A stretch of 64,000 nucleotides of DNA from Synechococcus sp. CS-1329 (lineage in GTDB: Bacteria; Cyanobacteriota; Cyanobacteriia; PCC-6307; Cyanobiaceae): positions 1 through 64,000 of the forward strand of contig NZ_JAHLYS010000016.1 of the NCBI RefSeq assembly GCF_025128055.1, given 5' to 3'. Made by a program: the position numbers and the translations under genes. Below, piece after piece: positions 1-64,000 of this stretch. Positions within the stretch are counted from its first letter, which is position 1, and each line of letters begins with the position of its first letter. Below the pieces are notes generated by a model. That model made no database searches. It was not told where the DNA came from and saw nothing but the letters and a program-made list of their open reading frames with translations.

Positions 1-9
1 ATGCCACCG

Positions 10-27
10 GTGGGTCCACGGGCCCAC
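10..27. repeat. diverged copy of GGGCCC palindrome
   Basis: GTGGGTCCACGGGCCCAC differs at two positions from the core of the perfect palindrome at 327-348. The two copies lie about 320 bases apart in non-coding DNA. Confidence 0.5.
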
Positions 28-61
28 CACTGCATCACCAGTGAGTTTCATCAAGAGACTG

Positions 62-90
62 AAAGCCCCTGCCACGGCAGGGGCTTTTTT
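62..90 (+). terminator. rho-independent terminator
   Basis: An 11-bp perfect stem (AAAGCCCCTGC pairing with GCAGGGGCTTT) closes a 4-base loop and runs into six T residues on the plus strand. It probably ends a transcript whose gene lies left of the window. Confidence 0.8.
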
Positions 91-326
91 GTTGGCGATT
101 CAGGGGATGTGAATCAGGCTGGTGCCGGGCTTCATGGCCGTGCAGGTGCTGAGGGCTCAGGCCCGAGTCGAGTCAAGGCGTGAACATCAGCCGGCGGTTT
201 CCGATCGCCCCAGGCCAAGGATTGGCTGCTCTACTCACGCTGCGCTCGCAGGATGAATGTCTTTGCTGGAGTGAACAACCACTGCATTGGCTTCTCAGGT
301 GGCTGCTGAGCGCCTCGGCGCTCGCA

Positions 327-348
327 CCGTGGGCCCATGGGCCCACGG
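327..348. repeat. perfect 22-bp palindrome
   Basis: This 22-bp sequence equals its own reverse complement; the 18-base core is GTGGGCCCATGGGCCCAC. A related copy lies at 10-27. It could be a cruciform-forming repeat, a protein-binding site or a remnant of a small repeat family. No T-run follows, so it is not a standard terminator. Confidence 0.6.
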
Positions 349-467
349 ATCTGCTCGAATCGACCATGAAGTGTTCGCAGCAAAAAATCAGCACAACAAA
401 GTACTCAGCAGATGGGGGATCGCTGGACTCCAGCTGCTTCCTGCTGGATGCAAAAGTTAGAGGCAAA

Positions 468-539
<72 letters not shown>

Positions 540-584
540 GTCCTGATGAAATTAGCATTGAGGGGTTCCGTTGGCCCCCGGCCC

Positions 585-863
585 ATGCCATCGACCCGGC
601 CCAAGCCCAAACCCCAGTCCAGGTCCAAGCCTCAATCCACCAGCCTGGATCCCGAGCTGCGAGAACGGCTGCTGGCGGAAGCCAAGGCCCCCTGGAAAGG
701 GCTGCGGCGCGCTCTCTGGTTTGCCCTCACCGCCTCGGGGGGCATTGGTCTGGCGACCATGGCCATGCGCTTGTCCTCTGGCTCGGAGGTGACCTCAGGG
801 GATCTGCTGATCCAGGTGAGTGCCTTCCTCGGCTTTGGCCTGCTCCTCTGGCGCGACCGCTGA
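585..863 (+). CDS. DUF3493 (LPA1/Rep27-like) membrane protein
   Basis: A 92-residue protein with a basic, proline-rich start (about residues 1-20), then the DUF3493 core: a DPELRERLLAEAKAPWKGLRRALW stretch shown here only in part as LLAEAKAPWKGLRRALW, followed by two hydrophobic helices. The family includes plant LPA1/Rep27, linked to photosystem II assembly or repair, so a thylakoid role is plausible but inferred. An in-frame ATG at 546 would add 13 residues; 585 was chosen because it leaves room for the tRNA promoter. The last 69 bases overlap the convergent gene that ends at 795. Confidence 0.75.
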   Translation: MPSTRPKPKPQSRSKPQSTSLDPELRERLLAEAKAPWKGLRRALWFALTASGGIGLATMAMRLSSGSEVTSGDLLIQVSAFLGFGLLLWRDR

Positions 864-1511
864 GGAGCCGGCGTTGATCTCAGCCTCCGGTTGGGGTCTG
901 GGCTGGGGTTGCTGGCCGTCCTGAAGCAGGCTCAGGGGAGCTGGCAGCAGCAGGGGAAGTCCAAGGCTCAGCCTCTCCCGGGCCACCAGCTCAGGCGCCA
1001 TGGCGGGGGTGCGAGCCACCTGCTCAGGGCTGCGGCTGAGCAGCCAGATGGCCTGGATCAGTTGCTGTCCCTGCCAGACCAGAACGGCCAGCAGCGGCAC
1101 AGTCAGCAGGATCGTGACCAGCCGCGAGGCCTCCGGCAGCGGTGCGATCGCCGCCAGCTGGGCGGAGAGGGCGTCGAGGCGCCAGATCGCCGGCAGCAAC
1201 AGGACAGCCACCGCGGCCGCCAGCAGGCGCACGGGCCGTGGTGACTGCAGGGCGCTCAGCCGCCTCTGATCCTCGCGGCGGCCCAGGGCCGGGGTCTGCA
1301 GCAGCAGCAGCGACCAGCAATCGGCTGGCCGCTGCCAGAGCAGCAGGGTTGGCAGCAGGGCGCCCAGCGCCCAGAGCAACAGCCGCTCGATCCCAGGAAC
1401 CAGGCCGGGATCAGCCCCCGCCAGAATCAGAGCCACGGCCAGCAGCTCGGCTGGGATGGCGGCCAGTCCGAGCAGTTGCAGCCAGAGCAGGGGTTCGCTG
1501 CGGGGAGTCAC
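795..1511 (-). CDS. low-complexity-tail membrane protein
   Basis: A 238-residue membrane protein with four clear hydrophobic segments (about 8-30, 40-58, 96-113 and 131-152) and a soluble tail from about residue 195 rich in Q, P, E and A. This layout, directly downstream of infB, matches a cyanobacterial family annotated as low-complexity-tail membrane protein. Its function is unknown. It starts one base after the infB stop, so it is probably the last gene of the rimP-infB operon. Its 3' end overlaps the convergent DUF3493 gene. Confidence 0.75.
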   Translation of the reverse strand: MTPRSEPLLWLQLLGLAAIPAELLAVALILAGADPGLVPGIERLLLWALGALLPTLLLWQRPADCWSLLLLQTPALGRREDQRRLSALQSPRPVRLLAAAVAVLLLPAIWRLDALSAQLAAIAPLPEASRLVTILLTVPLLAVLVWQGQQLIQAIWLLSRSPEQVARTPAMAPELVARERLSLGLPLLLPAPLSLLQDGQQPQPRPQPEAEINAGSSAVAPEEQAKAEEGTHLDQQIP

Positions 1512-1512
1512 A

Positions 1513-4500
1513 TCAGGTGCTGAGGGTGCGGCGTTGGGTGACCAGCTTGTAGGCCATCACCCGATCGCCCTCCTGCCAGTTGGCAAAGCGATCACAGCCG
1601 ATGCCGCATTCGAAGCCCGTGGCCACCTCCTTGACGTCGTCCTTGTTGCGGCGCAGGGAGTCGAGATCGCCCTCGAACACCACCTGCTTGTTGCGCTGAA
1701 TGCGCACCTTGCAGTTGCGCTGCAGCTTGCCGCTGGTGACGTAACACCCAGCCACGGCGCTCTTGCCGATGGTGAACACCAGGCGCACCTCCGCTTCGCC
1801 GAGGGACTCCTCCACCAGCTCCGGCTCCAGCAGACCCTCCATGGCCAGCTGGATGTCCTCCAGCAGCTTGTAGATCACGTCGTAGTCACGCACGTCGACG
1901 CCATTGGCATCGGCGGCCCGCTTGGCACCGGAGGCCATTGAGGTGTTGAAGCCCACGATCACGGCACCGGAGGCGGCGGCCAGATCCACGTCGGTTTCGG
2001 TCACCTCACCCGGGGCGGAGAGCAGCACCCGCACCTGCACTTCGCCCTGGGGCAGCTGCTCGAGCGATCCAAGGATCGCCTCGACACTGCCCTGGACGTC
2101 GGCCTTGAGGATGAGGTTGAGCTCCTTGAGCTGCCCTTCGCTGGCCTGACCGGACATCGAGGCCAGCGAAACCCGGCGGGAGGCCATCTGCTGGGCCAGG
2201 CGGGTGGCACGGGCTTCGTTGGCCCGGTCTCCCACCACTGAGCGGGCGGTCTTCTCGTCGGTGTAGACCTCGAATTCATCACCGGCGGTGGGCACCTCGC
2301 TGAAACCGAGGGCCTCAACGGCCGAGGAAGGACCCGCGCTCTTGACCCGTTTGCCCGAGTCGTCGACCATGGCGCGCACCTTGCCGAGCACCGGCCCGGC
2401 CGCCAACACATCGCCGGCTTTGAGGGTGCCGTTCTGGATCAGCAGGGTGGCCACGGGGCCCTTGGCCTTGTCGAGGTGAGCCTCGATCACGGTGCCCTTG
2501 GCCATCCGGTCCGGGTTGGCCTGGAGGTCTTCTACCTCCGTCACCAGCAGGATCATCTCCAGCAATTTGTCGATGTTGACGCCCTTGGTGGCGCTCACCG
2601 GCACCATCACCGTGGTGCCTCCCCAGTCTTCGGCCACAAGTTCCAGGGCGGAGAGTTCCTGCTTGACCCGCTCGGGCTGGGCGCCCTCTTTGTCGACCTT
2701 GTTGATCGCCACGATGATCGGCACTTCTGCTGCCCTGGCGTGGCTGATGGCCTCGAGGGTCTGGGGGCGCACGCCGTCATCGGCGGCCACCACCAGCACA
2801 GCCACGTCGGTGACCTTGGTGCCCCGAGCCCGCATGGCGGTGAAGGCCTCGTGGCCCGGGGTGTCGAGGAAGGTGATGCGGCGGTCTTCGCCGGAGTGGG
2901 GAATCGTGACCTGATAGGCACCGATGTGCTGGGTGATGCCACCGGCTTCTCCGGCGGCCACACGGGTCTTGCGGATGGCATCCAGCAGGCTGGTTTTGCC
3001 GTGGTCGACGTGGCCCATCACCGTGACCACCGGTGGCCTGCGGATCAGGTAATCGAAATCGCTGGCCTCGATCATCTCGACCGTCTTCTTGGCGGCCTCC
3101 TCCACGTCGTCCTGGAGAACAGGCACGCCGAATTCATCAGAGACCGTTTCGATCGTGGAGAGATCGAGGGTCTGGGTGACCGTGGCGATGATCCCCTTGA
3201 AAAAGAGGGATTTGATGATCTCGGAGCTCTCCACTCCGAGGCGGTCGGCCAGTTCCTGCACCGTGAGGTTGCCCTCCGGCACGATCAGCATCTCGGGCCG
3301 GGTGGCCTTGGCTTCCCGGGCGGCGCGCAGTTCCATGGCGCGACGGCGCTGCCTCTGGCGGGTGGTTTCCTTCTTGCGCTTGCGCATCGCCACCACGGGC
3401 TTGACGCCGGGAGTGGTGGGACGGGTGCGGGGCCGCGACGGCCGGGCCAGGCTGGCCTGGAGCACCATCGCCTCGTGCTCGCCGGCGAAGCCGCCGGTTT
3501 CGGCGGTGAGCGCATCATCGTTGTCGCCGATGATGTGCACCTTCTGGCGCTGCTTCTGAGGCGACTTGCTGCGCAGGGCCTCCAGCTTGGCGCTGTCGTC
3601 CCATTCCGGGCGCCGTGCCCGACCAGGCCCCGCGGCCTGGGGTGTGCGGAAGGCCGGTTTGCGCGGGGCCGATGGCGGCGTGGCGGTGGGCCGGGTGGGA
3701 TCGGTGCTGCCTTCGCTGCGCTCGGGCCGCCGTGGTGGTGCGGCGATCGGGCGCGTGCCGGGCTTCTGCAGCTGCATCAGCTCGCCCGGTGCCACCGGCT
3801 TGCGCATGCCCTGGGGCATGCCGGGGCGCACGGGAGCTCCGGGCCGGGTGCCGCCACCGGGGGCGGCGGCGTCGCGGCGGATCGGTTTGCCCACCAGCTC
3901 GAGGGGGCTGCGGGCCTGGGTGGGCCGGCCCACCTGTGGGGTGGGGCGCTGGGGTGCTCCGGCTGGCCGCTGGCTCAGGGCCGGGCGGCCCGAAGGAGGT
4001 GCTGGACGGTTGCTGGTGCCAGGCTGTGCCGACTGGGGTCGACCCACCAGTTGCGGCCGGCCGGGGCCGGAGCCGCCTGCTGCCCGCACGGGTGCTGGAG
4101 CTCCAGGCCTTGGGGGTGCGCTCGAGGCCGGACGGGAGGGAGCAGGGGCAGTGGTGCTCCTGGGCACGGGCCGGGGACTGGTGGCGGGGCGAGGACTGGG
4201 GCTGGGCGCTGCGGCCGATTCCGGCTTGCGCACCTGGGGTGCCTCGGGTTTGCTCACCGGGGGCGCCGGTGGGCGGCTGGGGGCGGCGGCTGGCTTGGCC
4301 GGTGCAGCGGAGACCGGCGTGGGTTTGAGCGGTGCTGCAGGCCTGGCCGGCGCTGGCGCTGCTGAGGTGGGGGCCTGACGGCTGGCCTGGGGCACCACTT
4401 TCCTGACCACCGGCGGCTGGGTGGTGGGAGCAGCAGGCTTCGGCGCGGACGCCGCGGGCACCTGCGCCACGATTTCAGGCCTGGCGGCCGGCTTGACGAT

Positions 4501-4875
4501 GACAGGCTTGGCTGGGGCAGCAGCAGCAGCAGGCTTCTGGGGGCTGCCCGCCGGCCGGACAGCCGGCTTGGCCGCACCTGCGGGGCTGGTGGGCGCCGCC
4601 GGTGCTGCTGGGGCGGCCTTTTTCAGGGACAGGATGGCCTTGGCCGCTTCGGCGGCAGGTTGGCTCGGTCGGACGGGCTGGGCCGCCGGGCCCGAGCCAC
4701 CGTTGCCGGGGGTGCTGATCAGGCTGCGGATGCGCTCGGCCTCCCCATCGCTGATGGAGCTGCTGTGGCTCTTGACCGCAATGGACAGCTTCTCGGCAGC
4801 GTCGAGCACGTCCTTGTTCTCCAGGCCAAGGTCCCGGGACAGCTCATAAATTCTGACTTTGCCGCTGCTGGTCAT
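1513..4875 (-). CDS. infB: translation initiation factor IF-2
   Basis: IF-2 is the GTPase that places initiator fMet-tRNA on the 30S subunit and promotes subunit joining. At 1120 residues it is long because of an N-terminal half (about residues 55-440) of Pro/Ala/Arg-rich low complexity, as is usual in cyanobacteria. The N-terminal IF2_N helix motif ([19 protein letters not shown]) opens the protein. The G domain has G1 GHVDHGKT near residue 620, DTPGHE near 672 and NKVD near 723, followed by beta-barrel and C-terminal domains. It lies downstream of nusA and ylxR in the conserved operon. The start ATG is the only one ahead of IF2_N. Confidence 0.97.
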
Positions 4876-4938
4876 TCAGGTCTCCGATCGGTCGGGGCAC
4901 CGTGTGCCTCCGAGCCCCACGCGCGGTGCGGCCACTGT

Positions 4939-5232
4939 TCATCTTGCCTCAGAGGCTGCAGCACGTGTCTGGTTCAGCCGTTCCTCCAGCGCCATGTAGA
5001 TGGAATCCGACACCTGACAGCGCAGGGAGCGCTGCAGGCGTTTGCGGCGCCGGGCGTCGTCGATGCAGCTGCTGGAAGGACAGAGGTAGGCCGAGCGGCC
5101 CATGGCCCCGGTGGCCGGCCCCTCAAGCACCACCCCTTTCCCGTCGAATGGGCGGATGATCCGCCAGAGCAGACGGCGATCCTGCCGCTCCCGGCAGGAC
5201 ACGCAACGCCGCAGCACAACACCCACGCTCAC
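4939..5232 (-). CDS. ylxR: YlxR family (DUF448) RNA-binding protein
   Basis: A 97-residue basic protein with the YlxR signature: RRCVSCRE near the start, GRSAYLCPS in the middle and a basic helix RRRKRLQRSL. YlxR proteins are small nucleic-acid-binding proteins always found between nusA and infB; their exact role is unsettled. The start codon overlaps the nusA stop by 4 bases, which suggests translational coupling. Confidence 0.93.
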   Translation of the reverse strand: MSVGVVLRRCVSCRERQDRRLLWRIIRPFDGKGVVLEGPATGAMGRSAYLCPSSSCIDDARRRKRLQRSLRCQVSDSIYMALEERLNQTRAAASEAR

Positions 5233-6728
5233 CGCAGTTCGACGGCGGCTTCATCTGCTGGATCCACTGGAGCGGCCTCGGTGTCCGCTTCGGCTACAAG
5301 TTCAGCCTTGCTCTCGATGCCGGTTTCGGTTTCCGACCCGATTTCCGCCGCAGGGCCCTCCGCTGCATCCTGCGCTTCGGCTTCGCCACCTTCGCCAGCT
5401 TGGCTGGGCTCGCCATAGCCGACGTAGCCATTCTCGTCTTCGGGCAGGGGATAGAGCTCGCGCAGGCGAGCATCCTCCTCGGCGCGGTTGGCCTGCTCGA
5501 CCGCCAGCCGGGCTTCGGCCTCGGCCTGCTGGCGCTCATCGTCCTCGCGCAGGGCGATCAGTTCAGCAGCCCGGGCGTCCTCGCTGATCTGGTCGTAGTC
5601 GGAGGCATTTTTGATATCGATCTTCCAGCCGGTGAGCCGTGCCGCCAAGCGAACGTTCTGACCCTCACGGCCGATCGCCAGGCTGAGCTGGTCGGGGGGA
5701 ACGAGCACATGGGCGTGCTGGCCGACGGGGTCCACCAGTCGCACCATCTCGACGCGGGCTGGGCTGAGGGAATTGGCCAGATACTGCCCAGGATCAGGCG
5801 ACCAGCGGATCACGTCGATCTTTTCGCCGCGCAGCTCGTTGACCACCTGCTGGATACGGGAGCCCCGGGCGCCGATGCAGGCGCCCACCGGGTCCACTTC
5901 GCGCTCGACGCTGTCGACGGCCACCTTGGTGCGCGGACCGACGGCCCGTGAGGGAGGGTTGGCTTCGCGGGCCACGGCCACGATCCGCACGGAACCTTCC
6001 TGGATTTCCGGAACTTCATTCTCGAACAGATACACCACCAGACCAGCATTCGCCCGGGAGACGAACAGCTGAGGTCCGCGACGGGGCACCTCACTCACTT
6101 CCTTGAGGAAGACCTTGAAGGTTGCGTTGGCTCGGTAGTTGTCATTGGGCAGTTGATCGCGCCGTGGCAGTTCCGCTTCCACCTCAGGCCGGCCCAGGCC
6201 TGAGCTGACCGCCATGATCACCGACTGGCGCTCAAAACGAATCACCCGGGCGGTGAGCACCGGATCCTCGAGATCGGCGAATTCCTCCTGGATCATCCGC
6301 CGCTGCTGGTCCCGAAGTTTCTGGGCCAGCACCTGCTTGGTGGTGGCGGCGGCCATCCGGCCGAAGTCGTCTTTTTCGGGGGTGACATCCAGCACCACGG
6401 TGTCGCCGATCTGAGCGTCTTCTGCCACCTGCTGCACTTCGGCAAGGGCGATCTGGTGATCCTCGCTCTCCACCTCATCGACAATGATCTTGCTGGCCAG
6501 CACCCGGTAGCCCTCTTCATCGAGATCGAGGGCCACATCAAAATTGCTGAAGTAGTCCTCCTCGAAAGGGTCTTCACTGATGCCCAGGTAGAGGGTGCGG
6601 CGGTAGCGCTCGTAGCCCTTGAGCAGAGCCTCGCGCAGGGCTGCCTCCACCACCTGAGTGGGAAGTTTTTTCTCCTCACTGATGTCCTCGATCAGGTTCT
6701 GAAGACCGGGGAGGAGAACGAGTGCCAT
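5229..6728 (-). CDS. nusA: transcription termination/antitermination factor NusA
   Basis: NusA binds RNA polymerase and RNA to control pausing, termination and antitermination. The 499-residue protein has an N-terminal polymerase-binding domain (about 1-125), an S1 domain (about 130-200) and two KH domains (about 230-375; note GACIGARGSRIQ and AIGREGQNVRLAARL). It ends in an acidic tail rich in E and A from about residue 420 instead of the enterobacterial acidic repeats. It lies between rimP (46-base gap) and ylxR (4-base overlap). Confidence 0.97.
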   Translation of the reverse strand: MALVLLPGLQNLIEDISEEKKLPTQVVEAALREALLKGYERYRRTLYLGISEDPFEEDYFSNFDVALDLDEEGYRVLASKIIVDEVESEDHQIALAEVQQVAEDAQIGDTVVLDVTPEKDDFGRMAAATTKQVLAQKLRDQQRRMIQEEFADLEDPVLTARVIRFERQSVIMAVSSGLGRPEVEAELPRRDQLPNDNYRANATFKVFLKEVSEVPRRGPQLFVSRANAGLVVYLFENEVPEIQEGSVRIVAVAREANPPSRAVGPRTKVAVDSVEREVDPVGACIGARGSRIQQVVNELRGEKIDVIRWSPDPGQYLANSLSPARVEMVRLVDPVGQHAHVLVPPDQLSLAIGREGQNVRLAARLTGWKIDIKNASDYDQISEDARAAELIALREDDERQQAEAEARLAVEQANRAEEDARLRELYPLPEDENGYVGYGEPSQAGEGGEAEAQDAAEGPAAEIGSETETGIESKAELVAEADTEAAPVDPADEAAVELR

Positions 6729-6774
6729 CGGATCAAAAAGGGGGTTGAAGGGGTTGGGAGCGGTAGGTCGGTGG

Positions 6775-7245
6775 TCAGCCCGTGGCGGGAGTGACCAGGC
6801 GGACAGAGATCACATCGGGCCGGGGAATCCGACTGATGCGGCCGCGCAGATTGAGCTGGAGGTGCTCCTCGTCCCGTTCCAGCAGCAGACCTTCGCGTGT
6901 GGTCTCCAGGCCTTGGCCGTCGCGGTAGAGCACCGCCACGGGGAACCCGCGAAAAGTGTGAAAATCGCGGTCGTGGAGCAGCTCCTCGCCGATCCCGGGG
7001 CTGCTGACCTCAAGGACGTAGGCCTGGGGCATCAGTTCGCTGGCCTCCACCACCTCAGCGAGCACGCCGCTGAAGGCGGCGCAGTCATCGAGATTGACGT
7101 CCTGCCCATCGGCATGGCGGATCTTGATCACCAGCGTCAGCGGCATGCGCTGGGCCTGGATCTCCACTCCCTGAAGCGCCAGGCCTGAAGCCTCGGCGAT
7201 AGGGATCACCAGTCGCTCCAGATCGGGGATGAGGGGGTGGGGCAC
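6775..7245 (-). CDS. rimP: ribosome maturation factor RimP
   Basis: RimP assists 30S subunit maturation. The 156-residue protein is of normal family length and shows the core features: an N-terminal alpha/beta domain with LVIKIRHADGQDVNLDDC, the segment AYVLEVSSPGIGEELL, and a C-terminal SH3-like barrel. It is the first gene of the rimP-nusA-ylxR-infB operon. Confidence 0.95.
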   Translation of the reverse strand: MPHPLIPDLERLVIPIAEASGLALQGVEIQAQRMPLTLVIKIRHADGQDVNLDDCAAFSGVLAEVVEASELMPQAYVLEVSSPGIGEELLHDRDFHTFRGFPVAVLYRDGQGLETTREGLLLERDEEHLQLNLRGRISRIPRPDVISVRLVTPATG

Positions 7246-7402
7246 CGGCAGGGCTTAAGAGCGGGTCGGACGCCCGACCGGCCTCTGCAGAGAACTGCCC
7301 CCGAGATCAAGGCTGCCCGGGGGGCTGCGCTCGATCCTCAAGGTGATGCCCGCCGGGCATGGAGCTGAGCGTACAAGCCAGCACGGCAGATCAGGGCCCT
7401 GA

Positions 7403-9058
<1,656 letters not shown>

Positions 9059-9136
9059 GGCGCGCTGCGCCAGCTGGGTTCTCCAGGAATTCGGCCATCA
9101 GCTTGCTACGGTCGCAGGCCCCTGGTTCCACCCCCC

Positions 9137-9850
9137 ATGGCCGAGCTGCAGGACCGGATGAAGCAGGCGGTGGCCACGGCCGCCGTCGATCAGATCCGCG
9201 ATGGCATGGTGCTCGGCCTCGGCTCCGGCTCCACTGCCGCCCTGATGATCCAGGAGCTCGGTGCCCGCCTGCAGCGGGGTGAACTCTCCGGCATCACCGG
9301 GGTGACCACGTCCTTTCAGGGGGAGGTGCTTGCCGCTGAGCTCGGCATTCCCCTGCAGAGCCTCAATGCTGTCTCCCGCATCGATCTGGCCATCGATGGT
9401 GCCGATGAGGTGGACCCCGCGTTCCAGCTGATCAAGGGGGGAGGGGCCTGCCATGTGCAGGAGAAGCTGGTGGCCCGCCGGGCCGAGCGTTTCGTGGTGG
9501 TGGTGGATTCCAGCAAGCTGGTGGAGCGGCTCAACCTGGGGTTCCTTCTGCCGGTGGAGGTGCTGCCAGGAGCCTGGCGTCAGGTGAAGGCGGAACTAGA
9601 GGCGATGGGCGCCAGCGGTGAGCTGCGCATGGCCGTCAAAAAAGCAGGCCCGGTGGTGACCGACCAGGGGAATCTGGTGCTCGATCTTCGTTTCGCCGGC
9701 GGCATCGCCGATCCCGCGGCCCTGGAGCAGGCGATCAACAACCTGCCGGGGGTGCTGGAGAACGGGCTGTTCGTGGATCTCACCGACCAGGTGCTGGTGG
9801 GTGAGATCATCGACGGTGAACCCCGGGTCCGGGACCTGACGCGCGCCTGA
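9137..9850 (+). CDS. rpiA: ribose-5-phosphate isomerase A
   Basis: RpiA interconverts ribose 5-phosphate and ribulose 5-phosphate, feeding the Calvin cycle and pentose phosphate pathway. The 237-residue protein shows GLGSGSTAA (about 31-39), IDGADEVD (about 84-91) and [11 protein letters not shown] (about 98-108), all family signatures. It follows htrA by 78 bases and converges on hisD. Confidence 0.97.
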
Positions 9851-9868
9851 GCATCAGGCCAGGTCGCC

Positions 9869-11230
9869 TCACTCGAGCCGACGGCGTACCGAATCGGCGT
9901 GGCTGTGCAGCCCTTCGCTCTGGGCCAGGGTGATCACCGCCGGTCCGGTGGCCTCGAGGGCCTTGCGGTTGAAGGCGATCAGGCTGGTGTGACGCATGAA
10001 CGTCTCCACGCTCAGGGCGCCGGAGAAGCGGGCTGTGCCTGAGGTGGGCAGGGTGTGGTTGGGGCCCGCCAGGTAGTCGCCCACCGCCTCTGGGCTCCAG
10101 GCGCCGATGAAGATGGCCCCGGCGTTCTCAATCCGTCCCGCCAGGGGCTCGGGCCGCTCCACCAGCAGCTCCAGGTGCTCGGGGGCGAACTGATCACTCA
10201 GCCGGGCAGCATCCTCCAACGACGGGCAGAGCACGATCAGCCCCCAGTTCTCCAGGGCCGCGCGGCAGAGATCCGCCCGGGGATGGTGGCGCAGCTGCTG
10301 TTCCAGGGCTTTGGGCACTGCCGCCGCCAGAGCCGGGCTGGTGGTGAGCAGGATCGCCGCCGCCATCGGGTCGTGCTCGGCCTGGGCGAGCAGATCGGCG
10401 GCCACATGATCGGGATCGGCGCTCTGGTCGGCGATCACCAGCACCTCGCTGGGGCCGGCCAGGGAGTCGATCGCCACCTGGCCATACACGGCTTTTTTGG
10501 CCAGGGTCACATAGAGATTGCCCGGACCGCTGATCACATCCACCCGCGGAATCGATTCGGTGCCGTAGGCCAGGGCGGCGATGGCCTGGGCCCCACCGAC
10601 TCGGTAGACCTCCTCGACCCCGGCCAGGTGGGCGGCGGCCAGCACCGTTGGATCCGGTTGGCCCTGGGGCCCCGGCGGCGTCACCATCACCACCCGCTTC
10701 ACCCCGGCCACCCGGGCGGGAATGGCATTCATCAGCACCGTGCTGGGGTAGGAAGCCCGACCTCCGGGCACGTAGAGCCCGGCTGTGGCCACCGGCCGCC
10801 AGCGTCGCCCGAGGCGCTCGCCGTGGACGCCCGTCACCTCCAGGTCGCGGGGCTTCTGACGCTGGTGGAAATCGAGGATGCGCCGCTGGGCCAGCTCCAG
10901 GGCCCCGCGCAGGTCGGAGGGGCAGTCCTGCCAGGCGCCTGCGAGTTCCTCGCGGGGAATACGCAGGGGGTCCGGACGAAAGCCGTCGAAGCGTTCGCTC
11001 AGCTCCAGCAGGGCCTGGTCACCCTCCTGCTTCACCTGCTCGATGATGGCGTTCACCCTGGTGGCGGCCTCCTGGCTGCCACTGCCGCTGGTGCGGGCGG
11101 CGATGCGGGCCAGCCTGGCTGAGGCCGCATCGAGATCCTCCAGGCGCTCAAGGGTCAGGGCAGGTTCAGGGTCGCTCAGGGTGTTCGGCACGGGGGGAGG
11201 CGCTGGCGGCCTGCGGTGCCGCTCAGTCAA
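9869..11230 (-). CDS. hisD: histidinol dehydrogenase
   Basis: HisD carries out the last two steps of histidine synthesis, oxidising histidinol to histidine with NAD and zinc. The 453-residue protein has GPGNLYVTLAKKAVYG, the catalytic QFAPEHLEL pair (Glu-His) and GPNHTLPTSG near the C-terminus. The first about 25 residues are Pro/Arg-rich and poorly conserved, so the true start may be slightly internal (SDPEPALTLERL). It is a lone his gene here. Confidence 0.96.
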   Translation of the reverse strand: MTERHRRPPAPPPVPNTLSDPEPALTLERLEDLDAASARLARIAARTSGSGSQEAATRVNAIIEQVKQEGDQALLELSERFDGFRPDPLRIPREELAGAWQDCPSDLRGALELAQRRILDFHQRQKPRDLEVTGVHGERLGRRWRPVATAGLYVPGGRASYPSTVLMNAIPARVAGVKRVVMVTPPGPQGQPDPTVLAAAHLAGVEEVYRVGGAQAIAALAYGTESIPRVDVISGPGNLYVTLAKKAVYGQVAIDSLAGPSEVLVIADQSADPDHVAADLLAQAEHDPMAAAILLTTSPALAAAVPKALEQQLRHHPRADLCRAALENWGLIVLCPSLEDAARLSDQFAPEHLELLVERPEPLAGRIENAGAIFIGAWSPEAVGDYLAGPNHTLPTSGTARFSGALSVETFMRHTSLIAFNRKALEATGPAVITLAQSEGLHSHADSVRRRLE

Positions 11231-11243
11231 TTGATCAGGCTAG

Positions 11244-11618
<375 letters not shown>

Positions 11619-11634
11619 GCGGCTGGCCGTCCCC

Positions 11635-12474
11635 ATGACCGTCCCCACCAAGTCCGCTGGGGCCAGCGCCCTTCCGGCGCTGGTTGACTCCCACTGTCAC
11701 GTGGTCTTCAGCACCTTCGAGGCCGACCTCGATGCGGTGGCTGAGCGCTGGCGCGCAGCGGGCGTTGTGTCCCTTCTTCACGCCTGTGTCGAGCCTTCCC
11801 AGATCGCTCCGATCCGGGCCTTGGCCGATCGCTTTCCAGAGTTGCGGTATTCGGTGGGAGTTCATCCCCTCGACACCGAACACTGGGATCCCACCACCCA
11901 GGCGGTGCTGCGCCAGGCCGCCCTCGACGACGAGCGGGTGGTGGCCATCGGGGAACTGGGCCTGGATCTCTTCCGCGACTCCAACCTGGAAGGACAGTTG
12001 GCGGTCCTGCGGCCCCAGCTCGATCTGGCTGTGGAGCTGGATCTGCCGGTGATCATTCACTGCCGCGACGCTGCTGAGCCGATGGTTCAGGAGCTGCGCC
12101 AGCGCCAGGCCGAGGGCCGCTGTCCCCGGGGGGTGATGCACTGCTGGGGCGGCACTCCCCAGGAGATGGCCTCGTTTCTGGAGTTGGGGCTGTACATCAG
12201 CTTCAGTGGAACGGTCACCTTCCCCAAGGCCTTCGAGACCCATGCCTGCGCCCAGCAGGTTCCGGCCGATCGCTACCTGGTGGAAACCGACTGCCCCTTC
12301 CTGGCACCGGTTCCCCGCCGCGGCAAACGCAATGAGCCTGCCTTCGTGGCCTCCGTGGCCAGCCGGGTGGCGGAGCTCAGGGGCGAGCCCTTAGGGCAGG
12401 TGGCTGCCGATTCCACAGCCAATGCGGTACGCCTGTTTTGCCTGCCCATGCCAACTGCTTCCAATAGTGTATGA
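11635..12474 (+). CDS. tatD: TatD family metal-dependent hydrolase
   Basis: A 279-residue TIM-barrel amidohydrolase of the TatD DNase family, with metal-binding motifs DSHCHVVF (about 17-24), GELGLD, IIHCRDA and VETDCPFLAP. TatD proteins have 3'-5' exonuclease activity in DNA repair or quality control. The ATG at 11635 was preferred to 11602, which would overlap rpsT. Its last codons coincide with a TATGAT box at 12470-12475 that might serve the rpoB promoter. Confidence 0.92.
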   Translation: MTVPTKSAGASALPALVDSHCHVVFSTFEADLDAVAERWRAAGVVSLLHACVEPSQIAPIRALADRFPELRYSVGVHPLDTEHWDPTTQAVLRQAALDDERVVAIGELGLDLFRDSNLEGQLAVLRPQLDLAVELDLPVIIHCRDAAEPMVQELRQRQAEGRCPRGVMHCWGGTPQEMASFLELGLYISFSGTVTFPKAFETHACAQQVPADRYLVETDCPFLAPVPRRGKRNEPAFVASVASRVAELRGEPLGQVAADSTANAVRLFCLPMPTASNSV

Positions 12475-12684
12475 TGTTTTATTGGTTTGGTAGCGTGAGC
12501 GCACCATTGTCTAGGTCGGCAGCTCCGATTCGAGAGTCATCAGCGTGAATACGGCAAGGTTCTTCTCCTCCTGTGGGGAGATCCATTTCATGCCTTGGGC
12601 CGCCTCTGGGCTTGCCATCCGCGTCAGGCATGTTCCCGCTGACGCAGCTTATCCAATTGTTCACCCGTTCCTGCAGGTTCCCGC
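12475..12684 (+). other. rpoB upstream leader region
   Basis: This 210-base gap between tatD and rpoB contains no convincing ORF. A TATGAT hexamer at 12470-12475 resembles a -10 box, but no -35 match lies 17 bases upstream, so the promoter is only a guess. A long leader ahead of rpoB would allow regulation of polymerase synthesis. Confidence 0.4.
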
Positions 12685-15600
12685 ATGAGCAGCGCGATTC
12701 AGGTCGCCAAGACCGTCACCTACCTGCCCGATCTGGTCGAGGTGCAGCGGGCAAGTTTCAAGTGGTTCCTGGAGAAGGGTCTGATTGAGGAGCTCGACAG
12801 CTTCTCTCCGATCACCGACTACACCGGAAAGCTTGAGCTCCACTTTGTCGGCACGGAGTACCGCCTGAAGCGGCCCCGCCACGATGTCGAAGAGGCGAAG
12901 CGACGCGATGCCACCTTCGCCTCGCAGATGTATGTCACCTGCCGGCTGGTCAACAAGGAAACCGGTGAGATCAAGGAGCAGGAAGTCTTCATCGGCGAAC
13001 TGCCGCTGATGACCGAGCGCGGCACCTTCATCATCAATGGCGCTGAGCGGGTGATCGTCAACCAGATCGTGCGCAGCCCCGGCGTTTACTTCAAAGATGA
13101 GCAAGATAAGAACGGCCGCAAGACCTTCAACGCCAGTCTCATCCCCAACCGTGGTGCCTGGCTGAAGTTCGAAACTGACAAGAACGATCTACTGCACGTT
13201 CGTGTCGATAAAACCCGCAAGATCAATGCTCATGTGTTGATGCGGGCAATCGGGCTCTCCGATAACGATGTGCTCGACAAGCTCCGTCATCCGGAGTACT
13301 ACAAGAAGTCGATTGAAGCGGCTAACGACGAGGGCATCTCCTCAGAGGATCAGGCGCTGCTGGAGCTCTACAAGAAGCTACGGCCCGGCGAGCCCCCTTC
13401 GGTCAGCGGTGGTCAGCAGCTGCTGCACAGCCGCTTCTTTGATCCCAAGCGCTACGACCTGGGCCGGGTGGGCCGCTACAAGATCAACAAGAAGCTGCGG
13501 CTCACCATCCCCGATGCCGTGCGCACCCTCACGGCTGAGGATGTGCTCTCCACGATCGATTATCTGATCAATCTCGAGCTCGATGTGGGCGGGGCCTCCC
13601 TCGATGACATCGACCACCTCGGCAACCGCCGCGTGCGTTCTGTTGGCGAACTGCTGCAGAACCAGGTGCGCGTCGGCCTCAACCGCCTTGAGCGGATCAT
13701 CAAGGAGCGCATGACCGTCGGGGAGACCGAATCGCTCACCCCTGCCCAGTTGGTGAACCCCAAGCCTCTGGTGGCGGCAATCAAGGAGTTCTTCGGCTCC
13801 AGCCAGCTCAGCCAGTTCATGGACCAGACCAACCCCCTGGCGGAGCTGACCCACAAACGGCGCATCAGCGCCCTCGGCCCAGGCGGTCTCACCCGCGAGC
13901 GAGCCGGCTTCGCCGTGCGCGACATTCACCCGTCCCACTACGGACGTATCTGCCCGATCGAGACCCCTGAGGGTCCCAATGCCGGTCTGATCGGTTCGCT
14001 GGCCACCCACGCCCGCGTCAATGAATACGGTTTCATCGAAACCCCCTTCTGGAAAGTGGAGAACGGCTTCGTCCACAAGCAGGGCGATCCGATCTATCTC
14101 TCCGCCGACCTTGAAGACGAATGCCGGGTGGCTCCTGGTGACGTGGCCACCGATGCTGACGGCCGCATCCTGGCTGAGCTGATCCCCGTCCGCTACCGCC
14201 AGGATTTTGAGAAAGTGCCACCCGAGCAGGTGGATTACGTCCAGCTCTCGCCGGTTCAGGTGATCTCGGTCGCCACCTCACTGATCCCTTTCCTCGAGCA
14301 TGACGACGCCAACCGGGCTCTGATGGGCTCGAACATGCAGCGTCAGGCGGTGCCCCTGCTGCGGCCCGAGCGGCCCCTGGTGGGCACAGGCCTGGAAACC
14401 CAGGTGGCCCGTGACTCGGGCATGGTGCCGATCACCCGGGTGAATGGCACTGTCACCTTCGTGGATGCCACGGCGATTGTGATCCGCGATGAACAGGGCA
14501 CTGATCACATTCACCACCTTCAGAAATACCAGCGTTCCAATCAGGACACCTGCCTGAATCAGCAGCCCATTGTCAGCCAGGGTGACCAGGTCATTGCCGG
14601 TCAGGTGCTGGCCAATGGTTCGGCCTGTGAAGGCGGTGAGATCGCCCTTGGGCAGAATGTGTTGCTCGCCTACATGCCCTGGGAGGGCTACAACTACGAA
14701 GACGCGATCCTCGTGAGTGAGCGTCTCGTACAGGACGACCTCTACACCTCGGTGCACATCGAGAAGTATGAGATCGAGGCCCGTCAGACCAAGCTCGGCC
14801 CTGAGGAGATCACCAGGGAGATCCCCAATGTTGCCGAAGAGAGCCTGGGGCATCTCGATGAGATGGGAATCATTCGTATCGGCGCCTATGTCGAATCCGG
14901 TGACATCCTCGTCGGCAAGGTCACACCCAAGGGTGAGTCGGATCAGCCCCCGGAAGAGAAGCTTTTGCGGGCGATCTTTGGTGAGAAGGCCCGTGATGTT
15001 CGCGACAATTCCCTGAGGGTTCCCAGCACCGAGCGCGGCCGGGTGGTGGATGTGCGCATCTACACCCGCGAGCAGGGTGATGAGCTGCCGCCGGGGGCGA
15101 ACATGGTGGTGCGGGTCTATGTGGCCCAGCGGCGCAAGATCCAGGTGGGCGACAAGATGGCCGGCCGCCACGGCAACAAGGGCATCATCAGCCGCATCCT
15201 CCCCCGCGAGGACATGCCCTATCTGCCCGATGGCTCTCCGATCGACATCGTCCTCAATCCTCTTGGCGTTCCTTCGCGGATGAACGTGGGCCAGGTGTTC
15301 GAATGCCTGATGGGCTGGGCGGCGTCCCACCTCGACTGCCGGGTCAAGGTGGTGCCGTTTGATGAGATGCACGGCAACGAAACGTCCAAGAACACCGTGC
15401 AGAAGTACCTGGAGGAAGCCGCCAGCCTCCCAGGCAAGGAATGGGTCTATGACCCGGAGAACCCCGGCAAGATCCAACTGATTGACGGCCGCACCGGCGA
15501 GCCCTTTGATCAGCCTGTCACCGTTGGCTACGCCCACATCCTCAAGCTGGTTCACCTGGTGGATGACAAGATCCACGCCCGCTCCACTGGTCCCTACTCC

Positions 15601-15975
15601 CTCGTCACCCAGCAGCCCCTGGGCGGCAAGGCTCAGCAGGGTGGTCAGCGGCTTGGTGAGATGGAAGTGTGGGCCCTTGAGGCCTATGGCGCCGCCTACA
15701 CCCTGCAGGAGTTGCTCACCGTCAAGTCCGATGACATGCAGGGCCGTAATGAAGCCCTCAACGCCATCGTCAAGGGCAAGCCGATTCCCCGCCCCGGCAC
15801 CCCGGAATCCTTCAAGGTGCTGATGCGCGAATTGCAGTCGCTGGGTCTGGATATCGCCGTCTACACCGATGACGGCACTGAGGTGGATCTGATGCAGGAC
15901 GTCAACCCCCGCCGCAGCACCCCCAACCGGCCCACCTATGAGTCCCTCGGCGTCGCGGATTATGACGACGATTGA
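12685..15975 (+). CDS. rpoB: RNA polymerase beta subunit
   Basis: Catalytic beta subunit of RNA polymerase, 1096 residues, the cyanobacterial length. The conserved blocks are present: the rifampicin region ([20 protein letters not shown] and [19 protein letters not shown]), [12 protein letters not shown], and [15 protein letters not shown] near residue 821. The C-terminal clamp is [19 protein letters not shown]. First gene of rpoB-rpoC1-rpoC2. Confidence 0.99.
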
Positions 15976-16027
15976 ATCCACGCCCTGAGCTTCACCGTTT
16001 CATTCGACGTCCGCGCGCCCTTCGGCC

Positions 16028-17932
16028 ATGACCAACAGCAACTCCCGCATCGAGAACCACTTCGACTACGTCAAGATCACTCTGGCTTCGCCGGAGCGGA
16101 TCATGCAGTGGGGTCAGCGCACCCTGCCCAATGGTCAGGTGGTCGGAGAGGTGACCAAGCCGGAAACGATCAACTACCGCACCCTCAAGCCCGAGATGGA
16201 TGGGCTCTTCTGCGAGAAGATCTTCGGCCCTTCCAAAGACTGGGAATGCCATTGCGGCAAATACAAGCGGGTGCGTCACCGCGGCATCGTCTGCGAACGC
16301 TGCGGCGTTGAGGTGACCGAGAGTCGGGTGCGGCGACACCGCATGGGCTTCATCAAGCTGGCGGCTCCGGTCTCCCACGTCTGGTATCTCAAGGGAATCC
16401 CCAGCTACGTGGCGATCCTGCTCGACATGCCGCTGCGGGATGTCGAGCAGATCGTTTACTTCAACTGCTACGTGGTGCTCGAGCCGGGTGACCACAAGGA
16501 TCTCACCTACAAGCAACTCCTCACCGAAGATGAGTGGCTGGAGATCGAAGACCAGATCTATGCCGAAGATTCGGAAATCGAGAATGAGCCCGAGGTGGGC
16601 ATTGGCGCCGAGGCGCTCAAGCGCCTGCTCGAAGACCTCAACCTCACCGAAATCGCTGAGCAACTGCGTGAGGATATTGCCGGCAGCAAGGGCCAGAAGC
16701 GGGCGAAGCTGATCAAGCGCCTGCGTGTGATCGACAACTTCATCGCCACAGATGCCCGCCCTGACTGGATGGTGCTCGATGCCATCCCGGTCATTCCCCC
16801 GGATCTACGCCCGATGGTGCAGCTCGATGGCGGCCGCTTCGCCACCAGTGATCTCAACGATCTCTACCGCCGGGTGATCAACCGCAACAACCGTCTGGGG
16901 CGGCTGCAGGAAATCCTGGCTCCTGAAATCATTGTTCGCAACGAAAAGCGGATGTTGCAGGAGGCTGTCGATGCCCTGATCGACAACGGCCGCCGCGGCC
17001 GCACCGTCGTGGGTGCCAACAACAGGCCGTTGAAATCGCTCAGCGACATCATCGAAGGCAAGCAGGGCCGTTTTCGTCAGAACCTGCTCGGCAAGCGGGT
17101 TGACTACTCCGGTCGTTCCGTGATCGTGGTGGGCCCCAAGCTCAAGATGCATCAGTGCGGTCTGCCCAAGGAAATGGCTATCGAGCTGTTTCAGCCCTTC
17201 GTGATCCACAGGCTGATTCGTCAGAACATCGTCAACAACATCAAGGCCGCCAAAAAGCTGATTCAGCGTGCCGATGATGAGGTGATGCAGGTGTTGCAGG
17301 AAGTGATCGAGGGGCACCCGATCATGCTCAACCGGGCTCCCACCCTGCACCGCCTCGGCATTCAGGCCTTTGAGCCCATCCTCGTCGACGGCCGTGCCAT
17401 CCAGCTTCATCCCCTGGTCTGCCCCGCCTTCAACGCCGACTTTGACGGTGACCAGATGGCCGTTCACGTGCCGTTGGCCATCGAGGCCCAGACCGAGGCG
17501 CGCATGTTGATGCTGGCCAGCAACAACATTCTCTCACCAGCCACCGGTGAGCCGATCATCACTCCGTCCCAGGACATGGTGCTGGGTATTTATTACCTCA
17601 CCGCAGTCGATCGTAAGGAGATCAAGCCCAGTTTCGGTGACCGCAGCCGCACCTATGCCGGGCTCAACGATGTGATCAATGCCTTTGATGAGCGTCACCT
17701 TGATCTGCACCAGTGGGTCTGGGTACGTTTCAGCGGTGAGGTCGACGATGAGGACGAGGGCGAGGCCCCCGTGCATGAGGAGACCCTCAGCGATGGCACC
17801 CGGATCGAGCAGTGGAAATACCGCCGCGACCGCTTCGACGAAGACGGCGCTCTGATCACCCGCTACCTGCTCACCACCGTGGGTCGTGTGGTGATGAACA
17901 GAACGATCATCGACGCGGTGGCCGCCACCTGA
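16028..17932 (+). CDS. rpoC1: RNA polymerase gamma subunit (beta' N-terminal part)
   Basis: The 634-residue gamma subunit corresponds to the N-terminal part of the bacterial beta' subunit; the split is diagnostic of cyanobacteria and plastids. The zinc-binding cysteines are in [20 protein letters not shown] (about 76-95). The catalytic magnesium loop [12 protein letters not shown] lies near residue 468. It lies 52 bases after rpoB and 78 before rpoC2. Confidence 0.99.
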
Positions 17933-23312
<5,380 letters not shown>

Positions 23313-23340
23313 GCTGCCTCCCCGTTGTTCTGAGCTGCCT

Positions 23341-25083
23341 GTGCAACCGATCGACTGGCTGATCCTGATCACCTATCTGGTGGGCAGCCTGGTGGTGGGC
23401 CTGTGGCTGTCCCGCCGCAACAAATCCGAAGACGATTATTTCGTGGCCGGTCGCCGCCTCAATGGCTGGCTGGCCGGGGCCTCGATGGCGGCCACCACCT
23501 TCTCGGTCGACACCCCGCTCTACGTGGCGGGCCTGGTGGGGGTGCGCGGCCTGGCCGGTAACTGGGAATGGTGGAGTTTCGGCGTGGCCCATGTGGCCAT
23601 GGCCGTGGTCTTCGCTCCGCTCTGGCGCCGGAGCGGTGTGCTCACCGACGCCGCCTTCACGGAGCTGCGCTACGGCGGGGCCACCGCCGCCTGGTTGCGG
23701 GGACTGAAGGCGTTCCTCTTCGCTCTGCCGATCAACTGCATCGGCATCGGCTACGCCTTCCTGGCCATGGCCAAGGTGAGCGAGGCCCTGGGCCTGGCCT
23801 CCACCCCGGAGCAGCGGCTGTGGTTGCTGGGGGGCATCGGCCTGCTGGTGCTGGTTTACACCGCGGCGGGCGGGCTCTGGGCCGTGGTGGTCACCGACAT
23901 GCTGCAGCTGGTGCTGGCCCTCGCCGGCGCGGTGGCAGTGGCGGTGGCGGCTGTGCATGCCGCCGGCGGCATGGACGCGATGCTCAGCAGCCTGCGGGCC
24001 CTGGACCGTCCCGAGCTGTTGGCGATGGTGCCCTGGCAGGTGCAGGACGGTGGTCTGCGCTGGATCGACAGTGCCGGCATCAGCATGGGTACTTTCAGTG
24101 CCTACATCGCCCTGCAGTGGTGGAGCTTTCGCCGCAGTGACGGCGGCGGCGAGTTCATCCAGAGGCTGCTGGCCACCCGCAACGAGGCGGAGGCCCGCAA
24201 GGCCAGCTGGGTGTTCCTGGGGGTGAACTACCTGCTGCGCAGCTGGCCCTGGATCGTGGTGGCCCTGGCGGCGGTGGTGCTGCTGCCCGACCAGACCGAC
24301 TGGGAGCAGAGCTACCCGCTGCTGGCGGTGAAGCTGCTGCCGCCGGTGGCCCTCGGGCTTGTGGTGGTGTCCCTGGTGGCGGCCTTCATGAGCACGGTGA
24401 GCACGGCGGTGAACTGGGGGGCCAGTTACCTCACCCACGACCTCTATCAACGTTTCATCCGCCCCGCCGCCAGCCAGCGGGAGCTGCTGATCATGGGCCA
24501 GCTGGCCTCGGTGCTGCTGGTGGTGCTGGGGGTGATCACGGCCCTGATGAGCACCAGCATCGGCGCGGTGTTCCGGCTGGTGATCGCCATCGGCACCGGC
24601 CCGGGGGTGGTGCTGGTGCTGCGCTGGTTCTGGTGGCGGATCAATGCGGCAGCGGAACTGTCGGCGATGCTCGGGGGCTTCCTGGTGGGCATGGCCACCT
24701 CGGTGGTGCCGGTGCTGCGCATCGACGACTACGGCCTGAGGCTGATGGTCACCACCCTGCTCACGGCCGTGCTCTGGCTGGTGGTGCTGTTCTCCACCCC
24801 GCCGGAATCCGCCGAGGTGCTGGAGCGCTTCGTGCGGCAGGTGCAGCCGGCGGGGCCTGGCTGGCGCCACTGGCGCCAGCGCACAGGGGTGGAGCCGTCA
24901 GAAACGCTGTTGGATCTGCTCAGCAAGCTGGTGCTCAGCTGCGCCGTTCTCTTCGGTGGCTTGATGGGCATCGGTGGCTTCCTGCTGCACCTGCAGCTCT
25001 GGGGCTGGGGTGGTCTGGTGGCGGCGGTGCTGGGCTGCCTGGGGCTGTGGCGACGGCCCGCCCTGATCGCCAGGCTGCGCTGA
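23341..25083 (+). CDS. sodium:solute symporter (SSS family)
   Basis: A 580-residue membrane protein of the sodium:solute symporter family with about 13 hydrophobic helices. It opens with a helix then SRRNKSEDDYFVAGRRLNGWLAGASMAATTFS, a typical SSS segment, and has IALQWWSFRRSDGGGEFIQRLLATRNEAEA in mid-protein. Substrate cannot be told from sequence; relatives carry sugars, amino acids or organic acids. The GTG at 23341 is 28 bases after rlmN and starts just ahead of helix 1. Confidence 0.88.
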   Translation: MQPIDWLILITYLVGSLVVGLWLSRRNKSEDDYFVAGRRLNGWLAGASMAATTFSVDTPLYVAGLVGVRGLAGNWEWWSFGVAHVAMAVVFAPLWRRSGVLTDAAFTELRYGGATAAWLRGLKAFLFALPINCIGIGYAFLAMAKVSEALGLASTPEQRLWLLGGIGLLVLVYTAAGGLWAVVVTDMLQLVLALAGAVAVAVAAVHAAGGMDAMLSSLRALDRPELLAMVPWQVQDGGLRWIDSAGISMGTFSAYIALQWWSFRRSDGGGEFIQRLLATRNEAEARKASWVFLGVNYLLRSWPWIVVALAAVVLLPDQTDWEQSYPLLAVKLLPPVALGLVVVSLVAAFMSTVSTAVNWGASYLTHDLYQRFIRPAASQRELLIMGQLASVLLVVLGVITALMSTSIGAVFRLVIAIGTGPGVVLVLRWFWWRINAAAELSAMLGGFLVGMATSVVPVLRIDDYGLRLMVTTLLTAVLWLVVLFSTPPESAEVLERFVRQVQPAGPGWRHWRQRTGVEPSETLLDLLSKLVLSCAVLFGGLMGIGGFLLHLQLWGWGGLVAAVLGCLGLWRRPALIARLR

Positions 25084-25137
25084 GTGGCGCCGGTAGGGAT
25101 GATGGGGCACATCAACGACACCTGCGGCGTCCCATCG

Positions 25138-25266
25138 ATGACCTCCTTCCTGCGCACCGTCCTGCTGCCGCTGGTGATCGTGGCCCTGTTCGCCCTGGCG
25201 CTGTTTGCAGTCAGCGCCAGGATCTGGTTGCCGGGTGACATGGCCGCCCCCGCTCCGATCGGCTGA
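25138..25266 (+). CDS. small one-helix membrane protein
   Basis: A 42-residue ORF with one clear membrane helix (LLPLVIVALFALALFAV) and a short polar end. It lies between the symporter and the HEAT-repeat gene, 5 bases before the latter. An in-frame ATG upstream would add about a dozen residues. I recall similar small proteins in other picocyanobacteria but no function is known. Confidence 0.55.
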   Translation: MTSFLRTVLLPLVIVALFALALFAVSARIWLPGDMAAPAPIG

Positions 25267-25271
25267 GGGCC

Positions 25272-26096
25272 ATGACCGACCAATCGAAGCCCGAATTCGG
25301 CGAATCCCCGCCTGCTTACCCCTACGGTCCGGCCGAGCTGGCCTTCGACCCGGAACTGCTGGCGGGTGAGCTGGCCCATGAGCTGCTGGGGGATCCGCTC
25401 GAAGATCTCGATGCGCTCGAGCCCGCCGAGGCCGACATCGCCGCTGAATGTGACCTGGGGCTGGAGTGGCTCAGGGGCGTTCACGATCAGCGCATGCAGG
25501 GGCTGCGCATTTTCTGCGAGCACCGCGACCCCCGGGCAATCCCGCTGCTGTTGCCGCTGCTGGAGGCCACCTGTCCGATTCTGCGCATGAGCGCGGTCTA
25601 TGCCCTCGGCCGCAATCCCGATCCGCGTGCGGTGGCGCCACTGTTGGCGCTGCTGCAGGACGACAGCAACGGCTACGTGCGCAAGGCGGTGGCCTGGAGC
25701 CTGGGCAACTACCCCGAGTCTCCGGTGCTCAACCCCCTGATCCGGGCCCTTCAGAACGACATCGCCGCGGTGAGGCTGTGGGCGGCTGGGTCGCTGGCGG
25801 ATGTGGGCGGGACGGGAGCCGCCAAGGCCGACCAGGCCGCCGCCCAGTTGCTGGTGAGCCTGCGCATTGACTCCGAGCCCGTGGTGCGCAGCAACAGCGC
25901 CTGGTCGCTCGGGCGCCTCTACGACCATCTGGTGGTTCCGCGCCAGGGGGAACTGGTGGAAGCGCTGGTGGCGGTCATGCTCCACGATGGCGATTCGACG
26001 GTGCGGGACGAGGCGCGGGTGGCCCTGGAGCAGCTGGAGAGTCCGGCGGTGCTGGAGCGGCTGCAGACCCTGGTGGAAGACGGTCTCATCCGCTGA
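25272..26096 (+). CDS. HEAT-repeat protein
   Basis: A 274-residue soluble protein: an acidic first 70 residues followed by five or so HEAT/PBS-lyase-type repeats (for example DPRAIPLLLPLLEATCPILR, DPRAVAPLLALLQDDSNGYV, SPVLNPLIRALQNDIAAVR). These helical repeats are protein-binding scaffolds; cyanobacterial members include phycobilin lyases and NblB, but nothing here shows lyase activity. It precedes the DUF2997-Ycf35 genes. Confidence 0.8.
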   Translation: MTDQSKPEFGESPPAYPYGPAELAFDPELLAGELAHELLGDPLEDLDALEPAEADIAAECDLGLEWLRGVHDQRMQGLRIFCEHRDPRAIPLLLPLLEATCPILRMSAVYALGRNPDPRAVAPLLALLQDDSNGYVRKAVAWSLGNYPESPVLNPLIRALQNDIAAVRLWAAGSLADVGGTGAAKADQAAAQLLVSLRIDSEPVVRSNSAWSLGRLYDHLVVPRQGELVEALVAVMLHDGDSTVRDEARVALEQLESPAVLERLQTLVEDGLIR

Positions 26097-26155
26097 CGCG
26101 GCCCCGGCAGCGTCAGGGGAACCTGGTTAACATTTGCGCACCTGAGTGAGCCTGG

Positions 26156-26368
26156 ATGGCCCAGACCACCATCCGCTTCCGTATCCGTCCCGATGGGCGT
26201 GTCGAGGAGCTTGTGGAAGGCGTCCAGGGTGCTGCCTGCGAGCAGCTCACCGAACGGATCGAGAACCAACTCGGTTCTCTGCAGCAGCGCCGCTCCACCT
26301 CCGAGGCCTTTGTGGCCGCAGCTCAGGAGGTCACCCCCTCCGTGGGCGTGCACCAGCGCTCCGCCTGA
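26156..26368 (+). CDS. DUF2997 protein
   Basis: A 70-residue protein matching DUF2997, with the core TIRFRIRPDGRVEELVEGVQG. The family is unexplained and travels with Ycf35 (DUF1257), as here, 28 bases upstream of it. Such pairing suggests the two act together. Confidence 0.85.
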   Translation: MAQTTIRFRIRPDGRVEELVEGVQGAACEQLTERIENQLGSLQQRRSTSEAFVAAAQEVTPSVGVHQRSA

Positions 26369-26396
26369 GTTAAAACCGTCCTTTTCGGCCGCTCCC

Positions 26397-26789
26397 ATGT
26401 CCCACTTCAGCACCGTCAAAACCGAACTGCGCGACCGCGGGGCCCTGCTGGGCGCCCTGCGGGACCTGGGCCACGAGCCTGAGCTGGGGGAGCGGCCGGT
26501 GCGCGGCTACCGCGGTCAGACCGTCCTGGCCGAAGTGGCCCTCACCCGCGACGACGGTTGTGATATCGGCTTCCGCTGGAATGCCGACTCCGCCAGCTAT
26601 GAGCTGGTCACCGACCTGGAGCTGTGGAAGCAGCCGATTCCGGTGGAGCGTTTCCTCTCCCAGATCACCCAGCGCTATGCCCTGCGCCAGGTGCTGGCGG
26701 CCTCGGCCCAGGAGGGCTTTCAGGTGAGCGAGCAGACCTCCAGCCTGGACGGATCGATTGAACTGGTGGTGACCCGCTGGGATGGCTGA
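26397..26789 (+). CDS. ycf35: Ycf35 (DUF1257) protein
   Basis: A 130-residue protein of the Ycf35 family, also encoded in red-algal plastids; function unknown. It begins MSHFSTVKTELRDRGALLGAL and contains GYDIGFRW-like DDGCDIGFRWNADSASYEL and ITQRYALRQVL. It sits between DUF2997 and a 4Fe-4S ferredoxin and overlaps the ferredoxin start by 8 bases, indicating one operon. Confidence 0.9.
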   Translation: MSHFSTVKTELRDRGALLGALRDLGHEPELGERPVRGYRGQTVLAEVALTRDDGCDIGFRWNADSASYELVTDLELWKQPIPVERFLSQITQRYALRQVLAASAQEGFQVSEQTSSLDGSIELVVTRWDG

Positions 26790-27171
26790 AGTGGATCCTT
26801 CGGTGGCTTTCGCCGCCCCTGCCCGCAGCCGTGAGCAACCCAGCGGCCAGGAACCGCTGCTGGGCGGAAGCCTGCGTCAGCAAGCCGTCTGGGTGGATGA
26901 GGCCGTGTGTATCGGCTGCCGCTACTGCGCCCATGTGGCGGGCAACACGTTTCTGGTGGAACCGGTCTGGGGTCGCTCCCGGGCGATCCGTCAGGACGGC
27001 GACAGCACCGAGACCATCCAGGAAGCGATCGACACCTGCCCAGTGGATTGCATCCACTGGGTGCCCTACGAGGACGTGTCCCAGCTCGACCATCGCCTGC
27101 GCTCCCAGGAGCTGTTGCCCCTGGGTTATCCGAGCCAATCCCGCGTTCAGCGCACGTTGCCTCGGCCTTGA
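26782..27171 (+). CDS. single-cluster 4Fe-4S ferredoxin
   Basis: A 129-residue electron carrier with one cluster-binding set: CIGCRYC (three cysteines) and CPVDC further on, in the order seen in cyanobacterial and plant DnaJ-linked ferredoxins. The first 40 residues are polar and variable. It overlaps ycf35 by 8 bases at its start and the aldo/keto reductase by 4 bases at its end (TTGA), so the three are likely translated together; it may pass electrons to one of them (inference). Confidence 0.88.
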   Translation: MAEVDPSVAFAAPARSREQPSGQEPLLGGSLRQQAVWVDEAVCIGCRYCAHVAGNTFLVEPVWGRSRAIRQDGDSTETIQEAIDTCPVDCIHWVPYEDVSQLDHRLRSQELLPLGYPSQSRVQRTLPRP

Positions 27172-28376
27172 TTGCGGCGTTGCCCTGCCGTCGCTTCGGG
27201 CGCACGGAATTGCCCATGCCGGTGCTGTCCCTGGGGGGCATGCGCTACCAGCAGAGCTGGAGCGACCTGCCGGCCGCTGAGATCACGGCCCAGAGCCAGG
27301 CCAATCTGCTCGCCACCCTGGAGAAGGCGGTGGCGGCTGGGTTTCATCACATTGAAACCGCCCGCCACTACGGAACCTCCGAGCGGCAACTGGGAGACCT
27401 GCTGCGGCAGGTGCCCGATCCCCGCCGCATCCTCCAGACCAAGGTGCCGCCCCACGACGATCCCGTCCAGTTCGAGGCGGAGCTGGAGCTGAGCTTCGAG
27501 CGGTTGCGCATCGAGCGGCTCGATCTGCTCGGCATCCATGGCCTCAACCTGCCGGAGCATCTTGAGCAGACCCTGCGGCCGGGAGGCTGCCTCGATGTGG
27601 TGCGGCGCTGGCAGCAGCAGGGGCGCATCGGCCATGTGGGCTTCTCCACCCACGCGCCCCTGCCCCTGATTCTCGAAGCGATCGCCAGCGATGCCTTCGA
27701 TTACATCAATCTGCACTGGTACTACATCCGCCAGGACAATCGCCCGGCCCTGGAGGCTGCCCTCCGCCACGACATGGGCGTGTTCGTGATCAGCCCCACC
27801 GACAAGGGCGGCCACCTGCACAGTCCATCCGAGCGGATCAGCGAGCTGTGTGCGCCGCTGCACCCGATCGAATTCAACGACCTGTTCTGCCTGCATGAGG
27901 CGACGATCCACACCATCAGCGTCGGCGCTGCCGGCCCGGCTGATCTCGACCTGCACCTGCAGGCGGTGACCCGGCTGCCCGAGGCCGAGCGCTGGTTGCT
28001 CCCTGTGCAGGAGCGGCTGGAGCACGCCAGGCAGGAGGCCCTCGGCGCCCCCTGGCTGGAGAGCTGGAGTGAGGGTCTTCCCCCCTGGGAGGCCACCCCT
28101 GGAGGCCTGAATCTGCCGGTGCTGCTCTGGCTGCACAATCTGCTGGAGGCCTGGGATCTGGAGGCGTACGCCCGCGCCCGCTACGGGCTGCTGGGCCAGG
28201 GGAGCCATTGGTTTCCCGGCGCTAACGCCGAGGCCCTCGACCGGGAGGTGAGCGAAGCCGAATTGATGGCGGTACTGGGGGGCAGCCCCTGGGCCCAGCG
28301 GATTCCAGCGCTGCTGCGCGGCCTGCGGGAGCGGCTCGGGGGCAGCAGTGTGCGGCGGTTGATGGCCGATGCGTGA
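27168..28376 (+). CDS. aldo/keto reductase
   Basis: A 402-residue TIM-barrel NADPH-dependent oxidoreductase. The opening RRFGRTELPMPVLSLGG is the usual barrel start, so translation must begin before the ATG at 27216; TTG at 27168 (or 27180) was chosen. Catalytic residues appear as HIETARHYGTSE (Glu near 62 where most relatives have Asp; Tyr in HYG), Lys in ILQTKVPP (near 92) and His in LGIHGLNL (near 122). Relatives with IETAR..YG often have a C-terminal 4Fe-4S domain; this protein has no such cysteines, but a ferredoxin gene overlaps its start. Confidence 0.82.
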   Translation: MIAALPCRRFGRTELPMPVLSLGGMRYQQSWSDLPAAEITAQSQANLLATLEKAVAAGFHHIETARHYGTSERQLGDLLRQVPDPRRILQTKVPPHDDPVQFEAELELSFERLRIERLDLLGIHGLNLPEHLEQTLRPGGCLDVVRRWQQQGRIGHVGFSTHAPLPLILEAIASDAFDYINLHWYYIRQDNRPALEAALRHDMGVFVISPTDKGGHLHSPSERISELCAPLHPIEFNDLFCLHEATIHTISVGAAGPADLDLHLQAVTRLPEAERWLLPVQERLEHARQEALGAPWLESWSEGLPPWEATPGGLNLPVLLWLHNLLEAWDLEAYARARYGLLGQGSHWFPGANAEALDREVSEAELMAVLGGSPWAQRIPALLRGLRERLGGSSVRRLMADA

Positions 28377-29156
28377 TCAGGCCAGCGGCTGCTTGGCCGG
28401 TAGACCCACGGCCCTCGGATAGCTGGCGGGGCAAGGGGAGCTGGGCCTGAGCACCACCGCATGGCGCACGCCCCGCCCGCCCGGTAGGTCGATCCGCTCC
28501 ACCCGCTCCACCTCGGCGTGCAGGCTGGTGGCGGCCTGCTCCAGGCAGGCCAGATCCTCGGGGCTCCACTGGCCGCGGTAGAGCAGGGCCCGGCCACTGG
28601 CGCTGAGCAGGGGCACCAGGTACTCCGCCACCACGGGGGCGGAAGCCACCGCCCGCGCCATGGCCCAGTCCTGGCGGCCGCGGCAACTGGCGGCGTGGCC
28701 GGTGGCCTCCGCCCGCTCCCAGCGCACCTGAACCCGCTGGCCCAGGCCCAGACTCTCAGCCATGGCTTTCACAGCCTCCGCCTTGCGCCCGACGGAATCC
28801 ACCAGGGTGAGCCGGGCGTGTGGCAGGGCGATCGCCAGGGCCAGGCCGGGGAAGCCCCCACCGGTGCCCACATCGAGGCAGCGCAGGGGATGGGCGGGGG
28901 GAGTGGGGGCGTTGAGCAGCTGACGCCAGGGCCAGAGGCTGTCGTACACCTGGGCGATCCAGTAATCGTCGCCATCCACCAGGCGGGTGAGGTTGAGGCG
29001 GGCATTCCACTGGCGCAGCTGCTGCTGCAGGGCCATCAACAGGTGCAACTGCTCCGGGGTGGGCTCCCAGGCCAGGCTGTCCCAGAGGCCAGAGGGAACC
29101 GGATCGGCGGGGACCGTGATCACTGCAGCACTGATGGGGGAGCTCTCTAGGATCAC
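28377..29156 (-). CDS. rsmG: 16S rRNA (guanine527-N7)-methyltransferase RsmG
   Basis: RsmG (GidB) adds the m7G527 mark to 16S rRNA using S-adenosylmethionine. The 259-residue protein shows NLTRLVDGDDYWIAQVYDSL (about 58-77) and the SAM site LDVGTGGGFPGLALAIALP (about 95-113), then VDSVGRKAEAV. It abuts the convergent aldo/keto reductase and is divergent from the J-domain gene. Confidence 0.95.
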   Translation of the reverse strand: MILESSPISAAVITVPADPVPSGLWDSLAWEPTPEQLHLLMALQQQLRQWNARLNLTRLVDGDDYWIAQVYDSLWPWRQLLNAPTPPAHPLRCLDVGTGGGFPGLALAIALPHARLTLVDSVGRKAEAVKAMAESLGLGQRVQVRWERAEATGHAASCRGRQDWAMARAVASAPVVAEYLVPLLSASGRALLYRGQWSPEDLACLEQAATSLHAEVERVERIDLPGGRGVRHAVVLRPSSPCPASYPRAVGLPAKQPLA

Positions 29157-29173
29157 CCAACCATGGCGCGTGG

Positions 29174-29782
29174 TTGGTGGCAGGCGGCGAGCACCCGGTC
29201 ACGGGCCCATCTCTCTATGCCCTGCTCGGTCTGTCGAGCACGGCCACACCCCAGGATCTGCGGCAGGCCTTCCGCTCCCTGAGCAAGCTCTATCACCCCG
29301 ATACCACCACCCTGCCGCTGGCCGAGGCCGAGGACCAGTTCCGGCGCCTGCAGGAGGCCTATCTGGTGCTGGGGGACCCCCAGCGTCGTTCCGCCTACGA
29401 CAGCCAGCTGCGTCTGGCCCTGCTGCAGCGGGTCGAGGCCCTCAGCCCACCAGCCGCCAAAGCTCCTGGTCCCGTGAAGCCCGGACCGGCGGCGGAGCGC
29501 CGTCCCCTCTCGGTGCGCCGGGCCTTCTCGGGGGGCGAATGGTTCGCCCTGCTGCTGCTGGCGATGGCTTTGCTCTTCAGCCTGGTGCTGGGGCTGGGTC
29601 TGGCCTGGTGGCGGGGGGTGGAACTGGTCACCCAGCCACCGTTTGCTGATCCGATCGAGCGGCCCGCCGAGCGGCACACTGAAGGCTCCATCGCAAACCT
29701 GCCCGGGGATGAGCTCCTTACCGCCCCTACAGACGCCCCTCTACAACCACCCTCTGCCGGCGCTGGAGCAGTGGCTGAGTGA
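29174..29782 (+). CDS. J-domain membrane-anchored protein
   Basis: A 202-residue protein with an N-terminal J domain (about 13-80) including the HPD tripeptide (LYHPDTTTL) that stimulates DnaK-type chaperones, and YLVLGDPQRRSAYDSQLR. A single membrane helix follows (about 118-141, ALLLLAMALLFSLVLGLGLA), then a polar tail. It is probably a membrane-recruited Hsp40. Start is TTG at 29174 or GTG at 29177. Its last 74 bases overlap the DUF3143 gene in another frame. Confidence 0.82.
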   Translation: MVAGGEHPVTGPSLYALLGLSSTATPQDLRQAFRSLSKLYHPDTTTLPLAEAEDQFRRLQEAYLVLGDPQRRSAYDSQLRLALLQRVEALSPPAAKAPGPVKPGPAAERRPLSVRRAFSGGEWFALLLLAMALLFSLVLGLGLAWWRGVELVTQPPFADPIERPAERHTEGSIANLPGDELLTAPTDAPLQPPSAGAGAVAE

Positions 29783-29975
29783 TCTGGGCGCCTGCCGGGA
29801 CCGCGCTGAGCCCGCCATCTGGGACCTCATGCAGCCCTCATGGAGTGCCCGCATCGAGCTGGAGGTGGAGGAACTCAAGGTGAGCTGGGAGCAGGACGGC
29901 AGCGTCACGGTGCGCCTGTTTCCCTACGGCCTCAGCCGAGCTGATGTGGAATCAGCGATCCTGGCGGGACCCTGA
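29709..29975 (+). CDS. DUF3143 protein
   Basis: An 88-residue protein of the cyanobacterial family DUF3143, function unknown. It opens LPPLQTPLYNHPLPALEQWL and contains WSARIELEVEELKVSWEQDG. The ATG at 29709 lies inside the J-domain gene, so the two overlap by 74 bases; the family match begins within the overlap and supports this start. Confidence 0.85.
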   Translation: MSSLPPLQTPLYNHPLPALEQWLSDLGACRDRAEPAIWDLMQPSWSARIELEVEELKVSWEQDGSVTVRLFPYGLSRADVESAILAGP

Positions 29976-30014
29976 GGCCCACTTCCAGCGGAGCGCTCTG
30001 CCGGGCTGCGGGTC

Positions 30015-31283
30015 TCAGCTGAGCTGATCGAGGCCTGAGCGGATCACGGCATAGCAGTGCTCCAGCTGCTGCTCGCTGAGACAGAGCGGCGGCAGAAGGT
30101 ACACCACATGGCCCAGGGGCCTCAGGAACACTCCGGCCTCGAGGGCGTGCCGCTGCAGCTGGCGGCCGGCGGGATGGAGATAGCCGGGCTGCTCCACCGC
30201 CAGATCGAAGGCGGCGATGGTGCCGCACAGCCGAGGCCGCTGCACCAGGGGGTGGGCCGACAGGGCCTGCAGATGGGGCTGATGGCGGGCCTCGAAGCCC
30301 TCGTGGAGGGCGGGCTGCTGCTGGAGCAGATCCAGACTGGCGTTGGCGGCGGCGCAGCCGAGCGGATTGGCCGTGAAGCTGTGGCCGTGGTACAGGGTGT
30401 GACTGGGGTCGTCGCTGATGAAGCCCTGGTAGATCCGTTCGCTCGCCAGGGTGACGCCCATCGGCAGAAAGCCGCCGGTGAGGCCCTTGGAGAGGGCGAC
30501 GAGATCAGGGCTGATGCCGGCCCGGCCGCAGGCGAAGAGGGCGCCGGTGCGGCCGAAACCCGTCATCACTTCATCGGCGATCAGCAGGGCGCCGGCCCGC
30601 CGCACCCGTTGCTCCAGTTGGCGCAGGAAACCCTCGCGCACCATGGCCATGCCGCTGGCACCCTGCACCAGCGGCTCAAGGATCACCGCGGCGGTGGGCA
30701 CCTCCAGCAGTCGCTCCAGCGCCGAGAGGGCTTCGGCTTCCTTGCGCTCCACCTCCGGATCGTCCCACCAGGTGGCGGGCCACGGGGCGCGGGTCACCGG
30801 CGAGAGCAGGGGCTCGAACGGGGCGGAGAAAAGGGAGCGCTCCCCCAGGGCCATGGCCCCGAAGGTGTCGCCGTGATAAGCCCCCTCGAAGGCGATCAGC
30901 TGCCGCCGCTGTGAGCCCTGGTTGCGCCACCACTGCCAGGCCATCTTCAGGGCCACCTCCACGGCGGTGGAGCCGTCGTCGGAGAAGAACAGTCGCTGCA
31001 GCCCCGAGGCGGCGCTCAGCCGCTCGGCCAGCCGCTCGGCGGGGGGATGGCGGAAGTTGGCGAAGATCACCTGCTCCAGCTGTAGGGCCTGCTCCGCCAC
31101 CGCCGCGGCGATGCTGGGCTCGCCATGGCCGTGCAGGGTCACCCACCAGCTGCTGATGGCATCGATCAGCTCACGGCCGTCGTCGAGTTCGAGCAGAGCA
31201 CCGCGGCCGGCCACCGCCCGCAGGGGCGGATCGGCCCGGGCCACCTGGGTGGTGGGGTGCCAGAGATGGGGATGCCAGCTCAA
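30015..31283 (-). CDS. bioA: adenosylmethionine-8-amino-7-oxononanoate aminotransferase
   Basis: BioA moves an amino group from S-adenosylmethionine to KAPA to make DAPA in biotin synthesis. It is a fold-type I PLP enzyme: IADEVMTGFGRTG and the PLP lysine in LSKGLTGGFLPMG (Lys266 with this start). The TTG at 31283 gives 422 residues, near the family norm, and begins just before SWHPHLWHPTTQ. An ATG at 31415 would add 44 Ala/Pro-rich residues overlapping the small gene upstream and was rejected. Last gene of the bio operon. Confidence 0.93.
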   Translation of the reverse strand: MSWHPHLWHPTTQVARADPPLRAVAGRGALLELDDGRELIDAISSWWVTLHGHGEPSIAAAVAEQALQLEQVIFANFRHPPAERLAERLSAASGLQRLFFSDDGSTAVEVALKMAWQWWRNQGSQRRQLIAFEGAYHGDTFGAMALGERSLFSAPFEPLLSPVTRAPWPATWWDDPEVERKEAEALSALERLLEVPTAAVILEPLVQGASGMAMVREGFLRQLEQRVRRAGALLIADEVMTGFGRTGALFACGRAGISPDLVALSKGLTGGFLPMGVTLASERIYQGFISDDPSHTLYHGHSFTANPLGCAAANASLDLLQQQPALHEGFEARHQPHLQALSAHPLVQRPRLCGTIAAFDLAVEQPGYLHPAGRQLQRHALEAGVFLRPLGHVVYLLPPLCLSEQQLEHCYAVIRSGLDQLS

Positions 31284-31332
31284 GGGTTCGGCGGGGGTTG
31301 CATCAGCTGGATCTGCATTGGCTGGGGCTGCA

Positions 31333-31488
31333 TCAGCGGCACCGCTTCTCCAGGCGGGCTGCTTCGGAGGCCCAGGGTCCGCAGTTGAACCAGCGCACCA
31401 TCCCCACTTCCACATCGGTGAAGAGCACCAGGATGCCGCTGCAGAGCAGGGCCACTGACGCGCTCACAAACAGATTTCCACGTGTCAT
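31333..31488 (-). CDS. 51-residue membrane protein in the biotin operon
   Basis: The ATG at 31488 overlaps the bioD stop by 4 bases (ATGA), and the frame runs 51 codons to a TGA 49 bases before the proposed bioA start. The product has one hydrophobic helix (LFVSASVALLCSGILVLF, about 6-23), then TDVEVGMVRWFNCGPW and a charged end, with cysteines at 16, 36 and 50. I know no family for it. Overlap with bioD and membrane-protein composition make it a likely gene. Confidence 0.65.
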   Translation of the reverse strand: MTRGNLFVSASVALLCSGILVLFTDVEVGMVRWFNCGPWASEAARLEKRCR

Positions 31489-32123
31489 CGGGCCAGATTA
31501 CGGGCCAGGCCACTGGCCTGCCATTGCTCGGCGAGGGCCTGGCGATCCAGCTGTGTCAGGGGGGGCAGGCAGGCCAGCACCGGTGCCCCGGTCATGGCCT
31601 CCAGGGTGCGGGGGTTGTCGGGGTGGGGGGGGCCGTTGAGCACCAGGCCCAACAGAGGGATGCCTCTGCTGCGCAGGGCTTCCACCGACAGCAGCGTGTG
31701 GTTGAGGGTGCCGAGGCCGCTGCGGGCCACCAGCACGACCGGCAGGCCCCAGCGGCCGACCTGATCGATCTGGAGGCTGTCGAGGCGCAGGGGCACCAGC
31801 AGGCCGCCGGCGGTTTCCACCACCAGCGGACCCCTCACCAGGGGCAGTGCCAGGCGCTCCAGCTCGATCGGCCGCTGCTCCAGCTCCGCGGCCCAGTGGG
31901 GTGAGACCGGATGGCTGTAGCGGTAGGCCTCCGGCAGCAGCCGCCCTGCGGCCTCGCTGGGGGTGAGACCCAGCAGGGCCGCCACGCGGGCCGTGTCGCC
32001 CCCCTCCTCCAGGCCGCACTGCACCGGCTTCCAGTACTGCGCTCCAAGGCCCTGCACCAGCAGGGCGCTCACCACGGTCTTGCCCACATCGGTGTCGGTG
32101 CCGCAGACCACCAGCCGTGTCAT
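31485..32123 (-). CDS. bioD: dethiobiotin synthetase
   Basis: BioD closes the ureido ring of biotin from DAPA, CO2 and ATP. The 212-residue protein has the P-loop variant GTDTDVGKT (residues 8-16) and conserved VETAGGLLVPL. It starts 4 bases after bioC and its stop overlaps the small membrane-protein gene by 4 bases. Confidence 0.96.
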   Translation of the reverse strand: MTRLVVCGTDTDVGKTVVSALLVQGLGAQYWKPVQCGLEEGGDTARVAALLGLTPSEAAGRLLPEAYRYSHPVSPHWAAELEQRPIELERLALPLVRGPLVVETAGGLLVPLRLDSLQIDQVGRWGLPVVLVARSGLGTLNHTLLSVEALRSRGIPLLGLVLNGPPHPDNPRTLEAMTGAPVLACLPPLTQLDRQALAEQWQASGLARNLAR

Positions 32124-32127
32124 CGCT

Positions 32128-32946
32128 TCAGCTCCGTTGAGGTTGATGGCCGAGCAGCAGCAGCACGTCCCAGCTCAGGCGCCTGTGACCGTCGGAGTCG
32201 TGGGGCCAGTGGGCCTCCAGCCGCCGCCAGGCTCCCACCCCGAGGGGTGCTGCAGCGGTGCTGCCCGCACCGATGGCGCCCATGGGCCGCAGCAGGGCCC
32301 GGCCGCTGTGGCCGCGCTGGCTGAAGCGCAGGGTCGTGGCCAGGTGCAGCTCCAGGCGCTGGGCGGCCACTGCCTGCAGGCGGTCTCCCTCGGGCAGGGA
32401 CAGGGCGGTGCAGGGCACGCCGGCGGCAGCGGCCGCCTGGCGCCACTGGGGGAAGCTGCCGGCGGTGGGCACGGCCAGTCCCAGCCAGCCCCCCGGCGCC
32501 AGGGCGGCGCACCACTGATCCAGACTGGCGCAGGGATCCTCCAGCCAGTGCAGCGCGAAGCTCGACACCAGCAACGCCGCACTGTCCAGGCCGTCGGGCA
32601 GGCCGTCGTTCAGGTCCCAGAGCAGTTGGGGAGCAGCAGCAGGGGTGGCCGCAGCCGATGCCTCGGTCCGTCGGCGGGCTCCCTCCTCCAGCAGGGCCGC
32701 GCAGGCATCGAGGCGCAGCAGCTCCAGGCCGGGCTGCTGCTGCTCCAGGGCGTTGCTGAGCAGACCGGAACCTGCCCCCAGATCCGCCATCGGGCCGGTA
32801 GGGAGGGGCAGGTTCCGGCAGTGGTGGGCCAGCCGCCAGGCCACCGTCCGCTGCAGGCTGGCGGCGGCGTTGTAGTGACGGGCCCGACGGCTGAAGGCCT
32901 GCCGCACCCGATCCGCCAAGGGGGGGGCTGAGCGCAGCAGCACCAT
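32128..32946 (-). CDS. bioC: malonyl-ACP O-methyltransferase BioC
   Basis: BioC methylates malonyl-ACP so that fatty-acid enzymes can build the pimeloyl chain of biotin. The 272-residue protein has a class I SAM site MADLGAGSGLLSNAL (about 53-67), RLDACAALLEEG and SSFALHWLEDP. The ATG at 32946 shares one base with the stop of the upstream esterase gene. Assignment rests on fold plus operon position. Confidence 0.9.
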   Translation of the reverse strand: MVLLRSAPPLADRVRQAFSRRARHYNAAASLQRTVAWRLAHHCRNLPLPTGPMADLGAGSGLLSNALEQQQPGLELLRLDACAALLEEGARRRTEASAAATPAAAPQLLWDLNDGLPDGLDSAALLVSSFALHWLEDPCASLDQWCAALAPGGWLGLAVPTAGSFPQWRQAAAAAGVPCTALSLPEGDRLQAVAAQRLELHLATTLRFSQRGHSGRALLRPMGAIGAGSTAAAPLGVGAWRRLEAHWPHDSDGHRRLSWDVLLLLGHQPQRS

Positions 32947-33644
32947 CAGCGTCTGGCCTCCAGCCAGTCCAGTACCGGCTCCAGCAGATCGCAATCCAGC
33001 AGGCTGTGGCCAGTGCCGACCATGGTCCAGAGCTCGGCGGCCGGCAGGGCCAGGGCCAGGGCCGATCGGCTCTCGGGGGCCACGATGCGATCGGCTCCGG
33101 CCTCCACGATCAGGCTGCGGGCGCCGCTGGGGTAGACGGTGGGTACGGCGCTGCACTGCTCCAGCAGCAGCAGATCCTGACGCAACCGCTCAACCCCTTC
33201 GGCCGGCATGGAGGCCGAAGAGGGCCCTGCCGGCAGCCGCTCCACCGCGGCGGGAGCGGCGGCTTCGCGCAGGAAGTCGTTGAGCATGGCGGTGGTGTCG
33301 CCGGCCTCCAGGCGCTGGCCCATGCCGCGCAGGGCCTGCCGCCAGCGCCGGCCGCCGGGCCCCGTGGGCACGAAGCGCCCGAAGCTGGCCAGCAGCACCA
33401 CCGCCTCGGCCTGCGCCAGCACCGCCTCTGGCAGCAGGTGCAGCCCGAGCGAATGCACGATCACGACCCTGGGGCCGTTGTGCTGCGGCCACTGGGGGCG
33501 GCTAGGGGCCAGCTGGCCGTAGCCGCGCTCGCCGCTTTGCCAGCTCCAGCCGCGGCGGCCCGCCGCCTCCTGCCAGGGGTCCCAGGCTCGACTGTCGCCG
33601 GCCCAGCCGTGCATGGCGATCAGTTGCAGCGATGTGTGCTTCAT
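32946..33644 (-). CDS. bioK: pimeloyl-ACP methyl ester esterase, BioK type
   Basis: A 232-residue alpha/beta hydrolase expected to remove the methyl ester put on by BioC. A likely triad is Ser65 (VHSLG, with V where GxSxG has G), Asp185 (AGADRIV) and His213 (GTGHSLLD). Marine picocyanobacteria use the BioK esterase in place of BioH, and position between bioF and bioC supports that. Start overlaps the bioF stop by 4 bases. Confidence 0.8.
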   Translation of the reverse strand: MKHTSLQLIAMHGWAGDSRAWDPWQEAAGRRGWSWQSGERGYGQLAPSRPQWPQHNGPRVVIVHSLGLHLLPEAVLAQAEAVVLLASFGRFVPTGPGGRRWRQALRGMGQRLEAGDTTAMLNDFLREAAAPAAVERLPAGPSSASMPAEGVERLRQDLLLLEQCSAVPTVYPSGARSLIVEAGADRIVAPESRSALALALPAAELWTMVGTGHSLLDCDLLEPVLDWLEARR

Positions 33645-34888
33645 GGGATGGGGGCGTGGGGCCAGGCAGCCAGGGCCTGGAGCAGGCGCTCAAGGCTGCC
33701 GTGGGGCAGGTCACGGCGCAGCACCAGCCGCAGGCGGGCCGTGCCCGGCGGCACCGTGGGCGGACGGATCGCCACCGCCAGCAGGCCGGCCTGCTCCAGG
33801 TGGCGCTGCAGGTTGAGGGCGAGAGCGTCCTCACCCACGTGCAGCGGCAGGACCGGACCCTCGCCAGGGGGCCGCCGCCAGCCGGCGGCGACGAGGCCCT
33901 CCCGCCAGCGCCGGGCCCGCAGCAGCAGGGTGGCAGCCTGCCCGGGATCGGCCTGGAGCAGTTCCAGGGCCGCTGCGGCCGCGGCCGCCAGCGGCGGGGC
34001 CAGCGCGGTGGTGTAGCGAAAGGCCCCGGAGCTCTGCAGCAGCCACTCGCCCACGGGACCATCGGCGGCGAGGAAGGCCCCACCGGCGCCGAAGGCCTTG
34101 CCGAAGGTGCCGCTCACCAGGCTCACCCCCGCCACACCCCAGGCCAGGCCGCGGCCGCCGTGGCCGAGCAGGCCGAGGGCATGGGCTTCATCCAGCAGCA
34201 GCAGGGCGCCGAACTCCTGGCAGGCGGAGGCGATGCCGGCCAGATCGGGACTGGTGCCTTCCATGCTGAACAGGCTCTCGCTCACCACCAGCCGCCGCCG
34301 CTGCGGCTCGTTCCGGGCCCTGCTCTCCAGCAGACGACGCAGGTCAGTGAGGTCGTTGTGGCGAAAGCGCCGCAGGCGGGCGCCGCTGGCTTGGACCCCC
34401 ACCAGCAGGGAGTGGTGAATCAGCCGGTCAGCGATCACCTCGCTGTGGCGATCGGCCAGGGCCAGCACCCCGGCCAGGTTGGCCTGGAAGCCGCTGGGGA
34501 AGAGCAGCACCCGCTCGCGCCCCAGCCACTGGGCCAGGCCCGCCTCAAGGCTGATGTGGCTGGGGCGCGTGCCGCTCACCAGCCGTGATCCGCCCGAACC
34601 CACCCCCTCGCTCTGGATCGCAGCCCTGGCCGCCGCCTTCAGGGCGGGGTGGGCGCTGAGGCCGAGGTAGTCGTTGCTGGCCAGATCCAGCAGGGTCCCC
34701 TGGGGCCGGCCGGCCTCGCCTGTGAGCAGGGTGGCGCCTGGGCCGGGGAGGAACGGGCGCAGCTGCCGGCGCCGCTGCTCGCCCACCAGGGCGAGGGCCT
34801 GCTGAATGGACTCGAGCGGATCAGGGGCCACGCGGAAGACACCGCCAAGCAGTTGCACTCCGCCCACTCTGCTTGCTGGGCAGCCCAT
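33641..34888 (-). CDS. bioF: 8-amino-7-oxononanoate synthase
   Basis: BioF joins pimeloyl thioester and alanine to form KAPA, the first ring-carbon step of biotin synthesis. The 415-residue PLP enzyme shows DLASNDYLGLSAHP, GSGGSRLVSGT, DEAHALGLLG and the PLP lysine in SGTFGKAFGAGGAF (Lys264). ATG at 34888 was preferred to 34927, which would overlap the divergent helicase gene. First gene of the operon. Confidence 0.95.
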   Translation of the reverse strand: MGCPASRVGGVQLLGGVFRVAPDPLESIQQALALVGEQRRRQLRPFLPGPGATLLTGEAGRPQGTLLDLASNDYLGLSAHPALKAAARAAIQSEGVGSGGSRLVSGTRPSHISLEAGLAQWLGRERVLLFPSGFQANLAGVLALADRHSEVIADRLIHHSLLVGVQASGARLRRFRHNDLTDLRRLLESRARNEPQRRRLVVSESLFSMEGTSPDLAGIASACQEFGALLLLDEAHALGLLGHGGRGLAWGVAGVSLVSGTFGKAFGAGGAFLAADGPVGEWLLQSSGAFRYTTALAPPLAAAAAAALELLQADPGQAATLLLRARRWREGLVAAGWRRPPGEGPVLPLHVGEDALALNLQRHLEQAGLLAVAIRPPTVPPGTARLRLVLRRDLPHGSLERLLQALAAWPHAPIP

Positions 34889-34899
34889 AGGATTGACCC

Positions 34900-37800
34900 A
34901 TGCAAACCGCCGGTTCCGACGCTCCACCTGATCCGGCGGCGGTACAGGATCCGGCAGCGTCCTCAGATTCTTCAGCCGAAAGCAATCGCTCAGAAGCGGT
35001 GATGCAGCGGACCGTGGATCCCACCGAGGTGCCGCCCCTCGATCAGCTGTTTCCTTTTGCGCTCGATCCCTTCCAGCTCGAAGCGATCGATGCCCTCAAC
35101 CAGGGCCATTCAGTGGTGGTCAGCGCCCCCACGGGCTCGGGCAAAACGCTGGTGGGCGAGTACGCCATCCACCGGGCCCTGGCCCATGGCCAGAAAGTGT
35201 TCTACACCACGCCGCTGAAGGCGCTCTCCAACCAGAAACTGCGCGATTTCCGCGAGCAGTTCGGAGCCGAGCGGGTGGGGCTGATGACCGGTGACCTGAG
35301 CGTGAACCGGGAGGCGCCGATCGTGGTGATGACCACCGAGATTTTCCGCAACATGCTCTACGCGGAGGTGGATCGGGGTGACGATCCCCTGGCCGATGTG
35401 GAGGCGGTGGTGCTCGATGAGTGCCATTACATGAACGACTCCCAGCGCGGCACGGTCTGGGAGGAATCGATCATTCACTGCCCGCCGCCGGTGCAGCTGG
35501 TGGCCCTCTCGGCCACGGTGGCCAATGCCGGTCAGCTCACCGACTGGATCGAGCGGGTGCATGGGCCCACCACCCTGGTGGTGAGCGACCACCGGCCGGT
35601 GCCGCTGGCCTTCAGCTTCTGCAGCGCCAAGGGGCTCCATCCCCTGCTCAACGAGGAAGGCACCGGCCTGCACCCCAACTGCAAGGTGTGGCGGGCGCCC
35701 AAGGGGGAGCGGCGCAAGGGTAGGAGCCCGAAGCCGCCCCAGCCGGAGGCGGCGCCGCTGCCTTTCGTGGTGGCCCAGATGGCTGAGCGCGACATGCTGC
35801 CCGCCATCTATTTCATCTTCAGCCGCCGTGCCTGCGACAAGGCGGTGCGCGACCTGGGCCGCCTCTGCCTGGTGAATGAGCAGGAGCAGGCCCGGATCGT
35901 GGCCCGGCTCGACGCCTTCGTGGCCGCCACCCCCGAGGCGGTGCGTGAGGGCGGCCACGCCGAGGCCCTCACCCGCGGCATCGCCGCCCACCACGCCGGG
36001 GTGTTGCCGGCCTGGAAAGAGCTGATTGAGGAGCTGTTCCAGCAGGGGCTGATCAAGGTGGTGTTCGCCACCGAAACCCTGGCGGCGGGCATCAACATGC
36101 CGGCGCGCACCACGGTGATCTCCGCCCTCTCCAAGCGCACCGAGCGCGGTCACCGGCCGCTGATGGGCAGCGAGTTCCTGCAGATGGCGGGCCGGGCCGG
36201 TCGGCGCGGACTCGATGTGCAGGGCTATGTGGTCACGGTGCAGAGCCGCTTCGAGGGGGTGCGCGAGGCGGGGCAGCTGGCCACCAGCCCCGCCGATCCG
36301 CTGGTGAGTCAGTTCACCCCCAGCTACGGCATGGTGCTGAACCTGCTGCAGCGCTACGACCTGGCCAAGGCCCAGCAGCTGGTGGAGCGCAGCTTCGGTC
36401 GTTACCTGGCCACCCTTGATCTGGTGGAGGACGAATCCAACATCGCCTCTTTGCGCGCCCAGCTGGCCCAGCTGGCGGGCCCCACCGCCGACATCCCCTG
36501 GGAGGACTTCGAGACCTACGAGAAGCAGCGGGAGCGCCTGCGCGAGGAGCGTCGCATCCAGCGCATCCTTCAGCAGCAGGCCGAGGAAACCCTTGCCCAC
36601 GAACTCACCCTGGCGTTGCAGTTCGCCAGTGAGGGCACCCTGGTGAGCCTCAAGGCGCCGCCGCTGCGGGCCCGGGTGACACCGGCGGTGATCGTGGCCA
36701 AGCAGCAGGGCTCCGGCCAGTTCCCGCTGCTGCTCTGCCTCACCGATGAGAACGTCTGGATCCTGGTGCCCTGCCATGGGGTGGTGAGCCTCTACGCCGA
36801 GCTGAGCTGCCTGCAGGTGGACTCGATCGCGGCCCCGCGACTGGGGCATGCCGGCGAGATTCGCCACGGCGACAACGCCAGCGGTGGCCTGGCCCTGGCT
36901 GTGGCCTCCATCGCCCGCCGCCACGACATGCACACCCCCCAGTACGACCTGGCCGGGGAGGTGCGCAGCCAGGCGGAGCTGGTGCAGCAGCTGGAGGAGG
37001 AGCTGGAGCAGCATCCCGCCCACCGCTGGGGCGACCGGCGCCAGCTCAAGAAGCAACGGCGGCGGATGGAGGAGCTGGGCGAGGAGATCGAGGTGCGGCA
37101 GCGCTTGCTGCACCACCGCGCCAACCGCCACTGGGACACCTTCCTGGCCCTGATCGAGATCCTGCGCGCCTTCGGTGCCCTGGCCGGGCCCGATGGCCTG
37201 GAGCCCACCGAGGTGGGGCGCACCGTGGCTGCCCTGCGCGGCGATAACGAGCTCTGGCTCGGCCTGGCCCTGATGAGCGGCCACCTCGATGAGCTCAACC
37301 CGGCGGAGCTGGCGGCGGTGTTCGAAGCGATCAGCACGGAAGTGAACCGCCCCGACCTCTGGAGCGGTTTTCCGCCGCCGCCGCGATCGGAGGAGGCCCT
37401 GCACGACGTGAGCGGCCTGCGCCGGGAACTGCTGCGCCATCAGGAGCGGGCCCATGTGGTGGTGCCGGCCTGGTGGGAGCCCGAGCTGATGGGGCTGGTG
37501 CATGCCTGGGCCCGCGGCAGCAGCTGGAACGACGTGATCGCCAACACCTCTCTCGATGAGGGCGACATCGTGCGCATCCTGCGCCGCACCGTTGACCTGC
37601 TCGCCCAGGTGCCCTACGCCGAAGCGATCAGCGAGCAGCTGCGCACCACCGCCCGCAAGGCGCTGCAGGCAATCAACCGTTTCCCGGTGTCGGAATTCGT
37701 GGATCTGCGCGTGGAGGCTTCCCCGTCCCAGCCGCCCGCTTCAGCCACCCCGGCCACTCCAGCGATGGAGCGTCCAGCCGCGGCCCCACAGACGGCTTGA
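34900..37800 (+). CDS. Ski2/Mtr4-like DEAD/DEAH-box RNA helicase
   Basis: A 966-residue superfamily 2 helicase of the Ski2-like group, expected to unwind RNA for processing or decay. Motifs: I APTGSGKT (near 76-83), II DECH in LDECHYMN (near 172), III ALSATVAN (near 205) and VI QMAGRAGRRG (near 429). A C-terminal helical DSHCT-like domain follows (about 700-930). The first 34 residues are acidic and probably not conserved; MQRTVDPTEVPPLDQ at 35002 is a possible alternative start. Confidence 0.92.
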   Translation: MQTAGSDAPPDPAAVQDPAASSDSSAESNRSEAVMQRTVDPTEVPPLDQLFPFALDPFQLEAIDALNQGHSVVVSAPTGSGKTLVGEYAIHRALAHGQKVFYTTPLKALSNQKLRDFREQFGAERVGLMTGDLSVNREAPIVVMTTEIFRNMLYAEVDRGDDPLADVEAVVLDECHYMNDSQRGTVWEESIIHCPPPVQLVALSATVANAGQLTDWIERVHGPTTLVVSDHRPVPLAFSFCSAKGLHPLLNEEGTGLHPNCKVWRAPKGERRKGRSPKPPQPEAAPLPFVVAQMAERDMLPAIYFIFSRRACDKAVRDLGRLCLVNEQEQARIVARLDAFVAATPEAVREGGHAEALTRGIAAHHAGVLPAWKELIEELFQQGLIKVVFATETLAAGINMPARTTVISALSKRTERGHRPLMGSEFLQMAGRAGRRGLDVQGYVVTVQSRFEGVREAGQLATSPADPLVSQFTPSYGMVLNLLQRYDLAKAQQLVERSFGRYLATLDLVEDESNIASLRAQLAQLAGPTADIPWEDFETYEKQRERLREERRIQRILQQQAEETLAHELTLALQFASEGTLVSLKAPPLRARVTPAVIVAKQQGSGQFPLLLCLTDENVWILVPCHGVVSLYAELSCLQVDSIAAPRLGHAGEIRHGDNASGGLALAVASIARRHDMHTPQYDLAGEVRSQAELVQQLEEELEQHPAHRWGDRRQLKKQRRRMEELGEEIEVRQRLLHHRANRHWDTFLALIEILRAFGALAGPDGLEPTEVGRTVAALRGDNELWLGLALMSGHLDELNPAELAAVFEAISTEVNRPDLWSGFPPPPRSEEALHDVSGLRRELLRHQERAHVVVPAWWEPELMGLVHAWARGSSWNDVIANTSLDEGDIVRILRRTVDLLAQVPYAEAISEQLRTTARKALQAINRFPVSEFVDLRVEASPSQPPASATPATPAMERPAAAPQTA

Positions 37801-37842
37801 TCGGGGAACCCGAAGCGGAGCTGAAACCCCAAGCCGACAGCC

Positions 37843-39138
37843 TCAGATCCCCAGCCGCTCCCAGATCACATCCAGCTGGGAGCGGTGCAGATCGGTGGAG
37901 AAGCAGGCCTCCAGCTCGGCTGGGTTGAGCCGTGCGCTCAGCTCAGGGTCGGCGGCCAGGTTGGCGCGGAAGTCGCCCCCCTCGCGGTTCCAGGCGTCGT
38001 GGGCGTGGCGCTGCACGATGCGGTAGGCGTCCTCGCGGCTGAGGCCGCTCTCCACCAGGGCCAGCAGCACCCGCTGGCTGAAGACCACGCCGCCGTAGAG
38101 ATTGAGGTTGCGGGTCATGTTCTCCGGATAGACCCCCAGACCCTTCACCACCTCGGTTGTTTCCCGCAGCATGAAGTGCAGCGTGCAGGAGCAATCAGGC
38201 AGCATCATCCGCTCCACCGAGCTGTGGCTGATGTCGCGCTCGTGCCAGAGGGCCACATTCTCCAGGGCCGCGATCGTGTAGCTGCGCAACACCCGCGCCA
38301 GGCCACTGATCCGCTCGCTGCGGATGGGATTGCGCTTGTGGGGCATCGCCGAGCTGCCCTTCTGCCCCTTGGCGAAGTTCTCCTCCACCTCCAGCACATC
38401 CGTGCGCTGCAGGTTGCGGATCTCCGTCGTGAAACGCTCCAGCGAAGTGCCCACCAGCGCCAGGGTCTGGATGTATTCGGCGTGGCGGTCGCGGCCGATC
38501 ACCTGGGTGCTGGCGGTGTCGGGCTCCAGGCCCAGGCTGGCGCAGGTGAGGGCCTCCACCTGGGGATCGGTGTTGGCGTAGGTGCCCATGGCGCCGCTCA
38601 CCTGACCCACCGCCACCACCAGGGCCAGCCGCTCCAGCCGCTCCCGGTTGCGCTCGGTTTCCGCCAGCCAGCCCGCCACCTTGAAGCCGAAGGTGATCGG
38701 TTCGCCATGGATCGCATGGGAGCGGCCGATCATCACCGTGTCCTTGTGCTCCCTGGCCAGGGTCCGCAGGGCGGCGGCCAGCTGATCGAGCTCCAGCCGC
38801 AGCGCCGCCACCGAGGCCTTCAGCTGCAGGGCCAGGCCCGTGTCGAGCACATCCGAGCTGGTCATGCCCACGTGGATGTAGCGGCCGGCATCGCCCACGT
38901 GCTCATTGACGTTGGTGAGGAACGCGATCACGTCGTGGCGCACCTCCGCCTCGATCTCCAGGATGCGCGGCACCTCAAAGCGGGCCCGCTCGCGGATCGC
39001 GACCATGGCCTCCTGGGGCACGCGGCCCAGCTGGCAGTTGGCGTCGGTGGCGGCGATCTCCACATCCAGCCAGCTCTGGAACTTGGCCTCTTCGCTCCAG
39101 AGGTTGCCCATTTCGGGCAGGGTGTAACGCTCGATCAA
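37843..39138 (-). CDS. purB: adenylosuccinate lyase
   Basis: PurB splits SAICAR and adenylosuccinate in purine synthesis, releasing fumarate. The 431-residue protein opens MIERYTLPEMGNLWSEE and has VGMTSSDVLDTGLALQ (about 90-105) and the fumarase/lyase signature GSSAMPHKRNPI (near 262). Normal length. It is divergent from tlyA with a 56-base gap. Confidence 0.98.
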   Translation of the reverse strand: MIERYTLPEMGNLWSEEAKFQSWLDVEIAATDANCQLGRVPQEAMVAIRERARFEVPRILEIEAEVRHDVIAFLTNVNEHVGDAGRYIHVGMTSSDVLDTGLALQLKASVAALRLELDQLAAALRTLAREHKDTVMIGRSHAIHGEPITFGFKVAGWLAETERNRERLERLALVVAVGQVSGAMGTYANTDPQVEALTCASLGLEPDTASTQVIGRDRHAEYIQTLALVGTSLERFTTEIRNLQRTDVLEVEENFAKGQKGSSAMPHKRNPIRSERISGLARVLRSYTIAALENVALWHERDISHSSVERMMLPDCSCTLHFMLRETTEVVKGLGVYPENMTRNLNLYGGVVFSQRVLLALVESGLSREDAYRIVQRHAHDAWNREGGDFRANLAADPELSARLNPAELEACFSTDLHRSQLDVIWERLGI

Positions 39139-39194
39139 GGCCAGCGCGTGGCAACGTCCTGGTCAATCTATGGGTCGACCCCCACGGGATCCCG

Positions 39195-40040
39195 ATGGCA
39201 GGCAAGCAGCGGCTCGATCAACATCTGGTGACGCTGGGCCTGGCCGCCAGCCGTCAGCAGGCGCAGCAGTTGATCCGTGCCGGGCGGGTGCGCAGCGGCG
39301 ACCGGGTGCTGGACAAGCCCGGCCAGGTGGTGCCCCCAGATCTCAGGCCCGAGGTGAGCCATCCGCCCCGCTTCGTCTCCCGCGGCGGCGAGAAGCTGGT
39401 GGCGGCCCTGGAGAGCTTTCCGCTGCAGGTGGCGGGGCGCGTCTGCCTCGACGGCGGCATCTCCACCGGCGGCTTCAGCGACTGCCTGCTCCAGCACGGC
39501 GCCGAGCGGGTGTACGGCATCGATGTGGGCTACGGCCAGACCGCCTGGAGCCTGCGCACTGACCCGCGAGTGGTGCTGCGCGAGCGCACCAACCTGCGCC
39601 GCCTCAGTCCCGAAGATCTCTATGGCCCCGCTGACCCCTGGCCCGATCTGGCGGTGGCCGATGTCTCCTTCATCTCCCTGGCCCTGGTGCTGCCGGCCCT
39701 GCGGGCTCTGCTGCAGCCCACGGCCGCCGAAGCCGTGCTGCTGGTGAAACCCCAGTTCGAGGTGGGCCGCGAGCGGGTGGGCAAGGGCGGCGTGGTGCGT
39801 GATCCCCTCGCCCATGCCGATGCGATCACGGCGGTGAGCGCGGCTGCCGCAGCGCTTGGTCTCTGGCCCTGGGGCCTGATCGCCTCACCGCTCACCGGTC
39901 CTGCCGGCAACCACGAATACCTGCTCTGGCTGCGCTCCGCGCCTGCGCCAGCTGATGGGGCCGTCACTCCAGTCACGGCCGAGTTGATCCGTGCCCTGGT
40001 GCACCAGACCCTCTCTGACGACCACAACGCGGCTGGCTGA
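39195..40040 (+). CDS. tlyA: TlyA family rRNA methyltransferase
   Basis: A 281-residue 2'-O-ribose rRNA methyltransferase of the TlyA/hemolysin A family. It has an N-terminal S4 RNA-binding domain (KQRLDQHLVTLGLAASRQQA, about 3-65), the SAM site CLDGGISTGGFSDCLL (about 85-100), VADVSFISL and KPQFEVGRE. The usual DVGASTGGF is LDGGISTGGF here. It converges on glnB. Confidence 0.92.
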   Translation: MAGKQRLDQHLVTLGLAASRQQAQQLIRAGRVRSGDRVLDKPGQVVPPDLRPEVSHPPRFVSRGGEKLVAALESFPLQVAGRVCLDGGISTGGFSDCLLQHGAERVYGIDVGYGQTAWSLRTDPRVVLRERTNLRRLSPEDLYGPADPWPDLAVADVSFISLALVLPALRALLQPTAAEAVLLVKPQFEVGRERVGKGGVVRDPLAHADAITAVSAAAAALGLWPWGLIASPLTGPAGNHEYLLWLRSAPAPADGAVTPVTAELIRALVHQTLSDDHNAAG

Positions 40041-40062
40041 GCGCAAGCGTTTGGGGTGAGCA

Positions 40063-40094
40063 CAAAAAAACCGGAGACCCGATGGGGCCTCCGG
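40063..40094 (-). terminator. terminator of glnB
   Basis: CCGGAG and CTCCGG pair around a GC-rich inner region, and on the minus strand the hairpin is followed by a run of seven T residues. It lies about 60 bases past the glnB stop. No T-run follows on the plus strand, so it does not serve tlyA as a standard terminator. Confidence 0.75.
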
Positions 40095-40153
40095 CTGAGG
40101 CTGTTGCAGCGCTGGTTGGCCGCGGCTCGCAAGCCAGTGGCGATCCGTGGCGC

Positions 40154-40828
<675 letters not shown>

Positions 40829-40843
40829 TCAGGCTGGCGGACC

Positions 40844-41068
40844 TCAGTCCTGCTGCAGCTCCAATTGCGCCTGTTGCTGGCGATGGTGGTAGATGTGGCC
40901 CCGGTAGTGAAGATCGACGCTTTCATCCACCGGGTGGGGCTCATGCTTCAGCGGCAGGCGGTAGCGAACGCCTCGGTAGACGTGCTCCACCGGTTCGACG
41001 CTGGGGACTGGTTGGTGCTGCTGGCTGCCATAGGGAACGCCCCGATAGACAAGCTGGTCTGTGGTCAT
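40844..41068 (-). CDS. DUF4278 protein with YRG repeats
   Basis: A 74-residue polar protein with three copies of a short motif (LVYRGVPY, HVYRGVRYRLP, LHYRGHIYHHR), the hallmark of the cyanobacterial family DUF4278. Function unknown. The end is Gln-rich. Its upstream region, shared with divergent queF, carries two inverted repeats. Confidence 0.8.
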   Translation of the reverse strand: MTTDQLVYRGVPYGSQQHQPVPSVEPVEHVYRGVRYRLPLKHEPHPVDESVDLHYRGHIYHHRQQQAQLELQQD

Positions 41069-41237
41069 GACTGGAGCCTCGAAGGGATGGAGATCACCGT
41101 CCCGCCTGGGCCGGTGCCGCTTCGTGGGAAGGAGCGTTGCTTCGCCTTGCGGGGGGCTACTTCCGACAGGAGGGCTGAGGGGCTCTCCGAAACGTGTCCA
41201 ACGTTTTGTCCTTCAGTTCATTTCTAGCGAAAAAAGC

Positions 41238-41252
41238 TGTTCAAATTGAACA
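41238..41252. repeat. operator-like palindrome
   Basis: TGTTCAAATTGAACA is a perfect 7-bp inverted repeat around one central A, in an AT-rich patch between DUF4278 and queF. Its size and symmetry suit a dimeric repressor or activator. A second inverted repeat, TTACT-TC-AGTAA, lies at 41263-41274. Confidence 0.5.
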
Positions 41253-41335
41253 AAAAGCCGCGTTACTTCAGTAATCTTCATTGATTGGCCGTTCCTACGA
41301 TCGGGCTCCTCTGTCGTTCCGTCCTGCGATCACCG

Positions 41336-41797
41336 ATGCCATCCCCCTTCAGCGCCTCCTCCCCAGCTTCCGCAACCCCCTCAGCAGCCAGCAGCACTGG
41401 GGCGGGCACCGTCAGCCCGCTCTACGGCGAGCGGATCATCAGCGAGGAGACGCCGCTGATCTGCTTCGAGAACCCCCGCCGGGGCCGCGCCTATGAGGTG
41501 GCGATCGAGCTGCCGGAGTTCACCTGCAAGTGCCCCTTCTCCGGCTATCCCGATTTCGCCGTGCTGCGTCTGATCTATCAGCCAGGCCCCGGCGTGCTCG
41601 AACTCAAGGCCCTCAAGCTCTACGTGAACAGCTGGCGCGACCGCAGCATCTCCCATGAGGAGGTGGCCAACCGCATCCTGGATGATCTGGTGGCCAGCGC
41701 CGAACCGGTCTGGATGCAGCTGGAGGCCGACTTCAATCCCCGCGGCAATGTGCACACGGTGATCCGGGTCAGCCACGGCCAGCGGCAGGCTTGCTGA
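41336..41797 (+). CDS. queF: NADPH-dependent 7-cyano-7-deazaguanine reductase
   Basis: QueF reduces preQ0 to preQ1 in queuosine synthesis. This is the short, single-domain type (153 residues). The nucleophile is Cys66 in [12 protein letters not shown], with the conserved Asp just after, and [20 protein letters not shown] forms the NADPH/substrate region. The first 30 residues are Ser/Ala-rich. ATG at 41336 preferred to TTG at 41285. Its end overlaps the convergent ccs1 gene by 29 bases. Confidence 0.95.
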
Positions 41798-43091
41798 GTT
41801 CAGAGCCGGCTCTGAGCTGCTCTAGCAGCAGCGGCAGTTCGTTGGCCAGGGCCGTGAGGTTGCGGTTGCAGAGCCCGCCCACGTGCAACTGGCCCTGATC
41901 GTCATCGGCGATGGCCCAGAGCTGGCGGGTGGCAATCAGGCTGAGGCCGCTGCCCAGCAGGGCGATGGCAAAGCCGCCGTACACCAGCGGCACCCCCGGG
42001 TCCCGCTTCAGCAGCAGGCCACTGGCGGGCATCACCTCCACCACCTTCAGGGGCAGGCCGCCAATCTCCAGGGGCTCTCCTCCAGGGGTCATCTGACCGA
42101 TCAGCTGGGCCTGGGCTGAGTACACATCAATCGGACCCAGCTCGCTGCCCAGGGCCAGCAGCACCGGTTCCGTGCCGTCCGGCCTGGTGGGCAGGGCCAG
42201 GCCCCACACCTGCTCCCCCAGCTCCGGCAGGCTGCGCAGCGGCAGCTGCAGCAGCGGACTGCGCCCCAGTTGCACGGTGATTGCAGCCAGCGACCAGTCG
42301 GCCTGGTACACAGTCATCCCGCGGAAGCGCAGGGGATGGTTGACGCTGATCTCGCTGTTCTGCAGTGGCTCCCCATCGGGATCGAGCAGGCGCAGCTGGG
42401 AGCGGAACTGCTCGGGACGCCCGGCGGGATCGCGCTCGATTCGAAAGGAATCGATCGCCAGGGTCATCTGGTTCTCACCGCGCTGGTTGAGCAGCTGCAG
42501 GTCGTGGCCCGGGGCCAGAAAGCGCTCCAGCCGCTGACCGGCCAGGGCCCCCCAGGAGGCCCCCACCATCAGCACCACCAGGCCGGCATGGACCAGCAGG
42601 GGGCCCACCCGGCCCAGGATCCCGCGCCGGGCCGCCAGCCGATCGCCCTGGGTCCTGAGTTGCCAGCGCTGGCCCGCCAGCAACCGGGCCAAGGCGTCGA
42701 GGTCGGCCCTGGGCTGGGCTGTGGCCAGCGATTCGGCCAGGCTCAACTTGCTGAGCTGGCGTGGGGAGCGGTAGTCGATCCAGCGCAGGGCCGCCTGCAG
42801 GGCGGGCCACTGGCGCCGCCAGCTGCAGAGCACCAGCGAAAGCCCCAGCCAGGCCAGCAGCGCCAGGAACCAGGTGCTGGCATAGACGTGGTCCAGCTCC
42901 AGCTTCAGGATCCAGTCGCCATCGAGCAGCCCCAGCCAGGGCTTGGTGTCGTAGGCCTGGTGGTAGGCCTCGGCGCTCTCCTGCTGGGGAATGATCGTGC
43001 CCAGGCCACTGGCCAGAGCGATCACCAGCAGCAGGCCAATGGCCAGGCGCAGATCCGAGATCCAGGCGCCCAAGCGGCTGAGGGCCCTCAT
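41769..43091 (-). CDS. ccs1: cytochrome c biogenesis protein Ccs1/ResB
   Basis: A 440-residue thylakoid membrane protein of system II cytochrome c maturation that helps deliver haem to apocytochromes. It opens with [25 protein letters not shown], has further helices near 70-90 and 150-170 and a large lumenal domain, and ends with a last helix ([18 protein letters not shown]) and a soluble tail. ATG at 43091 overlaps the ccdA stop by 4 bases. Confidence 0.93.
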
Positions 43092-43801
43092 GGCAGCTGG
43101 GCCAGCAGGGTGAGCCCACCGCTGGCGAGCAGCACCGCGCCGCTGATCGGCGGGATCCAGCGGCTGCGCTCCCGCAGGGCCAGCAGCCGGGGCATCGCCG
43201 CCGCCGCCGTGCCCGCCAGCAGCAGGGGAATCACCTGGCCCGCTCCGAAGCAGGTGAGCAGCACCATGCCCACCAGAGGCCGTCCCTGCTGGCCGATCCA
43301 GGCCAGCAAGACCGCCAGCACCGGAGTGGTGCAGGGGCTGGCCGCCAGTCCGAAGGCGGCACCTGCCGCCAGGGGGGCCAGGCGGGCCGGCACCCGCTGG
43401 CGCCACTGCTCGGGATCGGGGCCGGCCGGCAGGGGCAGACGCACCAGCCCCAGCAGGTTCAGGCCCATCAGCACCGCCAGCAGGGCCACCACGGTGGGAA
43501 CCATTCCTGGCACCTGGCCGTAGAGCCGCCCGAGCAGGGAGGTGGTGCCCCCCAGGATCACCAGGGCCGCCACGATTCCCAGGGCGAAACTGAGGCTGCG
43601 CTGCCACGGTTGCCCCGGCGCCTCAGGGCTGGAGAAGCCGGCCATGTAGGCCACCGTGATCGGCAGCAGTGAGAGCGAGCAGGGTCCCAGGCTGGTGAGC
43701 AGGCCAGCTGCGAACACCACCGTGAACGTCAGTGGCCCGGGCGCGGAGAGAGCGTGCTGCAGCAGCTGCTCACTCCAGAGGGCAAGATCCGAGAGGGCCA
43801 G
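43088..43801 (-). CDS. ccdA: thiol-disulfide transporter CcdA
   Basis: CcdA passes reducing power across the membrane to keep apocytochrome cysteines reduced for haem attachment. The protein has six membrane helices and two key cysteines in [12 protein letters not shown] and [11 protein letters not shown]. The first GTG in frame (43720) would start right at helix 1. Upstream the frame stays open and encodes [19 protein letters not shown], which resembles normal CcdA beginnings, with no ATG, GTG or TTG. A CTG at 43801 has GGAG 8 bases upstream, so I propose CTG initiation (237 residues). Confidence 0.85.
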
Positions 43802-43809
43802 ATCTCTTG

Positions 43810-43813
43810 CTCC
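43810..43813 (-). promoter_or_regulatory. ribosome-binding site for CTG start of ccdA
   Basis: On the minus strand GGAG stands 8 bases before a CTG codon that opens the ccdA frame. It supports use of that non-standard start, which lies 22 bases after the ftsW stop. Confidence 0.45.
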
Positions 43814-43823
43814 AGAACGATGT

Positions 43824-45068
43824 TCAGCCTATCGGGGCAGGGTTGGCTCTGACCCCGTCGTCGTCGCCACGGCGGCGGCCCAGCGGTCGACTCTCCCAGC
43901 CCCGGGATTCCAGCGAACAGCGGATCAGCAGGCCGGCACTGAGCAGGCTGGCGAGCAGGGAGTTGCCGCCGTAGCTGATCATCGGCAGGGGCAGGCCCGT
44001 GGTGGGCATCGAGCCGCTGGCCACGGCAATGTTGAGGATCGACTGGCCCACCAGCAGGGTGGTGGCGCCGATGGCCACCAGGCGCTGCTGATTGCTGCGG
44101 CAGCCCAGGGCCACCCGCAGACCCACAAAGGCGAACAGCACCAGGAACAGCAGCAACACCAGCGAACCGACGAAGCCGAACTCCTCGGCGAAGACCGCAA
44201 AGATGAAGTCGGTCGACTGGATCGGCAGGTACTGCAACTTCTGGGTCGAGAGGCCGAACCCTTCCCCCAGCACCCCTCCGGAGCCGATCGCCAGCAGGCT
44301 CTGCACCAGCTGATAGCCGTCGCCCTGAGCGTCGCTCCAGGGATTGAGGAAGGAGACCACCCGCAGCCGCTGGTACTCATTGATCATGATGCTGCCAGCC
44401 CCCAGGGCCCCTCCGGCAGCTGCGGTGCCCAGCAGTGAGAACAGCGGCAGGCCGGCCGCCAGGGCCATGAACCAGAGCAGCAGACCTGTAAGGGCGGCGG
44501 TGCTGAGGTTGGGCTGTTTGAGAATCAGCAGCAGCAGGGTTCCAAACGTGCCCAGCCAGAGCGCTTTCTGATCCAGGCCGATGCGCTTCCAGTGGGCGAA
44601 CAGCGAGGCCCCCTGCAGCACCACGAAGGGCTTCACCAGCTCGGACGGCTGGATCTGGATCGGTCCAACGACCAGCCAGCGGCTGGCGCCATTGACTGTG
44701 CTGCCTGCCACCAGGGTGGCGGCGATCAGGACACCGCCGATCAGCACGGCCGGGCCGGCCAGCCGCAGCCAGCGTCGCAGTGAGGTGCGCATCGCCAGAA
44801 CGAGCAACCCCCAGCTGGCCACCATCCAGATGGCCTGGCGCTTGATGTAGAAGGCACCATCCCCGTTCTCCCGCGCGGCCACCCACCAGCTGGCCGAGCC
44901 CAGGATCAGCAGCCCGGCCAGGCACCAGATGGCCACCATCACCAGTAGCAGCCTGGCTTCGGCGGGCCACTGGGCCCAGCTCAGTGGTGGCGGAGCCGTT
45001 GTGGGTTCAGCCACGCTCAGCTGAGGTCTCGAGCGTGGTTTGGCTGGGCTCCTGGGGCGTCGGGTCAT
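43824..45068 (-). CDS. ftsW: cell division protein FtsW (SEDS glycosyltransferase)
   Basis: FtsW is the membrane peptidoglycan polymerase of the septum. The 414-residue protein has about ten hydrophobic helices after a basic, proline-rich start, and SEDS signatures IQIQPSELVKPFVVL, TQKLQYLPIQSTDFIFAVFAEE and TTGLPLPMISYGGNSL. The E in FAEEFGF and the P-S-E-L-K region favour FtsW/RodA; no pbp gene is adjacent to decide further. It lies upstream of ccdA and ccs1. Confidence 0.9.
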   Translation of the reverse strand: MTRRPRSPAKPRSRPQLSVAEPTTAPPPLSWAQWPAEARLLLVMVAIWCLAGLLILGSASWWVAARENGDGAFYIKRQAIWMVASWGLLVLAMRTSLRRWLRLAGPAVLIGGVLIAATLVAGSTVNGASRWLVVGPIQIQPSELVKPFVVLQGASLFAHWKRIGLDQKALWLGTFGTLLLLILKQPNLSTAALTGLLLWFMALAAGLPLFSLLGTAAAGGALGAGSIMINEYQRLRVVSFLNPWSDAQGDGYQLVQSLLAIGSGGVLGEGFGLSTQKLQYLPIQSTDFIFAVFAEEFGFVGSLVLLLFLVLFAFVGLRVALGCRSNQQRLVAIGATTLLVGQSILNIAVASGSMPTTGLPLPMISYGGNSLLASLLSAGLLIRCSLESRGWESRPLGRRRGDDDGVRANPAPIG

Positions 45069-45148
45069 GGGGGCCGGCTAGGACTGGCGCAAGGACTGAA
45101 GTCCCCTATTCAGCCGTGGCTGGGGCTTCGGCGAAAGGGGGTTGGGAC

Positions 45149-45177
45149 AAAAAAAAGCCCGGCTTGAGCCGGGCTTT
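45149..45177 (-). terminator. terminator of the apcABC operon
   Basis: AAGCCCGGC pairs with GCCGGGCTT around a short loop; read on the minus strand the hairpin is followed by eight T residues. It lies about 40 bases past the apcC stop. Confidence 0.85.
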
Positions 45178-45217
45178 ACAGAATGAGCCAATCTGAAACG
45201 AGAGCCCGGTGGAGCGC

Positions 45218-45418
45218 TCAGTTGCCGACGTTGACCTGACGGCGACCCGTGACGAGCTCAACCTTGAGGATCTTGCCCCCCTGCTTCATGATCCGCTGCT
45301 GTTCAGCGAACCAGCTCTCGTAGGGCACCCACTTGGTGAAGAAGGTGTTCTGCAGTTCCCGCTGGCTCCTGACCTTTTCAGGGCAGGGAATGCAGGCTGT
45401 GATCTTGAACAGGCGCAT
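45218..45418 (-). CDS. apcC: phycobilisome small core linker
   Basis: The 66-residue linker (about 7.8 kDa) caps allophycocyanin discs in the phycobilisome core. It has the CpcD-like fold sequence MRLFKITACIPCPEKVRSQ and ends VTGRRQVNVGN. It is the last gene of apcA-apcB-apcC. Confidence 0.97.
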   Translation of the reverse strand: MRLFKITACIPCPEKVRSQRELQNTFFTKWVPYESWFAEQQRIMKQGGKILKVELVTGRRQVNVGN

Positions 45419-45453
45419 GTGGTGATCCTCGCGGGTTGGGCGTGGGGTGGGGA

Positions 45454-45942
45454 TCAGTTGCCCAGGCCGGAGCTGATGTAGTCGAGGTAGGTGCCGAGTT
45501 CACGGCCAGCCTCGGGGCCCACCAGCGAAGCGGCAGCTTCCTTGATGGCCTGGATCGACTGGACAGTGGCGCCGATGGGCACCCCCAGGGAGTTGTAGGT
45601 CTCCTTGAGCCCGTTCAAGACACGCTCGTCGAGGATTGAAGTGTCACCCGCCAGCATGGCGTAGGTGGCGTAGCGCAAGTAGTAATCCAGGTCGCGGATG
45701 CAGGCTGCATAGCGACGGGTGGTGTACATGTTGCCGCCCGGACGGGTGATGTCCGAGTAGAGCAGGGTCTTGGCGACGGCTTCTTTGATGATCGCTGCCG
45801 AGTTGGCACCGACAGTGGCCGCGGCGCGGACACGGAGCTCGCCGCTGGAGAAATACTGCTCCAGCCGTCCGATCGAGGAGTCGTCCAGGTAAAGACCCTG
45901 AACGTCGGACTGGTTGATGACGTTGGTGATCGCGTCTTGCAT
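45454..45942 (-). CDS. apcB: allophycocyanin beta subunit
   Basis: A 162-residue phycobiliprotein of the phycobilisome core. It opens [20 protein letters not shown]. The phycocyanobilin cysteine is in [14 protein letters not shown], and the Asn normally methylated in beta subunits is in [14 protein letters not shown]. The longer open frame upstream reaches into apcA and is not coding. Confidence 0.98.
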
Positions 45943-45982
45943 GTGTCCTGGGAAGAGGCGGTGGGCAAGGAGAGGCGAAGCC

Positions 45983-46468
45983 TCAGGAGAGGGCGCCGAT
46001 GACGTAGTCGAAGTAGAAGCCTGCCTCTTCGGCGTCGGCTCCCGTGAGCAGCCCCAGGGAGGCGTTCTTGAGCTCACGGACGACCTCGGCCATGGCCTCC
46101 AGGGGAGTGCCAAGCGCGCGATACATCTCGCGTGCGCCGATGATGCCGATTTCTTCGATCGGGGTGACGTCACCCGCTACAACGCCGTAGGTCACCAGGC
46201 GCAGGTAGTAGTCGACATCACGCAGACAGGTGGCCGTCATTTCCTCGCCGTAGGCGTTGCCGCCAGGTGAGATCAGGTCGGGACGCTTCTGAAAGAGGGC
46301 GCCGCCAGCCTGCTTCACAATCCGCTCGCGATTCTCGCCCAAGACCTGAGCCACCCGCAGACGGCGTTGACCGCCGGCGACGAAGGACTTGATCTGGTCG
46401 AGTTCGCCAGGGCTGAGGTAGCGGGCTTCGGCGTCCGCGTTGATGATCGAGTTGGAGACGATGCTCAT
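45983..46468 (-). CDS. apcA: allophycocyanin alpha subunit
   Basis: A 161-residue phycobiliprotein that pairs with ApcB in core trimers. It opens [24 protein letters not shown] and carries the phycocyanobilin cysteine in [15 protein letters not shown]. Forty bases separate it from apcB. The about 360 bases upstream, before the apcE terminator, probably hold the operon promoter. Confidence 0.98.
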
Positions 46469-46827
46469 GCAGTTCTGCCTCGAAACAAGCGGTCGCCGTA
46501 ATGGAGACCGATATCCGGTGGGTAAGGGATGCCCCTCGCTCCTTCACTTGGCTGACGTGAACGCCAACGGTTTGATCGGGAGAGTGGGCTGGCGAACAGG
46601 CTTGCCGTCCGCCGAGTCATTCTGCGGCAGAGGAGGCCACCCTTCCCTGGGCCGGTAACAGTTCTTCACGGCGGCGTGATCAGATCAGATCCCTTGGCAG
46701 GCAACGGCTCTGGCCTATTCTGCGCCTAAGGGAAAACCGCTGAGTTTGTTCACACTTTGCAGGCCTGCCCAGTTGTCGAGGCTTAATTCCTCAACAAAGA
46801 TGAAGCCAAAGACATCATCTTTTCATC
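46469..46827 (-). other. apcA upstream region
   Basis: A 359-base stretch between the apcE terminator and apcA with no credible gene. It becomes AT-rich towards 46735-46830. It should contain the apcABC promoter and leader, but I cannot place a -10/-35 pair with confidence. Confidence 0.5.
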
Positions 46828-46857
46828 AAAAAAACCCCCGAACTTCCGTTCGGGGGT
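46828..46857 (-). terminator. terminator of apcE
   Basis: ACCCCCGAAC pairs with GTTCGGGGGT around TTCC; on the minus strand seven T residues follow. It lies 22 bases past the apcE stop and separates apcE from apcABC. Confidence 0.88.
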
Positions 46858-46878
46858 GACAATTCAGCTCCTACTGGC

Positions 46879-49800
46879 TCAGATCGCTCCGCGGGGAGGC
46901 GGCGTCAGCCCGGCGTTGCCGGCATAGAGCAGAGCTGTGCGATTCACCGTGGCCAAGGGGATCCCATCGGCGCTGGCCATACCCTTGATGTAGGGAACCG
47001 TGTCACGGCCGAAGCTGCTGGCGAATTCTTTGCCGGAGAGCAGGTCGTCGAGGGCGGCCAGCTGGCCCTGCTTGCCGCGGGTGGCCAGATAACGGCTCAC
47101 CTCCTTGGGCTGGGCGGCCCGGCCCAGCAGGGCGAGATAGGCCGCTGAGGCCGCCCGCAGCGGTGCCATGCGGTTGAGCCGCTGCTGGAAGAGATCGGAT
47201 CCGGCGATCACCGCCACGAACTCCGACACCGACAGGCGTCCGTCACGCAGTTGCGATTCAGCATCTCCCAAACGCTCAGCCGCCAGAGGGATCCGGTTCA
47301 GCAGTTGCCTGTAGGTGGCTTCCACCACCTGCTGGAGCATGGCCTCATCGGCCTCGGGCAGCAGCATCACTGGCTGGCCGAGGCTGCGGCGGCGACTGAA
47401 GCCCTGGGGTCGTGCCCCACCGAGGGCCTTGGCCATGGCTGCACCGGCCTGGGGAGCCATCGCGGCACTGATGCCATTGGCGCTGACCTGAGCGCTCCAG
47501 CCACCGGTGACCTGGCCGCGAGCTGGGGTGGCCACCCGCGCAGCGCTGCCGACTTTCGAGCTCCAGCCACTGGAGGCAGTGCCTGGCCTTGAGGGGGCCA
47601 CCCGCCAGCGGCGGCTGGGCTCGGGGGGTTGACGCAGGCTTTGGGACCTGCTGCCAACAGGGGTGGCCGGAGCCGCTTCGCCATCGGCGAAACGGGCTGT
47701 CCAGCCGCCCACCACCTGGCGCAGGCGGCGGTCAGGCAAATTGCGCGGCGTCAGATCACCACTGCTGCGGAAGCTGCTGACCGGGCCCGTCTGGGGCCGA
47801 CTCACTGGGGTGAGGTCGGCAATGGTCGAGGGATCGATGGCACGGCGCAGGGCGGGAACCCTGCGGGCGTTGAGATCCGTGGGGGTGATGAAGCGCTCGT
47901 AGGGGACGGTGTCCTCACCGAAGGCCGCCAGATATTCCGGGCTGTTGACCATGGCGTCGACGACGCCATAGAAGCCTTGGCGTGCGGCCGTGTCGAAGTA
48001 GCTGTTGAGCTCACGTCGCCCGAAGGTGGGCCGCCCGATCAGGCGACGGTGCATCACCTCAATCGCTTTGGTGATGTAGAGGTTGGCCCAATACCGGCGC
48101 CGGAACGCTGTGGAGCGCGCCACCTGGCGAATGAATTCGCGCAGGCTGATGTCGCCGTTCTCGAGCTTGATCTCCTCCACCTTGAGCTGCTCACCGTCGT
48201 AGCCGCTGGTGCCGAGCACCTGCACATAGACGGCCCTGATCACTGCCTGGGTGCTGGCTTCGGTGCCGCGGATGCTGGGTTGGCCCCCGCGGCGGGGCAC
48301 CGAGCCGCCACCGGTGGCGATCTGCTGCAACCTCACCACCTTCGGACCGACGCGTCGGGGGGTGGAGCTCCGGAACTGGGGGCTGTTCATCTGGCCGGGT
48401 TCGGCCATGCCGTTGCCCACCAGGATGCGACGGGTGTCGTCGTTGAAGGGGGCCGAGCGAGTGGCCACTGAGGCCGTCCCCGAGGGGAAGATGGCACCGT
48501 AATTCAGGCCCAGGGGGTCGTTGCCGCCGCCGTAGGGGTGCTGATCGGGCAGGGGCTGGCGGTACGACGCGTAGAGCGTGATGTACTGCGGGGCGCCTTC
48601 GAAGGGTGCACTGAAGCGGAAGAGCTTGCGGTTCGAGCCCCAGCCGGCACTCTCCTGGGCCTCTTCACCAAGACCGCGCAGGTAAGGAACGGTTTCCTCC
48701 CCGAAGGTCTGGGCGTATTCCTGGGTGTTGATCAGGGAGTCCACCAGGCCGGCCAGTCCCTGCTGGCTGACGATGGCGAAGTAGCGGCGGAATTCCTCGA
48801 TCGTGCTGACGCCACGGCCGAGGAAATGACGGAAGGCCAGTTCCACCACCCGGCTGTTGGAGAAGCGGCCGTAAAACTGGCGGCGGTATTCCTTGCTGCG
48901 GCCCAGGGCACGGATGAACTCCCGCATCGAGAGCTGTCCCTGCGACACCTGGGTGGCTTCCACGGGGGCCACCACCTGGGAGTAGCCCTTGACGATGTCC
49001 CGCTGGAACACCTGCCGGTAGGCGGCACGGATCACCTCGGCCTTCTCGCGGCCGGAGAGGCCCTGCTTCATCACGAAGCGCTGACGGGATTCGGCGGCCA
49101 GCGCATAGATGGCGGGCAGCTGCAATCCCTGATTCTCGGGACTGCCCAGGCGCTGGCGCGCCGAGGGGGTGGGAACTGCCAGCTCCTTGAGCAGCACGTT
49201 GAAGCAGTCGATCACCAGTTGCCTGGCTTGCGAGTCCTTGCTGAACAGGTTGGCGGCGGCGGCCCGCATCTCCTGCAGGGCCACGTTGGTGGCGGCCAGG
49301 GAGCAGGCCTTCTCGAGCACGTCGCGCAGGCCGCGGGTGTTCACCGCGAGGATGCTGGGGTCGCCGGCCACCAGGGCATAGCCCACGTAGCGCAGGAACC
49401 AGCCCATGTCGCGCAGCGACTTGCGCATGCGCTCGGTGCCGTAGCGGGCCACGCTGATGGGGCTGAAGCCGGCGGGGAGTACCACCCGCACGTCGGCATC
49501 GGCCTGGACTCCTTCGAGGATCCGTCCCAGCAGACCGGTGCCACCACTGCCCTGGGCAAAGGTACGCACGGATGTGGCGGCGGCCACCTGGTCGCTGGCC
49601 AACACCGTGGTTTCCAGCGCACCCACGTTGAAGGGGGTCAGGGGAGCGTCGAGATAGGAGAGCGGCGTACCGCCGGCAAAAATGCGGTTGGCGGCCTTGG
49701 CCACGATCGCATCGGCATTGGCGGAGATCAGCCGAGCCGCTTCAACGCGGGCCGAGCCGCTTCGGTAAAAGGTGAGCAAAGTCTCGAGCTCCACCTTCTC

Positions 49801-49905
49801 GGGGAAGCGATCCTGTTGCTCCGCCTGACGGACGCTGGAGAGCGGCAGGGTGTCGTAGAGCTGAGGGCTGACCCTGGTGCTGCCGCTGCTGGCGGTCACG
49901 GTCAT
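46879..49905 (-). CDS. apcE: phycobilisome core-membrane linker and terminal emitter
   Basis: The 1008-residue LCM organises the phycobilisome core, anchors it to the thylakoid and is a terminal energy emitter. The N-terminal phycobilin domain (about 1-240) has its chromophore cysteine at 201 (EKACSLAATN), the special ApcE position. Three linker repeats follow at about 270-408, 547-673 and 853-973, predicting a tricylindrical core. A Ser/Arg/Gly/Pro-rich spacer joins repeats 2 and 3. ATG at 49905 gives MTVTASSGSTRVSP; the frame upstream is antisense to the methyltransferase. Confidence 0.97.
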   Translation of the reverse strand: MTVTASSGSTRVSPQLYDTLPLSSVRQAEQQDRFPEKVELETLLTFYRSGSARVEAARLISANADAIVAKAANRIFAGGTPLSYLDAPLTPFNVGALETTVLASDQVAAATSVRTFAQGSGGTGLLGRILEGVQADADVRVVLPAGFSPISVARYGTERMRKSLRDMGWFLRYVGYALVAGDPSILAVNTRGLRDVLEKACSLAATNVALQEMRAAAANLFSKDSQARQLVIDCFNVLLKELAVPTPSARQRLGSPENQGLQLPAIYALAAESRQRFVMKQGLSGREKAEVIRAAYRQVFQRDIVKGYSQVVAPVEATQVSQGQLSMREFIRALGRSKEYRRQFYGRFSNSRVVELAFRHFLGRGVSTIEEFRRYFAIVSQQGLAGLVDSLINTQEYAQTFGEETVPYLRGLGEEAQESAGWGSNRKLFRFSAPFEGAPQYITLYASYRQPLPDQHPYGGGNDPLGLNYGAIFPSGTASVATRSAPFNDDTRRILVGNGMAEPGQMNSPQFRSSTPRRVGPKVVRLQQIATGGGSVPRRGGQPSIRGTEASTQAVIRAVYVQVLGTSGYDGEQLKVEEIKLENGDISLREFIRQVARSTAFRRRYWANLYITKAIEVMHRRLIGRPTFGRRELNSYFDTAARQGFYGVVDAMVNSPEYLAAFGEDTVPYERFITPTDLNARRVPALRRAIDPSTIADLTPVSRPQTGPVSSFRSSGDLTPRNLPDRRLRQVVGGWTARFADGEAAPATPVGSRSQSLRQPPEPSRRWRVAPSRPGTASSGWSSKVGSAARVATPARGQVTGGWSAQVSANGISAAMAPQAGAAMAKALGGARPQGFSRRRSLGQPVMLLPEADEAMLQQVVEATYRQLLNRIPLAAERLGDAESQLRDGRLSVSEFVAVIAGSDLFQQRLNRMAPLRAASAAYLALLGRAAQPKEVSRYLATRGKQGQLAALDDLLSGKEFASSFGRDTVPYIKGMASADGIPLATVNRTALLYAGNAGLTPPPRGAI

Positions 49906-50072
49906 GAACGGGCGTGTACCGGGCCTGATCACGTTACGGCTGGGCTCCTGTCCTCCCGGCTGCCATGAACAAATGTTTGCAGCGGACCGTCGCTGGACCA
50001 TCCCCCGCGGCTGCTGGCGATGGTCGGGGGGCGGCCCATGAAAAGCTCCCCAAGGATTGCTGTGCTGCCCCG

Positions 50073-51296
50073 ATGAGCTCTGGCCCCGCCGATGCCGCCA
50101 CGCCGGCGGTGAGTGCCTTCTACGACCGTTTCCCCTACCCGGGGGATCCACTCCAGGACGGCCCGCCACCTGGGTACAACTGGCGCTGGAGCTACCCCTG
50201 CGTCAGCAGTGCCTGTACGGGCCGCCTGCCGGACACAGGCCCGCCTCCACACCTGCTGGACGCCGGCTGCGGCACCGGCGTCAGCACCGACTACCTGGCT
50301 CACCTCAACCCAGGCTCGGAGATCCTGGCGGTCGACATCAGCGCCGGTGCCCTTGAAGTGGCCCGCGAGCGGCTGCGCCGCTCCGGTGGCGCCCGCCACT
50401 GCTCCTCCCTGCGGCTCGAGCAGCGCAGCCTGCTGGAGCTCGATGGCGAAGGCCCATTCGATCTGATCAATTCGGTGGGGGTCCTGCACCACCTGCGCCA
50501 GCCCGAGGCGGGTCTTCAGGCCCTGGCGAAGCTGCTGAAGCCCGGTGGCCTGCTGCACCTGTTTCTCTACGCCGATGGTGGTCGCTGGGAGATCCATCGG
50601 GTCCAGCGGGCCCTGACGGCCCTGCAGGTGGTGGGCGATGGCGAGGGCCTGCGCCTGGGCCGTGCCCTGTTCGAGCAGTTGCCGCAGGGCAATCGTCTGC
50701 GCCGCCATCACGAGCAGCGCTGGGCTCTCGACACCGCGGCGGACGCCAATTTCGCCGACATGTACCTCCACCCCCAGGAAACCAGCTATCAGCTGGATGG
50801 CCTGTTCCGCTTCGTGGCCAGTGCAGGGCTGGAGTTCGCCGGCTTCTCCAATCCCGAAACCTGGGATCCGGCACGGCTGCTGCAGGGGGAGCTGCTGGAG
50901 CGGGCCAGGGCCTTGCCCGACCGTGACCGCTGGGCGCTGGTGGAAAGCCTCGATCCCGACATCAGCCACTTCGAGTTCTTCCTCAGCCGGGGCCCCCTGC
51001 GTCTGAGCTCCTGGGACAGCGACGGGGATCTGCTGGCAGCCGGCGGCAGCCGCAACCCCTGCCTGTGGGGCTGGCCGGGGGCGACGCTGCTGGACCCTGA
51101 CCTCAGGCCGATCGAGCTCGACGATCAGGAGCTGGCGCTGCTGAAGGCCCTGGAGGCGGCCCCGGAGTTCAGCCCGATCGGCCAGTTGTCCCTGGGTTGG
51201 ACGCCCGATCGACAGGCGGCGGTGGCGCGCCGCCTCTGGAGCCGCCGCCTGCTGCTGCTGGCCCCTGGTGGCGGCTTGGCCGGCACTGGGATGTAA
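50073..51296 (+). CDS. class I SAM-dependent methyltransferase
   Basis: A 407-residue protein. After a short lead, AFYDRFPYPGDPL is followed by a SAM site (HLLDAGCGTGVSTDYL, about 66-81), AVDISAGALEVA and DLINSVGVLHHL. The C-terminal half (about 250-400) resembles a separate substrate or regulatory domain. Substrate unknown. ATG at 50073 was preferred to 49965, whose extra residues are cysteine- and glycine-rich and unlike the family. Divergent from apcE. Confidence 0.82.
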   Translation: MSSGPADAATPAVSAFYDRFPYPGDPLQDGPPPGYNWRWSYPCVSSACTGRLPDTGPPPHLLDAGCGTGVSTDYLAHLNPGSEILAVDISAGALEVARERLRRSGGARHCSSLRLEQRSLLELDGEGPFDLINSVGVLHHLRQPEAGLQALAKLLKPGGLLHLFLYADGGRWEIHRVQRALTALQVVGDGEGLRLGRALFEQLPQGNRLRRHHEQRWALDTAADANFADMYLHPQETSYQLDGLFRFVASAGLEFAGFSNPETWDPARLLQGELLERARALPDRDRWALVESLDPDISHFEFFLSRGPLRLSSWDSDGDLLAAGGSRNPCLWGWPGATLLDPDLRPIELDDQELALLKALEAAPEFSPIGQLSLGWTPDRQAAVARRLWSRRLLLLAPGGGLAGTGM

Positions 51297-51532
51297 CAGC
51301 TTCGTGATAGATTCCGCGCGCCTTTTACGATGTGCTGACGCGCTTGCAGGCCACTCCCGCATCCGGCCCTTCGGCCGGGCCTGATTCCCCTGAGGATTCC
51401 CCCCAGGAGGCTTCTGATCTGCGGGTTGTCCTTCTGCGTGGCCTGGCGGGGAGAGAACTGGCGGTCCCCACCCTGGTGCCGCCGGCTCCATCCCCCGAGT
51501 CCGCCCCCGTGGTGGACAAGCCCGACAACGGC

Positions 51533-51868
51533 ATGGACGAGTACCTGCGCCTGCAACGGCGTCTGTTGCTCTCCACCCTGGTCGTTTCAGTGTTGGCAGT
51601 CCCCGTGGCCGCCTATCTGTTCGATCGCACCACAGCTCTGAGCCTCTCGGTTGGAGCGGCTTCCGGCATGCTCTACCTGCGGCTACTGGCCCGCAGCGTT
51701 GGCCGTATCGGTCCCGATTCCAAACAGGTGGGCAAGGGTCAGCTGCTGGTTCCGGTGGTGCTCGTGCTCGGCTGCTCCAGGGTTCCTCAGCTGGAGATCC
51801 TTCCGGCCCTGATCGGGTTCCTGCTCTACAAGCCGGCTCTTCTGCTTCAGGCCTTCGTCCGCCCCTGA
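51533..51868 (+). CDS. atpI: ATP synthase subunit I (AtpI)
   Basis: A 111-residue membrane protein with four hydrophobic segments, opening [19 protein letters not shown]. AtpI helps assemble the c-ring. An open frame reaches back to GTG 51332 and would add 67 Pro/Ser-rich residues; the later ATG gives the family length. First gene of the atp operon. Confidence 0.82.
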
Positions 51869-51932
51869 TCAGCGATCCCTCGATCTTCTGATCACCCCAT
51901 CCGTCGCTTCAGCGGCACCTCTGTACCCCTCG

Positions 51933-52661
51933 ATGGTTCCGTTGCCTTTTTCTCTTCCTTTCGCCGAACTGGAGGTGGGTCAGCACCTCTACTGGAACAT
52001 CGGTGGATTTCAGATCCATGGCCAGGTGTTCCTGAGCTCCTGGCTCGTCATCGGCGCCCTGCTGGCGCTTGTGGTGGCCGGCACCCGCAAGCTGGAGCGT
52101 GATCCGCGGGGTGTGCAGAACCTGCTGGAGTTCATCTGGGGCTACCTGCGTGATCTGGCCCGGGAGCAGATCGGCGAGAAGGCCTACCGCGACTGGCTGC
52201 CCTTCATCGGCACCCTGTTCCTGTTCATCTTCGTCAGCAACTGGGGCGGTGCCCTGGTGCCGTGGAAGCTGATTCACCTGCCCAGTGGTGAGTTGGGTGC
52301 CCCCACGGCCGACATCAATACCACCATTGCCCTGGCGCTGCTGGTGTCGCTGGCGTACTTCTACGCAGGCTTGAGCCGCAAGGGTTTCCGGTACTTCGAG
52401 TACTACGTGGAGCCCACGCCGATCATGCTTCCGTTCAAGATCGTCGAGGACTTCACCAAACCGCTCTCGCTCTCCTTCCGTCTGTTCGGCAACATCCTTG
52501 CCGACGAACTGGTGGTGGCGGTGCTGGCCTTCCTGGTGCCCCTGGTGGTGCCCCTGCCGGCCATGTTCCTGGGGCTGTTCACCAGCGCCATTCAGGCTCT
52601 GATCTTCGCCACCCTCGCCGCTTATTACATCGGTGAAGCGGTGCACGAAGAGCAGCACTGA
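51933..52661 (+). CDS. atpB: ATP synthase subunit a
   Basis: Proton-channel subunit of the Fo sector, 242 residues, five or six helices. The essential arginine lies in [14 protein letters not shown] (near residue 182), and the C-terminus has [18 protein letters not shown]. It lies between atpI and the c-subunit gene. Confidence 0.98.
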
Positions 52662-52676
52662 TCCCTCCAAGGTTGA

Positions 52677-53069
<393 letters not shown>

Positions 53070-53198
53070 TTGTCTGCGGCAGGAACGGGGCACCGGGGCT
53101 GAGGCCACGGTCCCCGATCCCCCGCTTGCCTGCCCCAATCCGTCCTCTCCGGCCCCAGGTCGGCGCGGTCCACCCGATCCCTCCAGCGTCCCCGCCCC

Positions 53199-53669
53199 AT
53201 GACCAGCTGGCTATTGCTTGCCGCAGCAGGTGCTCCCGAGGGAGGTCTGTTCGACCTCGATGCCACCCTGCCGCTGATGGCGGTTCAGGTCGTCCTCCTC
53301 ACCTTCATTCTCAACGCCCTCTTTTTCCGCCCTGTCGGCAAGACCGTCGAAGAGCGCGAGAGCTACATCTCCACCAGCCGTGCCGAAGCCAAGCAGCAGC
53401 TGGCTCAGACCGAGCGCCTGGAGGCTGACCTGCGCCAGCAGCTGCGCGAAGCCCTCCAGCAGGCCCAGGCCCAGATTGTGGCGGCCGAACAGGAGATGGA
53501 TCGGCTCTACCGCAGTGCCCTCGCCGCGGCCCAAGCCGAAGCCAACGGCAGCCGCGAGGCCGCCCGGCGCGAGATCGACACCCAGCGCAAGCTGGCTGAA
53601 GACACCCTCAATGGGGAAGCCGACCGGCTCGGCGATCTGATCGTCACCCGTTTGCTGGCTGCCCAATGA
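53199..53669 (+). CDS. atpG: ATP synthase subunit b'
   Basis: A 156-residue peripheral-stalk subunit, the second b-type subunit of photosynthetic organisms. One N-terminal helix ([18 protein letters not shown]) is followed by a long charged coiled coil. It overlaps atpF by 4 bases. Confidence 0.95.
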
Positions 53670-54199
53670 GCACCATCCTTTTGATCCCGCCTTTTTTCGC
53701 CAGTGAGGGAGGGGGGTTCGGTCTCAACCTGAACCTCTTCGACACCAACATCATCAACCTGGCGATCGTGATCGCCGCGTTGGTGTGGTTCCTGCCCAAG
53801 GTGCTCGGCGGCATCCTCGAGGCCAGGCGTGCGGCCATCCTCTCCGACCTTCAGGATGCCGAGCAGCGCCTCCAGGAGACCACCGTGGCCCTGGCCGTCG
53901 CCAAACAGGATCTGGCCGATGCCCAGAAGAAGGCTGAGAAGATTCGCAGCGATGCCAAGGCCCGCGCCGACGCCCTGCGCCTGGAGAGTGAGCGCCGCAC
54001 CGTCGATGAGATGGCCCGCCTCAAGCAGGGTGCTGTCGCCGATCTCCAGTCTGAAGCCTCCAGGGTGAGCGAACAGCTGCGCCGCGAAGCTGCCCGCCGG
54101 GCTGTGGATCGGGCCCTGGCTGTTTTGCCCGGCAAGCTCGATGCCGACGCCCAGGCCCGCTTCATCGACGAATCCATCAACAGCCTCGGGCAAGCCTGA
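53666..54199 (+). CDS. atpF: ATP synthase subunit b
   Basis: A 177-residue peripheral-stalk subunit: N-terminal membrane helix (about 26-45, [20 protein letters not shown]) and a long Ala/Glu/Arg-rich coiled coil. It overlaps the b' gene by 4 bases and atpH by one base. Confidence 0.96.
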
Positions 54200-54747
54200 T
54201 GCCATTGCTCAACTCCATTTCCACCCCCTACGCCGAAGCCCTGCTTCAGGTGGCCGACCAGCGTCAGGAAACCGACCTGGTGGCTCAGCAAGCCAAGGAG
54301 CTGATCGAGCTCTGGCATGCCTCTCCTGAGCTGCGTGCGGCCTTCGCTTCGCCGGTGCTGGAGCCTGAGGCCAAAAAAGCAGCCCTGGTCAGCCTGTTCG
54401 AGAAGGACGTCACTCCGACCTTCCTGACCCTGCTCAAGGTGCTGGCCGACCGCAAACGGATTGCCTTCCTTGATTCGGTGCTCGACCGCTTCCTGGTGCT
54501 CTATCGCGAACAGCGGGGCATCGCTCTGGCCAGGGTGACCTCAGCGTCGCCGCTGAGTGAACAGCAGCAGCAGGCCCTGCACACCAAGGTTCAGGCTGTT
54601 GCCGGCACCGACAAGGTCGAGTTCGACCTGCACATCGACCCCGCCCTCATCGGTGGCTTCGTCGTCAGCGTGGGCTCCCAGGTGATCGACGCCAGCCTGG
54701 CCGGCCAGGTGCGCCGTCTCGGTCTGGCGCTGGCCAAGGCCGGCTAG
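54199..54747 (+). CDS. atpH: ATP synthase subunit delta
   Basis: A 182-residue subunit joining the stalk to the F1 head. It opens [20 protein letters not shown] and contains FLTLLKVLADRKRIAFLD and the C-terminal DPALIGGFVVSVGSQVIDASL, all family landmarks. Confidence 0.97.
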   Translation: MPLLNSISTPYAEALLQVADQRQETDLVAQQAKELIELWHASPELRAAFASPVLEPEAKKAALVSLFEKDVTPTFLTLLKVLADRKRIAFLDSVLDRFLVLYREQRGIALARVTSASPLSEQQQQALHTKVQAVAGTDKVEFDLHIDPALIGGFVVSVGSQVIDASLAGQVRRLGLALAKAG

Positions 54748-56325
<1,578 letters not shown>

Positions 56326-56337
56326 GGTCCCCCATCC

Positions 56338-57291
56338 ATGGCCAACCTCAAGGAAATCCGCGACCGGATCAGTTCGGTCAAGAACACCCGCAAGATCACC
56401 GAGGCCATGCGCCTGGTGGCTGCCGCCAAAGTGCGGCGCGCCCAGGAGCAGGTGCTGCGCTCCAGGCCCTTCGCCGACCGTCTGGCGCGGGTGTTGCAGA
56501 ACCTCCAGTCCCGCCTGCGCTTCGAAGACGTGGTCAACACGCCCCTGCTGGAGCAGGAGCGGCCCCTGCGCCACATCACCCTGTTGGCGGTCAGCGCCGA
56601 TCGGGGTCTCTGCGGGGGCTACAACGCCAACATCATCAAACGCACGGAACAGCGCTTCAATGAACTGAAGGGCCAGGGCTATGAAATTTCGATGGTGCTG
56701 ATCGGCCGCAAGGCCACCACCTACTTTCAGAACCGTTCTTATCCGATCACGGCCACCTTCACGGGGCTGGATCAGGTGCCCAACGCTGAAGAGGCCCGCG
56801 CCATCGGCGATCAGATTCTGGCCGAATTCCTCTCCGGCTCCACCGACCGCGTCGAGATGGTGTACACCAAGTTCATCAATCTGGTGAGCAGTGCTCCGGT
56901 CTCCCAGACCCTGTTGCCGCTGGATCCCCAGGGCATCGCCAGCCCCGATGATGAGATCTTCCGCCTCACCACCCGGGAAGGTCAGCTGGCGGTGGAGCGC
57001 GGTACCGCAGCGAACGCAGAGCCTGCTCTGGAATCCGACTTTGTCTTTGAGCAGAGCCCGGACCAGTTGCTCAATGCCCTGCTGCCGCTCTATCTGGAGA
57101 ATCAGCTGCTGCGCTCGCTGCAGGAGTCGGCGGCCAGCGAACTGGCCAGCCGGATGACGGCGATGAACAACGCCAGCGACAACGCCAAGGCCCTCGCCAA
57201 GAGCCTCACCCTCGATTACAACAAGGCCCGCCAGGCGGCCATCACCCAGGAGATCCTGGAAGTGGTGGGTGGTGCAACAGCCATGGCCTGA
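56338..57291 (+). CDS. atpC: ATP synthase subunit gamma
   Basis: The 317-residue rotor shaft of F1. It opens [24 protein letters not shown] and ends with [16 protein letters not shown]. The cyanobacterial insertion in the middle (about 195-235) is present but lacks the two regulatory cysteines of the plant protein. Symbol atpC is the cyanobacterial/plastid usage (atpG in bacteria). Its end overlaps the next gene by 23 bases. Confidence 0.97.
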
Positions 57292-58036
57292 GCCTGATCG
57301 AGCGATCCTCAGCCTCTTTCCCCTGGCGATCGCCAGGGTGCAACTGAGGCCGGATCCCCTCGATTCGGCCCTGATGCTCCAGCAGGTGCTGAGCCTGCGC
57401 GGCGAGATGCAGTCCAATCCCGATCCGGATTGTGCCTGGACCGGCGATCTTCATGGCGTCTGGCAACTGCAGCAGTGGCCTGAGTTCCGCTGGCTGCTGG
57501 AGCAGGTGAGCCGTGAAGCCCAGCGCTACTTGCGGGATCTCGGCTTTGATCTTGAGCGCGTCAGCTTGCATCTGCAGCGCTGCTGGCCCGTGGTGGCGGA
57601 GCCCGGTCAGGTGGTGGGGCGCCATCACCACCCCAACGCCCACCTCAGCGCCGTCTATTACCTCAACGGCGATGGCAGTGGCCGCAACGGATGCCTGCGC
57701 CTCTTCGATGGGCGTCTCAGCAATGAGCTGGTGCCTGGCCTGGCGGTGGGTCATGACGGGCCGATCGTCCCGGGTCATCCCCTCAATGCCGGCTGGCACG
57801 ACGTGGCCCCCCAGGCCGGCCTGCTGCTGCTCTTTCCCTCCAGCACCGACCACGCCGTGCTGCCCAGCGAGGACGAGGATGACCTGCGCCTCTCGATCAG
57901 CTTTGATCTCTGCCTGACGGCTCCGGCCTGCGCTCCCGGCCAGCCTCAGCCTCCGGAATACCTGGCCCCGCACCCCAGTCAGTGGCTGCAGCTGCCCCCG
58001 GAGGAGGACCCGCCATCCGGGAAGATGGAGTCATGA
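57269..58036 (+). CDS. 2OG-Fe(II) oxygenase family protein
   Basis: A 255-residue protein of the putative 2OG-Fe(II) oxygenase group (TIGR02466-like). It has [16 protein letters not shown] (metal-binding His and the core strand) and [26 protein letters not shown] with the second His and the 2-oxoglutarate-binding Arg. The substrate is unknown. The GTG start lies inside atpC (23-base overlap), so it is probably transcribed with the atp genes. Confidence 0.8.
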
Positions 58037-58078
58037 ATCACCGGCTGCACAGCCTCCCTGCCGCGTCCCCATCACGCC

Positions 58079-58402
58079 ATGAGTGACAGCTTCACCGTGA
58101 CCGCCGAGCTCGGCGGCGTCAGCCACATCTTTCCCTGCCGGGCTGATCAGACCGTGCTCGCGGCCGCTGAGCAGGCGGGTGTTCCCCTGCCCAGTTCCTG
58201 CTGCTCCGGAGTCTGCACCACCTGCGCGGCCCGCCTGCGCCAGGGGGAGGTGCATCAGCCCGATGCCATGGGTGTCAAGGCCGATCTGCAGGCCGAGGGC
58301 TATGCCCTCCTCTGTGTCTCCTATCCCCGCAGCGATCTGAACCTGCTGGCGGGCCAGGAAGATGCGCTCTACGAAGCCCAGTTCGGCCAGTTCCAGCGCT
58401 GA
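58079..58402 (+). CDS. plant-type 2Fe-2S ferredoxin
   Basis: A 107-residue electron carrier with the plant-type motif CCSGVCTTC (Cys x4 Cys x2 Cys) and a fourth cysteine in ALLCVSYP. It is not the main photosynthetic ferredoxin by its start (SDSFTVTAELGGVSHIFP), more like a minor or C-terminally extended type. It may serve the upstream oxygenase (inference). Confidence 0.92.
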   Translation: MSDSFTVTAELGGVSHIFPCRADQTVLAAAEQAGVPLPSSCCSGVCTTCAARLRQGEVHQPDAMGVKADLQAEGYALLCVSYPRSDLNLLAGQEDALYEAQFGQFQR

Positions 58403-58413
58403 CGCTCCCACCT

Positions 58414-58611
58414 GTGCCCCGGCTTGAGACAGTGGACTTCTGGTTGGAGGCAGCCCCTGGGGAGCTGCTGCCCCAGGTGCTTACCGCTCTGGCCGAGCGT
58501 GGGGATGGAGAGGCCCTGCGCTGGGCCATCACGGCTGTTCTGCCGGCCACTGGGGGGTCTTTGCAGCGGCGGCGGCTGAGGATCGAAGCGGTGCTGTTGG
58601 TGCTGCCTTGA
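58414..58611 (+). CDS. small uncharacterised protein
   Basis: A 65-residue ORF from a GTG, ending 4 bases inside the DUF3326 start (TTGA). It contains VDFWLEAAPGELLPQVLTALAERG and LRWAITAVLP, which read as an ordinary folded protein. No family is known to me. Position and overlap favour a real gene. Confidence 0.55.
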   Translation: MPRLETVDFWLEAAPGELLPQVLTALAERGDGEALRWAITAVLPATGGSLQRRRLRIEAVLLVLP

Positions 58612-59768
58612 GCCGGCCCCTGCCCACCCTGCTGGTGATTCCCACCGGCATCGGCTGCGCCATCGGTGGCTATGCCGGCGATGGCCTGCCGGCGGCCCGG
58701 CTGCTGGCGGCGGCCTCCGGCTGTCTGATCACCCATCCCAATGCCCTCAATGCGGCCTCCCTCTACTGGAGTGATCCGCGGATCCACTACGTGGAGGGCT
58801 GGGCTCTGAACCGTTTCGCAGCGGGCGACCTGGCTTTGGCGCCGGTGGCGTCGCAGCGGGTGGGTCTGCTGCTGGATGCCGGCATCGAGGAGGAGCTGCG
58901 CCTGCGCCATCTTCAGGCGGCGGAGGCCTGCCGCGCCAGCCTGGGCCTCTCGATCGGCCCAGTGATCAGCACCGACGTGCCCCTGGAGGTGAGCCTTTCG
59001 CTGGGCCCCAGCGGGGTGAGCAGCGGCCGTATCGGCCGCCCCGATGCCCTGATCCGGGCGGGGGAGCGCCTGCGTCAGGCCGGGGCCACCGCCATCGCCG
59101 TGGTGGCCCGTTTCCCCGACGACCCCGGCAGTGAGGCCCTGGCCTCCTACCGCCAGGGCAGCGGCGTGGATGCCCTGGCCGGCGCTGAAGCCGTGATCAG
59201 CCACCTGCTCAGTCGCCAGCTGGGCCTGCCCTGCGCCCATGCCCCGGCCCTGGCCCCTCTGGCCCTGGATCCAGGCCTGAATCCCCTGGCGGCGGCGGAG
59301 GAACTGGGTCATACCTTCCTGCCCTGTGTGCTGGTGGGCCTGAGCCGGGCTCCCGATCTGATCTCCCTGAGCAGCGGGCCGGGGCTCGGGCCTGACCCTG
59401 GGCTCCTTGGCGAGGCCGTGATCCATCCCAGCCGGATCGGAGCGGTGGTGGCCCCGGCCGGTGCCCTCGGCGGTGAAGCGGTTCTGGCCTGCGCGGAGCG
59501 GGGCATCCCCCTGATCGTCGTGGAGGGCAACCCCTGCCTGCTGCAGGTGAGCGCCGAGCACCTCGGCCTGCGCGCGATTGCCGCAGCCAGCTATGCGGAG
59601 GCGGCTGGCCTCGTGCTGGCCCTGCGCGAAGGCCTGCAGCCGGCGGCCCTGCGGCGGCCCCTGCCGCCCATGGAGCAGCTCAGCGCAGACAGGCCATCGG
59701 ATGGCGGGTCGGCATCCCCAGCGCCTTGGCCACGCCGGGATGACAGACCGCCCCATCCACCGTGTTGA
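58608..59768 (+). CDS. DUF3326 protein
   Basis: A 386-residue protein of DUF3326, seen mainly in cyanobacteria and some other bacteria and lacking a known function. It opens PLPTLLVIPTGIGCAIGGYAGD and has CLITHPNALNAASLYW, VISTDVPLEVSLSLG and IPLIVVEGNPCLL. A TTG start overlaps the small ORF by 4 bases. Its Pro/Ser-rich last 30 residues overlap the convergent alanine dehydrogenase gene by 89 bases. Confidence 0.88.
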   Translation: MSRPLPTLLVIPTGIGCAIGGYAGDGLPAARLLAAASGCLITHPNALNAASLYWSDPRIHYVEGWALNRFAAGDLALAPVASQRVGLLLDAGIEEELRLRHLQAAEACRASLGLSIGPVISTDVPLEVSLSLGPSGVSSGRIGRPDALIRAGERLRQAGATAIAVVARFPDDPGSEALASYRQGSGVDALAGAEAVISHLLSRQLGLPCAHAPALAPLALDPGLNPLAAAEELGHTFLPCVLVGLSRAPDLISLSSGPGLGPDPGLLGEAVIHPSRIGAVVAPAGALGGEAVLACAERGIPLIVVEGNPCLLQVSAEHLGLRAIAAASYAEAAGLVLALREGLQPAALRRPLPPMEQLSADRPSDGGSASPAPWPRRDDRPPHPPC

Positions 59769-60837
59769 GGCCGGAGAGCAGCTCGGGCTGTTCGGTGACC
59801 GCTTCCACCAGGCCCCGGCCGGCGATGCCCATGATGTAGGGCAGGGTGACGCTGACCAGGGCTTCGGTGGAGGTGAAGGGGACGGCCCCGGGCATGTTGC
59901 CCACGGCGTAGTGCTGCACGCCGTGGATGGTCACCACGGGATCGGTGTGGGTGGTCTCACGGCTGGTGGCGATGCAGCCCCCCTGATCGATCGCCACATC
60001 GACGATCACCGAGCCGGGCTTCATTCGCTTGACCAACTCCTCACCCACCAGGGTGGGGGCCCGGCCGCCGGGGGTGAGCACGGCACCCACCACCAGATCA
60101 GCGCTGGGCACCAGCCGCTCGATCAGGCTGTTGCTGCTGATCAGGCTGACCATTCGCCCGATCCGTTGGGGCTCCAGCAGGCGCAGGCGCTGGGGGTTGC
60201 GATCCAGCAGGAACACCTCCGCGTCCATGGCCGCAGCCACCCGGGCGGCATGCCAGCCCACGGTGCCGGCCCCGAGCACGATCACCCGTGCCGGCCGCAC
60301 CCCGGCACAGCCGCCCATCAGCACACCCCGGCCGCCATGGGGTTTCTCAAGCAGGTGGGCTCCCACCTGGGCGGCCAGCCGGCCGGCGATCTCGCTCATC
60401 GGCGCCAGCAGCGGCAGGTTGCCGTTGTCGAGCTGGACGGTTTCGTAGGCGACGCCCGTGGTGCCCGCCTCCAGCAGGGCGCGGCCCACCTCGGGGTAGG
60501 CCGCCAGGTGCAGATAGGTGAACAACACCTGATCGCCGCGCAGGAAGGGAAATTCCTCCGCCTGGGGTTCCTTCACCTTCACCACCAGATGGGCCCCCCA
60601 CGCCTCCTCGCGCCCCACCAGGAGGGCGCCCGCCTCGGCGTAGCTGGCGTCCTCCATGCCGGCCCCCTGGCCGGCTCCGGCTTCGACCCGCACCTCCAGG
60701 CCCTGGGACACCAGCTCCCTCACCCCGTCGGGGCTGAGGGCCACCCGCTGTTCATCCCGTTTGATCTCCCGGGGAACACCGATGCTCGCGATCGGTGCCG
60801 CTGGGCCCATGCTGGCCATGCCACTGAGAAGCTTCAT
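59680..60837 (-). CDS. ald: alanine dehydrogenase
   Basis: Ald interconverts alanine and pyruvate plus ammonia with NAD. It has IGVPREIKRDEQRVALSP near the start, KVKEPQAEEF, the Rossmann motif VIVLGAGTVGWHAARVA and GNMPGAVPFTSTEAL. Normal length is about 365; ATG at 60837 gives 385 with a short Met/Ser/Pro lead, and 60819 is an alternative. Confidence 0.95.
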   Translation of the reverse strand: MKLLSGMASMGPAAPIASIGVPREIKRDEQRVALSPDGVRELVSQGLEVRVEAGAGQGAGMEDASYAEAGALLVGREEAWGAHLVVKVKEPQAEEFPFLRGDQVLFTYLHLAAYPEVGRALLEAGTTGVAYETVQLDNGNLPLLAPMSEIAGRLAAQVGAHLLEKPHGGRGVLMGGCAGVRPARVIVLGAGTVGWHAARVAAAMDAEVFLLDRNPQRLRLLEPQRIGRMVSLISSNSLIERLVPSADLVVGAVLTPGGRAPTLVGEELVKRMKPGSVIVDVAIDQGGCIATSRETTHTDPVVTIHGVQHYAVGNMPGAVPFTSTEALVSVTLPYIMGIAGRGLVEAVTEQPELLSGLNTVDGAVCHPGVAKALGMPTRHPMACLR

Positions 60838-60921
60838 CCAGGTTGGCGGGCTGGCTGTCCAATCGCCAGCTTTCGCCACGGATTGGGCACGGATTGCTCA
60901 TTCCATGGCTCATTCCATGGC

Positions 60922-62628
60922 TCAGCTGAGTGGTCCGGCGGCGATGGGCATGCGCCAGCCGCCACCGAAGGCCCGGCCGCTCACTTTCAGCAGCGGGGCC
61001 GCCTGGCGTCGCTTGAATTCGGCCCGGCGCAGCAGCTGGTACACCCGCCGCGCCAGCTCGGGCTCCACCTCTCCAGCTGTGATCAGCTCTTCGGGGGAGC
61101 GCAAGTGCTCGATGTAGGCCTTCAGCAGGGGATCGAGCTGGTCGTAGTCGGGCAGGGAATCGCTGTCGCGCTGGTCGGGCCTCAGTTCGGCGCTGGGGGG
61201 CTTGGTGCGGATCGCTGCGCCGATCAGCTCGCCGTTGGCGGGCAGGCCCAGGGACCGACGACAAGCCGCGGTGGCCTCGCAATCGAGCCAGTGGCAGAGC
61301 CGGAAGACGGTGGTTTTGTAGAGATCGCCGATCACGGCGAGTCCGCCGTTCATGTCGCCGTAGAGGGTGCAATAGCCCACGGCCAGTTCCGATTTGTTGC
61401 CTGTGGAGAGCAACAGACGACCCTGCTGGTTGGCCACCGCCATCAGCAGGGTGCCGCGGATGCGCGACTGCAGATTCTCGGCCGTCAGCCCCTGGGGACC
61501 CCCCTCCAGAACTGGATCCAGGCTGTGGTCGAAGGCCCCCATCAGCGATTCGATCGCCATGGTCTGGTGGGGCAGCCCCAGCCGGTGGGCGAGATCGATC
61601 GCATCAAGGCTTGACCCGGCTGAGCTGTAGGGAGAGGGCATCAGCAGGGCCTGCACCTGCTCAGGCCCCAGGGCCGCCGCGGCGATCACGGCCACCAGAG
61701 CCGAATCGATGCCGCCGCTCAACCCCAGCACCACCCGCTGGAAACCGCATTTGCGGGCGTAGTCGGACACCCCCAGCACCAGCACCCGGAACAGTTGTTC
61801 CAGGGGCGCCGGCGGCGCTGCTGGGGCCTGTGCTGGTGTCGTGGGCCGGGGGCTGGGCTCCCAGAGCTCAAGGGCCACCTGAGCGCAGGGCAGCTGGCAC
61901 AGCACCCGGGCCTGGGGATCGATCACGAAGCTGCCCCCGTCAAAGACCAGCTCGTCGTTGCCCCCCACCTGGTTCACGTAGACCACCGGACAGCTCAGCC
62001 GGGCCGCCGCCGCCGCCGCCAGCTCCAGACGCAGCTCCGGTTTGCCCTGGGCGAAAGGAGAGGCGGAGAGGTTCAGCAGCAGATCGGGGTGTTGGGGGGC
62101 CAGCTCCGCGATCGGGTCGGCCCCCGCCAGCCGCTGGCCCTGTACCCGCTCCTCCACCCAGAGGTCTTCGCAGATGGTGAGCCCCAGGCGCCAGACCCGA
62201 TCGGCCCCCGGCCACTCCAGCAGGCAGGCCTGATCTCCGGGCTGGAAGTAGCGCCGTTCATCGAAGACGTCGTAGCTGGGCAGCAGCCGCTTGCGGGCCA
62301 CCACCCGCCAGCTGCCCCGTTGCACCAGGGCGGCGGCGTTGTGCAGGGCCGGCAGCTCGCGGCCGGCGATCGGCTCCACCAGGCCCAGCAGCAGCCCCAG
62401 ACCCGGCGGGAGCTCGGCGGCGAGGCCATTGAGCACCTGCCCCTGCAGCTGCAGCAGCGAGGGGCGCAGCAGCAGGTCGCGCGGGGGGTAGCCCCAGAGC
62501 GACAGCTCCGGGCTGATCACCAGATCGGCCCCCGCGGCCGCAGCCCGCTGGCTCTGCTCCAACAGCTGGGCGGCATTGCCGCGCAGATCCCCCACAAGGG
62601 GATTGATCTGGGCCAGGGCAAGACGCAT
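60922..62628 (-). CDS. nadE: glutamine-dependent NAD+ synthetase
   Basis: NadE converts nicotinate adenine dinucleotide to NAD+, using glutamine as nitrogen source. The 568-residue protein has an N-terminal nitrilase-type domain with Glu41 (ISPELSLWGYPPRD), Lys113 (ARKRLLPSYD) and Cys153 (TICEDLW), and a C-terminal synthetase with LGLSGGIDSALVA. Its start shares one base with the nadD stop, so the last two NAD steps are coupled. Confidence 0.97.
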   Translation of the reverse strand: MRLALAQINPLVGDLRGNAAQLLEQSQRAAAAGADLVISPELSLWGYPPRDLLLRPSLLQLQGQVLNGLAAELPPGLGLLLGLVEPIAGRELPALHNAAALVQRGSWRVVARKRLLPSYDVFDERRYFQPGDQACLLEWPGADRVWRLGLTICEDLWVEERVQGQRLAGADPIAELAPQHPDLLLNLSASPFAQGKPELRLELAAAAAARLSCPVVYVNQVGGNDELVFDGGSFVIDPQARVLCQLPCAQVALELWEPSPRPTTPAQAPAAPPAPLEQLFRVLVLGVSDYARKCGFQRVVLGLSGGIDSALVAVIAAAALGPEQVQALLMPSPYSSAGSSLDAIDLAHRLGLPHQTMAIESLMGAFDHSLDPVLEGGPQGLTAENLQSRIRGTLLMAVANQQGRLLLSTGNKSELAVGYCTLYGDMNGGLAVIGDLYKTTVFRLCHWLDCEATAACRRSLGLPANGELIGAAIRTKPPSAELRPDQRDSDSLPDYDQLDPLLKAYIEHLRSPEELITAGEVEPELARRVYQLLRRAEFKRRQAAPLLKVSGRAFGGGWRMPIAAGPLS

Positions 62629-63242
62629 CAGCGCTGGGGAGGGCGGCTGGTCTGGCGGGAGCGCAGACCGTAGAGATTCTGCTCCAGCAGCACCGGCCAG
62701 AGCTCCGGCGGCACCAGCTGGGGGTCAGGGTGCCGGCGGATGGCGGAGCTGGCCGTGGCGGGAATCTGCAGGGGCAGCACCTCCACCCGGCCACCGCGCC
62801 GGTTGAGCCGCTCGATCTCCAGGGGGTCCAGCGCCCAGCCCAGCCTCGGCACCACCGCCAGGCGGCAGCGGCGCAGGATTTCATCCACGGCGTACCAGCT
62901 CTGGATCTGGGGCAGCAGGTCGCTGCCCACCACGAACACCAACTCCGCCTGTGGCCACTGCCGCGCTGCCCGCTCGAGGGTGTCGAGGGCCCTGGGGCTG
63001 CTCAGGCTCTGGTCGAGGCGCAGATTTGGACTCTCCAGTCCGTCCACGACGGCCTCCAGCAGGGCCGCCCGCACGGCCAGTGGTGCCCCATGGTTCTTGA
63101 AGGGGTTGTCGCTGGCCCAGGTCCTCACCAGGGGGTAGTGCTGGCTGAGCCCCGCCAGCAGACTGCGGTGCCCCAGGGTGGGTGGATCGGCGCTGGTGCC
63201 GAACAGGGCCACCGAGGCCGGCTGGCTGGCGGTTTCACTCAC
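62628..63242 (-). CDS. nadD: nicotinate-nucleotide adenylyltransferase
   Basis: NadD makes nicotinate adenine dinucleotide from nicotinate mononucleotide and ATP. The 204-residue protein has the nucleotidyltransferase motif FGTSADPPTLGHRSL and VVGSDLLPQI. A GTG at 63242 overlaps the upstream stop by 4 bases (GTGA) and was preferred to 63299, which would overlap much more of the neighbour. Confidence 0.93.
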   Translation of the reverse strand: MSETASQPASVALFGTSADPPTLGHRSLLAGLSQHYPLVRTWASDNPFKNHGAPLAVRAALLEAVVDGLESPNLRLDQSLSSPRALDTLERAARQWPQAELVFVVGSDLLPQIQSWYAVDEILRRCRLAVVPRLGWALDPLEIERLNRRGGRVEVLPLQIPATASSAIRRHPDPQLVPPELWPVLLEQNLYGLRSRQTSRPPQR

Positions 63243-64000
63243 GGCAGCAGGCTGACGCTGACGGGCTCTCGGCCATCCTGCTGCCACTGCTCCAGCCACT
63301 GACGGGCCTGGGGGTCATGGCGCCCCAGGCGGCGCAGCAGAGCCCCGGGGCGGGCACGGCCGCTCTGGGCCCCTTTGAGCAGGGCGGCGGCCGCCAGGCG
63401 CCCGGTCCGGCGCGTGGTCCGGACCGCCAAGGCTGCCTGGGCCAGGGCCACCGGCGCCGCCGGAGCCAGGGACAGCCCGGCGGTGGCCGGTGCCGCCAGC
63501 AGCAGCACATTGCGTACGGCTCCCAGCAGCAGTTGCAGGGCCAGCTGGGCGCCGCCCAGTAGGGCGCTGTGGCCGGAGAGGCGGCCCAGCAGTGCCCTGG
63601 CCTGGGGGCCACTCAGCGGCAGGCCATAGAGCTCGCAGAGCTGCAGCACCAGGGCCGTATCCAGGGCCAGCCCAGCGGCCAGATCCAGCAGGATCAGGGG
63701 GTTGGCAGCCACACCGGTGGCCTTGAGGGCCGCGAAACGTCCGATCAGGGTCTGGGCCTCCCGGCGGTGCTGCAGCAGGCGCCAGTGCGAAAGGCGCTGG
63801 TTGAAGCGATCACCGGCCGCCAGGGCGTTGAGAGCCAGCAGCAGCTCCCCATGGGCCCGCAGCAGGTCGTTGAGCCGCTGGCGCAGGGGCTCCACCTGCG
63901 GCGGCTGCGGCTCGCTGCGCACCCGCCCGTCGGGCCGCAGCACTCCGGCCCGGGGCGCGGCGGCAACGGCCACCAGCTCCAGCTCCCGCGCGCCGGCGGG
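63239..64000 (-). CDS. DUF697 (YcjF-like) GTPase family protein, 5' truncated
   Basis: The frame is open to the window edge, so the N-terminal part, where an Era-type GTP-binding domain would be expected, is missing. The visible 253 residues contain the hydrophobic DUF697 region (NPLILLDLAAGLALDTALVL, LYGLPLSGPQARALLGRL, then hydrophobic helices). Such proteins are membrane-linked and of unclear role. The last gene overlap ties it to nadD and nadE. Confidence 0.75.
   Translation of the reverse strand, partial: PAGARELELVAVAAAPRAGVLRPDGRVRSEPQPPQVEPLRQRLNDLLRAHGELLLALNALAAGDRFNQRLSHWRLLQHRREAQTLIGRFAALKATGVAANPLILLDLAAGLALDTALVLQLCELYGLPLSGPQARALLGRLSGHSALLGGAQLALQLLLGAVRNVLLLAAPATAGLSLAPAAPVALAQAALAVRTTRRTGRLAAAALLKGAQSGRARPGALLRRLGRHDPQARQWLEQWQQDGREPVSVSLLP

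Follow-up and report, generated by a model that had tools for sequence, protein, structure and literature searches.

What do Ycf35 and the small DUF2997 protein do in oxygenic phototrophs, and is the ferredoxin encoded next to them their partner in electron transfer? The question is raised by a 64,000-nucleotide stretch of DNA from Synechococcus sp. CS-1329 (hereafter the window), in which genes for a DUF2997 protein, Ycf35 (DUF1257), a 4Fe-4S ferredoxin and an aldo/keto reductase follow one another on the forward strand. The original prediction was that the four genes may constitute an uncharacterised redox unit, in which electrons would flow between NADPH and a step linked to Ycf35.

To our knowledge, Ycf35 and Ycf46, both of which are kept in plastids, have no agreed function, and the stress ferredoxin Fed7 has no settled target. 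If the three proteins belonged to one ATP-driven remodelling system, three questions would merge into one testable complex, and the copies of Ycf35 and DUF2997 in cyanophages would mark a step of photosynthesis worth viral control.

Genes of the locus

Gene calls and Pfam matches confirmed that the four genes lie next to each other on the same strand at positions 26156–28376 (Table 1). The gap between DUF2997 and Ycf35 is 28 bases, and the distance from the upstream HEAT-repeat gene to DUF2997 is 59 bases; this upstream position is kept only in families f1, f11 and f10 (loci L003–L015, L017 and L028 among 30 loci). Two overlaps had been described. The one of 8 bases between the Ycf35 and ferredoxin genes stood, and the one of 4 bases between the ferredoxin and reductase genes holds only if the reductase starts at the TTG at 27168; the alternative start, TTG at 27180, gives no overlap, and relatives of the reductase start near an RRFGRTEL motif.

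Table 1. Genes at the Ycf35 locus and its immediate neighbours, in positions of the window
Gene product	Length (aa)	Positions	Strand	Basis
HEAT-repeat protein, upstream neighbour in the same direction	274	25272-26096	+	PF13646, E 7e-32
DUF2997 protein	70	26156-26368	+	PF11211, E 1e-17
Ycf35/DUF1257 protein	130	26397-26789	+	PF06868, E 4e-36
Predicted 4Fe-4S ferredoxin, Fed7 type	129	26782-27171	+	PF13370 (Fer4_13), E 5e-14
Aldo/keto reductase	402	27168-28376	+	PF00248, E 9e-17
rsmG, convergent, directly after the reductase		28377-29156	-	gene order

Both small proteins match the whole profile of their families well above the curated cut-off, Ycf35 as a DUF1257 member with 123.8 bits against 22.2 (PF06868) and the other as a DUF2997 member with 64.1 bits against 24.1 (PF11211); the latter is the sole DUF2997 match in the genome. 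Invariant residues are Ser2, His3 and Gly58 in Ycf35 (alignment A5, 90 sequences) and Gly14, Cys28, Thr32 and Gly40 in DUF2997 (alignment A6, 72 sequences), where the numbers of rows include the window sequence and some rows were removed by hand (99 and 84 references, respectively, are listed). Searches of Pfam, NCBIfam and PDB sequences matched neither protein to an enzyme family: NCBIfam yielded no match to Ycf35 and a single match far under the cut-off to DUF2997, and the PDB sequence search with Ycf35 yielded none.

A conserved trio with a known redox member

The first three genes form a real conserved operon. The ferredoxin gene follows Ycf35 in all 30 of the best class loci, the window locus included, and DUF2997 precedes Ycf35 in 29 of them, the 30th ending at a contig edge. 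The ferredoxins of the window and the 29 further loci (30 of 30 class loci, L003–L032) have the five-cysteine pattern C-x2-C-x2-C-(30-45)-C-x3-C, that is, the cysteines of a single cluster plus an extra fifth cysteine, and adjoin duf2997-ycf35, which are the marks of the Fed7 type; in Synechocystis Fed7 the cysteines are C53, C56, C59, C96 and C100 (PMC4284462). The trio duf2997-ycf35-fed7 has already been published as "cluster g" (Cassier-Chauvat and Chauvat 2014, PMC4284462), with the identical genes in the identical order, and in Table 1 of that article most cyanobacteria are marked as having it, among them Cyanobium gracile and marine Synechococcus. The cluster g legend mentions neither a reductase nor an AAA+ ATPase, Hsp70 or copies in phages, and the string 'aldo' does not occur in the available text of the article.

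Fed7 interactions and phenotypes and the SigD control are likewise published rather than new (PMC4284462, PMC8875361). The redox-active Fed7 has links to FTR and glutaredoxin 2, its two-hybrid partners are the DnaJ-like protein Sll1384 and FTR, and photosynthetic eukaryotes have DnaJ-Fed composite proteins (PMC4284462). In Synechocystis, fed7, ssl1263 and ycf35 depend on SigD (PMC8875361); fed7 is also responsive to both iron and light (PMC4284462). These responses, together with the occurrence of the pair without Fed7 in phages (see below), would agree with Fed7 and Ycf35-DUF2997 being merely stress genes under common regulation (by SigD, iron and high light) that have no common biochemical step. 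We consider this unlikely, as the preservation of the trio order in 29 of 30 loci (the 30th being cut) and in most genomes of the published Table 1 (PMC4284462) exceeds what co-regulation usually needs.

The reductase, a probable later neighbour

The fourth protein is a member of the aldo/keto reductases (PF00248, 61.5 bits, cut-off 24, residues 20–214). Its gene follows the trio in 12 of the 30 best class loci, with a methyltransferase-like gene interposed in two of the 12. A relative was found in each of the 140 class genomes searched, and it adjoins Ycf35 in only 16 of the 140 (coordinates matched by eye), all of them from families f1 and f11. An NADPH-to-ferredoxin chain is consequently unsupported as a unit, and the four genes were rejected as a conserved NADPH redox chain: the neighbourhood breaks up in most genomes as far as the reductase is concerned and stays together for the trio. 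The reductase is a local, lineage-specific addition. It has 39–41% full-length similarity to cyanobacterial paralogues of the 4Fe-4S type, but differs from them in that two C-terminal cysteine motifs, present in three of three paralogues read, are absent from the window reductase and from four of four orthologues read, which places it outside the 4Fe-4S subtype.

A redox unit could still be imagined in which Fed7 exchanges electrons with an enzyme made of Ycf35 and DUF2997 and the reductase supplies or uses NADPH. The redox activity of Fed7 and its links to FTR and glutaredoxin 2 (PMC4284462), its constant position next to Ycf35 in the best class loci, the invariant residues Cys28 of DUF2997 and Ser2 and His3 of Ycf35, which could be functional, and genome G101, where DUF2997 lies immediately upstream of the reductase, are all compatible with such a unit. 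We nevertheless find it quite improbable given the rarity of the reductase beside Ycf35, its lack of the paralogues' cysteine motifs, the lack of enzyme-family matches to Ycf35 and DUF2997, and the fact that neither Fed7 nor the reductase accompanies the pair in non-cyanobacterial loci or in the best 80 of 479 phage relatives.

Distribution within and beyond oxygenic phototrophs

The function had also been expected to be general in oxygenic phototrophs. This expectation holds in that the trio tracks these organisms: DUF1257 has a match in 185 of 186 class genomes (counts by subtraction), and in three genomes with decayed or absent photosystem II reaction-centre genes, DUF1257 and DUF2997 are decayed or absent as well. 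The same three genomes have no intact full-length AAA gene, and a genome of the same genus retains all of these genes. The expectation is nonetheless too narrow. DUF1257 occurs in 10 of 200 phylum genomes outside the class (counts by subtraction), and DUF1257 together with DUF2997 is found in Myxococcota, in a 'Proteobacteria' bin and in relatives outside the class, so that a family restricted to oxygenic phototrophs was rejected. Among plastids, ycf35 and ycf46 are retained in the red lineage, and both are pseudogenes in the Nothogenia plastid (PMC5057469).

Linkage to AAA+ ATPase, Hsp70 and GrpE-like genes

All seven non-cyanobacterial loci found (two labelled Myxococcota/Myxococcales, one Proteobacteria and four 'bacterium') have the order AAA-DUF1257-DUF2997, and none has a match to Fed7 or the reductase. 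Within the class, an AAA-2 gene is directly followed by its own DUF1257 gene in 30 of 30 loci, with gaps of 116–202 bases and 78–100% identity among these DUF1257 proteins; the same adjacency was seen in all 10 class regions retrieved by another route, whose genomes partly overlap with the 30. AAA genes also occur near DUF1257 and DUF2997 on cyanobacterial plasmids.

Larger clusters of AAA, DUF1257, DUF2997, GrpE-like and Hsp70 genes span several families. They were found in six of ten AAA-linked loci selected from chromosomes, on a Pseudanabaena plasmid and in an out-of-class phylum genome (G155, locus L211, tblastn), where it should be noted that 20 regions were hand-picked for second copies, that several were known beforehand to have DUF2997 nearby, and that the ORF filter removed the DUF1257 gene from some regions (e.g., L151, L153, L155, L156 and L163), which consequently show none. 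At locus L159 the AAA-DUF1257 group faces the DUF2997-GrpE-Hsp70 group, and at L160 the called Hsp70 frame is short. The name GrpE comes solely from the plasmid record; the single chromosomal relative tested (L161) gave no match to GrpE models of Pfam and NCBIfam. This association resembles the contact of Fed7 with DnaJ and the DnaJ-Fed fusions in that an Hsp70 co-chaperone is involved there, and DUF1257 and DUF2997 are tied to GrpE-like and Hsp70 genes here. The two differ in that the former consists of two-hybrid contact and fusion whereas the latter is one of gene order, in a branch of the family without linkage to Fed7.

Co-occurrence points in the same direction: among genomes outside the class, those with DUF1257 have a full-length AAA gene in 9 of 10 cases and those without it in 6 of 19 (Fisher p 0.005). 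The ATPases linked to DUF1257 are ~500 aa long, their AAA core and lid lie at the C-terminus, and we take them to be Ycf46-like from their size and architecture and from the naming of Ycf46 among AAA+ ATPases (PMC10954446); the likeness to Ycf46 and to SpoVK-Ycf46-Vps4 AAA+ ATPases is one of architecture, not of a named sequence. In Synechocystis terms, slr0374 is Ycf46 (Jiang et al. 2015, cited in PMC7496141). The available parts of the literature on Ycf46, Ycf35 and DUF2997 yielded nothing that joins the three as one gene cluster or that connects Ycf35 or DUF2997 with cyanophages or an AAA+ gene cluster.

Several observations count against an ATPase as the partner. There is no ATPase gene in the window operon, and the one full-length homologue in that genome lies on another contig (G000:C18:5697-7151). 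DUF2997 is found beside none of the 30 AAA-2/DUF1257 pairs. Most out-of-class genomes with both ATPase and DUF1257 have them unlinked, G155 being the linked exception. DUF1257 occurs without DUF2997 in genome G180 and without either DUF2997 or full-length AAA in G220; in a 9.4-kb stretch of a Treponema plasmid it lies amid phage-tail genes, and the annotation there includes neither AAA nor DUF2997. Lastly, one plastid gene list has ycf46 present and ycf35 absent (PMC3999925).

Cyanophage copies

Among the best 80 of 479 viral relatives, each matching one N-terminal pattern, DUF2997 overlaps the start of Ycf35 in 77 cyanophage loci, the other three being cut by contig ends, and Fed7, AAA and the reductase are absent from all 80, which leaves a bare pair. 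The phage Ycf35 proteins form a single clade beside the family of the window in a tree. The underlying alignment, like those used for structure, was thinned of near-copies by a k-mer filter and excludes three window-locus copies and any ORF with stops or of deviating length. The viral scan with an AAA-linked DUF1257 query found no relatives. The overlapping two-gene format in phages, the plasmid copies lying close to genes for toxin-antitoxin systems and for a zeta-toxin family protein, and the HEPN-domain neighbours on chromosomes might suggest a toxin-antitoxin-like or mobile-element module domesticated in cyanobacteria, which is very improbable because near-universal chromosomal presence in the class, the high identity of the AAA-2-linked DUF1257 proteins and loss alongside photosystem II genes fit a housekeeping role.

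Ycf35 and DUF2997 as candidate partners of a Ycf46-type ATPase

Gene orders, distributions, joint decay with photosystem II genes and phage origin are direct observations. Because the pair adjoins an AAA+ ATPase elsewhere and stands bare in cyanophages, Ycf35 and DUF2997 are probably helpers of an ATPase rather than parts of a new electron-transfer pathway. Our preferred reading, to which we assign a probability of roughly 55% on the basis of sequence comparison, is that a protein-remodelling ATPase of the Ycf46 type has the two proteins as its partner subunits, and that the Fed7-linked copy represents a redox-tuned branch in oxygenic phototrophs.

Under this ATPase-partner reading, Ycf35 and DUF2997 would be an obligate pair acting as adaptor or cofactor subunits, and the pair and the ATPase would form an ATP-driven protein-remodelling machine that several lineages encode together with Hsp70 and a GrpE-like protein. 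Cyanobacteria would have three branches: AAA-2 with its own DUF1257 in a nearly invariant two-gene cluster; DUF1257 among AAA, DUF2997, GrpE-like and Hsp70 genes; and the branch of the window, with Fed7 in place of an adjacent ATPase gene. Fed7, as a redox switch or a source of electrons, could then tune how a client in the photosynthetic apparatus is remodelled under light, iron or CO2 stress, and cyanophages that carry only DUF2997-Ycf35 might divert the ATPase of their host. From these patterns we infer a physical association with the ATPase, the direction of its action and the client. More tentatively, the two proteins could be dedicated subunits of a widespread, unrecognised Ycf46-type AAA+/Hsp70 remodelling system, one branch of which oxygenic phototrophs made subject to photosynthetic redox control by way of Fed7 and kept in red-lineage plastids (ycf35, ycf46), with the cyanophage pair steering the host ATPase in infection.

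Structural models

The AlphaFold2 model of Ycf35 has a mean pLDDT of 90.8, and Foldseek against the PDB found no match to its fold at E <= 0.001. The top VIA match is a KA1 domain (Z 6.1, rmsd 3.3 over 78 residues), followed by many unrelated families. Middling matches from Foldseek and VIA include chains of the Bcs1 AAA-ATPase (Z 4.1–4.6), AHSA1-like and START domains, a likeness that may reflect merely a common arrangement. Confidence in the DUF2997 model is low (pLDDT 70.3, pTM 0.48), and this protein weakly matches the heavy-metal domains found in copper ATPases (E 0.056 at best), which we note as a lead only.

Conserved core of the locus

The four genes of the original prediction are present as described, all on the plus strand, and all four products exceed the curated Pfam cut-offs. 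The overlaps also agree with the prediction (8 bases, then 4), the 4-base one hinging on a TTG start. The analysis indicates that the core is the Ycf35-DUF2997 pair, rather than the ferredoxin or the reductase.

Coordinates of features in the window and in related loci (G, genome, G000 being the window's own; C, contig; L, locus)
Feature	Position	Strand	Basis or context
DUF2997, Ycf35 (DUF1257), single-cluster 4Fe-4S ferredoxin, aldo/keto reductase, in a row	26156-28376	+	Pfam
Aldo/keto reductase	27168-28376	+	
HEAT-repeat gene			upstream of DUF2997
rsmG			downstream of reductase, convergent to four-gene row
Sole AAA match, window's genome	G000:C18:5697-7151		
DUF1257 paralogue, window's genome	L034:8226-8570	-	no DUF2997 or AAA gene adjoining
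HEPN-domain proteins	L160:8842-9876; L161:2995-4053		
FHA-domain proteins	L172:4391-6352; L178:1870-5559		
DUF1257, Treponema succinifaciens plasmid pTRESU01	L262:4501-4908		
Methyltransferase-like gene (by eye only), family f11	L013:2282-3043		between fed7 and reductase
DUF2997 and reductase orthologue, G101	L198:4142-5618		

DUF1257, the family of Ycf35, was found in 479 viral-contig stretches and in 15 phage records, all belonging either to Prochlorococcus phages or to marine single-cell viruses. DUF2997 lies directly upstream of the Ycf35 start and, as called, overlaps it in 77 of the best 80 viral loci (the region is cut in the other 3), and no relatives of Fed7 (the ferredoxin), AAA or the reductase were found in these 80. 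The irreducible unit is therefore DUF2997-Ycf35. The pair is found near hli and psbA genes in P-SSM7 and near hsp20 and DNA polymerase genes in P-SSM2. In the tree, the phage rows, 42 in total, form a single clade (100/99), which joins the window's family (99/85).

The DUF2997-ycf35-fed7 trio is already known: PMC4284462 names it 'cluster g' and reports it for most of the cyanobacteria that it lists. Our count agrees, with a five-cysteine Fed7 after Ycf35 in 30/30 best-scoring class loci (the window's own included) and DUF2997 ahead of it in 29, the remaining locus being cut by a contig end. According to the same paper, Fed7 is not needed under standard conditions; its deletion makes cells less tolerant of oxidative stress, metals, salt and iron limitation, and two-hybrid tests pair it with a DnaJ-like protein and with the catalytic chain of FTR. 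PMC8875361 reports SigD dependence of ssl1263, fed7 and ycf35 in standard conditions.

AAA+ ATPase as genomic partner

The recurrent genomic partner of the pair is an AAA+ ATPase, in places together with Hsp70. A DUF1257 taken from outside the class and run against the genome collection yielded 13 loci; the order AAA-DUF1257-DUF2997 occurs in all 7 without a cyanobacterial label, and of the 6 cyanobacterial loci 3 have AAA upstream. On plasmids, too, DUF1257 and DUF2997 are accompanied by an AAA family ATPase. Among 10 AAA-linked chromosomal class copies, drawn from regions chosen by hand, AAA, DUF1257, DUF2997, GrpE-like and Hsp70 genes occur together in 6, four of the five in 1, and AAA-DUF1257 only in 3; all five are together in one genome outside the class (G155). 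HEPN-domain proteins were seen upstream of this five-gene cluster in two genomes, and FHA-domain proteins immediately before AAA-DUF1257-DUF2997 in two non-cyanobacterial loci. On pTRESU01, DUF1257 is surrounded by phage genes for tail sheath, baseplate and tail proteins.

A further ATPase type, AAA-2, is directly followed by its own DUF1257 in 30/30 loci (L232-L261). Measured against one member, these copies are 78-100% identical across the families of class loci examined, a far higher conservation than in the Fed7-linked Ycf35. AAA-2 was absent from the 5 family f1 genomes searched, each with one AAA match. The window's own genome, a member of family f1, measures 2.58 Mb and is probably picocyanobacterial; the family also includes small genomes (1.6-1.9 Mb). 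The sole AAA match of the window's genome shares 46% identity with the cluster type (AAA beside DUF1257/DUF2997) and 53% with a third type that stands alone, and the genome's second DUF1257, on contig C48, is remotely related to the AAA-2 partner (30% identity). M61 peptidase-like and purN-like genes, judged by eye, flank this second copy.

The pair as core and the ATPase as its recurrent partner lead to the proposal that Ycf35 and DUF2997 would act as adaptors of an AAA+ ATPase, with Fed7 supplying redox input to the window's branch; from sequence and gene context we put this slightly above even odds (about 0.55). Published work (PMC4284462) on Fed7 binding to a DnaJ-like protein, and on algal composite proteins of DnaJ and Fed, is in keeping with a chaperone setting. 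Counting against the adaptor proposal, an ATPase gene is missing from the window operon, and outside the class the genes lie apart in most cases.

Identity of the ATPase

The DUF1257-linked ATPases are about 500 aa long, their C-terminal half holding the AAA core and lid. Ycf46 belongs to the SpoVK/Ycf46/Vps4 class of AAA+ ATPases (PMC10954446), and from size, architecture and this class description the enzyme is probably 'Ycf46-type'. The assignment fits some plastid data: ycf35 and ycf46 occupy a single presence row, together with two other genes, in a table of PMC2765969, are both pseudogenes in Nothogenia (PMC5057469), and are among the genes differing between freshwater and marine red algae (PMC5940233). 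However, a gene list for Nannochloropsis plastids in PMC3999925 has ycf46 without ycf35, which speaks against strict pairing in plastids.

Distribution and loss

DUF1257 is matched in 185 of 186 class genomes (a count by subtraction). In G265, G292 and G370, of the same genus as the intact G261, it is unmatched or broken by stops, DUF2997 and the photosystem II reaction-centre genes are broken or missing, and an intact full-length AAA is lacking; in G292 the broken AAA adjoins the broken DUF1257. We take these genomes to be photosynthesis-losing endosymbionts, and their losses may stem from decay of the whole genome rather than from a specific tie. Outside the class, DUF1257 occurs in 10 of 200 genomes, and none of the 6 examined among these carries a photosystem II reaction-centre gene. 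Full-length AAA is present in 9 of the 10, versus 6 of the 19 listed without a DUF1257 match, of about 190 (Fisher p 0.005, uncorrected for relatedness of the genomes).

Aldo/keto reductase

The prediction had placed the reductase in one redox unit with the other three genes, and its membership of a conserved unit was not borne out. A relative is present in 140/140 class genomes and is associated with Ycf35 in two families only: it adjoins Ycf35 in 14/14 family f1 genomes and is near it in 2/2 of family f11, with a methyltransferase-like gene in between. No such adjacency appeared in other families among the matches listed (coordinates compared by eye), where a contig break in fragmented assemblies could hide a link. 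In G101, a genome without a Fed7-linked Ycf35, DUF2997 immediately precedes the reductase orthologue, so a functional tie may exist. Two C-terminal cysteine motifs, present in 3/3 cyanobacterial paralogues, are absent from the window reductase and 4/4 orthologues, so that two iron-sulphur sites seem to have been lost.

Predicted structure and invariant residues

Ycf35 was modelled well (pLDDT 90.8, pTM 0.83), with predicted strands at 5-11, 29-36, 42-49, 57-62, 67-72, 109-115 and 121-126 and one long helix at 83-105; no relative stands out in the PDB. Ser2, His3 and Gly58 of Ycf35 and Gly14, Cys28, Thr32 and Gly40 of DUF2997 are invariant and likely mark contact or active sites.

Follow-up and report, generated by a model that had tools for sequence, protein, structure and literature searches.

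The gene designated sm here is a genuine, previously overlooked gene that is restricted to the Cyanobiaceae. It is situated in a 64,000 nt stretch of Synechococcus sp. CS-1329 DNA (the window; contig NZ_JAHLYS010000016.1, positions 1 to 64,000), within a biotin operon with the gene order bioF, a 232 aa gene, bioC, bioD, sm, bioA (Table 1). The best explanation, which we hold to be somewhat better than an even bet (roughly 0.55), is that sm encodes a single-pass microprotein that serves a larger membrane complex as an accessory or regulatory subunit and is a passenger in the biotin operon.

Table 1. Coordinates of sm, its motifs and the adjoining biotin genes in the window
Feature	Position	Strand	Basis
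sm, 51-codon gene of bitopic membrane microprotein	31333..31488	(-)	ORF, conservation, dN/dS, codon-shuffle test
ATGA overlap, bioD stop / sm start	31485..31488	(-)	sequence; same overlap or short gap in relatives
Single membrane helix, sm codons 6-24	31417..31473	(-)	Kyte-Doolittle maximum; AlphaFold helix
CX13C, Cys36...Cys50, predicted extracytoplasmic tail	31339..31383	(-)	Cys invariance; conserved spacing
bioD, dethiobiotin synthetase, directly upstream of sm	31485..32123	(-)	Pfam AAA_26 2.2e-61
bioC, upstream of bioD	32128..32946	(-)	ORF; bioC-bioD order conserved in relatives
bioA, downstream of sm (probable start)	30015..31283	(-)	in-frame start conservation, nine genomes

The sm open reading frame and its distribution

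The sm product is a 51 aa chain, MTRGNLFVSASVALLCSGILVLFTDVEVGMVRWFNCGPWASEAARLEKRCR. A first-pass annotation of the window had pointed out this frame and its 4-base overlap with bioD, and both are present: the TGA stop of bioD and the sm start codon share the bases ATGA. With this overlap, translational coupling of sm to bioD is possible. The same annotation described part of the chain as conserved-looking, proposed a dN/dS analysis, and regarded a frame broken or not conserved in relatives as evidence against the gene. The comparison with relatives did not refute it. Relatives are found in 201 of 400 family genomes and the sequence is under purifying selection. The median dN/dS of sm is 0.23 vs 0.21 for bioD (36 pairwise comparisons within the genus). 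Nine genomes of the genus show no stops in the sm frame, and variable sites are distributed as 10/4/22 over codon positions 1/2/3. Variable amino acid columns number 12, compared with an expected 22.2 +/- 2.1 in the same nine genomes, and when sites of equal base were shuffled, 0 of 2000 codon shuffles were as conserved as sm.

A spurious open frame, conserved merely through its neighbouring genes, has to be considered, as chance long frames are frequent in high G+C genomes and overlapping frames run on upstream in some relatives. However, the shuffle test and the dN/dS value, together with a protein sequence that is still recognisable at stand-alone sites without bio genes, make this extremely unlikely. 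A spurious frame as the origin of sm is refuted by the selection tests.

A protein search with sm gives a match in 167 of 300 genomes of the same family, and the profile search that yields the 201 genomes covers 22 of 59 genera. Carriers are Synechococcus, Cyanobium and some Prochlorococcus-like genomes, and include Synechococcus sp. WH 5701 (G182). Outside the host family there are merely chance-level matches (E-value 6e-4 or worse), several of them with stops; other cyanobacteria outside the Cyanobiaceae show no convincing relative, and no phage or viral copies were found. The sm protein of the window has no match in Pfam or NCBIfam, and other members give weak chance matches for single sequences (E-value = 0.008 or worse). 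Thus sm is a well-conserved family, carried by roughly one in two of the Cyanobiaceae sampled, for which neither database has a model. The literature searched, mostly outside subscription journals, contains no description of the gene. Picocyanobacteria are among the major primary producers of marine and fresh waters, and the catalogue of their small membrane proteins is poor.

The bioA gene displays two candidate start codons. One, an ATG at 31415, lies inside sm and is missing in one relative (L026); the other, a TTG at 31283, is shared by all nine genomes of the genus. Because the TTG is conserved in all nine and the ATG is not, bioA probably starts at the TTG and hence would not overlap sm. 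When bioA is called from the ATG, a false overlap with sm results, which may hide sm from gene callers. The segment from the sm stop to bioA (31284-31332) is approximately 30 bases longer than its counterpart in the remaining eight genomes of the genus. The 232 aa gene between bioC and bioF (32946-33644, (-)) shows no Pfam match; we take it to stand where a pimeloyl-ester esterase (BioK/BioG) would be expected.

Linkage to bioD and separation from biotin synthesis

Directly behind bioD and on the same strand is where sm is found in 116 of 116 genomes with both genes listed, a batch from about 20 genera that is biased toward high-scoring sm sequences. The offset from the end of the bioD match is -1 to 89 nt. 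The low-scoring genomes were checked apart; sm adjoins bioD in 14 of the 22 that were resolved, a number that leaves out G100 and G122, and is separate from it in eight. By genomic linkage (116/116 and 14/22), sm thus goes with the biotin genes. Genus g25 accounts for six of the eight exceptions and g44 for two. In G024 sm is about 736 kb away from bioD, in the other seven it is on a different contig, and the unlinked sm loci examined in g25 and g44 carry no bio genes nearby.

The constant neighbour of sm is bioD, not bioA. In several lineages sm is followed not by bioA but, in convergent orientation, by a DUF3143 gene and a DnaJ-like gene, the same two genes that stand after bioA in the window. 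In nearly all such lineages examined bioA is present elsewhere; it was not found in the fragmented genome G087. As sm remains by bioD while bioA is elsewhere, it is bioA that moved and sm that stayed. At two loci (L012, positions 5262-5369, and L035) all that follows sm of bioA is a piece of its C-terminus (residues 390-425), which looks like the outcome of a bioA deletion. Upstream open frames of 268-536 aa resembled BioD-sm fusions but proved to be out of frame with bioD.

The first-pass annotation had offered two readings of this arrangement, a link between biotin synthesis and the membrane or an unrelated passenger. A product that is part of the biotin system might tether BioD, or a complex for biotin synthesis, to the membrane; alternatively it might sense biotin and tune the operon through coupled translation. 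The same-strand position beside bioD in all 116 genomes and the ATGA overlap or short gaps speak for such a role, and linkage this strong could reflect a functional tie rather than inertia, which counts against a passenger. The persistence of sm with bioD where bioA leaves is an argument on both sides. The co-occurrence pattern is different: of the 197 good genomes, 195 have bioD and 128 of the 197 have sm. Many lineages with intact bioC, bioD and bioA are without sm, e.g. the small A+T-rich genomes G001, G003, G010, G013, G017, G039, G056 and G058 and the high-G+C genomes G018 and G032. In these ten, bioD mostly has bioC and bioA nearby, and in G018 bioD and bioA abut. Conversely, sm persists away from bioD in g25 and g44, a stand-alone paralogue is found in the host genus, and a fusion of bioD with sm is present in no genome checked.

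Biotin synthesis therefore does not seem to need sm. As losses, moves and duplication separate sm from the biotin genes, it is not read as a component of the pathway and most likely works in something other than biotin synthesis. We regard a role in the biotin system as rather unlikely; of the two readings offered, the passenger fits better and the membrane link is left unsupported. In the case of sm, a firm operon neighbourhood is by itself no proof of functional association, and natural losses, relocations and a duplication already part its function from biotin synthesis. BioY was also considered as a partner, but it is present in 34 of 34 genomes tested and so is uninformative.

Protein anatomy and proposed role

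A single membrane helix, as named in the early annotation, is confirmed by hydropathy. The best 19-residue Kyte-Doolittle window of the sm sequence scores 2.33 from residue 6, and the lowest best-window value across the family is 2.05. There is one hydrophobic segment of about 19 residues, as in a single-pass (bitopic) protein. The AlphaFold2 model displays one helix at residues 3-36, with a pLDDT of 89 in residues 11-20 and about 60 beyond the helix (mean pLDDT 72, pTM 0.39). The more positive flank of a membrane helix faces the cytoplasm (the positive-inside rule). The flanks of sm have a mean charge of +1.4 on the N-terminal side and -0.6 on the C-terminal side, and the N-terminal side is the more positive in 31 of 41 members. 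Because of this modest charge signal, the N-terminus is predicted to be cytoplasmic and the tail to lie outside the cytoplasm.

Cys36, Cys50 and Thr24 are invariant in the 41 members, and Cys16, Leu20, Val21, Phe23, Asp25, Glu27, Trp33 and Gly37 are nearly so. The cysteine spacing is 13 in 34 of 35 representative sequences and 14 in one, and CX13C is retained in relocated and duplicated copies as well. The pair is invariant, its predicted extracytoplasmic location being derived from the charge bias only. Cys36 and Cys50 would most likely form a disulfide-closed loop, a putative feature in the part of the AlphaFold2 model that has low confidence. The sm tails are truncated or altered at L134 (G022), L136 (G020) and L095 (G059), all from incomplete genomes, and these are possibly decaying copies.

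Since sm is separable from the biotin genes in both directions, it is read as a complex subunit that borrows the expression of the bio operon. The gene would be transcribed with the biotin operon, whose promoter would be its usual one, and its translation would probably be coupled to that of bioD through the overlap. The short, positively charged N-terminus would remain in the cytoplasm, the helix (residues 6-24) would span the membrane, and the tail of about 27 residues would extend into the periplasm or the lumen of the thylakoid. In that compartment the closed loop between Cys36 and Cys50 would sit beside the conserved RW..CG motif, and the protein would be a subunit with an accessory or regulatory part in a larger membrane complex. 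The subunit reading is suggested by the size, the single helix, the invariant tail cysteines and the family-wide selection, which resemble those of small stabilising or regulating subunits.

The cyanobacterial photosynthetic apparatus contains 19 small proteins of <50 residues (PMC5126843). Proteins of the PsbM, PsbX, PsaM, PetN and NdhP kind, which usually stabilise larger complexes (PMC5126843), are like sm in having less than about 55 residues, one helix and lineage-wide conservation. Unlike them, sm matches no solved chain, has two conserved cysteines in its tail and is found in one cyanobacterial family. No PDB chain matches sm by sequence or profile at an E-value up to 10, in a collection where alpha-cyanobacterial complexes may be unrepresented. 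Norf4 and HliR1 of Synechocystis (PMC5126843) are, like sm, overlooked membrane micro-proteins without an assigned role. In the reported distributions, no alpha-cyanobacterium carries a Norf4 homologue and HliR1 does not extend beyond Synechocystis (PMC5126843); by these distributions the Cyanobiaceae-confined sm is set apart from both. Gupta and Mathews (2010, PMC2823733) describe 22 proteins that are common to Clade C Synechococcus and Prochlorococcus MIT9303 and MIT9313 and missing from other Prochlorococcus. The distribution of sm resembles that pattern, a likeness of distribution alone.

Somewhat more specifically, and as a tentative suggestion that we consider less likely than not, sm could belong to a photosynthetic or respiratory membrane complex as a subunit specific to picocyanobacteria, its disulfide loop facing the lumen, and could have been overlooked since structural work favoured other cyanobacteria. 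Streamlined Prochlorococcus-like genomes and a few other lineages would then have lost it independently. In size and single helix sm is similar to CydX, but a CydX-like small subunit of cytochrome bd oxidase has next to no probability: CydA is found in 1 of 32 genomes, yet 18 of the 32 have sm. Cytochrome bd as a general partner is excluded by this distribution. The same verdict applies to a phycobilisome-linked factor, as linkers are absent in G029, where sm is present, and abundant in G008, G018, G025 and G049, where it is absent. Thus linker and sm distributions do not track.

A 1107 aa open frame elsewhere in the window contains two phycobilisome linker domains (47893-49050, (-)) and is probably the core-membrane linker ApcE.

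Extra copies of sm

The host genome carries a second sm copy (C4:10957-11109), which is stand-alone and 65% identical to the first. Stand-alone extra copies are also found in G035 (two), G076, G170, G182 and G099. In an sm tree of 51 columns, which is weakly resolved, the extra copies form one clade (support 99/99), and this clade nests within the bioD-linked copies of the host genus and its relative g48 (support 98/94). Because of this nesting, the extra copies probably go back to a duplication in the host genus or close to it. G099 belongs to another genus and its extra copy lies amid transposase fragments, which suggests that this copy was acquired by transfer.

Extra copies in the genus and a copy among transposase fragments would also be in keeping with a small hydrophobic toxin-like peptide of the Hok kind, the layout of which, a cytoplasmic N-terminus and a periplasmic tail with two cysteines, is like that predicted for sm. 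But sm is usually single-copy and keeps its place in a housekeeping operon throughout a family, and the search for phage or viral copies gave none; a toxin is very unlikely.

In two genomes a gene for a small high-light-inducible-like protein with a chlorophyll-binding motif (L049, 3137-3349, and L051, about 4900-5119) is situated near the stand-alone sm paralogue.
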